Part shown: positions 1-41,584 of the stretch, piece by piece
How the letters are laid out: the number at the start of each line of letters is the position of its first letter
How positions within the stretch are numbered: position 1 is the first letter of the stretch
IMG/VR virus record: IMGVR_UViG_3300011116_000510
Span: 1-41,584 of that record
Source: a virus
Reading direction: 5' to 3' (one strand)
DNA: 41,584 nucleotides
Position numbers and translations under genes: made by a program
Notes under the pieces: model-generated
What the model was told of the DNA's origin: nothing
The model's database searches: none
The model's input: the letters and a program-made list of their open reading frames with translations, nothing else

Positions 1-148
1 TTCCATCACGGATACTGGTGCGACTATCGGTAACGCTATCGCTAACGGTGCTTCACTTCAGTTATGGTTAGGCGCAAGCGATGTCGCGTACGCTATCTGT
101 GCAACATCTCCAGCAGGTTACATCTCGGTACTGTACGCAGGAGTCTAA
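1..148 (+). CDS. Small virion-associated protein, 3' fragment (complete copy at 41276-41557)
   Basis: The reading frame opens before the window (first full codon at base 2) and ends with TAA at 146-148. The 48 visible codons match the C-terminal half of the 93-residue protein encoded at 41276-41557, with two substitutions (Asp for Ala, and Gly for Asp). The protein is Gly/Ala/Thr-rich with alternating hydrophobic residues, as expected for a small beta-structured virion component. The gene is truncated only because the window starts inside it; on the circular genome it is intact. Function unknown. Confidence 0.85.
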   Translation, partial: SITDTGATIGNAIANGASLQLWLGASDVAYAICATSPAGYISVLYAGV

Positions 149-175
149 GTGCAACCAGGAATTTACAATATTACG
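1..175. repeat. Left copy of the end overlap (circular or terminally redundant genome)
   Basis: These 175 bases match the last 175 bases of the window (41410-41584) except at positions 12, 48 and 49. The repeat covers the 3' end of one virion gene and the first nine codons of the next. The simplest reading is that the contig closes on itself, giving a unit genome of about 41,409 bp. A headful-packaged, circularly permuted genome assembles this way. The three mismatches look like strain variation or assembly noise. Confidence 0.9.
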
Positions 176-472
176 ATTCCGCAGGGTACTGACCAGACTT
201 TACCGTTCACTATCGCAGGTTATGACTTAACTTATTATACGGCGAAACTTCAGGCGCGCACAAACTTTGGTGCTAGTGCAGCGTTCGTAACTTTAACTAA
301 CGGTAGCGGTATCACTCTCGGTAACGGTACTTTCACTATCGCGTTCACTAATGCCCAGACTAACGCTATGCCGTTGGGTCAATGGGTATATGACCTAGAG
401 GTTACCTCGGCTGGGAAAGTAGACCGCTTAATTCAGGGTAGTTTCACGGTTACACCACAAGTGACGGTCTAG
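149..472 (+). CDS. Beta-structured virion protein, BppU-N/Ig-like type
   Basis: 107 residues, starting with GTG directly after the preceding stop (TAA-GTG). The pattern is an N-terminal PGIYNITIPQGT, a central LTYYTAKLQAR, a turn at GSGITLG and a late GQWVYDLEV strand ending in LIQGSFTVTP. This resembles a common family of phage proteins next to tail-fibre or head genes whose fold is related to the N-terminal domain of baseplate upper proteins. It sits between two other Thr/Gly-rich structural genes with no spacer, so co-translation is likely. Exact position in the virion cannot be told. Family assignment is from memory of the sequence pattern. Confidence 0.55.
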   Translation: MQPGIYNITIPQGTDQTLPFTIAGYDLTYYTAKLQARTNFGASAAFVTLTNGSGITLGNGTFTIAFTNAQTNAMPLGQWVYDLEVTSAGKVDRLIQGSFTVTPQVTV

Positions 473-473
473 T

Positions 474-1706
474 ATGGCTGGCGAGATTACGGTTACTGAA
501 ACTGTTGTTAGTGTTCACCCTACGGTTTCTCCTATTATTGTTACGGTTACGGAAAGCCCTATCGCGGTTACTACCACTAATCAGGGTATTCAGGGTGCGA
601 GCGGTGTAATGGCAGCAACATCACCAATTACTTACGATTCAGGCACGCAGACCGTAGGTTTCGATAATACTGGCTTTGTCCGTACCGCTATCGCTAATAC
701 TTTTACGGTTGGTGCGCAAATAATTAAGACAGGTGCGGATGCTGTTAAAGGTCTAATCCTTCAAAGGAATAGTGCGACACAGTCAGCAAACATTCTTAGT
801 GTTGTTCAGTCTGACGGCACAACTGAACTAACTCGTATCCGACCTATCGGTCAAATTGGTGTCGGAACTCTAATAACTAATACTGCGGTTGGGATTAACA
901 CCGATTTGGTTGGAGATAACCGCGCCATTGTTATCAAGGCGGGTCAGACAACACCGACCAATAACGCAATCGAACTTTTACCTTTGGCGAACAATACACC
1001 TTTAATGAAGGTTGATTTTGCAGGTAACATAACCGCGCCGACTTTCACAGGTAATGTGACAGGTAGTGTTTCAGGTACTTCTGGCAGCACAACAGGTAAC
1101 GCTGCTACTGCTACTGCCCTACAAACTGCTAGAAATATTAACGGCGTTTCTTTCAACGGTACTGCCGACATAACTGTTACCGACTCAACAAAAGCACTCG
1201 CTCCACTCTACTATGCACCTGCAACTTTTGGCACAACTGAAAATAGGGCAACAACAGATTTTTCACCATTATCAGCAACCACGACTTTTGGAGTTTCTTT
1301 AGCAGCATCAACTGCTTACGAGATAAATGTTGAATTATTTTTTGACCCTATTGATATTGCAGTTAATGTTAGAACTTTATCATTTGGTTTCCGTTTGGGT
1401 TCAGGAACTCTAACATCTATCGGCTTTGATGTTACGCATAACAGAAAATCTACAACGCTTACGGATACTGTTTATCATCAAACTATAAATGCTATCGGAA
1501 TCAGCCCTATTGAATTATCTAGAACTGCCAATGTTGCTTACGAATCAATAATTAGAGCAAAAGGCATTGTTACTGTAAATACGGCATCTAAACTAATACC
1601 TACATTACAATGGAACGCGCTGGGTGACACCTTAAATATACGGCGAGGCTCGTATGTCCAGTTCACACCGCTACCGAATACTACGAGTAACGGTACTTGG
1701 TCATAA
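474..1706 (+). CDS. Fibre-like structural protein (head or tail appendage)
   Basis: 410 residues. The ATG lies one base after the preceding TAG, so the two genes are coupled. The N-terminal 50 residues are Val/Thr-rich with alternating beta pattern. The middle (about 60-230) has repeated NITAPTFTGNVTGS-like stretches followed by Gly/Ser/Thr repeats and a GVSFNGTADITV motif, typical of trimeric phage fibre shafts. The C-terminal 170 residues look globular, possibly a host-binding or trimerisation head. No catalytic motif is visible. Lying just upstream of the prohead protease and capsid genes, it may be a capsid fibre or decoration rather than a tail fibre. Confidence 0.55.
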   Translation: MAGEITVTETVVSVHPTVSPIIVTVTESPIAVTTTNQGIQGASGVMAATSPITYDSGTQTVGFDNTGFVRTAIANTFTVGAQIIKTGADAVKGLILQRNSATQSANILSVVQSDGTTELTRIRPIGQIGVGTLITNTAVGINTDLVGDNRAIVIKAGQTTPTNNAIELLPLANNTPLMKVDFAGNITAPTFTGNVTGSVSGTSGSTTGNAATATALQTARNINGVSFNGTADITVTDSTKALAPLYYAPATFGTTENRATTDFSPLSATTTFGVSLAASTAYEINVELFFDPIDIAVNVRTLSFGFRLGSGTLTSIGFDVTHNRKSTTLTDTVYHQTINAIGISPIELSRTANVAYESIIRAKGIVTVNTASKLIPTLQWNALGDTLNIRRGSYVQFTPLPNTTSNGTWS

Positions 1707-1805
1707 TGCCACATACGGAACATAAAACACAGCACCCAATCTGGATTGAGAACTGCCACGAATGCAATACCAGTAGTGTATGATTGAAGACTATAAGGAG
1801 AACTA
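1707..1805 (+). promoter_or_regulatory. Intergenic leader before the capsid genes, possible promoter
   Basis: This 99-base gap is the largest untranslated stretch in the structural half. It contains a TATGAT hexamer preceded by TG (extended -10-like) around 1778-1785 and a strong Shine-Dalgarno AAGGAG at 1795-1800, five bases before the protease ATG. No well-spaced -35 hexamer is visible. A promoter here would suit the high expression needed for capsid proteins, but the evidence is one hexamer. Confidence 0.25.
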
Positions 1806-3965
1806 ATGGCTACTAAGAATACGACCGCTTACGCTGAAATCGTCAAGTTTGACGAACAGGAAGACGGTACAGTTATCGCCTACGGTAAGGCGACCGACGC
1901 GACTTTGGATTCCGACGAACAGATTTGCGACCCCGAGTGGCTCAAGCGCGCTATGCCCGAATGGTTCAAGTATGGCAATATTCGTGAGCAGCATTCCTCT
2001 ATCGCTGCTGGTGTGGCGACCGAGTATGAGGAGAAAGACGGTGGGCATTTCATAACCGCACATATTGTTGATGCTAATTCTGCTAAGAAGATTAAGACTG
2101 GTGTTCTTAAAGGTTTCAGTATCGGTATCCGTCGTCCTCGCGTAATTAAAGATAATAAAGCGTTGGGTGGTCGTATTGTGGACGGTGAGATTGTGGAGAT
2201 TTCGGTTGTAGACCGTCCTGCTAATCCTGCTTGTACGCTTGTTGTGGCTAAGGCTGTGGGTGGTGTTATGACTCAGGTTGAGGAATACACGGAGAAAGGT
2301 TCACCAGACCAACCTCGCGACGATAATGGCAGGTTTGCCTCAGGCGACGGTGGCTCCGAATCAGGTCAAGGCACATCTGGGGATACTCGCGCAGAGTTAG
2401 GCTCTATGAAAGACGAGGCTAAAGAACTAGCAGATAATGCCAAACTTTTCGGGCAGGAATACCACCGCGACGGTGGCAACCCACAGGCTGCGAGCGCGAT
2501 GCTTAACGGCGCAAAACATTTGGAAGACGCTGCGAAAGACTTGAGTCGCGCTAGTGTTTCTACTATGAGTGCTGGTATGCGTTTGAGCCGTATTGAGAGT
2601 GCGCAAGATAATTTGAGTCGGGCTGCTAATTTGTTTGAGATTGCTAGTGATTACGGCATGAAAGAGGGTGGCGAGGCTATGGAATCTGTACAGGATTTGG
2701 CTATGCGCCTTCAGTTTGTTGCCGAGGACGCTGCTAAATCTACGGATACAGATATTGAGAAGGGTTCTCCTGACCAGCCTCGTGATGAGAACGGTCGTTT
2801 CGCTTCTGGGGACGGTTCTGGTGATAGTTCCGATAGCGGTAGTGACCCAATGATGGTATTAAATGACGCAGAAATGTATATCGGTGGTATTCAAGAAGGT
2901 TTAAACCTTATTTCTAACGAAGACCCACGGATGCAAGATTTCCAATGGGAAGCATATACTTCGGCTTCACAATATATTGATGAAGCAATGCAAGGTATTT
3001 CTTATGCACTAGATGAAGAAAACCAGTCTGATACGCAGACAGGTCTTGACGGAACTTTGGCTGCGCTCTATGAGGCGCAAAGTAATTTGGGGGATTTGGC
3101 TCGAAATGGTGGCGAGTTTGGTGATAGTTTCCAATCTTTTTACGATACTGTATCGGAAACAATATCTTCCTTAGAACCACATTCGGAAATCGCACACCTA
3201 AAGTTTATTTCTAGCCGTGTGAAAAAGTACGCTGCTACGGATATTAAGAAATTTGACCAAGGCGCGTTTGATACTGCTCGTCGCGCTCTCGCTACCCTAA
3301 TTCAGGTTGAGGCTGGCGAAATGGCTGACGGCTCTGATGAAACTTATTCTCTCTCCTGCCTACTGCAAGCGGTACATAGCCTTATGTGCTGGTATGAGGG
3401 TGAGGAAAACGAAGGCGAAACTATGGAAATGCCTGAGGGGATTGAAATGTCAGATGAGCCAGAAACCGTAAAAGCGGAAAATACCGTATGTGAAACTTGC
3501 GGTGAGAAAGAATGTAAGTGTAGTTCTAAAGCCGACGAAGTACCAGAGGGTGCTTGTAAAGACTGCGGTGAAATGAAATGTAAATGTGCCGAAGGCGGTT
3601 ATGTCGCGACGGAGAAATCCGCAGACGCCGAACTTCGTGATACAATTATGGAAATTGTGAAGTCACTACTCCCAACCGAGGTTGGCGAAGAAGACAAGAC
3701 AAAGGCTGCCGAGTCCGAGCGCATAGAGGTGCTGGAAGCGGAATTAGCGCAGGTCAAGTCGCTCGCTGCACCAAATGGTCCTCGTCGTTTTGGCGCGGTG
3801 AGTAGCACTAGCAAGGAACAACTGAATAAGGCTAAAGCACAGCAATACCGTGCTAAGGCAGACCTAACTCTAGATAAAGCGTTGGCTGACGGATACCGTC
3901 AAATGGCGCGAGATTTAGAAACTAATTCCGATTCAACCAAAGGAGATGCCAATAATGGCAACTGA
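1806..3965 (+). CDS. Prohead (capsid maturation) serine protease with long insertions and scaffold-like C-terminus
   Basis: 719 residues, three to four times a typical prohead protease. Residues 1-160 are the protease: His63 in GNIREQHSSIAAG and Ser105 in GVLKGFSIGI are the likely catalytic pair, followed by the family motif GEIVEISVVDRPANP. A DQPRDDNGRFASGDGG motif follows near residue 167 and is repeated (DQPRDENGRFASG) near 321, each heading a helical insert of about 150 residues. Near 560-595 are two tandem CxxCxxxxCxC clusters (nt 3490-3522 and 3555-3587), probably metal-binding. The last 110 residues are charged and coiled-coil-like, as in scaffold domains. No other scaffold gene is visible, so this protein probably provides scaffold and protease together. 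Strong SD AAGGAG; the end overlaps the capsid gene by 11 bases. Confidence 0.85.
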   Translation: MATKNTTAYAEIVKFDEQEDGTVIAYGKATDATLDSDEQICDPEWLKRAMPEWFKYGNIREQHSSIAAGVATEYEEKDGGHFITAHIVDANSAKKIKTGVLKGFSIGIRRPRVIKDNKALGGRIVDGEIVEISVVDRPANPACTLVVAKAVGGVMTQVEEYTEKGSPDQPRDDNGRFASGDGGSESGQGTSGDTRAELGSMKDEAKELADNAKLFGQEYHRDGGNPQAASAMLNGAKHLEDAAKDLSRASVSTMSAGMRLSRIESAQDNLSRAANLFEIASDYGMKEGGEAMESVQDLAMRLQFVAEDAAKSTDTDIEKGSPDQPRDENGRFASGDGSGDSSDSGSDPMMVLNDAEMYIGGIQEGLNLISNEDPRMQDFQWEAYTSASQYIDEAMQGISYALDEENQSDTQTGLDGTLAALYEAQSNLGDLARNGGEFGDSFQSFYDTVSETISSLEPHSEIAHLKFISSRVKKYAATDIKKFDQGAFDTARRALATLIQVEAGEMADGSDETYSLSCLLQAVHSLMCWYEGEENEGETMEMPEGIEMSDEPETVKAENTVCETCGEKECKCSSKADEVPEGACKDCGEMKCKCAEGGYVATEKSADAELRDTIMEIVKSLLPTEVGEEDKTKAAESERIEVLEAELAQVKSLAAPNGPRRFGAVSSTSKEQLNKAKAQQYRAKADLTLDKALADGYRQMARDLETNSDSTKGDANNGN

Positions 3966-5643
3966 AGCACCAAAGGTAGCCGACCTGTACGGTAACCTTC
4001 CACCGAAAGAGGCTGCTGCTCGTCACGAAGAATATGTGGCACTGCTGTCTAAATCTGCAAGCGCACCGCTAGAAGCGTCACGCGTTATGGGTGGCGCACC
4101 TGCTGCACCGCTCGCACCTGCTACTCCGACCGCTGCTATCGAGTCTATTCTCGGTAACGACAGTATGGTCAAGTCAATGTCTGCTGACGCTCTCGCGTCA
4201 CTTAACACCGCTCTAGAATCACAGCGCGGTGCTTCGGCAGATATCGTTAAGGACTTCACACTAACTAGCCCAGTTTCTACTGGTCTTGTTGCTTTCGACT
4301 TGGAAGCACCTGCGAAACTCTTAACACCTCGCCCAACTCCACTACGCAACAAAATTCCTCGTAAAAAGGGTGTCGGCACTAGCCACCGTATCAAGGTAAT
4401 CTCAGGTTACACAGGTACAGGTACTGGCGGTGTAGGTAACACTTTCCCTGGAATTACAGATTCAACCACCACACAGTTCGGTTCTATCAACTACTTGCGT
4501 GGTCCGAAAATCACTTACGCTGGTTACGACCAAGCGGTGAACTACAAACAGTTCTCACTATCGGACGCTGTACCGTTCTCGGCACAGTTCCAAGGTCAGG
4601 GCTACCAAGATATCCGTCAGTTATCACAGACTTCGGTATTGTACGCATCTATGTTGATGGAAGAGCGTATGCTACTTATGGGTCGCGGTACTGATTCAGG
4701 TTTCTCTGGCGCACTTGCTGCACCGACCGTAACACTTACTACTGCTGCTGCTGGCACAGGTCAGACTGGACTAGGTGCTGCTACCTACTATGTCTACCTA
4801 ACTAGCGATGCTGGCGCATTCGGTGAGTCGGTATTGTCTACCGTCGCTTCACAGGCTGTGTCTGCTGGCGGAGTTCTAACCATTACCGCAACCAATGTTG
4901 TTGGTGCGCTTGGTTACAAGGTCTATGTCGGTACTGCTTCTGGTGCTGCTAACGCTAAGTATGTCGGTCGCATCAGCGGTCTTGTTGGCACACTTCAGGG
5001 TGCTGCTTCACTTGTAACCACTGGCGATAACCTAGTATTCAGCACCACAGGTACTGCTGCTAGCACAATCACCGCCGATACTTCTGCTTACGCAACAGGT
5101 TACGACGGTATTCTGCCAACCGTACTTGGTTCTTCATCAGGTTATGTGAACGAGATTAACTCCGTGTTCTCAACATCAAATCCTGGTGTAGAGTTCCAGA
5201 AAGTATTCTCTGCTCTGTACGACGCTGTAAAGGCTGACCCAGACGAGATTCTTCTAAACGGTTCTGACCGTCGTCAGTTATCTGACGCAATCAAGTCAGG
5301 CTCAAACGCTAACTACCGTCTAAACATCTCACAAGATGAAATCGGTGGCGTAGTGCTAGGCGATGTCGTTACTGGTCTTCAGAACGAAGTAACTGGTAAG
5401 GGTGTTAGCCTAACCGTACATCCGTGGCTACCTCAGGGTGTCGCACCTGTATTGTCTTACACGCTACCAATCCCAGATACAAATGTGTCTGATGTTTGGT
5501 CTGTATACAATACTCAGGATTACATGGCTATTGAGTGGCCTGTAACCCAGTTCGCGTACGAAACCTCAACCTACTGGAACGGTACATTTATGTGTCAGGC
5601 TCCAGCGTGGAACGGTGTCGTATCGGGTATTGTTTCTGCGTAA
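3955..5643 (+). CDS. Major capsid protein, HK97 fold with an inserted beta domain
   Basis: 562 residues from ATG 3955. That ATG is preferred over 3946 because the SD AAAGGAG (3939-3944) is correctly spaced only for 3955. The N-terminal 100 residues are Ala/Ser-rich and helical, then TLTSPVSTGLVAFDLEAPAKLLTPRPTPLRNKIPR begins the HK97-type core. SVLYASMLMEERMLLMGRG resembles the spine-helix region. Residues about 245-380 are a Thr/Gly/Ala-rich Ig- or fibronectin-like insert (TYYVYLTSDAG, LGYKVYVGT), after which the core resumes with GYDGILPTVLG and YDAVKADPDEILLNGSDRRQL. The C-terminus has the usual TQFAYETSTYWNGTFM. It lies directly after the protease and before a hairpin terminator. The insert probably projects from the capsid surface. 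Confidence 0.88.
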   Translation: MATEAPKVADLYGNLPPKEAAARHEEYVALLSKSASAPLEASRVMGGAPAAPLAPATPTAAIESILGNDSMVKSMSADALASLNTALESQRGASADIVKDFTLTSPVSTGLVAFDLEAPAKLLTPRPTPLRNKIPRKKGVGTSHRIKVISGYTGTGTGGVGNTFPGITDSTTTQFGSINYLRGPKITYAGYDQAVNYKQFSLSDAVPFSAQFQGQGYQDIRQLSQTSVLYASMLMEERMLLMGRGTDSGFSGALAAPTVTLTTAAAGTGQTGLGAATYYVYLTSDAGAFGESVLSTVASQAVSAGGVLTITATNVVGALGYKVYVGTASGAANAKYVGRISGLVGTLQGAASLVTTGDNLVFSTTGTAASTITADTSAYATGYDGILPTVLGSSSGYVNEINSVFSTSNPGVEFQKVFSALYDAVKADPDEILLNGSDRRQLSDAIKSGSNANYRLNISQDEIGGVVLGDVVTGLQNEVTGKGVSLTVHPWLPQGVAPVLSYTLPIPDTNVSDVWSVYNTQDYMAIEWPVTQFAYETSTYWNGTFMCQAPAWNGVVSGIVSA

Positions 5644-5660
5644 GCATTAACTAAGTGGTT

Positions 5661-5700
5661 TGCCCCTATCCCAATATCGGGGTGGGGGCAGACTTCTTTA
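5661..5700 (+). terminator. Rho-independent terminator after the capsid gene
   Basis: An imperfect 12-bp stem (5661-5672 pairing with 5679-5690, two G.T wobbles) encloses a six-base loop and is followed by the T-rich GACTTCTTTA. It lies 17 bases after the major capsid stop and before the next SD, so it probably lowers expression of the connector genes relative to capsid. Confidence 0.75.
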
Positions 5701-5713
5701 TGGAAGGATAATT

Positions 5714-6001
5714 ATGGCGAAGTATTTTGCGAGTGACCGTCGTGCGGTTGAGGTTGAGATTGAAGGCGCACGGACTGGTGTTACTCAGGTGTTGCGTGCG
5801 GATAGTAAGGGATTTTATGAGGTTTCTGATAGCCGTACTGCTAAGGCTCTTAGGGAGTCGGGTTTTGTCGAGGCTTCACTTATGGGTGTGGGAAGCGAGG
5901 GAACTGGTTTCCTTTGTTCGGGTTGTGGTTTCAACGGCTGGTTCGCGGTCTGCGGTAAGTGCGGTACGGACAATAAGGTCGTAACTGATGTTGATGCCTG
6001 A
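5714..6001 (+). CDS. Zinc-ribbon protein between capsid and connector genes
   Basis: 95 residues from ATG 5714, chosen because the SD AAGGA lies eight bases upstream; the frame also runs upstream through the terminator, which cannot be coding. The N-terminal 60 residues are mixed alpha/beta (KYFASDRRAVEVEIEGAR) and the C-terminus holds CSGCGFNGWFAVCGKCG, a two-CxxC zinc ribbon. Position suggests a small head-tail joining or capsid-associated protein, but I do not recognise the family. It overlaps a 24-codon Cys-rich reading frame by eight bases. Confidence 0.7.
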   Translation: MAKYFASDRRAVEVEIEGARTGVTQVLRADSKGFYEVSDSRTAKALRESGFVEASLMGVGSEGTGFLCSGCGFNGWFAVCGKCGTDNKVVTDVDA

Positions 6002-6068
6002 TATTAAGAAAGTAATCGTAGCCTGCGATTGCGAACGAGAATGCGATTGCGAGGAGACAGATGAGTAA
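5994..6068 (+). CDS. Possible 24-residue Cys-rich microprotein (CDCERECDC)
   Basis: ATG 5994 overlaps the end of the preceding gene (ATGCCTGA) and its TAA at 6066-6068 overlaps the next start at 6061. The peptide is MPDIKKVIVACDCERECDC followed by an acidic tail, with two CxC pairs. It fills the only gap between the flanking genes exactly, as coupled phage genes do, and a GAGGAG just before 6061 serves the next gene. The CxC motif recalls the CKC clusters in the prohead protease tail. There is no clear SD of its own, so it may be only the space holding the next gene's ribosome-binding site. Confidence 0.35.
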   Translation: MPDIKKVIVACDCERECDCEETDE

Positions 6069-6957
6069 TCTGTACGGTAATACGACTAAATTATTTAGCA
6101 CACCGTACCTGACTATTGACGAATATAAGCAGGCACCTACGGCTGTGGATTACACGAATCTTGTGTTGGCGAGTAGCGACCCTGCGGTTCAGGACGCGGA
6201 GTTAGCGAATGTCATTGCTCGCGCTTCTTCGTGGATGGATACTTTCTGTAATCAGGTGTTGGCTGCGACTGAGGAAACTGAGCAGCAGCGTTCTCGGCTG
6301 CGTGGTGACGGTATGCTCGCTATGCACCCACGCTATTTCCCTATTGTTGCGTTGAAGTCTGTGTCTTACGGTATTACGCCGAATAATTTGGTTGCGTATG
6401 CTGACCCTTCGCAGGGTTGGATTGAAGACCAGTCGTTTGTTTTACCTTATACGGCTACTACTACGAATTATTCTTCGCAGGGTCCTGTGCAGTTTGGTAT
6501 GCCTGCTTTGCCACGGTCGCAGGTGTATGTGAATTACACTTATGTTAGTGGTTACGCGAATACTACTTTGGCTGCGAACGCTTCTGCTGGTGCTAGTTCT
6601 ATTACGGTGACTGACGGTACTGGTATTACTGCTGGTCTTCGTATGACAATTTTTAACGGTATGAATAGCGAAACTATTACGGTCGGTAGTAGTTATTCGT
6701 TCGGCTCTGCCACAGTGCCTCTAGAAAGCCCTCTGATTGACGCACAGACGAGCGGAGTGTCGGTTAGTGCATTACCGCCAGCCGTGAAGCAGGCTGCCAT
6801 TTTGGTCACCTCAGCGTTTATTAAGGTTCGTGGCGATAACTCTCTTACTATGGATGTAGTGAATACACCTAATCTGAATAGTTCCGCTACTAAGAGTATG
6901 GTTACTGATTTGGATTTGGCGAAAGAGTTACTTACACCGTTCCGTAGGGTTCGCTAA
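6061..6957 (+). CDS. Head-to-tail adaptor (connector) protein with beta insert
   Basis: 298 residues with SD GAGGAG. The N-terminal half (LTIDEYKQAPTAVDYTNL, then AELANVIARASSWMDTFCNQVL) has the pattern of phage adaptor proteins that dock under the portal: short helices predicted to bind the portal ring and a strand after YFPIVALKSVSYG. Residues about 165-240 are a Thr/Ser/Gly-rich beta insertion (SSITVTDGTGITAGLRMTIFNG) not needed in minimal adaptors. The C-terminal helix is PPAVKQAAILVTSAFIKVRGDNS. The next gene starts inside its stop (TAATG). Position after capsid and before tail-terminator-like genes supports the role. Confidence 0.65.
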   Translation: MSNLYGNTTKLFSTPYLTIDEYKQAPTAVDYTNLVLASSDPAVQDAELANVIARASSWMDTFCNQVLAATEETEQQRSRLRGDGMLAMHPRYFPIVALKSVSYGITPNNLVAYADPSQGWIEDQSFVLPYTATTTNYSSQGPVQFGMPALPRSQVYVNYTYVSGYANTTLAANASAGASSITVTDGTGITAGLRMTIFNGMNSETITVGSSYSFGSATVPLESPLIDAQTSGVSVSALPPAVKQAAILVTSAFIKVRGDNSLTMDVVNTPNLNSSATKSMVTDLDLAKELLTPFRRVR

Positions 6958-7442
6958 TGTCACGCGCGCAGGTACGCTCCCAATTAACGACATACCTATC
7001 GTCTGCAAATGTGGCAGGGCTGAATCAGGTATTTTCGTCGTTCCCTAACCGTATCCAGTTTGAGAAAAACTCAATTCCTGGGCAGAAGTCACGCGCGGTC
7101 GCGGTCGTTTTTATTGAGTCGGAGAGCGAATCTCGTATTGCTTTAGGTGGTGCTACGAGCGGTAAGAAGCGTATTGACTACCAGATTGCTGTTCAGATTT
7201 ATCACCATTCTATGTGGGACGACGCTACGAAAACTATGGACGATTTTGATGTAGTTATTGACGGTGTGAAAGATTATTTACGCTCCGACCATAGGTTCGG
7301 CGACGATACAGGGCAGTTAATTTGGCAGGGTGCAGAGCCAACGATTTCCGTATCTTACGGTACGCCGAAAAAGGTGAACGCTGCTGCCACGGAAACTTGG
7401 GCAGCGATTCGTTTCACAGTTACGCAGATTATTAGTGCGTAA
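6957..7442 (+). CDS. Tail terminator / head-tail completion protein
   Basis: 161 residues, start coupled to the previous stop (TAATG). The helix at residues 1-30 followed by strands with the pattern SRAVAVVFIESESESRIAL, KRIDYQIAVQIYHHSM and TETWAAIRFTVTQII matches tail-terminator-like proteins that cap the tail tube at the head junction. Its place between the adaptor and the gp10-like gene is the usual one. The assignment rests on secondary-structure pattern and gene order rather than a unique motif; it could be a stopper protein instead. Confidence 0.55.
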   Translation: MSRAQVRSQLTTYLSSANVAGLNQVFSSFPNRIQFEKNSIPGQKSRAVAVVFIESESESRIALGGATSGKKRIDYQIAVQIYHHSMWDDATKTMDDFDVVIDGVKDYLRSDHRFGDDTGQLIWQGAEPTISVSYGTPKKVNAAATETWAAIRFTVTQIISA

Positions 7443-7454
7443 AACCATTAGGCT

Positions 7455-7498
7455 GACCAACCTCATCGTACGCCTTCCACGGTGGGGTTGGTCTTAAT
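7455..7498 (+). terminator. Hairpin immediately before the gp10-like gene
   Basis: GACCAACCTCAT (7455-7466) pairs with GTGGGGTTGGTC (7482-7493), ten Watson-Crick pairs plus two wobbles, with a 15-base loop and a weak TTAATT tail. It ends only seven bases before ATG 7500, and the only purine-rich ribosome-binding candidate (GGTGGGG) is inside the stem. It may be a weak terminator or a translation-control hairpin. Confidence 0.55.
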
Positions 7499-7499
7499 T

Positions 7500-7943
7500 A
7501 TGTACGAAGTTGGCGTTAATGGGGTCAAGAGCGTAGAGCAGGCTTTGCAGAATTTGCAGAATCGTCTGGATTTTGCTGCGAAGAAAGCCACAGAGCAAGT
7601 GGGTTTGAAGGCTGTTGAGGTTATGCAGGAAACGATTATCCCTGTGTATAACGACGGACATATGCGTCCTGACGGTCGTACGACAGATAGCCCTATTGGT
7701 ACTCCGCCAATGACACGGACAGGCGCGCTTCGTGCTAATATTGTTAGCGTAGACGAGCGTTTAGGTTTCGGCTCATATGTGACTTCGGTCGGTTCTATGG
7801 TGGAATACGCGAGAGCGTTGGAGTTAGGTTTATCCAACGGTGCTAGGTATCCTTTCGTTCAGCCTGCCTCAGATACTATGGTTCGGGAAAATTATGCGCG
7901 AGATATCTATGCGAGTTTTGCTAAAGCAGCGTTAAGGAGATAG
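7500..7943 (+). CDS. HK97 gp10-like morphogenesis (minor tail) protein
   Basis: 147 residues from ATG 7500; the longer frame upstream would read through the hairpin. The N-terminal helix (VGVNGVKSVEQALQNLQNRLDFAAKKATEQVGLKAVEVMQETIIP) is followed by RTGALRANI and YARALELGLSNGARYPFVQPA. This is the hallmark layout of the HK97-gp10 family, whose conserved end reads like YA..LE.G....A.PFL.PA. These proteins act in head-tail joining or tail completion. There is no obvious free SD: the candidate is sequestered in the upstream stem, suggesting coupling or structural control. Confidence 0.8.
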   Translation: MYEVGVNGVKSVEQALQNLQNRLDFAAKKATEQVGLKAVEVMQETIIPVYNDGHMRPDGRTTDSPIGTPPMTRTGALRANIVSVDERLGFGSYVTSVGSMVEYARALELGLSNGARYPFVQPASDTMVRENYARDIYASFAKAALRR

Positions 7944-7945
7944 TT

Positions 7946-8134
7946 ATGAAGTACCGTTCCGCGAATGATGAAACACGATATTATCCTGCATTGGGTTTGC
8001 TCGTAGAGCCTGACGCTGTGGTAGAATTGCCAAGTGATGTGGAAGCACACGGTCTTATCCCTGTTGCTGAAATAAAGAAGAAGGCGACCATAGAAGAAAC
8101 CGCTACAACAGTAGCCGAAACAGAAGGAGAGTAA
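7946..8134 (+). CDS. Small structural-cluster protein
   Basis: 62 residues with SD AAGGAG. The sequence begins MKYRSANDETRYYPALGLLVEPDAVVELPSDVEAHG and ends in a Lys/Glu/Thr-rich tail. The first 45 residues resemble a short beta-barrel-like phage protein often placed just before the tail tube gene in actinophages. Role unknown. Its tail carries the SD for the following major tail gene. Confidence 0.6.
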   Translation: MKYRSANDETRYYPALGLLVEPDAVVELPSDVEAHGLIPVAEIKKKATIEETATTVAETEGE

Positions 8135-8138
8135 AGCG

Positions 8139-9326
8139 ATGGCTTTACCACGGTATAGGTCGTTTCTCGGTATTGCGAAAGAAGCAACTCGCAGTGCTGG
8201 CGTGAACCCAACGGCTGTAACTGCTAGCGACTATATTCCTGTCTTAGACTTGAAACCTTTTGATAACATCAAGTACCTTGATGATAAAAACTGGCGTGGC
8301 TCTATGGTTGATACTTACGGCACGGTACAGGGTCCGATTTTCTCGGAGTTTGAGTTTAACGGCGATGTGTTCCCAGATACTTTCGGTTACCCAATCGCAG
8401 GTCTATTAGGCGATTATGTACAGAGTGGCGGTTCTGCACCGTACACTCATACTATTTCTGTTAAGAATAGTGGTAATGGTCAGGCGACTTCTTATTCTCT
8501 TACAGATTTCAACGGTAACGATGTCCGCCAATATACAGGCGTACAGTTTGGTTCGGTAGATGTTAAGTTCTCTGCTGAAGGTTTGTTGGAATATACTGCT
8601 ATGGCAAACGGCTATCAGGCTGGCGCAAACGCAACTATTACTACTGCTACTGGTTCTGCTGGCACGGTTACTTACACCGCAGCGAACAATTTTTATGTAG
8701 GTCAGGTCGTTACTATTACAGGTAATACGGCTACTGCGCTCAACTTGTCGAGCCAGACTATCGTTACCGCTTCTGCTACACAGTTCACGGTATCTAACGC
8801 TGCTACTGGTACTGGTACTGGTGGTACGGCTACTGTCGTTACTCCTACTGCTTCTTACAGCACGGTCACGAATGTTCCTGTATGGACTGGTACTACCACT
8901 ATTGCAGGTAGCGTCAGTACACGGTTGGCTGAGGGTAACATCTCAATCAAGCGCGCGCTAACACCTATCTTCACGGTAGACGCTTCGCAGGCACCGTACC
9001 AGATTTTCCAAGGCGCGGTAGAGGTAGAAGGTTCGCTGAAACTAATTTTTGAGGGTAATACTGAACTAAATTACTTCCTGAATAATACTCAGCCGTCGCT
9101 GGATATCGCCTTTAATCAAGGTTCTGGCGGAACTGCTACTAAAGTTCAGTTCACTATGACCAAGTGCGCGTTCCAAGTCGCTAAGATTGACCGTAGCAAA
9201 GACTATGTAGAGTTAGATGTGAACTACAAGGCGATTGCTAACACAACAGATGTTGGTGCTTCTTCGGGTTACAGCCCTATCAAGGTTGTATTACAAAACG
9301 CAAAGAGTACCGCAGTTTACGCATAA
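8139..9326 (+). CDS. Major tail (tube) protein with inserted beta domain
   Basis: 395 residues. The N-terminal KEATRSAGVNPTAVTASDYIPVLDLKPFDNIKYLDDKNWRGSMVDTYGTVQGP and the C-terminal VEGSLKLIFEGNTELNYFLNNTQPSLDIAF are typical of actinophage major tail proteins. Residues about 165-235 are a Thr/Ala/Gly-rich insert (TITTATGSAGTVTYTAANNFYVGQVVTITGNT) resembling Ig-like or bacterial surface beta domains often displayed on tail tubes. SD GAAGGAGAG precedes ATG 8139. The gene order (gp10-like, tail tube, chaperone, tape measure) is canonical for siphoviruses. Confidence 0.85.
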   Translation: MALPRYRSFLGIAKEATRSAGVNPTAVTASDYIPVLDLKPFDNIKYLDDKNWRGSMVDTYGTVQGPIFSEFEFNGDVFPDTFGYPIAGLLGDYVQSGGSAPYTHTISVKNSGNGQATSYSLTDFNGNDVRQYTGVQFGSVDVKFSAEGLLEYTAMANGYQAGANATITTATGSAGTVTYTAANNFYVGQVVTITGNTATALNLSSQTIVTASATQFTVSNAATGTGTGGTATVVTPTASYSTVTNVPVWTGTTTIAGSVSTRLAEGNISIKRALTPIFTVDASQAPYQIFQGAVEVEGSLKLIFEGNTELNYFLNNTQPSLDIAFNQGSGGTATKVQFTMTKCAFQVAKIDRSKDYVELDVNYKAIANTTDVGASSGYSPIKVVLQNAKSTAVYA

Positions 9327-9343
9327 CAAATTAGGAGAAGGCA

Positions 9344-9691
9344 ATGCGGAAAGAAGTATTTGGCGGTTGGGTTGAATTACGCGACCCAGATTTAGTACCA
9401 GAACGGTTACGGCGACCTGTATTTGAGAAAAGTACGGAAGGCGCAGCGTTAGTAGCGAACGGCGACGATGTTAGTGCTGAAACTATTTCGTTCTTTAGCG
9501 AGTTCAACGACACACTCGTTATCGCTTTAGTTTCGTCTTGGTCGTTCGGTGATGTGATTAGTATGGAAGCGTTGTTGGATTTACCTGCACGGTCATACGA
9601 CGATGTTCGTAACATAGTCACACCGTTCCTGACACAACTAATGCCTGATTTCGGTGTAGACCCAGACCCAAAAGTAATTACCGAACTTTAG
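9344..9691 (+). CDS. Tail assembly chaperone, short form (gpG-like)
   Basis: 115 residues with SD GGAGAAGG. Acidic, mostly helical protein directly before the tape measure gene, where siphoviruses encode chaperones that coat the tape measure protein during tail assembly. The zero-frame product ends at TAG 9689-9691. A CCCAAAA heptamer six codons before the stop allows a -1 shift into a 72-codon extension. No sequence motif defines these chaperones; position plus the slippery site is the evidence. Confidence 0.85.
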   Translation: MRKEVFGGWVELRDPDLVPERLRRPVFEKSTEGAALVANGDDVSAETISFFSEFNDTLVIALVSSWSFGDVISMEALLDLPARSYDDVRNIVTPFLTQLMPDFGVDPDPKVITEL

Positions 9692-9891
9692 AGCGTATCC
9701 GTTGGGTACTTCAAGGCAATAAAGCAGACGAGCGTTATCCGTTCCCTCTTTATGTGCGTGATTTCCTAATTGCTAAAAGGTTCGGTTGGACTAAGCAACA
9801 GATAGATGAACAACCTGCCGTATGGCTGGATTGGTTGCTTGCGTTAGACGGATTATGGCAAGAAGTGGAAAACGACGCGCATAAAGCGTAG
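9344..9891 (+). CDS. Tail assembly chaperone, -1 frameshift fusion (gpGT-like)
   Basis: Reading shifts back one base at CCCAAAA (9667-9673) and continues SNYRTLERIRWVLQGNKAD to a stop at 9889-9891, giving about 182 residues: 110 from the zero frame plus 72. The extension carries the usual features of gpT-type domains: YPFPLYVRDFLIAKRFGW and AVWLDWLLALDGLWQEVEN. It has no start codon or SD of its own, so frameshifting is the only plausible way to make it. The long form normally bridges the tape measure protein and tube subunits. Confidence 0.85.
9667..9673 (+). other. Programmed -1 ribosomal frameshift site CCCAAAA
   Basis: The heptamer lies in the correct phase (C CCA AAA) relative to the chaperone frame and is followed by a continuous open -1 frame of 72 codons ending just before the tape measure gene. 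This matches the conserved frameshift between the two tail chaperone frames in lambda-like and actinobacterial siphoviruses. Confidence 0.85.
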
Positions 9892-9921
9892 AATAGTAAG
9901 AACCGTCTGTGAGGAATAACC

Positions 9922-11976
9922 GTGGCTGACCAAGATTTACCACCTATCTATGTGCAGTTTAAGGCTGATATTGCCCAGTTAATGGCTTCACTGCAACAGA
10001 TAGATAGCGGTTTAGAAAAATTCAAAAACGGTGCGGAAGACGCAGGCAAATCTGCTCAAAATCTAGGCGCACAAACCGTCGCTGCTGGTGTGCTTATCGC
10101 ACAAACATTAACTGCTGCTTGGCAGAAAGCCTATGCTTTCGCTAAAGAATCTATGAACGCTTTTGCTACGGTCGGTGGCGAAGTTAATAAAATGCGTAAA
10201 GTATTGGGTGGTTCCGCCGAGGATATGAGCCAACTACGGTTCGCAGGCGAGGCTACTGGTGTTAGTTCTCAAAAACTAATAGTCGCTATCCGTTCTCTTT
10301 CAGGGCATTTGAGTAAGAACGATAAAGTCGCGCAGAGCCTAAATATGACTTACCGTGACCAAAAAGGACAGTTACTTCCGACTAACGAAATCCTCGGAAA
10401 GATTGCAGATAAGTTTGCAAAAATGCCTGACGGTTTAGAGAAGACGGCTGCTGCTACTCGTATTTTCGGTCGCTCTGGTATAGATATGCTTTCTATGCTG
10501 AGTAAGGGTTCTGTTGGGTTACAGGAACTGTACGAGAATGCAAATAAGTTAGGTCTAACTCTTAGTGGCGACGACTTAACTGCGGTCAAACAATACACGA
10601 TTAACCAGCGAGAGTTACACGCTGCGATTCAGGGTGTTCAGGTTGAGATTGGCAAAAATGTTATGCCTATTCTGACTTCACTCGCGTACTTTACTCGTAC
10701 AGAAATTATCCCAGCCTTTAAAGATTTTGCAGACGGTATTTTTGGTGTTAGAGGCGCATTAACGAACACCGAGGGCAAATTCTATACTTGGGGTGAGAAG
10801 GTTCGCGGTGTTATTGCTTGGGTTGTGCAATGGCGCGATATTCTCCTCAAGATAGCAAAAATTATTGCTATTACTTTCGCTGTCGGTAAGATTATTTCCT
10901 ATTTCAACACTTTTGCTGCTGGTCTTGCTAGCGTAATGAAGTGGGGTCAGGCTATGATTAAGATTTTCCGTGCCGTGGCTGCTGCTGAATCTTTGGCTGC
11001 TGTCGCAGGAGCGTTTGCTACTGGTGGTATTAACCTCGCTGCTGGTGCTGCTGCTTTGGCTATCGGTGCTGGTGTCGGGCTACTCGCTTGGAGTAAAGGT
11101 CTTTTTGATACACCTGATTTTGAGTTACCGAAACTTCCAGATATCAAGGCTGCGGATAACCCTGACGCTGACCCGATGAAAGAGTTTAGTCAAAAAACTG
11201 TGAAACGGAAGATGAAAACTTTCCGCGATACTTTAATGGAAGAAATCCAGAAAACAAAGTTTGCGATTCGGTTGCAGAGGCTCGGCGGTTCCGAAAATTT
11301 TGTCCAAAGTTTATTGGGTGGCGAGAATTGGCGTGCTGATGCCCAGCGACTTATCGGCGGTGGTAAGGCTGCGGTGAAAGAGATGATGGGTCTGTGGCGA
11401 CAGACCGAGGCTGGTCGTAAAGAATTAGTGGAATCCCGATACATTTCGGAGATGAAAAAGTTAAAAGAATTAGACGGTGCTATCCGTAGCATAGAAGCAA
11501 ACGCGAGTTTATCTTTTGAAACTATGCAGAATCGTTCGTTCCGTCAGCGTATTGCGGATATGAATTTCTATGTGAAGCAGGCTGCTGCGGTGGTTAAGGC
11601 TGCTCAGGCTGAAGAAAATAAAACTCGTGGCACGAAAGCCCATGTGGAAGCAGTAAATACTCTCAATAGTGCCGTTATTCAGCAGGCAAAGTTGCAGGCT
11701 AAGGCGAACGAAATGGTCGCGGAGAATGCTAAAGCGGTCGCAGAGCAGAACAGGCAACAAACTCTACTTAATAACACTATGTCCGCTAGTAATAGTTACT
11801 TGGCTGCGCAGGTTCGCACTTCGGGTGTGACAGCATCTCAGGCTGGTTCGTTTATTGAGGTTCCTGTAATTATTGACGGTCAGACTGTTTTCCGAGTAAT
11901 ACAGAAACATTCTTTGATGAACGACCGTCGTAATGTTTCTAACGGTTTATCTAAGTCGGGCAGTACCATTGGCTAA
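9922..11976 (+). CDS. Tape measure protein
   Basis: 684 residues from GTG 9922 with SD GAGGA. Residues 1-30 (PPIYVQFKADIAQLMASLQQIDSGLEKF) and the following coiled-coil are typical of tape measure proteins. Hydrophobic stretches lie at about 305-345 (ILLKIAKIIAITFAVGKII) and 350-395 (Ala/Gly-rich, AAGAAALAIGAGVGLLAW), the usual membrane-inserting segments. The C-terminal third is helical and charged. At roughly 1.5 angstrom per residue the tail would be near 100 nm (inference). No peptidase domain is visible. The next gene overlaps its end. Confidence 0.88.
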   Translation: MADQDLPPIYVQFKADIAQLMASLQQIDSGLEKFKNGAEDAGKSAQNLGAQTVAAGVLIAQTLTAAWQKAYAFAKESMNAFATVGGEVNKMRKVLGGSAEDMSQLRFAGEATGVSSQKLIVAIRSLSGHLSKNDKVAQSLNMTYRDQKGQLLPTNEILGKIADKFAKMPDGLEKTAAATRIFGRSGIDMLSMLSKGSVGLQELYENANKLGLTLSGDDLTAVKQYTINQRELHAAIQGVQVEIGKNVMPILTSLAYFTRTEIIPAFKDFADGIFGVRGALTNTEGKFYTWGEKVRGVIAWVVQWRDILLKIAKIIAITFAVGKIISYFNTFAAGLASVMKWGQAMIKIFRAVAAAESLAAVAGAFATGGINLAAGAAALAIGAGVGLLAWSKGLFDTPDFELPKLPDIKAADNPDADPMKEFSQKTVKRKMKTFRDTLMEEIQKTKFAIRLQRLGGSENFVQSLLGGENWRADAQRLIGGGKAAVKEMMGLWRQTEAGRKELVESRYISEMKKLKELDGAIRSIEANASLSFETMQNRSFRQRIADMNFYVKQAAAVVKAAQAEENKTRGTKAHVEAVNTLNSAVIQQAKLQAKANEMVAENAKAVAEQNRQQTLLNNTMSASNSYLAAQVRTSGVTASQAGSFIEVPVIIDGQTVFRVIQKHSLMNDRRNVSNGLSKSGSTIG

Positions 11977-14900
11977 AGATGTACCTTATGTCGGCGTGGC
12001 TTTTTCGCCACAGATTCAACCGAATACACCGTGGTACAAGTTTCTAAATACTAATTCTAGTTCTTCTTACCCTTCCACTACTGCTCCGACGAGTTTGTCC
12101 TCTAACATAACAAACCGTACCTATTCTTTTTCCACTCGTCGCGGTCGTAATTACGAATTGGGTCGTATTGAGGCTGGTTCTTGCGATATTGTCGTTGATG
12201 ATACGGATAGTTCGTTTGACCCGAACAATACTTCTAGCCAGTTTTATCCCAATTTGTTGCCGTTCCGACCTTTATCGGTTCATTGCGCTTATCCGCTTAC
12301 AGGCAATTTACTCAACGACACCAACCTTGCGCCTCTCGGTTCGGATACTACGCGCATATCCGTAGGTGCGAATGATTCTAATTTTGAGTTAGGTGTTATT
12401 AGTAACTGGAAAGGTACAGGGCTATTAGCGAACACCGCACCGTATAGCGGAACCTACTGCCTATGGGTAAATTATCTTGGTAGCGCAAATCTTGATGTGC
12501 CTACGGTCGCTGGGAAACAGGTAACTATTTCTTTCTACTACCGCCATACAGGCGCGACGACTTCTAATACTTTCTATGTCTATGACGGTGGCTATCTATC
12601 TTCGGGTAGTAATCTTCTCGGAAGTGTCGCTCTGCCTAATAATTCGAGCGCGTGGACGCAGAAAACTATTACGGTGACGCCTTCGTCTTCTAAATTATCT
12701 TTCAGGACTACATCATCTTTGACAGGTACGGCGTATCTGAAATTAGATAATGTGCAGGTTGAGTTTGGTTCTTCTGCTGGCACTTACACTACAACAGGTC
12801 CTACGGTCTATAACCTTTTTAACGGTTTCGTTGAGCGTTATCCTACTAATTCGCAAGCACCTAACCGTAGCGAGGCAAGCATTGTTGCGACGGACGCGAT
12901 TGCTTCTATGTCGCAAGTTAATTTGCAGGGTTTCTATCAGGCGCAAGTCTTCACGGATACGAGTCCTGCGCTGTATTACTATCCTATGTCAGATAATGCT
13001 GGCTCTACTACGGCTGCGAACAATAGCGCATACAGTCAATTACCTTTAACTCCTGCGACATTAAACAATTACGCTAGCAATATTACTTTCGGTGAGGAAA
13101 GCGCAAAGACTGGCGTACTCGGCGGTGCAACGACAGGTGTTACGACCTACACAATCGCTGGTAATGGCAACTTACCGCAGGGTACTTATCTTGGTAATCA
13201 AGCGGTGCAAGATATCTCTTTCGCTTCTGGGCAGACCTATACTTTCAGTTTTTGGGTTCGTGAAGATTTCTCCACGGCAGATAACCTATTTTTCTTCGCT
13301 AATTATCTTGGCAGTAACACTACTGGTTCGCCTTCAGACAATATGTTCGGCGTCGGTCTAAGTAATAGTGGAAAGTTTGCTGCTTATGCCTCTTCTACGG
13401 CTGGCGGTGACCAACGGTTTTTGTCCTCAACAACTATTGTCGCTGGGCAGTGGTATTTCGTTAGTCTCGCGGTGACCTACAACGGTGGCAATAGTTACAA
13501 CCTAGATTTAACTGTGAACGATACTACGACTACCAATGTTTGGAGCAACGGAAACGCGAACATCACGGTAGATAATTTCTTTATCGGCGGTGCTGGTCTA
13601 TTTCCAACTGGTACGAGTTTCGCTCATTTCACGGTGCATAGAGGTGCTATTCAGCCTGTGGATTATTACGCTGTCGGTGCTTACGCGCAGGCAACGAATA
13701 GTAGCGTGCCAGAGCAGACAGGTACACGGTTCTCTAACACTATGGAATACTTTAGCGGTTTCGCTAATGTGCCGACCTATCACGATTTAGGCGTTTCCCA
13801 AATGTTGGAGTTCAGTCCGACGAATACACCTTTAGTAGATTACATACAAACTATTGCGGATACTGAAGGTGGCGAGTGGTATGTGGACGGCGAAGGTTAT
13901 GTAACTTTCAAAGATAGGCATTCGCGTTTACAAAAGTTAGTTCCAAAAGTCGTTTTTGGCGACGGTTCTGGGGAAATACCTTTTGAGAATACGGAAACTA
14001 TTTACAACTATGACCCGACTTATGTGTACAACAATGTGACTGTTTCTCGCGCGAACGGTGTAGTGGTGAACGCGCAAGACCAGCAGAGTTTAACTAACTA
14101 TTTCCCTCGTTCTTACGATAGGCAACTTTACAATACTTCAGATTCGGAAGCGGTAGATGCTGCTTATTTCTTATTGTCACGGTACAGTAGCCCACAGAAA
14201 CGCGCGGAGAAAATAGTTTTAACACCTGCTGCTAATCCTGCTGTTTGGAGCACGGCGTTAAGTTTGGAAATAGGCGACTTAGTGCGTATTAACGAGAGAC
14301 CTCTCGGTGGAGTTAATTCTTCGGTTGATTGTTTTATCGAGGCGGTCGAACATAGTTACGAAGGTCAGAGCGGTGACTGGATTACGACGGTTACGCTTTC
14401 TCCAGTTTTCCGCTACTACTGGAATTTATCTACTGTGAGTCTAATAGTTGATGGTGGCACAACAAACAATAATCTTGTTGTTACTAAATCTGGTAGCACT
14501 CTGGGTAATAAGCGTGACATTATCGCTGGGCAACTATTGCAGGGTACGGATAGCCCTAGCGGTTTTACTTCTATTTTTGTTGTCGCTGGAGCAGTAACAG
14601 AAACTAGCACGACGATAAGTATGCCTGTTCAGTCTCTCGGATACATCACTAGCGGTAGCAACACAATACTATCCACAACATTGACGAGCAGTATTCTTAT
14701 GGATACTACGACGACGGCGACGCTCGCTGATTCTACGCTCGACAGCACGACAGGTAGTTATCTAATAGATAGCGAAATAGTTTCGGGTTCGGTATCTGGT
14801 AATACGCTAACTATTACTGCTCGCGCACAGTTTTCTACGATACAAACGGCTGCTGGTACTGCCAGTACAGGTGGTAATTCTTATTCTCATTTGTCTGGTT

Positions 14901-15580
14901 CCACGGTTTATTACATTAGTAATGGTGGCGTTATCCCGACAGGTACGGTTACAGAGATTTTGCCAAACCAGATTACGAGTTACCCTTATGCCCTAGATAC
15001 GGTATCGCGCGATGCGTTTTCTACTCTTGGCTCTTGGGTGGGTACGCTAAACACAGGTACTTATACTAATTCTGCTGGTACGGTTAAATACAGCACTTTC
15101 ACCGCCAACCCTACGCAAGACTTCCTAAATTATCCGCAGAGCGACCTTACGGCTGGACAGTTATTGAGTATCGGGTCTGAGAATGTTGCAGTAGTGTCGG
15201 TTAGCCAGCCAACTTCGACGGCTAATTGGACTCTAAATGCCCATAAAGTTACGCAATCTGCTGCTACATTATCCGCAGACCTATCTTTAGACGCGACTAC
15301 GGTGACGACGAGTAGTGCGGTAACTGCTAGCGCAATCCTTATAGATAACGAGTTTATGACCGTTACTGCTGGTTCTGGTACGACTTCTTTGACGGTTGTT
15401 CGTGGTACTCCTGATTCTGCGGTGTGGGGAATCCTTAATAGCGGTCAGCATTTTTCTGGCGCGACTATATATACTTTAGTGAACGCAGGTTGTAGTGGAA
15501 CATATGCTGCAAACTCTGGCATAATAGAGGGATACAACAAGACGACTGCTGTTTCTGGCACGGCTAGATTGGGTTACTAA
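11933..15580 (+). CDS. Large minor tail protein with carbohydrate-binding-like and LamG-like domains
   Basis: About 1,215 residues. The start is uncertain: ATG 11933 overlaps the tape measure gene by 44 bases without a clear SD, and TTG 11969 is an alternative. The first 110 residues (YSFSTRRGRNYELGRIEAGSCDIVVDDTDSSFDP) resemble distal-tail/baseplate proteins of actinophages. Residues about 155-275 have a CBM4/9-like pattern (NWKGTGLLANTAPYSGTYCLWV, VTISFYYRHTG, LKLDNVQVEFG). Residues about 410-540 have a concanavalin/LamG pattern (YTFSFWVRED, GQWYFVSLAVTYNGG, DNFFIGG). Residues 620-830 look like a tail-associated baseplate core. The remainder is Thr/Ser-rich beta repeat. Likely combines baseplate hub and glycan-binding functions. 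Confidence 0.7.
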   Translation: MFLTVYLSRAVPLAKDVPYVGVAFSPQIQPNTPWYKFLNTNSSSSYPSTTAPTSLSSNITNRTYSFSTRRGRNYELGRIEAGSCDIVVDDTDSSFDPNNTSSQFYPNLLPFRPLSVHCAYPLTGNLLNDTNLAPLGSDTTRISVGANDSNFELGVISNWKGTGLLANTAPYSGTYCLWVNYLGSANLDVPTVAGKQVTISFYYRHTGATTSNTFYVYDGGYLSSGSNLLGSVALPNNSSAWTQKTITVTPSSSKLSFRTTSSLTGTAYLKLDNVQVEFGSSAGTYTTTGPTVYNLFNGFVERYPTNSQAPNRSEASIVATDAIASMSQVNLQGFYQAQVFTDTSPALYYYPMSDNAGSTTAANNSAYSQLPLTPATLNNYASNITFGEESAKTGVLGGATTGVTTYTIAGNGNLPQGTYLGNQAVQDISFASGQTYTFSFWVREDFSTADNLFFFANYLGSNTTGSPSDNMFGVGLSNSGKFAAYASSTAGGDQRFLSSTTIVAGQWYFVSLAVTYNGGNSYNLDLTVNDTTTTNVWSNGNANITVDNFFIGGAGLFPTGTSFAHFTVHRGAIQPVDYYAVGAYAQATNSSVPEQTGTRFSNTMEYFSGFANVPTYHDLGVSQMLEFSPTNTPLVDYIQTIADTEGGEWYVDGEGYVTFKDRHSRLQKLVPKVVFGDGSGEIPFENTETIYNYDPTYVYNNVTVSRANGVVVNAQDQQSLTNYFPRSYDRQLYNTSDSEAVDAAYFLLSRYSSPQKRAEKIVLTPAANPAVWSTALSLEIGDLVRINERPLGGVNSSVDCFIEAVEHSYEGQSGDWITTVTLSPVFRYYWNLSTVSLIVDGGTTNNNLVVTKSGSTLGNKRDIIAGQLLQGTDSPSGFTSIFVVAGAVTETSTTISMPVQSLGYITSGSNTILSTTLTSSILMDTTTTATLADSTLDSTTGSYLIDSEIVSGSVSGNTLTITARAQFSTIQTAAGTASTGGNSYSHLSGSTVYYISNGGVIPTGTVTEILPNQITSYPYALDTVSRDAFSTLGSWVGTLNTGTYTNSAGTVKYSTFTANPTQDFLNYPQSDLTAGQLLSIGSENVAVVSVSQPTSTANWTLNAHKVTQSAATLSADLSLDATTVTTSSAVTASAILIDNEFMTVTAGSGTTSLTVVRGTPDSAVWGILNSGQHFSGATIYTLVNAGCSGTYAANSGIIEGYNKTTAVSGTARLGY

Positions 15581-16122
15581 TGATTGTTCCGAGTACGCGT
15601 ATCTTCACGGCAGGTGAGGTAGAAACTGGTGCTTATCTAAATAGCGCGGTTACGAATATGGGTAACTTTATGCTCGGAAAGCCTGTCGCGCAATTAACTT
15701 CTACTGCTGCTACGGCTGTGGCTGCTACGACTGCGGTACCGTTACCCTTTTCTGTCGCCAACTTGAATCGCGATAATTCTTGGTCGTCAGGTACGAACCC
15801 AACGAGGTACACGGCGCAGACCGCAGGTTGGTATTTTATACAAGGAGAAGCGCATTGGGCTGCGTTGGCAGGAACATACCGCGCTTGCTATTTACGCAAA
15901 AACGCTGCTGCTACTGGTGTCGCTGGTTCTCTGCACCAAATTCTCGGTTCTAGCACATCATCACAGACAACACATTGCGCTTCACTCGTGTATTTGAACG
16001 GTACAACGGATTATGTGGAACTAATTGGTGTTAGCGGTACAGCAACTGCTCTTGTCGCTAGTAGTATTACAGGCGCGCCGACCACGACCGCGTGTATGAA
16101 CATAGTGTGGGTTTCCTTGTAA
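15580..16122 (+). CDS. C1q/TNF-like minor tail protein, candidate receptor-binding protein
   Basis: 180 residues, ATG overlapping the previous stop (TAATG). The first 45 residues are a tail-attachment segment (STRIFTAGEVETGAYLNSAVTNMGNFML). The rest has the pattern of phage C1q-like trimeric heads: RYTAQTAGWYFIQGEAHWAA, YRACYLRKNA, then GTTDYVELIGVSGT and a terminal ACMNIVWVSL strand. Such domains commonly end phage receptor-binding proteins. It is the last virion gene before lysis, where host-range proteins often sit. Confidence 0.7.
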   Translation: MIVPSTRIFTAGEVETGAYLNSAVTNMGNFMLGKPVAQLTSTAATAVAATTAVPLPFSVANLNRDNSWSSGTNPTRYTAQTAGWYFIQGEAHWAALAGTYRACYLRKNAAATGVAGSLHQILGSSTSSQTTHCASLVYLNGTTDYVELIGVSGTATALVASSITGAPTTTACMNIVWVSL

Positions 16123-16433
16123 TGAATCCAATAACGACCGCGAGCGCAATCCAATTATCTAGCCTAATCGTAACTTCGGGCTTAGGAATCTACGGTATTT
16201 GGCGCAGAATAGATAAACGGCAACACAGTTTTGACATTGAGCAAGCGGTAATGATGCAGAAAATTGACTATATTACAAACCAGTTCGGTCCGAACGGTGG
16301 CGGTCTGCGACAGGCTGTGAATGATATGTCTCGCAAAATTGACTCCATAGATGCTAGGGTTAATGTTATTGCTACGGACTTATCGGAAACTTCTGGTAGG
16401 TTTGACCAGCACATTATAGAAAGCAGGAACTAA
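16122..16433 (+). CDS. Membrane-anchored coiled-coil protein of the lysis cassette (holin-like)
   Basis: 103 residues from ATG 16122, which overlaps the previous TAA (TAATG); the longer frame starts inside the upstream gene. One membrane segment (about 8-27, AIQLSSLIVTSGLGIYGIWR) is followed by a long soluble helix with heptad spacing (IEQAVMMQKIDYI to IESRN). This layout is common in small membrane proteins next to actinophage lysins. It could be a holin partner, antiholin or spanin-like factor. Coupled to the next gene by TAATG. Confidence 0.55.
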   Translation: MNPITTASAIQLSSLIVTSGLGIYGIWRRIDKRQHSFDIEQAVMMQKIDYITNQFGPNGGGLRQAVNDMSRKIDSIDARVNVIATDLSETSGRFDQHIIESRN

Positions 16434-16633
16434 TGCACGGTTTTAAACTTTGGTTAGCGCAAAGCCCACTAGCGACGGCGTTCAAAATTGGTGTCGGCGC
16501 AGGATTAGCGTGGCTACTCGATAATGTTGGTTCGCTAAACTTATCGCCAGCATTCACGACGGTCGTCATTATGGCGGTTACTATCGCGATTAACGCTCTC
16601 AATACAGAAGACCAACGGTACGGAAGGAAATAG
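16433..16633 (+). CDS. Holin, two membrane segments
   Basis: 66 residues with two predicted membrane helices (about 15-33, ATAFKIGVGAGLAWLLDNV; and 40-56, AFTTVVIMAVTIAINAL), a short loop and a charged C-terminus (NTEDQRYGRK). The size, topology and position directly upstream of the endolysin fit a class II-type holin that permeabilises the membrane at lysis. The gene starts inside the preceding stop codon and ends one base before the endolysin ATG. Confidence 0.7.
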   Translation: MHGFKLWLAQSPLATAFKIGVGAGLAWLLDNVGSLNLSPAFTTVVIMAVTIAINALNTEDQRYGRK

Positions 16634-16634
16634 A

Positions 16635-17036
16635 ATGTACCCAGTTAAAAAAGTTAAAATCACTTGCGACTATGGGGTGAAAGGCGACCAGTGGATGTCT
16701 GGTTCGCACCAAGGCTATGACTTTGGTGGCAGAGTAGGCACAGATGTTTTCGCTATTGCCAATGGCACGGTGGTTGGTGTAGGTATTTGGGGTTCAGCGT
16801 TCGGTAAGTACGCTCCTGTAATTAAGCACGGAACATTATTCCCTCGCTATGTTGTCTACGGTCATGTTCGTATGAGTACCGTACATACTGGGCAGAAAGT
16901 CAAAATCGGGCAGAAGATTGCCGAGATTGGTGTAGAAGGTAATAGCGGTGGACCTCATGTCCATGTAGAGGGTCAGCGTACAAAATGGTGGAAACCTAGC
17001 GGTGGCGTTCGTCTAGAATCTTTATTCAAGATTTAG
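16635..17036 (+). CDS. M23 family peptidase endolysin
   Basis: 133 residues with SD GGAAGG. The zinc-binding M23 motifs are complete: HxxxD in SHQGYDFGG (about 29-33) and HxH in GPHVHVEG (about 109-111); the YGHVRM segment supplies a further His near residue 79. This endopeptidase should cleave peptide cross-bridges in peptidoglycan. It has no amidase, lysozyme or wall-binding domain, so it is a minimal single-domain lysin, unusually small for actinophages. The upstream holin-like genes complete the cassette. Confidence 0.85.
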   Translation: MYPVKKVKITCDYGVKGDQWMSGSHQGYDFGGRVGTDVFAIANGTVVGVGIWGSAFGKYAPVIKHGTLFPRYVVYGHVRMSTVHTGQKVKIGQKIAEIGVEGNSGGPHVHVEGQRTKWWKPSGGVRLESLFKI

Positions 17037-17058
17037 TTACGCGTAACACGGTAGCAGT

Positions 17059-17262
17059 ATGGCTAGTAAATGTGGGATAGCGAAAGTTTATGAGTCTATG
17101 TCTGAGGAAGACCGTAAGGCTTTGCGCGCTCTACTTTCCGCGCCTGTACATATAGCGTCTGCTGCTTCGGTTTCTAGAGAGTTAGCGACGGCTGGTTATG
17201 TCGTGGGTTATCAAATAGTTTCTCGTCACCGCGCAGGTTCTTGTTCTTGCGAGGTATTGTGA
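17059..17262 (+). CDS. Small helical protein, possible DNA-binding
   Basis: 67 residues. Two helices around ADRKALRALLSAP-like and SVSRELATAGYVVGYQIVSRHR segments could form a helix-turn-helix resembling the N-terminal domain of small terminases or resolvases. The C-terminus is Cys-rich (GSCSCEVL). It is coupled to the metallophosphoesterase by overlapping GTGA. SD is weak. Function not recognised. Confidence 0.55.
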   Translation: MASKCGIAKVYESMSEEDRKALRALLSAPVHIASAASVSRELATAGYVVGYQIVSRHRAGSCSCEVL

Positions 17263-18458
17263 GTGAATTTAGTGAACGCGTTGAGGAATTATTAACGACG
17301 GCGGAATATAACCAGATTCCCGAAATATCTGTTGGTAGACCTGCCACGAAAGCGCAAGAGCCACAGGGTTGGGTTGCTGGTGTAACGATAGACGGCAATA
17401 ACGGTACGCTAACTACTAAACCTAAAGATACGCCTATCGGTAGTTGGGACGAGGAATTGTGCGAGTGGGGTTTTGACCCGAAAGTTTATGAGGTCGTAGA
17501 ACCTGTACGGATAAGCACTTGGCAAACCTATGACGAAAGACAGTTATGGGCATACAAAGCGAGTATTCGTACACGGTCAGGACTATCTGCTGACGAGTTA
17601 GAGAAACTAACAGAGCCAGTTCGCGCGGATAAGCGTAAAGCGATTCCCCGACCTTCGGGCGACTACACGCTAGTAGTACCTTTAGGTGATTGGCAGATTG
17701 GTAAAGACGACGGTGACGGTTTAGAGGGAACTGTTAAAAGGATAGAGGAATCGTTCCAAGCAGTTGTAGACCGTGTTAAGTTTCTCCGTAAGTGCGGTTA
17801 TGAGGTAGGGAAACTACTCGTATGCTCGCTAGGGGATTTGGGTGAAGGTTGTAACGGTCATTACGAACAGCAAACCTTTTCGGCAGTCTTGGATAGGCGT
17901 GACCAGAATAAGGTTGTCCGTCGCCTCGCCCGAAACGCACTAATGCTATGGGCAGAACACTTTAACGAAGTAATTGTTGCTGCCGTTGCTGGTAATCACG
18001 GCGAAAACCGTAGAGGCACTAAGAGTTTTACGACTACAAACGATAATGACGATGTGGCGGTGTGGGAAGCGGTCGCTGAAACTTTGTCTGTTCGCCCAGA
18101 TTTGTACGGTCACATCAAATGGTTACTACCGAAAGGCGAGTTAAGCGTATCACTAGATGTAGGTGGAACGCGCGTAGGACTCGCTCACGGTCATCAGGCT
18201 CGTTCGGGTGACATTGGTAGGTGGTGGGAAGGTCAGGCTCTTGGTGGCCGTCCTGTGGCGTCTGCTGACCTATTGCTGACTGGTCATTTCCACCATTTCA
18301 GGTGCGTAGAAGTTGCAAAGGGTCGTTGGCATTTGCAGGTGCCTGCTATGGACGGTGGCTCGGATTGGTTTGAGGAATCTTCGGGTAAGGGTTCTACCGC
18401 AGGGCAGGTTACTTTCCTACTCGGCGACGGTCGCTGGTGCGAGTTGCTCGTCGTTTAG
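17259..18458 (+). CDS. Metallophosphoesterase
   Basis: 399 residues from GTG 17259 (overlapping the previous TGA; SD GAGG). Calcineurin-type motifs appear in order: GDWQIG (about 145-150), SLGDLGEG (about 190-197), AGNHGENRR (about 245-253), HGHQ and GHFHH (about 345). The family includes phosphodiesterases and Mre11/SbcD-type nucleases. The N-terminal 130 residues are a region often seen in phage metallophosphoesterases and may bind DNA. Substrate cannot be told. It is the last + strand gene before a convergent minus-strand operon, and its end overlaps the last gene of that operon by 42 bases. Confidence 0.8.
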   Translation: MSEFSERVEELLTTAEYNQIPEISVGRPATKAQEPQGWVAGVTIDGNNGTLTTKPKDTPIGSWDEELCEWGFDPKVYEVVEPVRISTWQTYDERQLWAYKASIRTRSGLSADELEKLTEPVRADKRKAIPRPSGDYTLVVPLGDWQIGKDDGDGLEGTVKRIEESFQAVVDRVKFLRKCGYEVGKLLVCSLGDLGEGCNGHYEQQTFSAVLDRRDQNKVVRRLARNALMLWAEHFNEVIVAAVAGNHGENRRGTKSFTTTNDNDDVAVWEAVAETLSVRPDLYGHIKWLLPKGELSVSLDVGGTRVGLAHGHQARSGDIGRWWEGQALGGRPVASADLLLTGHFHHFRCVEVAKGRWHLQVPAMDGGSDWFEESSGKGSTAGQVTFLLGDGRWCELLVV

Positions 18459-18602
18459 CCCTTGCGCTAGCCGTTCTATCTCTATGCGTTTCTTTTGGCT
18501 ACGCTTATGCCCACGGATTTTCACGCGCGTAACCTCGTCACCGTTAGCGATAGCGAAAGTAGCGAGGGTAACGATGTTGGATTTCTTTTTTTTCTTACTC
18601 AT
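18417..18602 (-). CDS. Lys-rich small protein, last gene of the minus-strand operon
   Basis: 61 residues. Begins MSKKKKKSNIVTLATFAIANG and contains a basic middle (VKIRGHKRSQKKRIEIERL). Its ATG overlaps the stop of the 22-codon gene upstream, as in coupled phage genes. The 3' end runs 42 bases into the convergent metallophosphoesterase gene. The basic character suggests nucleic-acid binding, but no family is recognised. The coupling supports it being real despite the overlap. Confidence 0.5.
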   Translation of the reverse strand: MSKKKKKSNIVTLATFAIANGDEVTRVKIRGHKRSQKKRIEIERLAQGLNDEQLAPATVAE

Positions 18603-18663
18603 CTTCTTGCCATTCCTCTGGGTTAATTGTTGGGTGTGTTACGGTTAGCGGTTCTGCTGGCAT
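18595..18663 (-). CDS. Possible 22-residue peptide in the minus-strand operon
   Basis: Reads MPAEPLTVTHPTINPEEW then an acidic end. An AAAGGAA ribosome-binding site lies eight bases upstream, within the end of the preceding membrane-peptide gene, and its stop overlaps the next ATG. The Pro/Glu/Trp-rich ending is unlike random translation. It is very short, and no function can be given. Confidence 0.4.
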   Translation of the reverse strand: MPAEPLTVTHPTINPEEWQEDE

Positions 18664-18668
18664 AACGG

Positions 18669-18785
18669 TCATTTCCTTTTACGCTCGTTCCTAATTTCGC
18701 CAATAGTTAGAATCAGCGCGAATACGCCAGCGAGTACGACTACGCTCGCAAAGAAAATAGCGAATAGGTTAAAAATTACTCCCAT
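18669..18785 (-). CDS. 38-residue single-pass membrane peptide
   Basis: Starts three bases after the MazG-like gene, with CGGAAG as ribosome-binding site. The sequence is a hydrophobic helix from residue 3 to about 29 (VIFNLFAIFFASVVVLAGVF and on) followed by a basic tail GEIRNERKRK, which should place the C-terminus in the cytoplasm. Such peptides occur in phage accessory operons, for example as superinfection-exclusion or membrane-stress factors, but nothing here shows the role. Confidence 0.55.
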   Translation of the reverse strand: MGVIFNLFAIFFASVVVLAGVFALILTIGEIRNERKRK

Positions 18786-18787
18786 AA

Positions 18788-19129
18788 TTACACTTCCGTT
18801 TCTGTTTTAGGAATAGCCCAACCTTGTTCTATCCCAAACTTTAACCAATCATCTACGGTCGGAAATAACCGCGACACTACGATATCCAATCCGACAAGGT
18901 AATTTACGGCGTCCGCGATTTCTTCACGCAGTTCTGTTATCACATTATTGACGGATAGGGTTTCCATACGCTGCGATTCACCGAGGTCGTAATCTTGCGA
19001 ACCAACATACACACGGCTACGCGCGTATTCTGTAAATGATTCTTGTGCTTCCGCGAATTGGTCTACGGAAAGCCCGAACGGTGGATATGTAGGTGCTTCG
19101 GTCAGCAGGAAGTTTTTGAGTTTGCCCAT
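18788..19129 (-). CDS. MazG-like / all-alpha NTP pyrophosphohydrolase-like protein
   Basis: 113 residues, first gene of the minus-strand operon. The central part SFTEYARSRVYVGSQDYDLGESQRMETL is followed by VITELREEIADAVNYLVGLDIVVSRLF. The ELREEIADAVNY segment resembles the ExxED metal-binding helices of MazG-type nucleotide pyrophosphohydrolases and is common in small phage proteins. A role in nucleotide-pool control or ppGpp/NTP removal is possible. The full set of acidic motifs cannot be verified by eye. Only this gene and the three after it are on the minus strand. Confidence 0.5.
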   Translation of the reverse strand: MGKLKNFLLTEAPTYPPFGLSVDQFAEAQESFTEYARSRVYVGSQDYDLGESQRMETLSVNNVITELREEIADAVNYLVGLDIVVSRLFPTVDDWLKFGIEQGWAIPKTETEV

Positions 19130-19216
19130 AACCGTACACTACACCTATGCCCGATACTAGGGTTTGCGACGCGCCGAAAGTCCTTGCAAATAGAGAAAAT
19201 AAAAGTTGTTGCCCAT
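19130..19216. promoter_or_regulatory. Divergent intergenic region between the minus operon and the early genes
   Basis: About 160 bases separate the two divergent start codons; this part precedes the structured leader of the + strand gene. It should hold promoters for both directions. TTGCAAATAGAG and AAAATAAAAG are AT-rich candidates, but no pair of -35/-10 hexamers with 16-18 base spacing is convincing. The assignment is from geometry only. Confidence 0.4.
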
Positions 19217-19292
19217 TTGGGTAGCGGAATGTCTGCCTATTCAGGCAAGATTGACCTCGTGGCGGTTTCGCCACCTCGACACAGGAGGAATT
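19217..19292 (+). promoter_or_regulatory. Structured leader, copy 1 (hairpin plus GACACAGGAG start-associated sequence)
   Basis: The block begins TTGGGTAGCGGAA, then a TGCCT/AGGCA hairpin (19234-19247), AGATTGAC (19248-19255), a GTGGCG/CGCCAC hairpin with GTTT loop (19259-19274), GACACAGGAGG (19278-19288) and ATG at 19293. The same order with different stem sequences occurs at 19811-19867 and 25383-25460. The compensating stem changes indicate a conserved RNA structure next to the ribosome-binding site, probably for translational control. Confidence 0.7.
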
Positions 19293-19496
19293 ATGAGTTA
19301 CAAGTTAATCGCGCGTGAGGCAGGTTTCAGTTTTCTACACGATTACAAAACCAACCTTTTGCACCTAATGAACGACGAGGGTAACGCTGTATGTAACTCG
19401 CGTTTCAAGGGTTGGGAATCAGACGGTTTCGGTGCTGATGATTTCAGTTGCCGTAACTGCATTAAGCACCTAGAGAAAATGAAAGCAGGTAAGTAA
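19293..19496 (+). CDS. Small early protein with CxxC-like cysteines
   Basis: 67 residues from ATG 19293, chosen because the conserved GACACAGGAGG leader sits four bases upstream. Contains SYKLIAREAGFSFLHDYKTN, then AVCNSRFKG and FSCRNCIKHLEKMKAGK. The three cysteines could bind metal. First gene of the early region and preceded by the structured leader, so likely abundantly or tightly regulated. Family not recognised. Confidence 0.65.
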   Translation: MSYKLIAREAGFSFLHDYKTNLLHLMNDEGNAVCNSRFKGWESDGFGADDFSCRNCIKHLEKMKAGK

Positions 19497-19498
19497 TT

Positions 19499-19786
19499 AT
19501 GACAACCACATTCGCCCATAAGTTCGTAATCCCGAAATGTCAGCAGGACATCGTAGACTTCCTACAAGCAAACGAAGGTAGTCGATTTAATGTTGTGATG
19601 AAAGGCGGTCTGTACCTTAATGTGTGGGTGCGCTGCCGTCACAATTCACACCACCTCGCATTCCGCAAGTACCGTGCCAAGAATTGGTTTCACGGCACGA
19701 ATGCTGAGAATGTGCTTTGGATTGAGGTGGCTCAGTCGCAGGAAAGTTCCGAATATATGTACGGAAACTTCCAGACACCACAATAG
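19499..19786 (+). CDS. Early hypothetical protein
   Basis: 95 residues starting two bases after the previous stop, so translated by coupling. Mixed alpha/beta with a His/Arg-rich centre (WVRCRHNSHHLAFRKYRAKNW). No membrane segment or known motif. It is followed by a strong UUCG-loop hairpin, so transcription of this two-gene unit may end here. Confidence 0.6.
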   Translation: MTTTFAHKFVIPKCQQDIVDFLQANEGSRFNVVMKGGLYLNVWVRCRHNSHHLAFRKYRAKNWFHGTNAENVLWIEVAQSQESSEYMYGNFQTPQ

Positions 19787-19791
19787 GCGAA

Positions 19792-19807
19792 ACACCCTTC
19801 GGGGTGT
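19792..19807 (+). terminator. ACACCC-TTCG-GGGTGT hairpin
   Basis: A perfect six-base stem closes an extra-stable cUUCGg tetraloop five bases after the stop of the preceding gene. No T-run follows, so it may be a weak terminator or a 3'-end stabiliser of the upstream message; it also sits just before leader copy 2. Confidence 0.6.
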
Positions 19808-19809
19808 CG

Positions 19810-19867
19810 TGCGGAAGATTGACTACCGCACCTGACGAGCCAGTCAGACTAGACACAGGGAGTAATT
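19810..19867 (+). promoter_or_regulatory. Structured leader, copy 2 (before the DUF932 gene)
   Basis: TGCGG pairs with CCGCA (19810-19814 with 19826-19830) around AAGATTGAC (19815-19823). A second hairpin CTGAC/GTCAG (19832-19836 with 19843-19847) follows, then GACACAGGGAG (19852-19862) and ATG 19868. It shares the AGATTGAC and GACACAGG blocks and the intervening hairpin with copies 1 and 3, though the stem sequences differ. Confidence 0.7.
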
Positions 19868-20866
19868 ATGGCTCACAATATCGAAACCTTCTCGGACGGT
19901 ACGGCTGCGTTCTTTACCGCGAGAGAAATTGCTTGGCATAAGTTAGGCACAGTAACCGAAGGCGCATTAACTGCGACGGACGCGCTACGCATTGCGCAAA
20001 TGGATTGGCAAGTCACAAAGGAATTGGTTGAGGCAGTTGTACCAACCTCTACTGGTGTGACGCGTGTTCCTATCGAGGGTAAGTTCGCGACTACACGGTT
20101 GCACCCGAAGACTGGTCAGCCAGATGTTCTCGGTATCGTTGGCGACCGTTACGAGGTTGTTCAGAATAGCGATGCGTTCGCGTTCTTGGACGCTATCGTT
20201 GATGTTGGCGGTGCAGTTTTTGAGACGGCTGGTTCTCTGCGTAACGGTGCTAAGACTTTCGTCACTATGAAGATGCCCGACGGTATCCTCGTAGGCGGTC
20301 AGGACGCGGTGGATATGTATCTGCTAGCGACTAACACTCACGACGGTAGCGAACCGCTCAAAATTGCTGTCACGCCTATTCGTGCGGTATGCCAGAACAC
20401 GGTGACTGCTGCGTTAGCGTCTGCAAAGTCTACGCACCATATTCGCCACACGGCTGGTGCGCAAGACCGTATGCTCGCTGCACGCGAATCGTTGGATATC
20501 GCGTTCGCGTACCGTGATGTGTTCGCAGAGTTGGCGGAAAGCCTAATCGGTCAGGAAATGGCTGATGCTGATTGGAACAATTTCCTACACACACTTCTAC
20601 CAAAGCCTAACGGCGATAATGTAGACGGTCGCTCTATGTCTATTTGGGAAACCAAGTTTGACACGATTAACGCGCTATGGACTGCACCGACGCAGGCTAA
20701 CATCGCGAACACTCGCTGGGCTGCGTATAACGCGGTGACTGAGTATGTTGATTGGGCTACGCCAGTACGCGGTGGCAAAGATAAGGTTGTGCGACGCGCC
20801 GAGCGCACTTTTGAGAACGCAGGAGCGGATTTCAAGAATAAGGCGGTAGCATTGCTCTCTCGGTAA
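19868..20866 (+). CDS. DUF932 / phage-plasmid-like protein (TIGR03299 type)
   Basis: 332 residues. Recognised by the N-terminal MAHNIETFSDGTAAFFTAREIAWHKLGTV, the middle LGIVGDRYEVVQNSDAFAFLDAIVD and FVTMKMPDG, and AVTPIRAVCQNTVTAALASAKSTHHIRHTAG. This family is widespread in actinobacterial phages and plasmids near recombination genes; its biochemical role is not settled, although a DNA-associated function is suspected. It follows structured leader copy 2 and is followed by a strong hairpin, suggesting its own transcription unit. Confidence 0.85.
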   Translation: MAHNIETFSDGTAAFFTAREIAWHKLGTVTEGALTATDALRIAQMDWQVTKELVEAVVPTSTGVTRVPIEGKFATTRLHPKTGQPDVLGIVGDRYEVVQNSDAFAFLDAIVDVGGAVFETAGSLRNGAKTFVTMKMPDGILVGGQDAVDMYLLATNTHDGSEPLKIAVTPIRAVCQNTVTAALASAKSTHHIRHTAGAQDRMLAARESLDIAFAYRDVFAELAESLIGQEMADADWNNFLHTLLPKPNGDNVDGRSMSIWETKFDTINALWTAPTQANIANTRWAAYNAVTEYVDWATPVRGGKDKVVRRAERTFENAGADFKNKAVALLSR

Positions 20867-20868
20867 AT

Positions 20869-20911
20869 GTAAGAGGGTCGTAACCGACACAGGTAGTTGC
20901 GACCCTCTTAC
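20869..20911 (+). terminator. 12-bp perfect hairpin after the DUF932 gene
   Basis: GTAAGAGGGTCG (20869-20880) pairs perfectly with CGACCCTCTTAC (20900-20911). The 19-base loop contains CGACACAGG, the core of the start-associated leader. There is no T-run, so it could be a terminator of another type or a protein-binding RNA/DNA site. Confidence 0.65.
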
Positions 20912-20959
20912 GCACCCTTGAGAATGTGCTAGCAAAAACGATACAGGAAGGCAAGGCAA
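20912..20959 (+). promoter_or_regulatory. Possible diverged fourth leader
   Basis: GCAC (20912-20915) can pair with GTGC about ten bases downstream, followed by GATACAGGAAG and ATG 20960. The order hairpin, GAYACAGGRAG, ATG matches the other leaders, but the ATTGAC block is missing and the stem is only four base pairs. Confidence 0.35.
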
Positions 20960-21481
20960 ATGGAAAATCGAAAGTTCAATCTCGACGAGTACGAAACCGT
21001 CGAAACTAGATTGGCTAAGTTCTGGGAGAAATACCCTAACGGTCGCGTCAGTACAAGCATTGACGATAGTAGCGACGGTCAATATGTTGTTGTGGCGGAA
21101 CTATTCCGCGACATTAGCGACAAAGACCCATTTACGGTCGGTCACGCACAGGAGCGTGTCGGTGTCGGTATGGTGAATAAGACTTCCGCACTCGAAAACT
21201 GCGAAACCTCTGCCATTGGTAGAGCGTTGGCTAATGGCGGTTTTGCGAGTACGGCAGGTAAGCGTCCTTCACGCGAGGAGATGCAGAAAGTCCAACGGCT
21301 AACAGAGAATGCGCCAGCCGAGGCAAAAGCAGTAGCGGAAAACCTACACGATATCAAAACTCTTGATGAGTTGCGTAAAGTGTGGGAAACCAATATCGCG
21401 TTACTGGAAGAAGTAATCGAAAACAACACCCTTCGTGAGTTGCTATTGGCTCACAAAGAACTAATTGAGGAGAACGAATAA
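20960..21481 (+). CDS. Erf-like single-strand annealing protein (recombinase)
   Basis: 173 residues. The stretch KTSALENCETSAIGRALANGGF is the signature seen in Erf-related and similar annealing proteins of actinophages. It is preceded by a beta-rich part (RVSTSIDDSSDGQYVVVAELFRDI) and followed by a charged helical C-terminus of about 65 residues. Such proteins anneal complementary single strands during phage recombination. The Cas4/RecB-like nuclease and SSB further downstream would complete a recombination module. SD AGGAAGG. Confidence 0.65.
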   Translation: MENRKFNLDEYETVETRLAKFWEKYPNGRVSTSIDDSSDGQYVVVAELFRDISDKDPFTVGHAQERVGVGMVNKTSALENCETSAIGRALANGGFASTAGKRPSREEMQKVQRLTENAPAEAKAVAENLHDIKTLDELRKVWETNIALLEEVIENNTLRELLLAHKELIEENE

Positions 21482-21717
21482 TGGCACAGAAAACAGGAAT
21501 GGCGTGGCTACGGTCGCGCATGGAACAGTTGGGTTACAGCACCCTAGAGCAGGTCGCGAGCGATTTGGGTATCAACCGAGGCAACCTATACCGTTACTTC
21601 TCTTTGGAAACTCGCCCTAGCGTGGCTTTGTTACCAAAGTTCTGCAAAGTATTCAGGACTGACGCGGATACTATGCTTCGCGCTCTTGGTGTACTGAAAG
21701 GCTCGCAGAAGGTATGA
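21481..21717 (+). CDS. XRE/Cro-type helix-turn-helix regulator
   Basis: 78 residues, ATG overlapping the previous TAA (TAATG). STLEQVASDLGINRGNLYRYFSLETRPSVALLPKFCKVFRTD is a canonical Cro/C1 HTH, with recognition helix around INRGNLYRYF. The protein is little more than the domain. Without an integrase it is more likely a lytic-stage switch between early and late genes than a lysogeny repressor. Its end overlaps the next gene (ATGA). Confidence 0.8.
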   Translation: MAQKTGMAWLRSRMEQLGYSTLEQVASDLGINRGNLYRYFSLETRPSVALLPKFCKVFRTDADTMLRALGVLKGSQKV

Positions 21718-22394
21718 GCAACGAAGTATGCCCACGATGTGGTGTCACAGGTCAAATCCTGTTGGCATTATCACGGACAGACAATGTTACAAAACTCTGT
21801 CATATGTGCGGTACTAACGAAGCGTTAGAGGTGGCTTTCGATATCCTTAAGCCACAGACTGTCTGGGCATTCCCTGTTCTACCGTATAACGGTAGTTCAG
21901 GGTTCTCAGGTTCGGATAGTTCGCGCGCTCGTGCAGTATCAGAGGACGCTAGCGGTATAACCAGCGACCGCCAACGGCAGACTATGGATTTCCTGCAATC
22001 GCGGTTATCTCTTGGTGCTACTTGGCGCGACCTCGCGGAAGCGTTGGGTTGGCATCACGGTCAAGCGTCAGGTGCTTTATCTGTTTTACATAGGGCAGGT
22101 CACATCACTCGCCTGAAACAGACACGCGACCGTTGCGCAATCTATGTATTACCTAACCAGACGGCAGGTCGCGAGACATCACCGTACACACTCAAGCAGA
22201 CGCGCGCCGAAATCCGCGAGCAGGCTATGACGGACTTGCGTCAAGAGATACTCACGAACATACAAGTTATGGAAATCTCTCGCCCTGCTTTCGTGAAAAG
22301 TTATGCGGAGATGGTTCACGCGATTATTGAAATCGTAAAGAATGCGGAAGTGGGGTTGGACATAGATGAGTTCCGTGACACCAGTTCAGATTGA
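21714..22394 (+). CDS. Zinc-ribbon plus winged-helix protein
   Basis: 226 residues, coupled by ATGA. Residues 5-35 hold CPRCGVTG and CHMCGT, a zinc ribbon. Residues about 80-150 form a winged helix (RQTMDFLQSRLSLGATWRDLAEALGWHHGQASGALSVLHRAGHITRLKQTRDRCAIYVLP) of the MarR-like type. The C-terminus is helical. A DNA-binding regulator or replication accessory factor is likely. Overlaps the next gene by 29 bases. Confidence 0.65.
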   Translation: MSNEVCPRCGVTGQILLALSRTDNVTKLCHMCGTNEALEVAFDILKPQTVWAFPVLPYNGSSGFSGSDSSRARAVSEDASGITSDRQRQTMDFLQSRLSLGATWRDLAEALGWHHGQASGALSVLHRAGHITRLKQTRDRCAIYVLPNQTAGRETSPYTLKQTRAEIREQAMTDLRQEILTNIQVMEISRPAFVKSYAEMVHAIIEIVKNAEVGLDIDEFRDTSSD

Positions 22395-22719
22395 GAAACG
22401 CCTCGTCGAATTATCAAAAGAAGTTGATAGTTCTCATAACGAATTAAGCGACGCGGAAATGAAATACCACCTCGCAAAAAGTGAACACGAGGTAGGGTTG
22501 GCTAAGTCACGGCTATCCGCACCAAAGATGTCAGGACAAAAACTTACGGTTCAGGAGCGAGAGGATATTGCCATGTTGGAATGCCAGCACCTCTACCGTA
22601 ATTTACAAATCGCCGAGGCTCTCGTAAAGGCTGCGAGAGCCAACGCAAACCGTTTGCGAACCCAAGTGGATATCGCTCGGTCTATCGGAACTAGCGTCCG
22701 TAGTTCGCTAGAACTCTAA
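22366..22719 (+). CDS. Coiled-coil protein
   Basis: 117 residues, starting inside the previous gene; GTG 22375 is an alternative start. Almost entirely helical with heptads (EKRLVELSKEVDSSHNELSDAEMKYHLAKSEHEVGLAKSRL, then LYRNLQIAEALVKAARANANRLRTQVDIARS). Such small coiled-coil proteins are common next to phage nuclease genes; no enzymatic motif. Function unknown. Confidence 0.6.
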   Translation: MSSVTPVQIEKRLVELSKEVDSSHNELSDAEMKYHLAKSEHEVGLAKSRLSAPKMSGQKLTVQEREDIAMLECQHLYRNLQIAEALVKAARANANRLRTQVDIARSIGTSVRSSLEL

Positions 22720-22733
22720 CAGAAGGAAAACCC

Positions 22734-23057
22734 ATGAGAAAAACAGTGCAAGAAACCATTGACTGGTTGAAACAACATTACAAACTCGCGGAAGATATTT
22801 ATTTTTTCGCTATGACAAAAGACGATGTTCTTTACTACGAAGAAACGACGGTATCGGACGAGCGGTTCGTTGCTATGTGTGAATATGTTGAAAAGAATTA
22901 CGACCTTGACGGCGACTTGATGACAGCGTGTCGTGAAGCATTAGAAGCGACGGACAAGTTTGATTCTACGGAGCAAAACTGCGAGCCAGAATCCACGAGC
23001 GAAATACACCTAGAGATGCGTAACGCTGATTGCAGATACGGTGGTCAAGATGCATAG
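22734..23057 (+). CDS. Acidic early protein of unknown function
   Basis: 107 residues with SD GAAGGA. Acidic, with an aromatic-rich middle (YKLAEDIYFFAMTKDDVLYYEETTVSDERFVAMCEYVEKNYDLDG) and a Glu/Ser-rich tail. No motif recognised. The end overlaps the following nuclease gene by eight bases, suggesting coupled synthesis. Confidence 0.6.
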   Translation: MRKTVQETIDWLKQHYKLAEDIYFFAMTKDDVLYYEETTVSDERFVAMCEYVEKNYDLDGDLMTACREALEATDKFDSTEQNCEPESTSEIHLEMRNADCRYGGQDA

Positions 23058-23961
23058 TATCGTAACTAGCCTAGTTAATGCGCTTAGGCAGAAGGACGCG
23101 GAACGCTCGCGGAGTACGCAGGTACGGATTGGACCTTCGGAGATGGGTGGTTGCCGTCGCCGAATCTGGTATCGCCTCAACGGTGTTGTCGGTGGTAATG
23201 AAACTATCGCGTTACCTGCGATTATGGGTACGGCTATCCATACCGCGATTGAGGAAGCGTTCGCTGGTATGGAAGGTATCGAACTGGAGGTCGAACTCAC
23301 GGTCAGTAATGTTGTCGGTCATGTGGATTTGATAGATGTTCATAATGGCGCGATTTGGGATTGGAAGACTACGACTATGAAGTCGCTCGGATACTTCCCT
23401 AGCGTTCAGCAAATTGCACAGGTTCAGGTGTATGGCTATTTGGCGAAGCAGAACGGCTACGATGTTAAGACTGTTGGGCTGGTTGCTATTCCTCGTGACG
23501 GTGACGAGAACGACATTCAGGTCTATCAGGCGGATTACGACGAGCGTATCGCGATAGAAACTATTGACCGCGCACAGGCTGTTGCTGAGGATTTTGAGCC
23601 ACCAGCACCAGAGAAAGAACCACAGTTCTGCGAGAAATACTGCCAATTCTTTGACACTTGCGGTGGTAAGCAATCTACGCAGGCGGAAGAAGACCTCATC
23701 ACGGATATTGATGTTGATGTGGCGTTGCACCGTTTCGTGGAACTTAACGCGCAGAGTAAGGCAATCACGGCGGAGTTAGACGGCATCAAGAGGGTGCTGG
23801 ACGGTTCGTCGGGGATAACTACTGACGGCATCAAACTTAAGTGGACTGAGGTTGCTGGTAGGACGAGCGTGGACGAGTCAGCGATTATTGCTCAGTTAGG
23901 TTTCGTTCCTAAGAAGAGCGGTTCTCCTTATTTCCGTATGAATGTGAGTGATACCCGATGA
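23050..23961 (+). CDS. PD-(D/E)XK exonuclease, Cas4/RecB type with Fe-S cluster cysteines
   Basis: 303 residues from ATG 23050 (GTG 23041 is possible). Core motifs: SEMGGCRRRIWYRL near residue 35, VVGHVDLIDV and IWDWKTTT (the D and DxK active-site elements, about 95-117), then QIAQVQVYGYLA (motif QxxxY). Near residue 195, CEKYCQFFDTC supplies three cysteines, with the N-terminal Cys making four, as in Cas4/AddB [4Fe-4S] nucleases. Likely resects DNA ends for the annealing protein encoded 2 kb upstream. Confidence 0.8.
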   Translation: MHSIVTSLVNALRQKDAERSRSTQVRIGPSEMGGCRRRIWYRLNGVVGGNETIALPAIMGTAIHTAIEEAFAGMEGIELEVELTVSNVVGHVDLIDVHNGAIWDWKTTTMKSLGYFPSVQQIAQVQVYGYLAKQNGYDVKTVGLVAIPRDGDENDIQVYQADYDERIAIETIDRAQAVAEDFEPPAPEKEPQFCEKYCQFFDTCGGKQSTQAEEDLITDIDVDVALHRFVELNAQSKAITAELDGIKRVLDGSSGITTDGIKLKWTEVAGRTSVDESAIIAQLGFVPKKSGSPYFRMNVSDTR

Positions 23962-24197
23962 AGAAGTTTTCTGTTCGTGATTTAGTTATTCAGGCGTGGG
24001 ATAGGACTATGCCTTGCCCCGACGCGGATTACAGTACGCGCGTTTGCCCTTCTTGTGTTGCTGCGGAGTTATCTGTCGCGTTGCGTGACAAGATTGCTGT
24101 CGCGGTTCTGACGCTATGTGAGGAATCGGCGCACGGTAACGGCTGTAACTGTGGGATTATCGCTGCGAAGATTGTGCAGGGGGAGTTGGGTTCGTGA
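23958..24197 (+). CDS. Cys-rich small protein
   Basis: 79 residues, coupled to both neighbours (ATGA start; end overlaps GTG of whiB). Cysteines in CPDADYSTRVCPSC and CEESAHGNGCNC suggest metal binding. The middle is helical. It lies between a Fe-S nuclease and a WhiB protein, so a Fe-S or zinc-related role is possible but unproved. Confidence 0.6.
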   Translation: MKKFSVRDLVIQAWDRTMPCPDADYSTRVCPSCVAAELSVALRDKIAVAVLTLCEESAHGNGCNCGIIAAKIVQGELGS

Positions 24198-24478
24198 ACA
24201 TTATTCGTGAATTTCCAAAGTTTGAGAACGCTGCTTGCATTGGTTTGGATACGGAATTGTTTTACGAGTACGATTCCCAACGCGAGAAGGATTACCGCGC
24301 GCTGGCTATCATTCGGAGCATCTGCGCTGGTTGCGTAGACCGCGACGACTGCCTTGAGTATGCGCTGAAGCATGAGAAAGAGGGCATCTGGGGTGGGTTA
24401 TTGCCTGCTGAACGGCGTGCCGTCAATCGTGCGCGTCGGAAGGCGGAGCAAGATGATTATTCGCGCACCGCGTCCTGA
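24194..24478 (+). CDS. whiB: WhiB-family Fe-S transcription factor
   Basis: 94 residues from GTG 24194 (overlaps previous TGA). The four cluster-binding cysteines are present: Cys15, Cys44, Cys47 and Cys53 (C-x28-C-x2-C-x5-C), followed by the invariant GIWGG turn (64-68) and a basic C-terminus (RRAVNRARRKAEQ). WhiB proteins bind sigma factor region 4 and are restricted to actinobacteria and their phages, so this is the best host marker in the window. It could redirect host transcription or block host WhiB functions, as mycobacteriophage versions do. Confidence 0.92.
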   Translation: MNIIREFPKFENAACIGLDTELFYEYDSQREKDYRALAIIRSICAGCVDRDDCLEYALKHEKEGIWGGLLPAERRAVNRARRKAEQDDYSRTAS

Positions 24479-25259
24479 CCGTAACTATACGATTCTCAAT
24501 AATCAGGTTATTCGTGATTCGCGGTTGTCGTATCGTGCGCGCGGTATCCTGATTGCCATTCTGTCGCGTCCGAACGATTGGCGTACCACGGCGGAGAACC
24601 TATCTCGCGAAGGTATTGAGGGTCGTAGTGCTATCTTGACGGCTCTAACCGAACTCGAAACTGTTGGCTATTTGGCTAGGAAGAAACAGCAGGACGACTA
24701 CGGTCATTGGCGTACTGTCACTATCGTATTTGATGAACCGCAAACCGAAAGCGGATTTCCAGCGTTCGGGAAACCGACGCTCGGTGAACCGACGCTCGGT
24801 AACCCGTCTCCTTTAGAAGAACTATATACGAAAGACTGTGAAGAAGAAGAACCTGTCGGCACGGATTTAGTTGCTCAACCTTACGAGAATCGTCTACCGA
24901 AAGTGCATTCTGCTATGGGTGCTGTTACTAGTATCAGTAACAAGTTTGCTCAGGCGCAGGCTGACGGCATAAATGCTTGGAATCTTTCTAATGTTGTTGG
25001 TGACGAATGGGATAAGTTATTTGACCAGCGTGACCTCGGCGGTGCTATCGCTCTCACAGGTTGGTATCTATCGGAGATGCTATGTCGCGACTTGACTTCG
25101 GGCGAGTATGCGCGGACGGCTCAGTTGATTAAGCGGTTCGGTCGTATCGGGTTCAACGCTTTGGATTTCGCGGTGACAAAACAGTTAGATGACCCTTGGT
25201 CGTATGCGGTGAAAACTGCGCAGGGTATGTATAACGAAATCAAGGGTTCTGGGTCTTAG
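24453..25259 (+). CDS. Helix-turn-helix replication initiator-like protein
   Basis: 268 residues from ATG 24453, inside the end of whiB; the longer upstream frame overlaps the conserved WhiB core. The N-terminal 100 residues (NYTILNNQVIRDSRLSYRARGILIAILSRPNDWRTTAENLSREGIEGRSAILTALTELETVGYLARKKQQDDYG) are the winged-helix domain found in RepA/DnaD-like phage replication proteins. A linker with GTPTLGE-like repeats follows, then a C-terminal helical domain (GDEWDKLF to YAVKTAQGMYNEI) resembling DnaD-type domains. It probably opens the phage origin or loads helicase. Followed by a terminator. Confidence 0.7.
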   Translation: MIIRAPRPDRNYTILNNQVIRDSRLSYRARGILIAILSRPNDWRTTAENLSREGIEGRSAILTALTELETVGYLARKKQQDDYGHWRTVTIVFDEPQTESGFPAFGKPTLGEPTLGNPSPLEELYTKDCEEEEPVGTDLVAQPYENRLPKVHSAMGAVTSISNKFAQAQADGINAWNLSNVVGDEWDKLFDQRDLGGAIALTGWYLSEMLCRDLTSGEYARTAQLIKRFGRIGFNALDFAVTKQLDDPWSYAVKTAQGMYNEIKGSGS

Positions 25260-25272
25260 TAAGGGAAGACGG

Positions 25273-25301
25273 AGTCCTAGACACGCTTTAGAGGACTTTT
25301 T
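25273..25301 (+). terminator. Rho-independent terminator after the replication gene
   Basis: AGTCCT (25273-25278) pairs with AGGACT (25292-25297), followed at once by a run of five T. It lies 13 bases after the stop of the replication-like gene. The descending arm can pair instead with 25338-25350, which would disrupt this terminator. Confidence 0.7.
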
Positions 25302-25350
25302 GCTAGGGGTAGGTGACTTGGGGTCGCCGAAGGCATTAAGTCCTCTAAAG
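25286..25350 (+). ncRNA. Structured intergenic RNA (long stem with nested hairpin)
   Basis: CTTTAGAGGACTT (25286-25298) is perfectly complementary to AAGTCCTCTAAAG (25338-25350). Between them GGTGAC and GTCGCC form a six-pair hairpin with one wobble. The 13-bp outer stem competes with the terminator at 25273-25301. This could be an attenuator, a small RNA or an inverted-repeat site such as an origin. No coding frame covers 25260-25460. Confidence 0.5.
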
Positions 25351-25382
25351 TGCTTAAAAAATAATTCGGCGCGCCAGTCCGA

Positions 25383-25460
25383 TTGGGTAGCGGAAACTAC
25401 GGCTACCGACAAGAATTGACCTTGTGACTAAACGGTCACCCTTTGACACAGGAGAAAATA
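25383..25460 (+). promoter_or_regulatory. Structured leader, copy 3
   Basis: TTGGGTAGCGGAA is identical to copy 1. GGTAGC (25386-25391) pairs with GCTACC (25402-25407); AAGAATTGAC follows (25411-25420); GTGAC/GTCAC (25424-25428 with 25435-25439) forms the second hairpin; GACACAGGAG (25445-25454) is the ribosome-binding element, six bases before ATG 25461. Block order and spacing match copies 1 and 2. Confidence 0.7.
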
Positions 25461-26315
25461 ATGACAAGAACCGATGTTCACGCTCCGAGCAGCGTGGATT
25501 TTGACCCAGAGTTGTATGTATGTTACGGCGTACAGGATAACGACGAATTAAATATTCAAGACCGCGAAATTCTGAACTCACTTTTGGAACGCGGTTACAA
25601 GCGCGCTAGCAGTAGCCGTCAATGCGGTCATTGTGGTTCGCGTATGCGCTACGCAGCGTTAATGGTTCGCGAAGATGTGCGCGAGTTTATTTATGTTGGC
25701 GAAACCTGTTTGGGTAATCGCTTTGAGTTGACGAAAACTGCATTCCAGCAATTACGCGCTGAAGCGAAGTTGAATCGCGACCGCGCTACTGTCAAAGAAT
25801 TGCGTGAAGCGTTAATTGCTCAATACCCTGACTTAATCGCGCGTATGGCAGAAATCGCCAAAAAACAAGATGTCACTCACACCGAATTTTTCATCGCCGA
25901 TGTGTACGAGCGTTTCCAGCGTACTGGTAAATTGACCGAAAAGCAGATTGCTGCGGTCGAAAAGGCTCTCGTTCGCTACGACGAGCGTATGGTGCGCCTA
26001 GCGCAACGCGATGCCGATAAAGCGAAATTGCTTGCTGCTGGTGTTCGTGTGCCTGAAGGTAAAGTTACCGTCGTTGGCGAAATAGTTTCTATCAAGTGGA
26101 AAGATAGCGATTTTGGCGGTTCCTACAAAATGACCGTTCGCTCTGACGAGGGTTGGGCTGTTTGGCTAACTTTGCCTTCCGCTTTGGAATATGCAGATGC
26201 AGTCGCTGGCGACCGCGTATCTTTCAACTGCACGATTACCGCTAGCGACGATGTGACTTTCGGTTTCGGTAAGCGACCTACTAAAGCAGTTATCCTAGTT
26301 AAGTTTGGAGCGTAA
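25461..26315 (+). CDS. Early protein with zinc-finger-like motif
   Basis: 284 residues from ATG 25461 (a TTG 18 bases upstream lies inside the leader and is rejected). SSRQCGHCGSRMRYAALMVREDVREFIYVGETCLGNRF contains a CxxC and a later Cys and resembles a recurrent phage/plasmid protein of unknown role. Residues 110-190 are a basic helical region. The C-terminal 90 residues (VTVVGEIVSIKWKDSDFGGSYKMTVRSDEGWAVWLTLPSAL) look like an OB-fold-type beta domain, so nucleic-acid binding is plausible. Controlled by structured leader copy 3. Confidence 0.6.
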   Translation: MTRTDVHAPSSVDFDPELYVCYGVQDNDELNIQDREILNSLLERGYKRASSSRQCGHCGSRMRYAALMVREDVREFIYVGETCLGNRFELTKTAFQQLRAEAKLNRDRATVKELREALIAQYPDLIARMAEIAKKQDVTHTEFFIADVYERFQRTGKLTEKQIAAVEKALVRYDERMVRLAQRDADKAKLLAAGVRVPEGKVTVVGEIVSIKWKDSDFGGSYKMTVRSDEGWAVWLTLPSALEYADAVAGDRVSFNCTITASDDVTFGFGKRPTKAVILVKFGA

Positions 26316-26317
26316 TT

Positions 26318-26644
26318 ATGAGTAACACAATTATTACTAGCACGCCTACGGCGACCGCATACGGTTCGCTTACTGGCTACATTAAAACATCTTACGCTAC
26401 GCTCGTTGAAAAGTTTGGCGAGCCTATCCGCTACGATTGGCACGATACTGACGGCAAAGTTCGCCTTGAGTGGATTATTACCGTAGTCACCGAGTTCGAG
26501 TCCAGCGTTGTCGCTATCTACGATTGGAAATCTTCACAACCGATTGAAGAAATCACGGAATGGAATGTTGGCGGTAACATTATCGCTGGGCGCGATGTGG
26601 CTGAATTTATTGGTGGCGAGTTTTCACGGACAGGTGCTTGGTAA
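26318..26644 (+). CDS. Small early protein
   Basis: 108 residues two bases after the previous stop. Beta-rich, with TAYGSLTGYIKTSYATLVEKFGEPI, then WHDTDGKVRLEWIITV and VAIYDWKSSQPIEEITEWNVGG. This pattern is familiar from small phage proteins of unknown function. Coupled to the following repair gene by TAATG. Confidence 0.6.
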   Translation: MSNTIITSTPTATAYGSLTGYIKTSYATLVEKFGEPIRYDWHDTDGKVRLEWIITVVTEFESSVVAIYDWKSSQPIEEITEWNVGGNIIAGRDVAEFIGGEFSRTGAW

Positions 26645-27069
26645 TGCAGACTTTCCTACCTTATGCAGATATGACGCTATCCGCGCAGGTGCTTGACCGC
26701 CAGCGTCTCGGTAAGCAACGCGTTGAGGCGAAGCAAATCCTGCGCGCGCTACTCGGCGAGACGAAAGGTTGGCGTAACCACCCTGCGACGAAGATGTGGG
26801 CAGGTCACGAACGCGCTCTCTGCGCCTACGGTATGGCTATCTGTTGGGAATGGCGTAATCGTGGCTACAAGGACACATTACTTTTCTATTTCGTGCATCA
26901 TTTCTCAACACTTGAACAGCCGTTCAAGTTACCGCGCTGGTTCGGTGATGCAGAATTTCACCGTAGCCACCAGTCTAACCTGCTACGCAAAGACCCCGAC
27001 TATTACGGCGATATGTTTATTTCCGTACCGAACGACCTGCCTTATGTGTGGGTAGACGAGGAGAAATAA
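26644..27069 (+). CDS. Pyrimidine dimer DNA glycosylase / endonuclease V-like protein
   Basis: 141 residues from ATG 26644. Opening MQTFLPYADMTLSAQVLDRQRLGKQRVEAKQILRALL and GWRNHPATKMWAGHERALCAYGMAICWEWRNRGYKD match the actinobacterial MSMEG_6728-type family related to T4 endonuclease V. That enzyme cuts UV-induced thymine dimers. The family usually has about 140-160 residues, so this copy is full length. UV repair fits a sunlit-water habitat (inference). Confidence 0.75.
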   Translation: MQTFLPYADMTLSAQVLDRQRLGKQRVEAKQILRALLGETKGWRNHPATKMWAGHERALCAYGMAICWEWRNRGYKDTLLFYFVHHFSTLEQPFKLPRWFGDAEFHRSHQSNLLRKDPDYYGDMFISVPNDLPYVWVDEEK

Positions 27070-27071
27070 TT

Positions 27072-27296
27072 ATGATGCAGAACTTAGAGGAAGTTATCGG
27101 CACGGAGATAGGACTCGTAGAGTCACTCCAGAAAGCCACCACAGCGCGTTTGAGCCACGATTGGGAAACCGCTGAAGAGTTCTATACCAAAATATGTGCA
27201 GACGCTTTCAGGCTCGCACATTACGCGCATCAGGCTGAACACGCTTGGAAGAAACTAATGGGAGATGAAGACGGAAAATGTCACAATGGAAACTAA
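27072..27296 (+). CDS. Small helical protein
   Basis: 74 residues from ATG 27072 (SD GAGGAG). Helical throughout (NLEEVIGTEIGLVESLQKATTARLSHDWETAEEFYTKICADAFRLAHYAHQAEHAWKKLM). No known motif. Its end overlaps the start of a 42-residue membrane peptide by 19 bases. Confidence 0.6.
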   Translation: MMQNLEEVIGTEIGLVESLQKATTARLSHDWETAEEFYTKICADAFRLAHYAHQAEHAWKKLMGDEDGKCHNGN

Positions 27297-27406
27297 CACC
27301 ACGAGGTGAGTTTGTAGCGGTTGCGGTCGCGTTCGGGTTAGGATTGCTCGGGCTACGCATCTTCGCGTATGCCGTTGTAGCACTTGGGAATTGGTGGTAT
27401 TCATAA
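27278..27406 (+). CDS. 42-residue membrane peptide
   Basis: ATG 27278 to TAA 27404-27406, with ACGGA upstream. A basic N-terminus (SQWKLTPRGE) leads into a hydrophobic helix from about residue 12 to 37 (FVAVAVAFGLGLLGLRIFAY and on) ending GNWWYS. Its stop overlaps the next ATG (TAATG). The clean topology and coupling at both ends argue that it is translated. Function unknown. Confidence 0.6.
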   Translation: MSQWKLTPRGEFVAVAVAFGLGLLGLRIFAYAVVALGNWWYS

Positions 27407-27714
27407 TGGAAAAAGTTGTTATCGGGGATTGGCGTCATTGCGGTTATCGCGAATGCGTATGCACCCATACGAACGATTGTGTCGCTGGTTGGCGTGACGG
27501 ACACAAACGCGTTATCCGTAAAACGACAAGTAAAGGCGAAGTCATTGAAAAGGTTTATGATGTGACATTACCCTGCCCTGTATGTCGTACGGAATTATTT
27601 CATATCCTGAAAGACGCTAAGTCACCGCAGGAAGCACAACGGAATATGCAGGCTCGCAGTATGCACAGCAGGATTGTGGCGAAAGCAGACGAACAGCGTT
27701 CTCGTACCCTATGA
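27406..27714 (+). CDS. Cys/His-rich early protein
   Basis: 102 residues from ATG 27406, overlapping the previous stop. HCGYRECVCTHTNDC and later CPVC could form a zinc-binding module. The C-terminal 45 residues are basic and helical. Position among small early genes and metal-binding look suggest a host-takeover or nucleic-acid-binding protein, but no family is recognised. Confidence 0.55.
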   Translation: MEKVVIGDWRHCGYRECVCTHTNDCVAGWRDGHKRVIRKTTSKGEVIEKVYDVTLPCPVCRTELFHILKDAKSPQEAQRNMQARSMHSRIVAKADEQRSRTL

Positions 27715-27721
27715 TAGGAGT

Positions 27722-27949
27722 ATGAGCGCAAGCAAAGATTTATGGACTGCGGTAGATAGAGTCCTCAACGATTACAAGGTTGAGGATAATTCCGTCGTCA
27801 CTAATTGGGTGCTAATTACCGAAAATGTCGCGTCGGACGGTTTCACTTGGATTCAGGAAGTGCAATCGGCACAGTTACCTGCTTGGCGCAGGCTCGGAAT
27901 GCTCTACTATGTGATTCAAGAAGAAGGCACAGATGCCGAGTCAGCATAG
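27722..27949 (+). CDS. Small early protein
   Basis: 75 residues from ATG 27722 with SD ATAGGAG; the longer frame begins inside the preceding gene. Starts SASKDLWTAVDRVLNDYKVEDNSVVTNWVLITENVASDG and has a mixed alpha/beta pattern seen in small actinophage proteins. Its 3' end overlaps the nuclease gene by 17 bases. Confidence 0.55.
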   Translation: MSASKDLWTAVDRVLNDYKVEDNSVVTNWVLITENVASDGFTWIQEVQSAQLPAWRRLGMLYYVIQEEGTDAESA

Positions 27950-28280
27950 AAAACATCGCGGTTACGCCTCTCAACGGATTGTATCTAATTTCCTAAAGGA
28001 TAACGGATTCCCTTACGCCGAGCCTGTCGGTGCTGGACGCAAAGGTTCAGATGTTACTGGTACGCCTTGTATAGATTGGGAAGTTAAAGCACGGCGAGGG
28101 TTTTCCCCGACGGAAGCGATGAAACAGGCGCAGGACAGAATTGAAGAAGGCGTCGTGCCTATCGTAGTATTGAGACCAGACGGCTGGGGTGAAGCACGGA
28201 TTGCGGATTGGCCAGCGATTCTGCCACTATCCGTCGTAGTCAAATTATTACGCGAGGCTGGTTATGGCGACCCAATATAA
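27933..28280 (+). CDS. PD-(D/E)XK nuclease, Holliday-junction-resolvase-like
   Basis: 115 residues. GYASQRIVSNFLKDNGFPYAEPVGAGRKGSDVTGTPCIDWEVKARRGF carries the active site Asp40, Glu50 and Lys52 (SDV and WEVKA), the layout of small archaeal/phage resolvases and related nucleases. The C-terminal RPDGWGEARIADWPAILPLSVVVKLLREAG is typical of the actinophage version. It may resolve recombination intermediates before packaging. Overlaps both neighbours by 17 bases. Confidence 0.7.
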   Translation: MPSQHRKHRGYASQRIVSNFLKDNGFPYAEPVGAGRKGSDVTGTPCIDWEVKARRGFSPTEAMKQAQDRIEEGVVPIVVLRPDGWGEARIADWPAILPLSVVVKLLREAGYGDPI

Positions 28281-28755
28281 ACTCTACGCAAAAGAGTTAT
28301 CCGCACATTACCCTATGATGTGGAACGCTATTGACGAAATGGCATTATCCAAAGTTAAACGCAAATACCCTGTGGTGCTGGATTACATAATGTTCTGTAT
28401 CAACTTTGAGGATTGGGTTGCCCTGTTCGCTGATGTAGTTTCTTACTCGTTTAATGTGAAGAAACCGCTACTATCACGGCAGAAAGATTACGGAGTGAAC
28501 ACCAATATTCCAATTATGTTGGAGTTTGTTGTCGAATATATCCCACGGTTACAGGAAAACGACGCAGAACTGGCAAATACCTTTATTGACGAATTGGCAG
28601 AATGGCGACGGACTATCCTGCTACGGACAGCGTCAGGTCATACACCGAGGTACAACCAGAAGCAGAAATGCCCTGCGTGTAATAACGCGTCGCTAATGAA
28701 GCAGAATAATATTCTTTATTGCGGTAATGTTGCTTGCGTATGGGTACAAGTGTAA
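28264..28755 (+). CDS. Helical protein with C-terminal zinc ribbon
   Basis: 163 residues. Residues 1-130 are helical and rich in aromatic residues (HYPMMWNAIDEMALSKVKRKYPVVLDYIMFCINFEDWVALFADVVS). Residues about 137-158 contain CPACNNASLMKQNNILYCGNVAC, a four-Cys ribbon with an irregular second pair. Nothing identifies the family. Overlaps the HNH gene by 16 bases. Confidence 0.55.
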   Translation: MATQYKLYAKELSAHYPMMWNAIDEMALSKVKRKYPVVLDYIMFCINFEDWVALFADVVSYSFNVKKPLLSRQKDYGVNTNIPIMLEFVVEYIPRLQENDAELANTFIDELAEWRRTILLRTASGHTPRYNQKQKCPACNNASLMKQNNILYCGNVACVWVQV

Positions 28756-29093
28756 AACTCCGCGAGCAGGTGCTTGAACGGTGTCAGGGTTACTGCGAGT
28801 CTTGCGGTGTGACGCTACCCGAAAACTTTGCTTTACATCATAGGAAACTAAAGTCGCGCGGTGGCAAAGATGTGTTATCTAATCTAATAGCATTACATCA
28901 CGAGTGTCATAACCTCGGTAGACCGTCAGCGCATTTAGATGTGGCGTGGGCTACGGAACGCGGTCTACTCGTACCTTCTTGGGAGTCCAGCGTGTCGTAT
29001 CCCCTAACTTTGCCAGACGGTGCTAAGGTGTTACTACTAGATAATGGCGGTATGGAGATACTGCCCGACGATGAAGGAGAAGGCAATGGCTAA
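28740..29093 (+). CDS. HNH endonuclease
   Basis: 117 residues from ATG 28740. REQVLERCQGYCESCGVTLPENFALHHRKLKSRGGKDVLSNLIALHHECHN has the full HNH pattern: two CxxC-type cysteines, the HH pair, Asn and the final His. The C-terminal half is a beta-rich extension (SYPLTLPDGAKVLLLDNGGMEIL). It lies between early genes rather than next to terminase, so it could aid replication or be a former homing nuclease. The gene is not inserted into another gene. Confidence 0.8.
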   Translation: MGTSVKLREQVLERCQGYCESCGVTLPENFALHHRKLKSRGGKDVLSNLIALHHECHNLGRPSAHLDVAWATERGLLVPSWESSVSYPLTLPDGAKVLLLDNGGMEILPDDEGEGNG

Positions 29094-29445
29094 CGCAGCA
29101 ACCGTAACGGTGTTGGGTCGCGCAGGCAGCGAAGTAGAAGTTAAATTTCTACCGAGCGGTAAGGCAGTAGCGAATTTGAGTGTCGCTTGTACGCCGAGTA
29201 AGAAGACGGACACAGGTTGGGAAGACCTAGAAACTCTATGGTTCCAAGTATCTACTTTCAGTTATGTGGATAGCCTTGTGGAAACTGTGGGGAAAGGCGA
29301 TTTGGTGTCTGTAACAGGTAGGTTATCTACTCGTTCCTACACGAATAAGGCTGGCGAGGAAAAGACCGTTCTGAATATTGACGCGCAGAGCGTATCCCTT
29401 GTGCAGAAGAATAAAAAAGACACGGCGGAAGCAGCACCGTTCTAA
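29086..29445 (+). CDS. ssb: Single-stranded DNA-binding protein
   Basis: 119 residues from ATG 29086 with SD AAGGAGAAGG. The OB-fold pattern is clear: ATVTVLGRAGSEVEVKFLPSGKAVANLSVACTPSKK, ETLWFQVSTFSYVDSLVETVGKGDLVSVTGRLSTRSYTNKAGEEKTVLNIDA. It lacks the long acidic tail of bacterial SSB; only a terminal AAPF recalls the usual DDIPF tip, so recruitment of host partners may be weak. Coupled to the next gene by TAATG. Confidence 0.88.
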   Translation: MANAATVTVLGRAGSEVEVKFLPSGKAVANLSVACTPSKKTDTGWEDLETLWFQVSTFSYVDSLVETVGKGDLVSVTGRLSTRSYTNKAGEEKTVLNIDAQSVSLVQKNKKDTAEAAPF

Positions 29446-29666
29446 TGAACCGCGCAGAGGAATTACGCGACATAACTAAAAACTTTATTGTCGCTCACGA
29501 ATGCGCGAAGACTCTTAGTGTCCGTATAGCGAACGAGATTGACGCGTATGCGGATTACCTAGAAGCAGGTGGTAATGTGTTGGGAACGGTAGCAGGACTA
29601 CGGCAAGCAGCACAGATAGCGCGCGAATACCAAACAGAAGGCGATTATGGAAACCAAATCAGTTAA
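29445..29666 (+). CDS. Small helical protein
   Basis: 73 residues, start overlapping the SSB stop. Helical (RAEELRDITKNFIVAHECAKTLSVRIANEIDAYADYLEAGGNVLGTVAGLRQAAQIAREY). Unknown function. Its end overlaps the ParB-like gene by 20 bases, so it is part of the same unit as the modification cassette. Confidence 0.6.
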   Translation: MNRAEELRDITKNFIVAHECAKTLSVRIANEIDAYADYLEAGGNVLGTVAGLRQAAQIAREYQTEGDYGNQIS

Positions 29667-30294
29667 AATTGACACCCTTATACACTACGAGAATAACGCT
29701 CGTCGCGGTAATGTGGAAGTGTTAGCAGATTCGCTACGAGTACACGGACAGTACCGACCTATCGTCGTACAGAAATCCAGTAACTCTATTCTGGCAGGAA
29801 ATCACCTCGTAGAGGCAGCAAAGACTCTCGGCTGGGATAAAATTGATGTGGTGTTCGTAGATGTGGACGACGAAGCAGCACGGAAAATTGTGCTTGTGGA
29901 TAACCGTTCTGCCGAATTAGGCGAGTTCGATAAGGAAGCACTAATCGAATTACTATCCGAGTTAGGTAGTTTAGACGGTACAGGTTATGTTCTGGAAGAT
30001 TTAGACGACCTATTCGTTGATATCGAAGAAGCAGAAAACGAAACTATGTCGGAAGAAGACCGCTTCACCGTACCTTTAGCAGACGATAATGTGACGGAAC
30101 GAAAGAGTATCGCGCAGTTAGCCGAGGAATACGCTGGTCGCACGGTTCGCAACATTCAGTTAGAGTATGAAAACAAAACTTTCGTTTGGGTTGTTGAGAA
30201 ATTAGCAGCAGCGCGTGGTAGTCTGGGATTAGAGAACAACAGCCAACTAATCGTTCGGTTATTGGAGAAAGAACTAAACGAAAGCGCACCGTAA
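29647..30294 (+). CDS. ParB/sulfiredoxin-like domain protein of the modification cassette
   Basis: 215 residues. Residues 5-100 are a ParB N-terminal-type domain: LIHYENNARRGNVEVLADSLRVHGQYRPIVVQ, SILAGNHLVEAAKTLGW and DEAARKIVLVDNRSAE. The C-terminal half is acidic then helical. ParB-like domains with NTP-binding or nuclease activity often accompany DNA-modifying enzymes in phages, where they are thought to give DNA targeting or ATPase function. The next gene (dioxygenase) starts inside its stop codon (TAATG), tying it to the cassette. It is unlikely to be a partition protein because no ParA is present. Confidence 0.75.
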   Translation: METKSVKIDTLIHYENNARRGNVEVLADSLRVHGQYRPIVVQKSSNSILAGNHLVEAAKTLGWDKIDVVFVDVDDEAARKIVLVDNRSAELGEFDKEALIELLSELGSLDGTGYVLEDLDDLFVDIEEAENETMSEEDRFTVPLADDNVTERKSIAQLAEEYAGRTVRNIQLEYENKTFVWVVEKLAAARGSLGLENNSQLIVRLLEKELNESAP

Positions 30295-31181
30295 TGCAGG
30301 CATTAAGCGATTTACCGAAAATTGAAGTAACGCGCAGAGTCACGGCAAAAGACGCCGACGAGTTCGTAGGTCTGTATGTACCAGAACTGGAAGCGAATGT
30401 CACGGAAGCAGGTATCTATGTTGATGCCGAAACCCAAGAGCCGTTCCTAGCGTACTTTCCACTCCCGAAAGATGTTGTCCGACCGCTACGAGCAGCCGTA
30501 AATAACATCAACATCGGTATCGTGGCGCGAGAAACCTCAAAAGGGAAGTCGTGGCAAAGCAAATCTAGGACTTTCGGTATGGCACCGCGCCTAGCGTTCC
30601 GCAAAAGGGAATCCTGCCGAGTAACACCTTTGGCGACGGAATCCCCTAGCGAACACGCGGTCATCACCTCACTCGCTTCTGTATTCTCCGACTATATGAA
30701 GCAGATACTCCCAGAACAATACAAAGAAGACGCCGACCGTATGCAGGTAATCGGCGAGGACTGGAAAATTGGCGACCAAGACCTATGGACTAGCGGTGTC
30801 ATTAACCAATCCGCGTCTATGCCTTACCACCGCGACGGCTTTAACTTTAAGACTTGGTCAGTTATGCCTGTCGTACGGAAAGAGATGCTAGGCGGATACC
30901 TGAACTTTCCCGAATACGACCTGACCGTTGCTTGCCGAGACGGCTGGTTACTGTATTTTCCAGGATACAAGTATGTTCACGGTGTAACACCTATGCGAGC
31001 GAAAACAGAAACGGCATACCGTTACTCAATCGTGTATTACGCGTTACGCGGTATGAAAGACTGCTACACCTACGCCATGGAGACGGCGGAAGGGCAGAAA
31101 AAGCGTATCGAGCGCGAAGTAGATATGGCTAAAGTAATTAAGGGTGAGGCAGAAATTAAGATTGGTAAAAAGAAGAAGTGA
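30294..31181 (+). CDS. TET/JBP-type 2-oxoglutarate, Fe(II)-dependent DNA base dioxygenase
   Basis: 295 residues. The iron facial triad is visible: His179 and Asp181 in MPYHRDGFNF, and His229 in YVHGVTPM; Arg243 in YRYSIVYY is the likely 2-oxoglutarate ligand. Between them GGYLNFPEYDLTVACRDGWLLYFPG has the GG-x-L..PEY...G..L.F pattern of the TET/JBP family, which hydroxylates the methyl of 5-methylcytosine or thymine in DNA. The C-terminus is a Lys-rich tail. Neighbouring ParB-like and glycosyltransferase genes overlap it by one and four bases. No DNA methyltransferase gene is visible, so thymine is the likelier substrate. A different 2OG hydroxylation target remains possible. Confidence 0.75.
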   Translation: MQALSDLPKIEVTRRVTAKDADEFVGLYVPELEANVTEAGIYVDAETQEPFLAYFPLPKDVVRPLRAAVNNINIGIVARETSKGKSWQSKSRTFGMAPRLAFRKRESCRVTPLATESPSEHAVITSLASVFSDYMKQILPEQYKEDADRMQVIGEDWKIGDQDLWTSGVINQSASMPYHRDGFNFKTWSVMPVVRKEMLGGYLNFPEYDLTVACRDGWLLYFPGYKYVHGVTPMRAKTETAYRYSIVYYALRGMKDCYTYAMETAEGQKKRIEREVDMAKVIKGEAEIKIGKKKK

Positions 31182-32140
31182 AAGTCGCTCTCTTTTATCT
31201 CCCAGATGTTAAGTACGGTGGCTGGCCAACCTACACCGCACATCTCTACTATGGGCTGAAAGATGCAGGACACCAACCCAACCTGTACCGTATCGGGAAT
31301 AAGACGGAAACGAAGTCACGCGATTGGGGTCGCGGAATCCGATACCAGAATGTTTCAATCACCGACGCTATCTACATCGCCTCACAGGTGGAAACTATCG
31401 TAACCGCTACGAGTAAAAAGTATCAGTTAGAGACGGAAGCGTTAGTTAAGGCAGGCGCAACGGTCATAGTTCACGACCCAACAGAACTCAAAGGCGACAT
31501 ACCCGAAATCCTAAAACTCGCGAAAGATGTAGTAACTATTCGCGCAATAAACAAAGACACACTAAACGGTATGGGCATAAACGCTAGATATTTACGCCAC
31601 CCATACGCCAGACAGCCACGCCAACCCAAGGCTATGCGATTCCGTTGGGCAGCGTCATTCTCCCGAATAGACTGGGATAAAGGCACACACCACATAATCG
31701 AAGCGAACCAACATCTACCAAAAGATAAACAAATCACCATACACGGCGCAGCGAACACAATCTACGCCTACCACAAACTCCCAGAAAATTGGAAAGACTA
31801 CTACGCTGGGCAATTCTCCGCCGACAGCCTATGGGCAGGCGCAGTAATAGCATCACGCTACCATTGGGCAGTAGATATGAGTACCATAAGCGGAGACGGT
31901 GGCGGAACACAATACACTTTCCTAGAAGCAGCAGACGCAGGAACAGGACTACTCCTCAACGCAGATTGGCTAACAGGAAGACCAGACGACGAAATCCTCC
32001 CATACGCACACTTCACAAAACCAGAACAACTCGCAGACGCCTTAAAAGAGAAACCAACCATAGATTCCACAGGTCTACTAGCCAACCACAACGCAAAAAC
32101 GATAGCAGCGTATACAATAGACCATAAGACAACCCAATAG
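31178..32140 (+). CDS. GT-B glycosyltransferase (GT4-like), probable DNA base glucosylation
   Basis: 320 residues from GTG 31178 overlapping the previous stop. Residues 1-40 (KVALFYLPDVKYGGWPTYTAHLYYGLKDAGHQPNLYRIG) are the N-terminal Rossmann domain with the GG loop; FRWAASFSRIDWDKGTHHIIEANQHL (about 155-180) opens the second domain; GGGTQYTFLEAADAGTGLLL (about 245-265) is the sugar-nucleotide site with the ExxA-type Glu. Acting after the dioxygenase it would add a sugar to hydroxymethylated bases, as in phage hypermodification. Its 3' half is markedly A/C-rich. A virion-protein or cell-wall glycan target cannot be excluded. Confidence 0.75.
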   Translation: MKVALFYLPDVKYGGWPTYTAHLYYGLKDAGHQPNLYRIGNKTETKSRDWGRGIRYQNVSITDAIYIASQVETIVTATSKKYQLETEALVKAGATVIVHDPTELKGDIPEILKLAKDVVTIRAINKDTLNGMGINARYLRHPYARQPRQPKAMRFRWAASFSRIDWDKGTHHIIEANQHLPKDKQITIHGAANTIYAYHKLPENWKDYYAGQFSADSLWAGAVIASRYHWAVDMSTISGDGGGTQYTFLEAADAGTGLLLNADWLTGRPDDEILPYAHFTKPEQLADALKEKPTIDSTGLLANHNAKTIAAYTIDHKTTQ

Positions 32141-32151
32141 AAGGCAAAACA

Positions 32152-32580
32152 ATGGCTAGAAAAAGCAAACTAACGCCAGAAACACAAGACAAAATAGTGA
32201 AAGCGATACGCGCAGGTAACTACGCACACATCGCAGCAGCAATGGCAGGAATAGGCGAAAGCACCTACTACCGTTGGCTAGAACAAGGCGAAAGACCAGA
32301 CGCAAAGACACCATACCGCGAGTTTTGGGAGTCAGTAAAAGAAGCGGAAGCAGAAGCGGAAGTCGCTAGTGTTGCCCTAATTAGGCGAGCAGCGCAGAAC
32401 GGTACTTGGCAGGCGAGCGCGTGGTATCTTGAGCGTAAGCATTCTGAGCGTTGGGGTCGTAAGGATAAAGTCCAGCAGGAAATTAGTGGACGCGACGGCG
32501 AACCAATTAAGGTTGAGGATACTCGCCAGATTGTTATGGACTTGATTGAGCAGATTGCTCCTCGCGAGGAAGACGAGTAA
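32152..32580 (+). CDS. Terminase small subunit
   Basis: 142 residues with SD AAGGCA. Residues 10-50 (TPETQDKIVKAIRAGNYAHIAAAMAGIGESTYYRWLEQGE) form the homeodomain-like HTH that recognises the packaging site. A helical core follows (EFWESVKEAEAEAEVASVALIRRAAQNGTWQASAWYLERKHSERW), and the C-terminal tail contacts the large subunit. ATG of the large subunit overlaps its stop. The strand composition changes from A/C-rich to G/T-richer inside this gene near 32,340. Confidence 0.85.
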   Translation: MARKSKLTPETQDKIVKAIRAGNYAHIAAAMAGIGESTYYRWLEQGERPDAKTPYREFWESVKEAEAEAEVASVALIRRAAQNGTWQASAWYLERKHSERWGRKDKVQQEISGRDGEPIKVEDTRQIVMDLIEQIAPREEDE

Positions 32581-34022
32581 TGGCGGAAAGCCTGCTTGAA
32601 CAGATTGCAGGTTTATCCACAACCGAACGGAAACGCTGGGTTGAGAGCCTGCCAGAACAGGCAGCAGAGGAACTATCCAAGAAACCTTGGTGGTTTATCG
32701 GTAGACCTGAACAGCAACCACCCGAAACTGATTGGCATATTTGGCTAATCCTGTCTGGGCGCGGTTGGGGTAAAACTCGTACAGGCTCGGAATGGCTCGC
32801 TCAACAGATTCGCGATAACCCTGTCGCAGCAGACGGCTCACCAACGGAATGGGCTATCGTCGCACCAACCTTCGGTCTCGCGCGTGATGTATGCGTAGAA
32901 GGTCCATCTGGTTTCCTACGCGTTATTCGTGATGAGGAATTACGGTACTGGAATAGGTCACACGGCACAGTCCTATACGCGAACGGCTGTAAAGTCCACT
33001 GCTTCGGTGCAGATAACAGAGACGCTGGTCGTGGTAAGAACCTTGCTGGTGCTTGGTTAGACGAGTTCGCTATGTGGCCATACCCTGCGGAAACTTGGGC
33101 AGAAGGTCTCGCACCCTCTCTCCGTATTGGTAACAGACCACGCGCAGTAGTAACAACGACACCGAAACCTATCAAGATACTCCGCGATTGGGCGAAGCGT
33201 GAGGACGGCTCTGTCTATGTCACGACAGGCTCTACCTTCGATAACGCAGCGAACCTTTCTGGCTCTGCATTGGCGGAACTCCAAGCACGCTACGCAGGCA
33301 CAAGAACAGGCAGGCAGGAACTCTACGGCGAAATCCTTGAGGACATTGAAGGCGCGCTATGGACTATGCGTATGATTGAGGAATCACGCCTAACCTATCC
33401 ACCAGAAGACCTATCCCGAATCGTTGTAGCGATTGACCCTGCGGTAACCGCGCACGAGGAATCAGATGAGACAGGTATCGTAGTAGCAGGTCGCAACGGT
33501 AGAGGCGAAGGCTATGTCCTAGCAGACTACTCGTTCAGAGGCTCACCGCTGGAATGGGCGCAACGAGCAGTAGACGCCTACCGCACACACCAAGCAGACG
33601 GCATTGTTGTGGAAGTAAATAACGGTGGCGATATGATTCCTGCCGTTATTAAACAGATTGACTACACAATCCCAATCAGGGAAGTACGCGCAACACGCGG
33701 AAAGAAACTACGCGCAGAACCAATCGCAGCGTTCTACGAACAAGGCAGAGTCCACCACATAGGCGTATTCGACAAGTTAGAAGAACAAATGACAACTTGG
33801 ACGCCAGAGTTACCCAAATCACCTGATAGACTAGATGCATTAGTTTGGGCATTAACCGACTTGTTAGAAACATCAAGTTTGCAAGGGTACCTATCCGAGT
33901 TAGCAATCTGGTGCGATACCTGCAACCTACCTATGCCTAAAACACACACGACTTGTAGTAAATGCGGTATGCTATTAAGACCTGATGACGAACCACCGCA
34001 CGCTTTGATTGGAGTCCGATAG
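32580..34022 (+). CDS. terL: Terminase large subunit
   Basis: 480 residues. The ATPase has Walker A GRGWGKT at residues 60-66 and Walker B AGAWLDEFAMW near residue 160, plus TTTPKPIKILRDW (motif III) and the nuclease motifs VVAIDPAV, VVEVNNGGDM and DRLDALVWALTDLL. The protein pumps DNA into procapsids and cuts it. An unusual C-terminal zinc ribbon CDTCNLPMPKTHTTCSKCG (about 449-467) follows the nuclease. The portal GTG overlaps its TAG. The TerL type suits headful packaging, in line with the permuted ends, but that is inference. Confidence 0.9.
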   Translation: MAESLLEQIAGLSTTERKRWVESLPEQAAEELSKKPWWFIGRPEQQPPETDWHIWLILSGRGWGKTRTGSEWLAQQIRDNPVAADGSPTEWAIVAPTFGLARDVCVEGPSGFLRVIRDEELRYWNRSHGTVLYANGCKVHCFGADNRDAGRGKNLAGAWLDEFAMWPYPAETWAEGLAPSLRIGNRPRAVVTTTPKPIKILRDWAKREDGSVYVTTGSTFDNAANLSGSALAELQARYAGTRTGRQELYGEILEDIEGALWTMRMIEESRLTYPPEDLSRIVVAIDPAVTAHEESDETGIVVAGRNGRGEGYVLADYSFRGSPLEWAQRAVDAYRTHQADGIVVEVNNGGDMIPAVIKQIDYTIPIREVRATRGKKLRAEPIAAFYEQGRVHHIGVFDKLEEQMTTWTPELPKSPDRLDALVWALTDLLETSSLQGYLSELAIWCDTCNLPMPKTHTTCSKCGMLLRPDDEPPHALIGVR

Positions 34023-35893
34023 TGGCTATTCTGCCTCGCAGGAAAAACGATGTGAAAGCATTAGCGGAAGCAGTCGCGTTAGAGTTACAGAAAGCAGCAC
34101 CAGCCCTACCAGCAGGTGCGCAGGTAACAAACTTTACGGCGGAAGAACTACAAGGTATTGCTAATCAGGCATACGGCAGTAATGTGTTCACACCACTAGA
34201 ACGACAAGCAATTCTATCTAGTATTCCATTTGGTCCTTCATCACCGCTCGCGCCTAGCGCAATCAACCCTGTCGGGGAAGACGGTCGCCCAGACCCACGA
34301 CGCTGGGAATACCCTGTCGCTTGGAACATCTTTGTAACAGAACAGCGATTAGTGCCGTGGAAAGTGTTGCGTGTAGCAGCAGACCAGATTGACCTACTCC
34401 GCCGATGTGTGGAAGTTATTAAAAGCAAACTATCTGGCTTAGAGTGGGATATTACCTTCTCCGAATCAGCATCAGAAACTTTATCGCAGGGTACAGCGAA
34501 AGACCATGTGCGCGCAATGCAAGACGCTCGCGACAAATTCTCTGACGACATTACTCGCGTAAAAACTTTCTGGCAGATTCCCGACCGCATTAACGGTCTT
34601 GGGTTCAAGGATTGGCTATCTATGGCGTTAGAGGAAATCCTCGTACTCGACGCTTGGGCTGTCTACCCACACCCAGATATGAAAGGCGACCTACATTCTC
34701 TAGAAATCTTAGACGGCTCAACGATTAAGCCACTACTAGACGATAGAGGTATGCGCCCAGCGAACCCTTACCCTGCTTTCCAGCAGATGCTTTACGGTTT
34801 CCCTCGCGGAGAGTTCCTAGCCTCGTCTGACGACCCAGAGCAGGACGGCACATTCTCCTCTGATGAACTCATTTACCGTATCCGCAACCCTCGTACTTGG
34901 ACACCATACGGCTATTCCCCTGTTGAGCGCGCACTACCGTTGGCAGATATCTATCTACGACGCCAACAATGGTTACGCGCTGAATTTACTGACGGCGTAA
35001 TCCCTGACCTAATGTTCCAATCAGACCCAACCTTCGGTGGAACACCAGAAACCCTACGCGCGTGGGAAACTATCCTCAACGACGACTTGGCTGGGCAGAC
35101 TGAGCAACGGAAACGCGCACGCATTATCCCTTCTGGTCTAACACCTATTGATTTCACTGGTCATAGCGAAAAGTTCTCAGCAACCTTCGACGAGTACCTA
35201 ATTAAAGGTATCGCTGGACACTTCGGGGTAATGCCTACGGAGATTGGGTACACAGACGGCGGTGCGCTAGGTGGCGCAGGTCAGCAGAACGGTGAAGCCG
35301 AATCAGGTACACATATCGGACTACAACCTCTAATCGGTTGGTTAGAAGCAACACTATCCGACATTAGTTACAACTATTTGGGTATGCCACGCGAACTTGT
35401 GTTTAAGTTTGACGGCGGACGCCAGACTGAAACTAATGCAGATGCACAGCGACGCGACCTAGAAATTAAAGGTGGTCAGCGTACTCTTAACGAGGCTCGC
35501 GCAGAGATGGGTCTACCACTACTTGACGCTCCTGAGGCGGATTCACCTATCCTCGCTATGGGTGGCGGTATGTTCCTTGTAACGGCTGACGGTATTAAAC
35601 CTCTTGGTGGTGAACCAGCAGACCCGAACGCGCCAGACCAAAGTAATCCACAAGCAGAACAACCTGTGGATAAACCTAAAGAAGAGCCAAAGGCAGAACC
35701 GAAAGAAGATGCCAATAAAGAAGTTAAAGCGTTCCTGCGTTGGGTTGCTAAAGGTAATACGGCACGACCTTTCGAGTTCACGAGCCTTGATGCCATAACG
35801 GCTAGCGCACTCAATCGTGCAGCCGAGGACGGAGATACTGAATTAGCCAAATCGTTGGCTGATGTGGTGCTGGGAAAAGCATTAGGCGCGTAA
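34022..35893 (+). CDS. Portal protein
   Basis: 623 residues from GTG 34022. Portal-type features: RRWEYPVAWNIFVTEQRLVPWKVLRVAADQIDLLRRCVEVIKSKLSGLEWDI, then LVLDAWAVYPHPDMKGDLHSLEILDGSTIKPLLDDRG and ELIYRIRNPRTWTPYGYSPVERALPLADIYLRRQQWLRAEFTDG, and GHFGVMPTEIGYTDG. The C-terminal 110 residues are a Pro/Glu/Lys linker and a small helical tail. It ends on the slippery heptamer GGGAAAA, allowing translation to run on into the MuF protein. The dodecameric ring is the DNA entry gate. Confidence 0.9.
   Translation: MAILPRRKNDVKALAEAVALELQKAAPALPAGAQVTNFTAEELQGIANQAYGSNVFTPLERQAILSSIPFGPSSPLAPSAINPVGEDGRPDPRRWEYPVAWNIFVTEQRLVPWKVLRVAADQIDLLRRCVEVIKSKLSGLEWDITFSESASETLSQGTAKDHVRAMQDARDKFSDDITRVKTFWQIPDRINGLGFKDWLSMALEEILVLDAWAVYPHPDMKGDLHSLEILDGSTIKPLLDDRGMRPANPYPAFQQMLYGFPRGEFLASSDDPEQDGTFSSDELIYRIRNPRTWTPYGYSPVERALPLADIYLRRQQWLRAEFTDGVIPDLMFQSDPTFGGTPETLRAWETILNDDLAGQTEQRKRARIIPSGLTPIDFTGHSEKFSATFDEYLIKGIAGHFGVMPTEIGYTDGGALGGAGQQNGEAESGTHIGLQPLIGWLEATLSDISYNYLGMPRELVFKFDGGRQTETNADAQRRDLEIKGGQRTLNEARAEMGLPLLDAPEADSPILAMGGGMFLVTADGIKPLGGEPADPNAPDQSNPQAEQPVDKPKEEPKAEPKEDANKEVKAFLRWVAKGNTARPFEFTSLDAITASALNRAAEDGDTELAKSLADVVLGKALGA
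35872..35878 (+). other. Predicted -1 ribosomal frameshift site GGGAAAA at the portal end
   Basis: The heptamer is in the correct phase (G GGA AAA) five codons before the portal stop. In the -1 frame the reading continues without a stop through 27 codons to ATG 35959 and the MuF protein. Seven bases downstream GCGC-GTAA-GCGC (35886-35897) can fold as a short GC hairpin with a GNRA loop, at the usual distance for a stimulatory structure. The MuF ATG itself has no Shine-Dalgarno. Confidence 0.65.
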
Positions 35894-35958
35894 GCGCAGA
35901 CGACCATAAGGTAGATGTACGGCTCGCAGCAGAGCAATCCCTATTCCTACGCGCAGCA

Positions 35959-38805
35959 ATGCGTAAAAGTATCAAACTTGACGGTATCGCTGATGCTTGG
36001 CTAAACCACGAACCAACAACGAAGGCTATCTCCGCAGATGATGTGAAGAAAGCGATTGAGTGGGCGAAAGTCCATATCCACATTAACTCTGATGATATCC
36101 AGCAGGCACTAATTCGTATCTACGGTGACGGCTTTATTTTGGGTAAAGATGCAGCGATGCACGAACTCACAGGACAAGTCCTAACGGATTGGGCGAAGTG
36201 GAAACCAGGAAATCGTGGTGCAGCAGCGTTAGTCGCTAGGCTGAACGGTCTACTTTCGTTGGTAAATAATTCCTCACAAGTTATTAGCGGATTAAATACG
36301 ACAACATACAATAGGTTGGGTCGCGTACTCGCGGAAAGCCTAGCCGAGGGTAAGAGCGGTAGAGCGACAGCGAAGCGTATTACCGCAGAACTCGGACACA
36401 TCATTGACGACCCTGCTCGCGCGCTAACGATTGCGGTAACGGAGACGCGTAGAGCCGTATCAGCAGCCTCTATGCAGGCATACACGGCAGCAGGCGTGAA
36501 GCAGGTTAGTTGGCTAATCGCTGAAGGCGAAGGGCTGTGCGACGCTTGTAGGGGCAATAGCGAGGATTCACCTGTGGATATGGGTGAGGCGTTTTCTTCT
36601 GGCGATTATGCGCCACCAGCACACCCGAATTGCCGTTGCGCGGTTCAGCCTAATGTTGCTACGGAGATTACGCAGGACGAGTTTGAGGCTATGTTCGCAG
36701 AGTATGAAGCGGATATGGCTTTGGCGGTTATGCCTAGCGTTATGAAGTATGACGAAGACCAACCTCGTGACGAAAGAGGAAGATTTAGTAGTACCGCAGG
36801 TCAGACTGGCACAGGTTCAGGTAATAAGTACGCCATACATAAAAGCATTACCGACCGAACCAAATCTTATTTCTCCAAAAATAAAGACTATTTATTTAGA
36901 AGAAACATTATTTCTTGGGCAGGAGACGACCCAACACCAATGAGTCAGGCTACAAAATATATGGTATGTTCTGACATCGCTGACCGTATGAGTGATGAAC
37001 CTATCGAATCTATCATATCTGCTGGCAATGCTTTTTCTTTCTGTGCAATGGAAGGCGCAGGTGTGCGTAGTGCCACCGACGAAGAGATAATGGCAGCACT
37101 AGAAAACCCTGATGCTGGTTTTATTTTCAACGGCGAAGGTTTAGGTATTCGTTTTGAAAAAGTTGATTTTGACGACGGAAGAATTACTGATAGAAGCGAC
37201 AAAGAAACTGCTTTACGAGAATGGCTCGTATCGGGTATGGTTTCATCTTGGGCTACTAGCAGTAACGATTCGCGTGAAACTTCTCTCGCTATGCAGGAAC
37301 GCGCTACCGAATTATTTGGCATAGAAAATTATGCTGATTGGGATGTCGCAGACTCAACAAGCGACAAAGTAGATGAACTAATCGGCGAACACGGTTTAGT
37401 AATAGATTCGTTTCTGCAAGCGCAATATGATTCCACTCAAGAGTTTCTAAAAAGCAGTGGGATAGAAGAATTATCTTTAACTCGTGGAACAACTTTAACT
37501 TCCTCTTGGACTGATAATTCTATAACAGTAGGTAAAGAACAAGATGTAGTTATGCGACCGTTGTCTTCTTGGGCTTATGATGAGGAAGTTTCTGCCCAAT
37601 TTGGTAGTCACACTTTAACTAGCACTTTCCCTGCGGAACGCGTTTTCTCTTTAGCAGTAACTGGGGTTGGTTGCCTTGGTGAGAGGGAAGTTGTTGTTCT
37701 TGGCGGAACTATCAAAGCCGATGTTACCCCGAAATACGGCACAAAGAAGTTAGATAAGTATCGTGACGACCAACCTCGCGATGAACACGGCAGGTGGACT
37801 GCTAGCGTCGGCGGTGCTGAGGCGATTATGGCAGGCGTGAAGGAAACTGAGAAGTGGCTACAAGAACACAATTATTTATCTTACGATAATGGCCACCCAT
37901 ATATGAGCCACATTATTCGAGAAAGAGCCGAAAAAGAATTAGCAGTAAAATATAAATACACAGAAGGTTTAGGCTCTCGTAACGCTATGCGCGCAGCGGA
38001 AGCGGAGATAGGTCGGTTTATGGTCGCAGCAGAATGTGCAAAGCAGGCAGAGTTCCGTGCTGACTGGGAAGCGCGTATGGCTAAAGAAGACCCAGAATGG
38101 TACGCGCAGCAGTACGAGGCTAATAAAGAACTCGGTATGCAGCAAATACAAGACGCTTACGATAATGGTCGCATCGCTATCGCGATAGATGAAGAATCTT
38201 TCGTGGAGATGCTTGAAGACGGTAGATACAAATCTCAGTATGAGACAAAAACTACCCACGGAACAAAAGATTTAGAACTCCGCAAAGTTACTGAAGATAT
38301 CGCTATGGGTCTACCTGTTGATATGAAAACTAGCGAACGACCTATCTACGGTTTCATTGTGACTAATACCGAACCTGTTATGTCGCGGGATAAAGACTAT
38401 TGGAAACAACCTTCTGAAGGGTTATGGCACGATACTCTCTCAATAAATAGTCGAAGTGTAGAACACTATGGCGACATCAGACTCGTACTAAATGACGATG
38501 TGCGCGATAGGACAACCGCAACCGTAGACGATTCTTTAAGTAACGGAAGGTTCGCTCTACCTCTTGGTACACAATTAACTGAACGAGACTATGCCTTCAA
38601 TGGTGGGCTGGCGAGCGGTTTCGTTGCTAGTGGTGCTGGCGGTGGACCTGCTCTACGCTACATAGAATCACAAACTGTTGGCGGTGTTCGTAGTTCTGAC
38701 ATAGCGGAAATCCACGCAGAAGCAGAACAGGTAGACTTCATTCAGAACCTACTGGACGAACACGGTTTAGATGTGCCGATTATTGTGAGAGAGGAAGACT
38801 ACTAA
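35959..38805 (+). CDS. MuF head morphogenesis protein with ADP-ribosyltransferase and second effector-like domain
   Basis: 948 residues if begun at ATG 35959; probably synthesised as a portal fusion by -1 shift at 35872-35878, since no SD precedes the ATG and the upstream frame reads SADDHKVDVRLAAEQSLFLRAAM. Residues 1-255 are MuF-like (ALTIAVTETRRAVSAASMQAY, LCDACRGN, APPAHPNCRCAVQP). A DEDQPRDERGRFSS tag near 265 starts an ADP-ribosyltransferase domain to about 595 with Arg509, Ser536-Ser537-Trp538 and Glu575-x-Glu577. A second tag DDQPRDEHGRWTA near 603 starts a third domain (SERPIYGF, YGDIRLVLNDDV, RYIESQTVGGVRSSDIAEIH) resembling DUF3626-like toxins. The cargo is probably injected with the DNA. 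Confidence 0.75.
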   Translation: MRKSIKLDGIADAWLNHEPTTKAISADDVKKAIEWAKVHIHINSDDIQQALIRIYGDGFILGKDAAMHELTGQVLTDWAKWKPGNRGAAALVARLNGLLSLVNNSSQVISGLNTTTYNRLGRVLAESLAEGKSGRATAKRITAELGHIIDDPARALTIAVTETRRAVSAASMQAYTAAGVKQVSWLIAEGEGLCDACRGNSEDSPVDMGEAFSSGDYAPPAHPNCRCAVQPNVATEITQDEFEAMFAEYEADMALAVMPSVMKYDEDQPRDERGRFSSTAGQTGTGSGNKYAIHKSITDRTKSYFSKNKDYLFRRNIISWAGDDPTPMSQATKYMVCSDIADRMSDEPIESIISAGNAFSFCAMEGAGVRSATDEEIMAALENPDAGFIFNGEGLGIRFEKVDFDDGRITDRSDKETALREWLVSGMVSSWATSSNDSRETSLAMQERATELFGIENYADWDVADSTSDKVDELIGEHGLVIDSFLQAQYDSTQEFLKSSGIEELSLTRGTTLTSSWTDNSITVGKEQDVVMRPLSSWAYDEEVSAQFGSHTLTSTFPAERVFSLAVTGVGCLGEREVVVLGGTIKADVTPKYGTKKLDKYRDDQPRDEHGRWTASVGGAEAIMAGVKETEKWLQEHNYLSYDNGHPYMSHIIRERAEKELAVKYKYTEGLGSRNAMRAAEAEIGRFMVAAECAKQAEFRADWEARMAKEDPEWYAQQYEANKELGMQQIQDAYDNGRIAIAIDEESFVEMLEDGRYKSQYETKTTHGTKDLELRKVTEDIAMGLPVDMKTSERPIYGFIVTNTEPVMSRDKDYWKQPSEGLWHDTLSINSRSVEHYGDIRLVLNDDVRDRTTATVDDSLSNGRFALPLGTQLTERDYAFNGGLASGFVASGAGGGPALRYIESQTVGGVRSSDIAEIHAEAEQVDFIQNLLDEHGLDVPIIVREEDY

Positions 38806-39914
38806 TGTGGACTCTCTACCGTAAAACTAACGGTGACGAAATTATTTACGACCACACAGACGGCGACCTCACCTACGGTTTCGTTAGGCGTAAAGGTGTA
38901 GATTATCCACCGCAGATTATTGACCAGTTATTGGCTCGCGGTTATTGGGAAATCGTTAGCGACCTGAAAAAAGAGTTCAACGAAGACCAACTGCGTGATG
39001 AACACGGTCGCTGGACTAGCGGTGGTATCGGTTCGGATATGACACCAGAGGAACGCGCTGAACGGTTGGCGTCTTCCGAGTATGTTGTTGGTGGCGGTGT
39101 CCTAATGGCACAGGAAGAAAAACAAGCATTCTTGGTAGAAAAATTTGATAATGCTTACAATTATTATGATATAAAAACTCCTGAAGATTTACACGAATTC
39201 CTAAAAAACAGGCTAGAGACTGCGCAATGGGATAGGGAGAATGTACAAACCTGTAAAGCGGATTTGCGTGTATTCGAGAAAGGTCTAATTTGGAAAAACG
39301 GCGAAACCGTCGTCTATATGACAGACCCACGATACGGTAAAGACGGCGGTATTCAGGCAATCGCTACTAACTTAGACAACCTTCAAGAAGCAGCACCTGT
39401 TGAGAGATTAGATGTATTCGCAGGATATGCGGTAAGTACCGCATTGGCGAGCGCAACCGTCGGCGCAGAAAACAACATAGCATCTGGCGACACACCTGTT
39501 ATGTACCTGAAAGCAGGTAATCTACGCGACTATGATGAAACTACCGAATCAAGATTCCCTCTCGAGGCAACATACCGACAGCAGATAGGTGGCTCAACGG
39601 TACGCGCTAGTGAAGGCGAAGGCTACCAGCATTGGGTTCCTGCACAATTCGGCGATACGAAAGCGTTAGACTCTGCTATGGCGCACGAATGGGGGCATCT
39701 AATGACACGCAATCCTGATGACCCGACAGGTGCTTGGTGGTCAATGCAAAGCGCGGTTGAGAGTATCCGCGATAATAACCCAACGATTAGTGGCTATTCT
39801 CTAAAGTCTTGGCGCGAATATGTGGCGGAATCGTTCGCGGAATGGCATTTGAGCGGTGGGGAAACTAAAGTAGAAGGCGCGAGACAGGTTGCGGAGTTGA
39901 TGAAATGGAAATAG
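38805..39914 (+). CDS. Zinc metallopeptidase (zincin), tagged head-associated effector
   Basis: 369 residues, ATG overlapping the previous stop (TAATG). HEWGH at residues 294-298 is the zinc-binding HExxH, with Glu342 or Glu346 in YVAESFAEWHL as third ligand. The N-terminal 55 residues are a small beta domain. EDQLRDEHGRWTSGG at about 60-74 is the same tag seen in the MuF protein and the prohead protease. The middle (80-280) is unassigned. Likely packaged and delivered, or used to process head proteins. Co-translated with the ADP-ribosyltransferase genes. Confidence 0.75.
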   Translation: MWTLYRKTNGDEIIYDHTDGDLTYGFVRRKGVDYPPQIIDQLLARGYWEIVSDLKKEFNEDQLRDEHGRWTSGGIGSDMTPEERAERLASSEYVVGGGVLMAQEEKQAFLVEKFDNAYNYYDIKTPEDLHEFLKNRLETAQWDRENVQTCKADLRVFEKGLIWKNGETVVYMTDPRYGKDGGIQAIATNLDNLQEAAPVERLDVFAGYAVSTALASATVGAENNIASGDTPVMYLKAGNLRDYDETTESRFPLEATYRQQIGGSTVRASEGEGYQHWVPAQFGDTKALDSAMAHEWGHLMTRNPDDPTGAWWSMQSAVESIRDNNPTISGYSLKSWREYVAESFAEWHLSGGETKVEGARQVAELMKWK

Positions 39915-41038
39915 ATAGAAACGCTACTTGCGAGATTACGGCTGACGATTATGTGAATCTGTCTATCTTTGATTTACTTTCGCGAGCGAAAAGCGGTGAC
40001 GCGTTGGCGCAGCAGACATTGGCTCGTATCGCGCGACCTGTTAATAAAATGAATAAGTATGACGAGAATCAGCCTCGTGATGAGCGTGGTCGATTCAGTA
40101 GCACCGCAGGTATCACTCCCGAAGGTAATACGGAACGCACCGAGTTACGCGGTGATGTAGCCGAACACATACGACTATATTTACAAATGAATAGGTCAGA
40201 TTTGATGCAGCGTGGTTTAATACCATATGGTTTTTCTGGTCAAAATTCGCAGGCTGCAAAAGTTATGGTTATGCGCGACATAGCCGAGCGCATGAACACC
40301 GTACCAACCGAGGACATAATCGCGGCAACCGCCGATTTAGGTAGAGCGCGTAACGAATCCAACGACCCATTCGATTATGCTGACGAATTAGAATTACAGC
40401 AAGCATTAGAAGACCCGAATAAAGGTTTCCTTTTCGACGGCGAAAGTTTAACTATCACAGGCGCAGACCCTCTTGTGGAAGATAGTATGCGTTACGACAG
40501 CCCTGAAGAAAAAGAAACTTGTTTGCGCGAATATTTAGCAGCGTGTCTCGTATCAAATTGGGCAGGAACAAGTAACGATGAAAGTCCACCGTCTTTGGCT
40601 TTACAAGAAGTAGCAGAAATGACATTCGGAATTAAAAACGCTGCTGGCTGGGAACACCCTAGCGAAGGAGAAGTTTTAGATTTAATAAACCAACACGGTG
40701 ATGTTATGGATGCATTCCTGCAAGCACAATACGACGCAACGCAAGAATTTTTATCAACAACTAATACTAATGAGATTACCCTCTACCGAGGCACGCAAAA
40801 CGAACTTGTTAATAATGTTGAAAGTTTCCCAATGGGTGCTGACTTAGACCTTAATATGCGACCGTTATCTTCTTGGTCTACCGATAGAATAGTGGCTAGT
40901 GGTTTTGGCGACAGGACTATTACTGCGACTTTCCCAGCAGAACGAATATTTAGCCTACCGATTACAGGGCTAGGTTGTTTGAACGAAGAAGAAGTCGTTG
41001 TTCTCGGCGGAACAATTCGCGGAAACATAGATAGATAG
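39905..41038 (+). CDS. Second ADP-ribosyltransferase, paralogue of the MuF effector domain
   Basis: 377 residues, overlapping the zincin gene by ten bases. After a 50-residue N-terminus comes the tag DENQPRDERGRFSSTAG (about 53-69). The rest aligns along its length with residues 265-595 of the MuF protein: AFLQAQYDATQEFL, Arg295 in TLYRGT, Ser322-Ser323-Trp324 in RPLSSWS, TFPAERIFSL and Glu361-x-Glu363 in NEEEVVVLGG. These are the R-S-ExE elements of arginine-type ADP-ribosyltransferases. It lacks a MuF domain, so it may reach the head through its tag. Confidence 0.75.
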   Translation: MEIDRNATCEITADDYVNLSIFDLLSRAKSGDALAQQTLARIARPVNKMNKYDENQPRDERGRFSSTAGITPEGNTERTELRGDVAEHIRLYLQMNRSDLMQRGLIPYGFSGQNSQAAKVMVMRDIAERMNTVPTEDIIAATADLGRARNESNDPFDYADELELQQALEDPNKGFLFDGESLTITGADPLVEDSMRYDSPEEKETCLREYLAACLVSNWAGTSNDESPPSLALQEVAEMTFGIKNAAGWEHPSEGEVLDLINQHGDVMDAFLQAQYDATQEFLSTTNTNEITLYRGTQNELVNNVESFPMGADLDLNMRPLSSWSTDRIVASGFGDRTITATFPAERIFSLPITGLGCLNEEEVVVLGGTIRGNIDR

Positions 41039-41046
41039 AGGCTCAA

Positions 41047-41250
41047 ATGATTAACATAGATAATAACGACAGCAACGCTGACTGGATAAAAACACGGACT
41101 TGGGATTTACCCCGAACCGTCGAAGGCGTACTATCCGTAATCGGGCGAGACAAATGGGAACACTTCAAGACCCTACCTGCCTACAAAGCCTGCCCACCGC
41201 ACCTCGCCCACGATGTAGATGCGTACATTAAAGCGAATCCTGTGGCATAA
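41047..41250 (+). CDS. Small protein after the effector genes
   Basis: 67 residues, ATG 41047 preceded by AGAGG. NADWIKTRTWDLPRTVEGVLSVIGRDKWEHFKTLPAYKACPPHLAHDVDAYIKA is a compact, Trp-rich helical protein. Small proteins of this type are common between MuF and virion genes in actinophages. An immunity or chaperone role for the effectors is possible but unsupported. Confidence 0.6.
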   Translation: MINIDNNDSNADWIKTRTWDLPRTVEGVLSVIGRDKWEHFKTLPAYKACPPHLAHDVDAYIKANPVA

Positions 41251-41275
41251 TAGTAAGGAACATTAGGAGAATACC

Positions 41276-41557
41276 GTGGCTCTCGTACACACAAATAGTT
41301 TAGTTACCACCACCGCAAGACCGATTATCCAAATACCAGCAGGTATTAAGGCTAATATCGCTGTCCAGATTTACAATAATACTGGCGCAACAATCTATAT
41401 CGGTGATGCTTCCATCACGGCTACTGGTGCGACTATCGGTAACGCTATCGCTAACGACGCTTCACTTCAGTTATGGTTAGGCGCAAGCGATGTCGCGTAC
41501 GCTATCTGTGCAACATCTCCAGCAGGTTACATCTCGGTACTGTACGCAGGAGTCTAA
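41276..41557 (+). CDS. Small virion-associated protein (complete copy)
   Basis: 93 residues from GTG 41276 with SD TTAGGAG. Pattern: ALVHTNSLVTTTARPIIQIPAG, then IAVQIYNNTGATIYIGDASITATGATIG, SLQLWLGASDVAYAICATSPAG and VLYAG. Small proteins of this type (a strand with NxTGxxxYIG, then Q-L-W-L-G and A-I-C) recur in tailed phages near structural genes and are likely surface or decoration components; the family has no settled function. The end is repeated at the start of the window. Confidence 0.65.
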   Translation: MALVHTNSLVTTTARPIIQIPAGIKANIAVQIYNNTGATIYIGDASITATGATIGNAIANDASLQLWLGASDVAYAICATSPAGYISVLYAGV

Positions 41558-41584
41558 GTGCAACCAGGAATTTACAATATTACG
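41410..41584. repeat. Right copy of the end overlap
   Basis: Matches 1-175 with three substitutions. Together the copies show that the left and right ends of the window are adjacent in the genome. Confidence 0.9.
41558..41584 (+). CDS. Start of the BppU-N/Ig-like virion gene (partial, continues at 149-472)
   Basis: GTG 41558 directly follows the TAA of the previous gene. The nine codons MQPGIYNIT are identical to the beginning of the 107-residue protein at 149-472; the gene is cut only by the window edge. Confidence 0.85.

Follow-up and report, generated by a model that had tools for sequence, protein, structure and literature searches.

The window (the whole stretch that was analyzed, a 41,584-base IMG/VR virus record) encodes a TET/JBP-type dioxygenase (TET) and a glycosyltransferase (GT) that we consider likely to act in succession on thymine: TET would hydroxylate thymine in DNA, and the GT would glycosylate the resulting 5-hydroxymethyluracil (5hmU), a base-J-like route that uses neither a methyltransferase nor a modified dNTP. 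Somewhat less firmly, we favor a fuller reading in which this route runs through the TET/JBP hydroxylase and a GT-B family without a model, and in which the tailoring genes are plug-in modules swapped by recombination, so that closely related phages differ in the thymine chemistry that they build on the same hydroxylated base.

In the proposed pathway, the three genes of the cassette would work as one post-replicative unit. TET would oxidize the thymine methyl group in phage DNA, and the GT-B enzyme would then move a sugar from a nucleotide-sugar donor onto the 5hmU hydroxyl. The glycosylated thymine would hide the phage DNA from host nucleases. Relatives fill the same slot with 5hmU-kinase/amino-acid-transferase modules or with other glycosyltransferases.

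Gene layout and the ParB-like protein

The first 175 bases of the window reappear, with a few mismatches, at its far end. Completeness with circular permutation is therefore very likely, as regards completeness in line with what an earlier sequence-only reading had held, though IMG/VR does not class the record as closed. The three overlapping genes described in that reading (ParB-like, TET/JBP, and GT-B) are all present (Table 1), and the overlaps are real, with 1 bp shared by the ParB-like and TET genes and 4 bp by the TET and GT genes. The end of the GT gene lies 11 bp from the terminase small subunit gene (terS).

Table 1. Features of the cassette and its flanks in the window
Feature	Position	Strand	Basis
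HNH gene, before the SSB gene	28734..29093		Pfam HNH 3.1e-7
Single-strand binding protein (SSB), constant upstream flank	29044..29445	+	Pfam SSB 1.8e-21
ParB-like protein, 215 aa, ParB_N domain only	29647..30294	+	Pfam ParB_N, PHROG
TET/JBP-type 2OG-Fe(II) dioxygenase, 295 aa, proposed DNA thymine C5-methyl hydroxylase	30294..31181	+	Tet_JBP, phrog_6059, model, residues
GT-B (GT4-like) glycosyltransferase, 320 aa, GTG start, proposed 5hmU-DNA glycosyltransferase	31178..32140	+	AlphaFold2, Foldseek, alignment
Terminase small subunit (terS), right border of the exchangeable slot	32152..32580	+	phrog_4102 2.5e-37; border conserved in relatives
Terminase large subunit (terL), constant downstream flank	32580..34022	+	51-60% identity to relatives' terL

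The ParB-like protein matches Pfam ParB_N (6.7e-8) and the ParB-like families of PHROG (down to 4e-44). No partition HTH domain was matched in Pfam, and GNH replaces the GERR-type box, as judged by eye. Its score against the NCBIfam model parB_part (29.9) stays below the cut-off of 58.45 for a canonical partition ParB. Among relatives whose sequence extends far enough, almost all have one or two ParB genes upstream of TET. Because of this constant position and the missing partition-type match, the ParB-like protein probably recruits the oxygenase to DNA or directs the sites at which it acts.

The TET/JBP dioxygenase and the glycosyltransferase

Against Pfam Tet_JBP, the TET protein of the window yields an E value of 8.9e-7 and 28.7 bits, below the gathering score of 34.9, and the relative L011 exceeds that score with 35.6 bits. 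In PHROG, the window protein falls into phrog_6059 (2.9e-76). The motif residues that the sequence-only reading had picked out, His179-x-Asp181, His229, and Arg243, are invariant in 92 of 92 aligned relatives and correspond to the HxD...H Fe(II) triad and the 2OG-binding arginine of a DSBH core. The structural model is of moderate confidence (mean pLDDT 72.3). Its best 22 fold matches in the PDB all belong to the TET family (CcTet, NgTET1, CMD1, and TET2), with the prolyl hydroxylase PHD2 first appearing at rank 46. The prediction thus places the 295-residue protein nearest to the TET family, and its identity as a prolyl or small-molecule hydroxylase, the outcome that would have spoken against the initial proposal, is rejected. 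The name "queuine tRNA-ribosyltransferase", carried by the protein's family in PHROG and RefSeq, is rejected as well, as both Pfam and the fold lead to Tet_JBP.

A profile alignment places Leu251, eight residues past the 2OG-binding arginine and present in all 92 aligned relatives, opposite His297 of NgTet1, which contacts 5mC. A leucine instead of this base-contacting histidine is compatible with a different base, but is alone no proof of thymine specificity. Asn184 (equivalent to Asp234 of NgTet1 and Asn1387 of TET2) was considered as a sign of base choice and dropped, because TET2, a 5mC enzyme, also has an asparagine at this position.

The GT belongs to a new family that is without a Pfam, PHROG, or NCBIfam model. 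A sequence-profile search against the PDB gave nothing significant, and no homologues were found among GenBank phages. The AlphaFold2 model (mean pLDDT 82.8) shows a GT-B fold. Foldseek matches in the PDB are mostly GT-B enzymes, including GT4 enzymes and T4 AGT with HMU-containing DNA, and matches among viral models include phage DNA α-glycosyltransferases and two GTs of SP-15. T4 AGT and the phage DNA α-glycosyltransferases share the GT-B fold with the window GT at 10-13% sequence identity, whereas the T4 acceptor is 5hmC and many non-DNA GT4 enzymes match equally well or better.

In an alignment of 10 members of the GT family, the motifs HDPTE, SRIDWDK, and GDGGGTQY.FLEA are invariant, as are Arg163, Lys168, and Glu250, to which we assign the role of the donor-site R/K and E motifs. 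Together with the two Rossmann-like domains predicted by the model, these motifs argue for a GT-B/GT4-like enzyme. The window GT has no match to the GT-A family TAGT (PF20691), and a six-frame search of the window gave none either; TAGT genes occur in other slots. From its gene position, we infer that the GT accepts 5hmU-DNA, and another target is conceivable in principle.

Tailoring modules between TET and terS

The search of IMG/VR recovered 255 relatives, of which the best 80 were kept. Around these 80 loci the frame is constant, in the order HNH-SSB-ParB (one or two genes)-TET-slot-terS-terL. A census of the slot was taken from 55 non-redundant closed loci, none of which has an empty slot and all of which keep the order ParB-TET-slot-terS-terL. 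The sequence-only reading had suggested a search for relatives with the same gene order; this order (ParB-TET-X-terS) proves to be general in this phage group and not special to the window genome.

The slot holds a kinase of the 5hmU-DNA-kinase type in 31 of the 55 loci, 28 of which also carry an ADDT-type transferase. Many kinase slots further include a DAO or PLP enzyme, in some cases the PLP enzyme of ViI-like phages. Fifteen slots contain a glycosyltransferase (TAGT and/or the GT family of the window), with the window family present in nine of them, once together with TAGT. An unclassified two-gene module (c18+c16) occupies nine slots. It is not counted as a glycosyltransferase because it has no Pfam or PDB match, and the working name GT18 that it bears in our trees is a label only. 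A kinase and a GT never share a slot (0/55). Pfam classifies the slot kinases as Ploopntkinase3, the transferases as ADDT ("amino acid:DNA transferase"), and the GT-A genes as TAGT ("TET-associated glycosyltransferase"). For the slot ADDT (26-30%) and PLP enzyme (38-42%), homologues occur in ViI-type phages of Salmonella, Vibrio, and Klebsiella.

The exchange of modules can be followed in closely related pairs. Two contigs from different metagenomes, L025 (GT) and L027 (kinase), share 89.5% DNA identity as far as the TET stop and 89.9% over the 4.5 kb that start at terS. Between TET and terS the two are unrelated, with 968 bp that hold a GT of the window family in L025 versus 577 bp that hold a kinase in L027. 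The encoded proteins are 93% (TET), 97% (terS), and 97% (terL) identical. The same swap pattern is seen between L047 (GT) and L066 (unclassified module), whose TETs are 93% identical. In the TET tree, the eight rows with the window GT need eight changes, and a single clade is rejected (p-AU 5e-35). The GT is scattered over the tree as one of several interchangeable modules at a fixed TET-terS slot.

This pattern also bears on whether the GT modifies DNA at all. GTs with other targets are common in phages and similarity to the GT4 fold is generic, so the enzyme might glycosylate a virion protein, the host surface, or something else and neighbor TET by chance, in which case the final base would be free 5hmU or absent. 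We consider this very improbable, given that every viral relative of the window GT that was found adjoins TET or lies one TAGT gene away, that the GT replaces the kinase at exactly the same site, and that the two are mutually exclusive in the 55 slots.

A further question is how much of the genome would be modified. TET and the ParB-like protein could act at a few sites, near pac or in regulatory regions, and so place a packaging or timing mark instead of providing genome-wide protection. Such a restriction would be compatible with thymine glycosylation, and it would fit both a ParB-like partner that gives site choice and the position beside terS and terL, which is constant in freshwater, actinophage, and marine relatives. 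We regard it as unlikely, since gene position alone is weak evidence and the tailoring modules, varied and often elaborate, seem to have diversified in response to host defenses. The marine TET set combines ParB, an FkbM-type methyltransferase, and TET, with just two TAGT-like matches and no kinase; no 5mC comparator was obtained from it.

Substrate base and related systems

No METHYLTRANSFERASE was found, as PF00145 (C5-methyltransferase) was unmatched in the window, and the same search was positive in 10 of 14 control genomes; the absence of this enzyme, remarked on in the sequence-only reading, is thereby confirmed. PF00145 is missing from 43 of the 50 records searched, the window included. 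C5-methyltransferase genes or pieces occur in seven records, among them L023 and L024, which carry the GT family of the window. Full-length C5-methyltransferases were located ∼5 kb from TET in L023 and ∼11 kb from TET in L039, in both cases outside the cassette, and such genes accompany both kinase and GT slots. PF00303, the thymidylate-synthase family that would act as hydroxymethylase at the nucleotide level, was found in none of the 50 records, including the window. A six-frame search of the window revealed neither a 5hmU DNA kinase nor an amino acid:DNA transferase.

These results bear on a cytosine route, in which a C5-methyltransferase of the host, or one that escaped detection, would provide 5mC, TET would oxidize it to 5hmC, and the GT would glycosylate the latter. 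TET homologues of known structure do act on 5mC, and phage TETs with C5-methyltransferases and GTs are described in the summary given in PMC12730594. The seven records with C5-methyltransferase sequences would fit this route, but the enzyme is lacking in the large majority of records, the located genes lie outside the cassette, the genes occur with both slot types, and TETs of this lineage supply kinase/ADDT/PLP modules, the known relatives of which act on 5hmU. We therefore judge the cytosine route to be quite unlikely. Of the two options named in the sequence-only reading, oxidation of thymine followed by glycosylation now has far stronger backing than dependence on host 5mC, from the ViI/M6-type enzymes beside the same TET lineage, from the GT/kinase swap, and from the lack of a C5-methyltransferase in most related records.

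The evidence from relatives speaks strongly for thymine. Where a GT and a kinase that phosphorylates a hydroxyl take each other's place behind one oxygenase, the simplest view is that both act on the same hydroxyl, and the chemistry of the kinase/ADDT/PLP modules points to 5hmU as the TET product. One TET product would thus feed alternative chemistries; it is most likely 5hmU, which in the window would be glycosylated. Because the window TET sits on a long branch of the TET tree, reading its substrate from that of its relatives is a less direct step than in the case of L025 and L027.

Iyer et al. in 2013 reportedly described phage TET/JBP proteins and their ties to ParB, kinases, and GTs. Such links, like the thymidine hypermodification of actinophages, have been established or predicted according to PMC11955845 and to the account of Iyer et al. 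2013 in PMC6449724. The idea that TET-based thymidine hypermodification without a methyltransferase would be unprecedented does not hold, as it is predicted for actinophage Tonitrus in PMC11955845, which cites earlier work. What is new is the GT family, together with clean evidence that the tailoring slot is exchangeable.

The closest known arrangements are the actinophage loci with ParB, Tet-like, aGPT-Pplase2, and 5-hmU DNA kinase genes in Rhodococcus phage Tonitrus, Gordonia phage Wooper, and mycobacteriophages such as Nigel, Prince, and Acadian. As in the window, where ParB, TET, and a tailoring enzyme gene precede terminase, these loci carry homologous ParB and TET genes (TET 38-49% identity) ahead of their tailoring and terminase genes. 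The slot contents differ, with kinase plus ADDT/aGPT, kinase alone, or TAGT plus PIG-L, in the orders ParB-TET-(aGPT/ADDT)-kinase-terminase, ParB-TET-kinase-terS, and ParB-TET-TAGT-PIG-L-terS. Arthrobacter phage Kharcho has the kinase alone, and Acadian has a TAGT.

In phages ViI, M6, and phiW-14, modified thymidines are thought to arise from a shared intermediate, 5hmdU in DNA, through phosphorylation by a 5hmdU DNA kinase and subsequent amination; for ViI and M6, 5hmdU is described as being produced and then incorporated during replication (PMC6449724). The 5hmdU intermediate would be common to these phages and the window, and the relatives' slot ADDT and PLP enzyme are homologues of the ViI-like phage enzymes. 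In contrast, the window lacks PF00303, 5hmU would be formed by TET within the DNA polymer, and a sugar would be added instead of an amine. The kinase and amino acid:DNA transferase of ViI and M6 are absent from the window, but among the 55 related loci the same slot holds a kinase in 31 and a kinase plus ADDT in 28.

Kinetoplastid base J is formed by hydroxylation of thymine in DNA by JBP1/JBP2, followed by the J glucosyltransferase (PMC6449724). The proposed logic of the window is the same, a TET/JBP dioxygenase step in DNA and then glycosylation, but the evidence for shared parts is confined to the oxygenase superfamily; the window GT is a GT-B enzyme of its own family, and the phage context includes ParB and terminase. 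The cytosine hypermodification by phage C5-methyltransferase, TET, and glycosyltransferase (Burke et al. 2021, as summarized in PMC12730594) has TET and a GT in common with the window, which lacks the C5-methyltransferase and has a TET lineage tied to 5hmU-type kinases. The statement on cytosine in that summary does not describe the window locus. Glucosylated 5hmU was unreported in phages as of 2019 (PMC6449724), and an oligosaccharide-like substitution of thymidine has been reported for YerA41 (PMC9023294).

If the thymine reading is true, the two-step logic of base J also operates in prokaryotic viruses, which would supply thymine-specific TETs as well as 5hmU glycosyltransferases, and phages would change their DNA camouflage by swapping one gene. 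The near-identical phages with swapped slots offer a natural test, the same TET being paired with either a kinase or a GT.

All isolated close relatives are phages of Actinobacteria, and the only cellular record in which a relative occurs is a metagenome-assembled genome from Actinomycetota; the host of this freshwater virus is therefore likely actinobacterial.

Slot contents and tailoring genes in relatives

In mycobacteriophage Acadian, the exchangeable slot between TET and terS pairs a GT-A TET-associated glycosyltransferase (TAGT) with a PIG-L-type deacetylase, which suggests a base carrying an amino-sugar. Two other related sequences (L018 and L019) hold a TAGT and a window-type GT-B in tandem within a single slot, and a two-sugar chain is possible. 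A two-gene unclassified module occupies this position in L002, L004, L029, L030, L038, L039, L042, and L066. It comprises a ∼308-residue protein and a ∼148-residue HAD-like protein (MIGYDIDGVLA), gave no match in Pfam or PDB, and probably represents further tailoring chemistry.

The cyanophage-type marine lineage (L092, L093, and L098–L177) has a different kind of tailoring gene, located 5′ of TET, in the order ParB, FkbM-type methyltransferase, TET, terS, terL. This methyltransferase perhaps O-methylates the hydroxyl.

Positions of features in the window and related sequences (L-numbers)
Sequence	Positions	Feature
Window	30294-31181	TET/JBP gene (phrog_6059)
Window	31621-32140	3′ half of glycosyltransferase gene
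Window	38805-39914	large ORF
Window	39905-41038	large ORF
L097 (Acadian)	1707-3025	TAGT, PIG-L-type deacetylase
L018	130-1859	TAGT GT-A, GT-B
L019	774-2506	TAGT GT-A, GT-B
L178 (L023/L024)	974-1942	full-length C5-methyltransferase

C5-methyltransferase genes

The L023/L024 C5-methyltransferase lies ∼5 kb upstream of a ParB–ParB–TET–GT locus, whose glycosyltransferase belongs to the window family, and is probably a gene separate from that locus. The C5-methyltransferase-like genes of the L033 and L078 records (L180 and L181) are each broken across two overlapping frames, being either decayed or two-part enzymes.

Annotation and composition

PHROG and RefSeq name this TET/JBP family (phrog_6059) “queuine tRNA-ribosyltransferase,” apparently an annotation error that has spread between entries; “DpdA-like tRNA-guanine transglycosylase” is the label in one record. 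The two large ORFs 3′ of the window's head gene had no match in the PHROG search. The coding strand of the glycosyltransferase 3′ half is very poor in T (14.8% versus 25% genome-wide) and rich in A/C.
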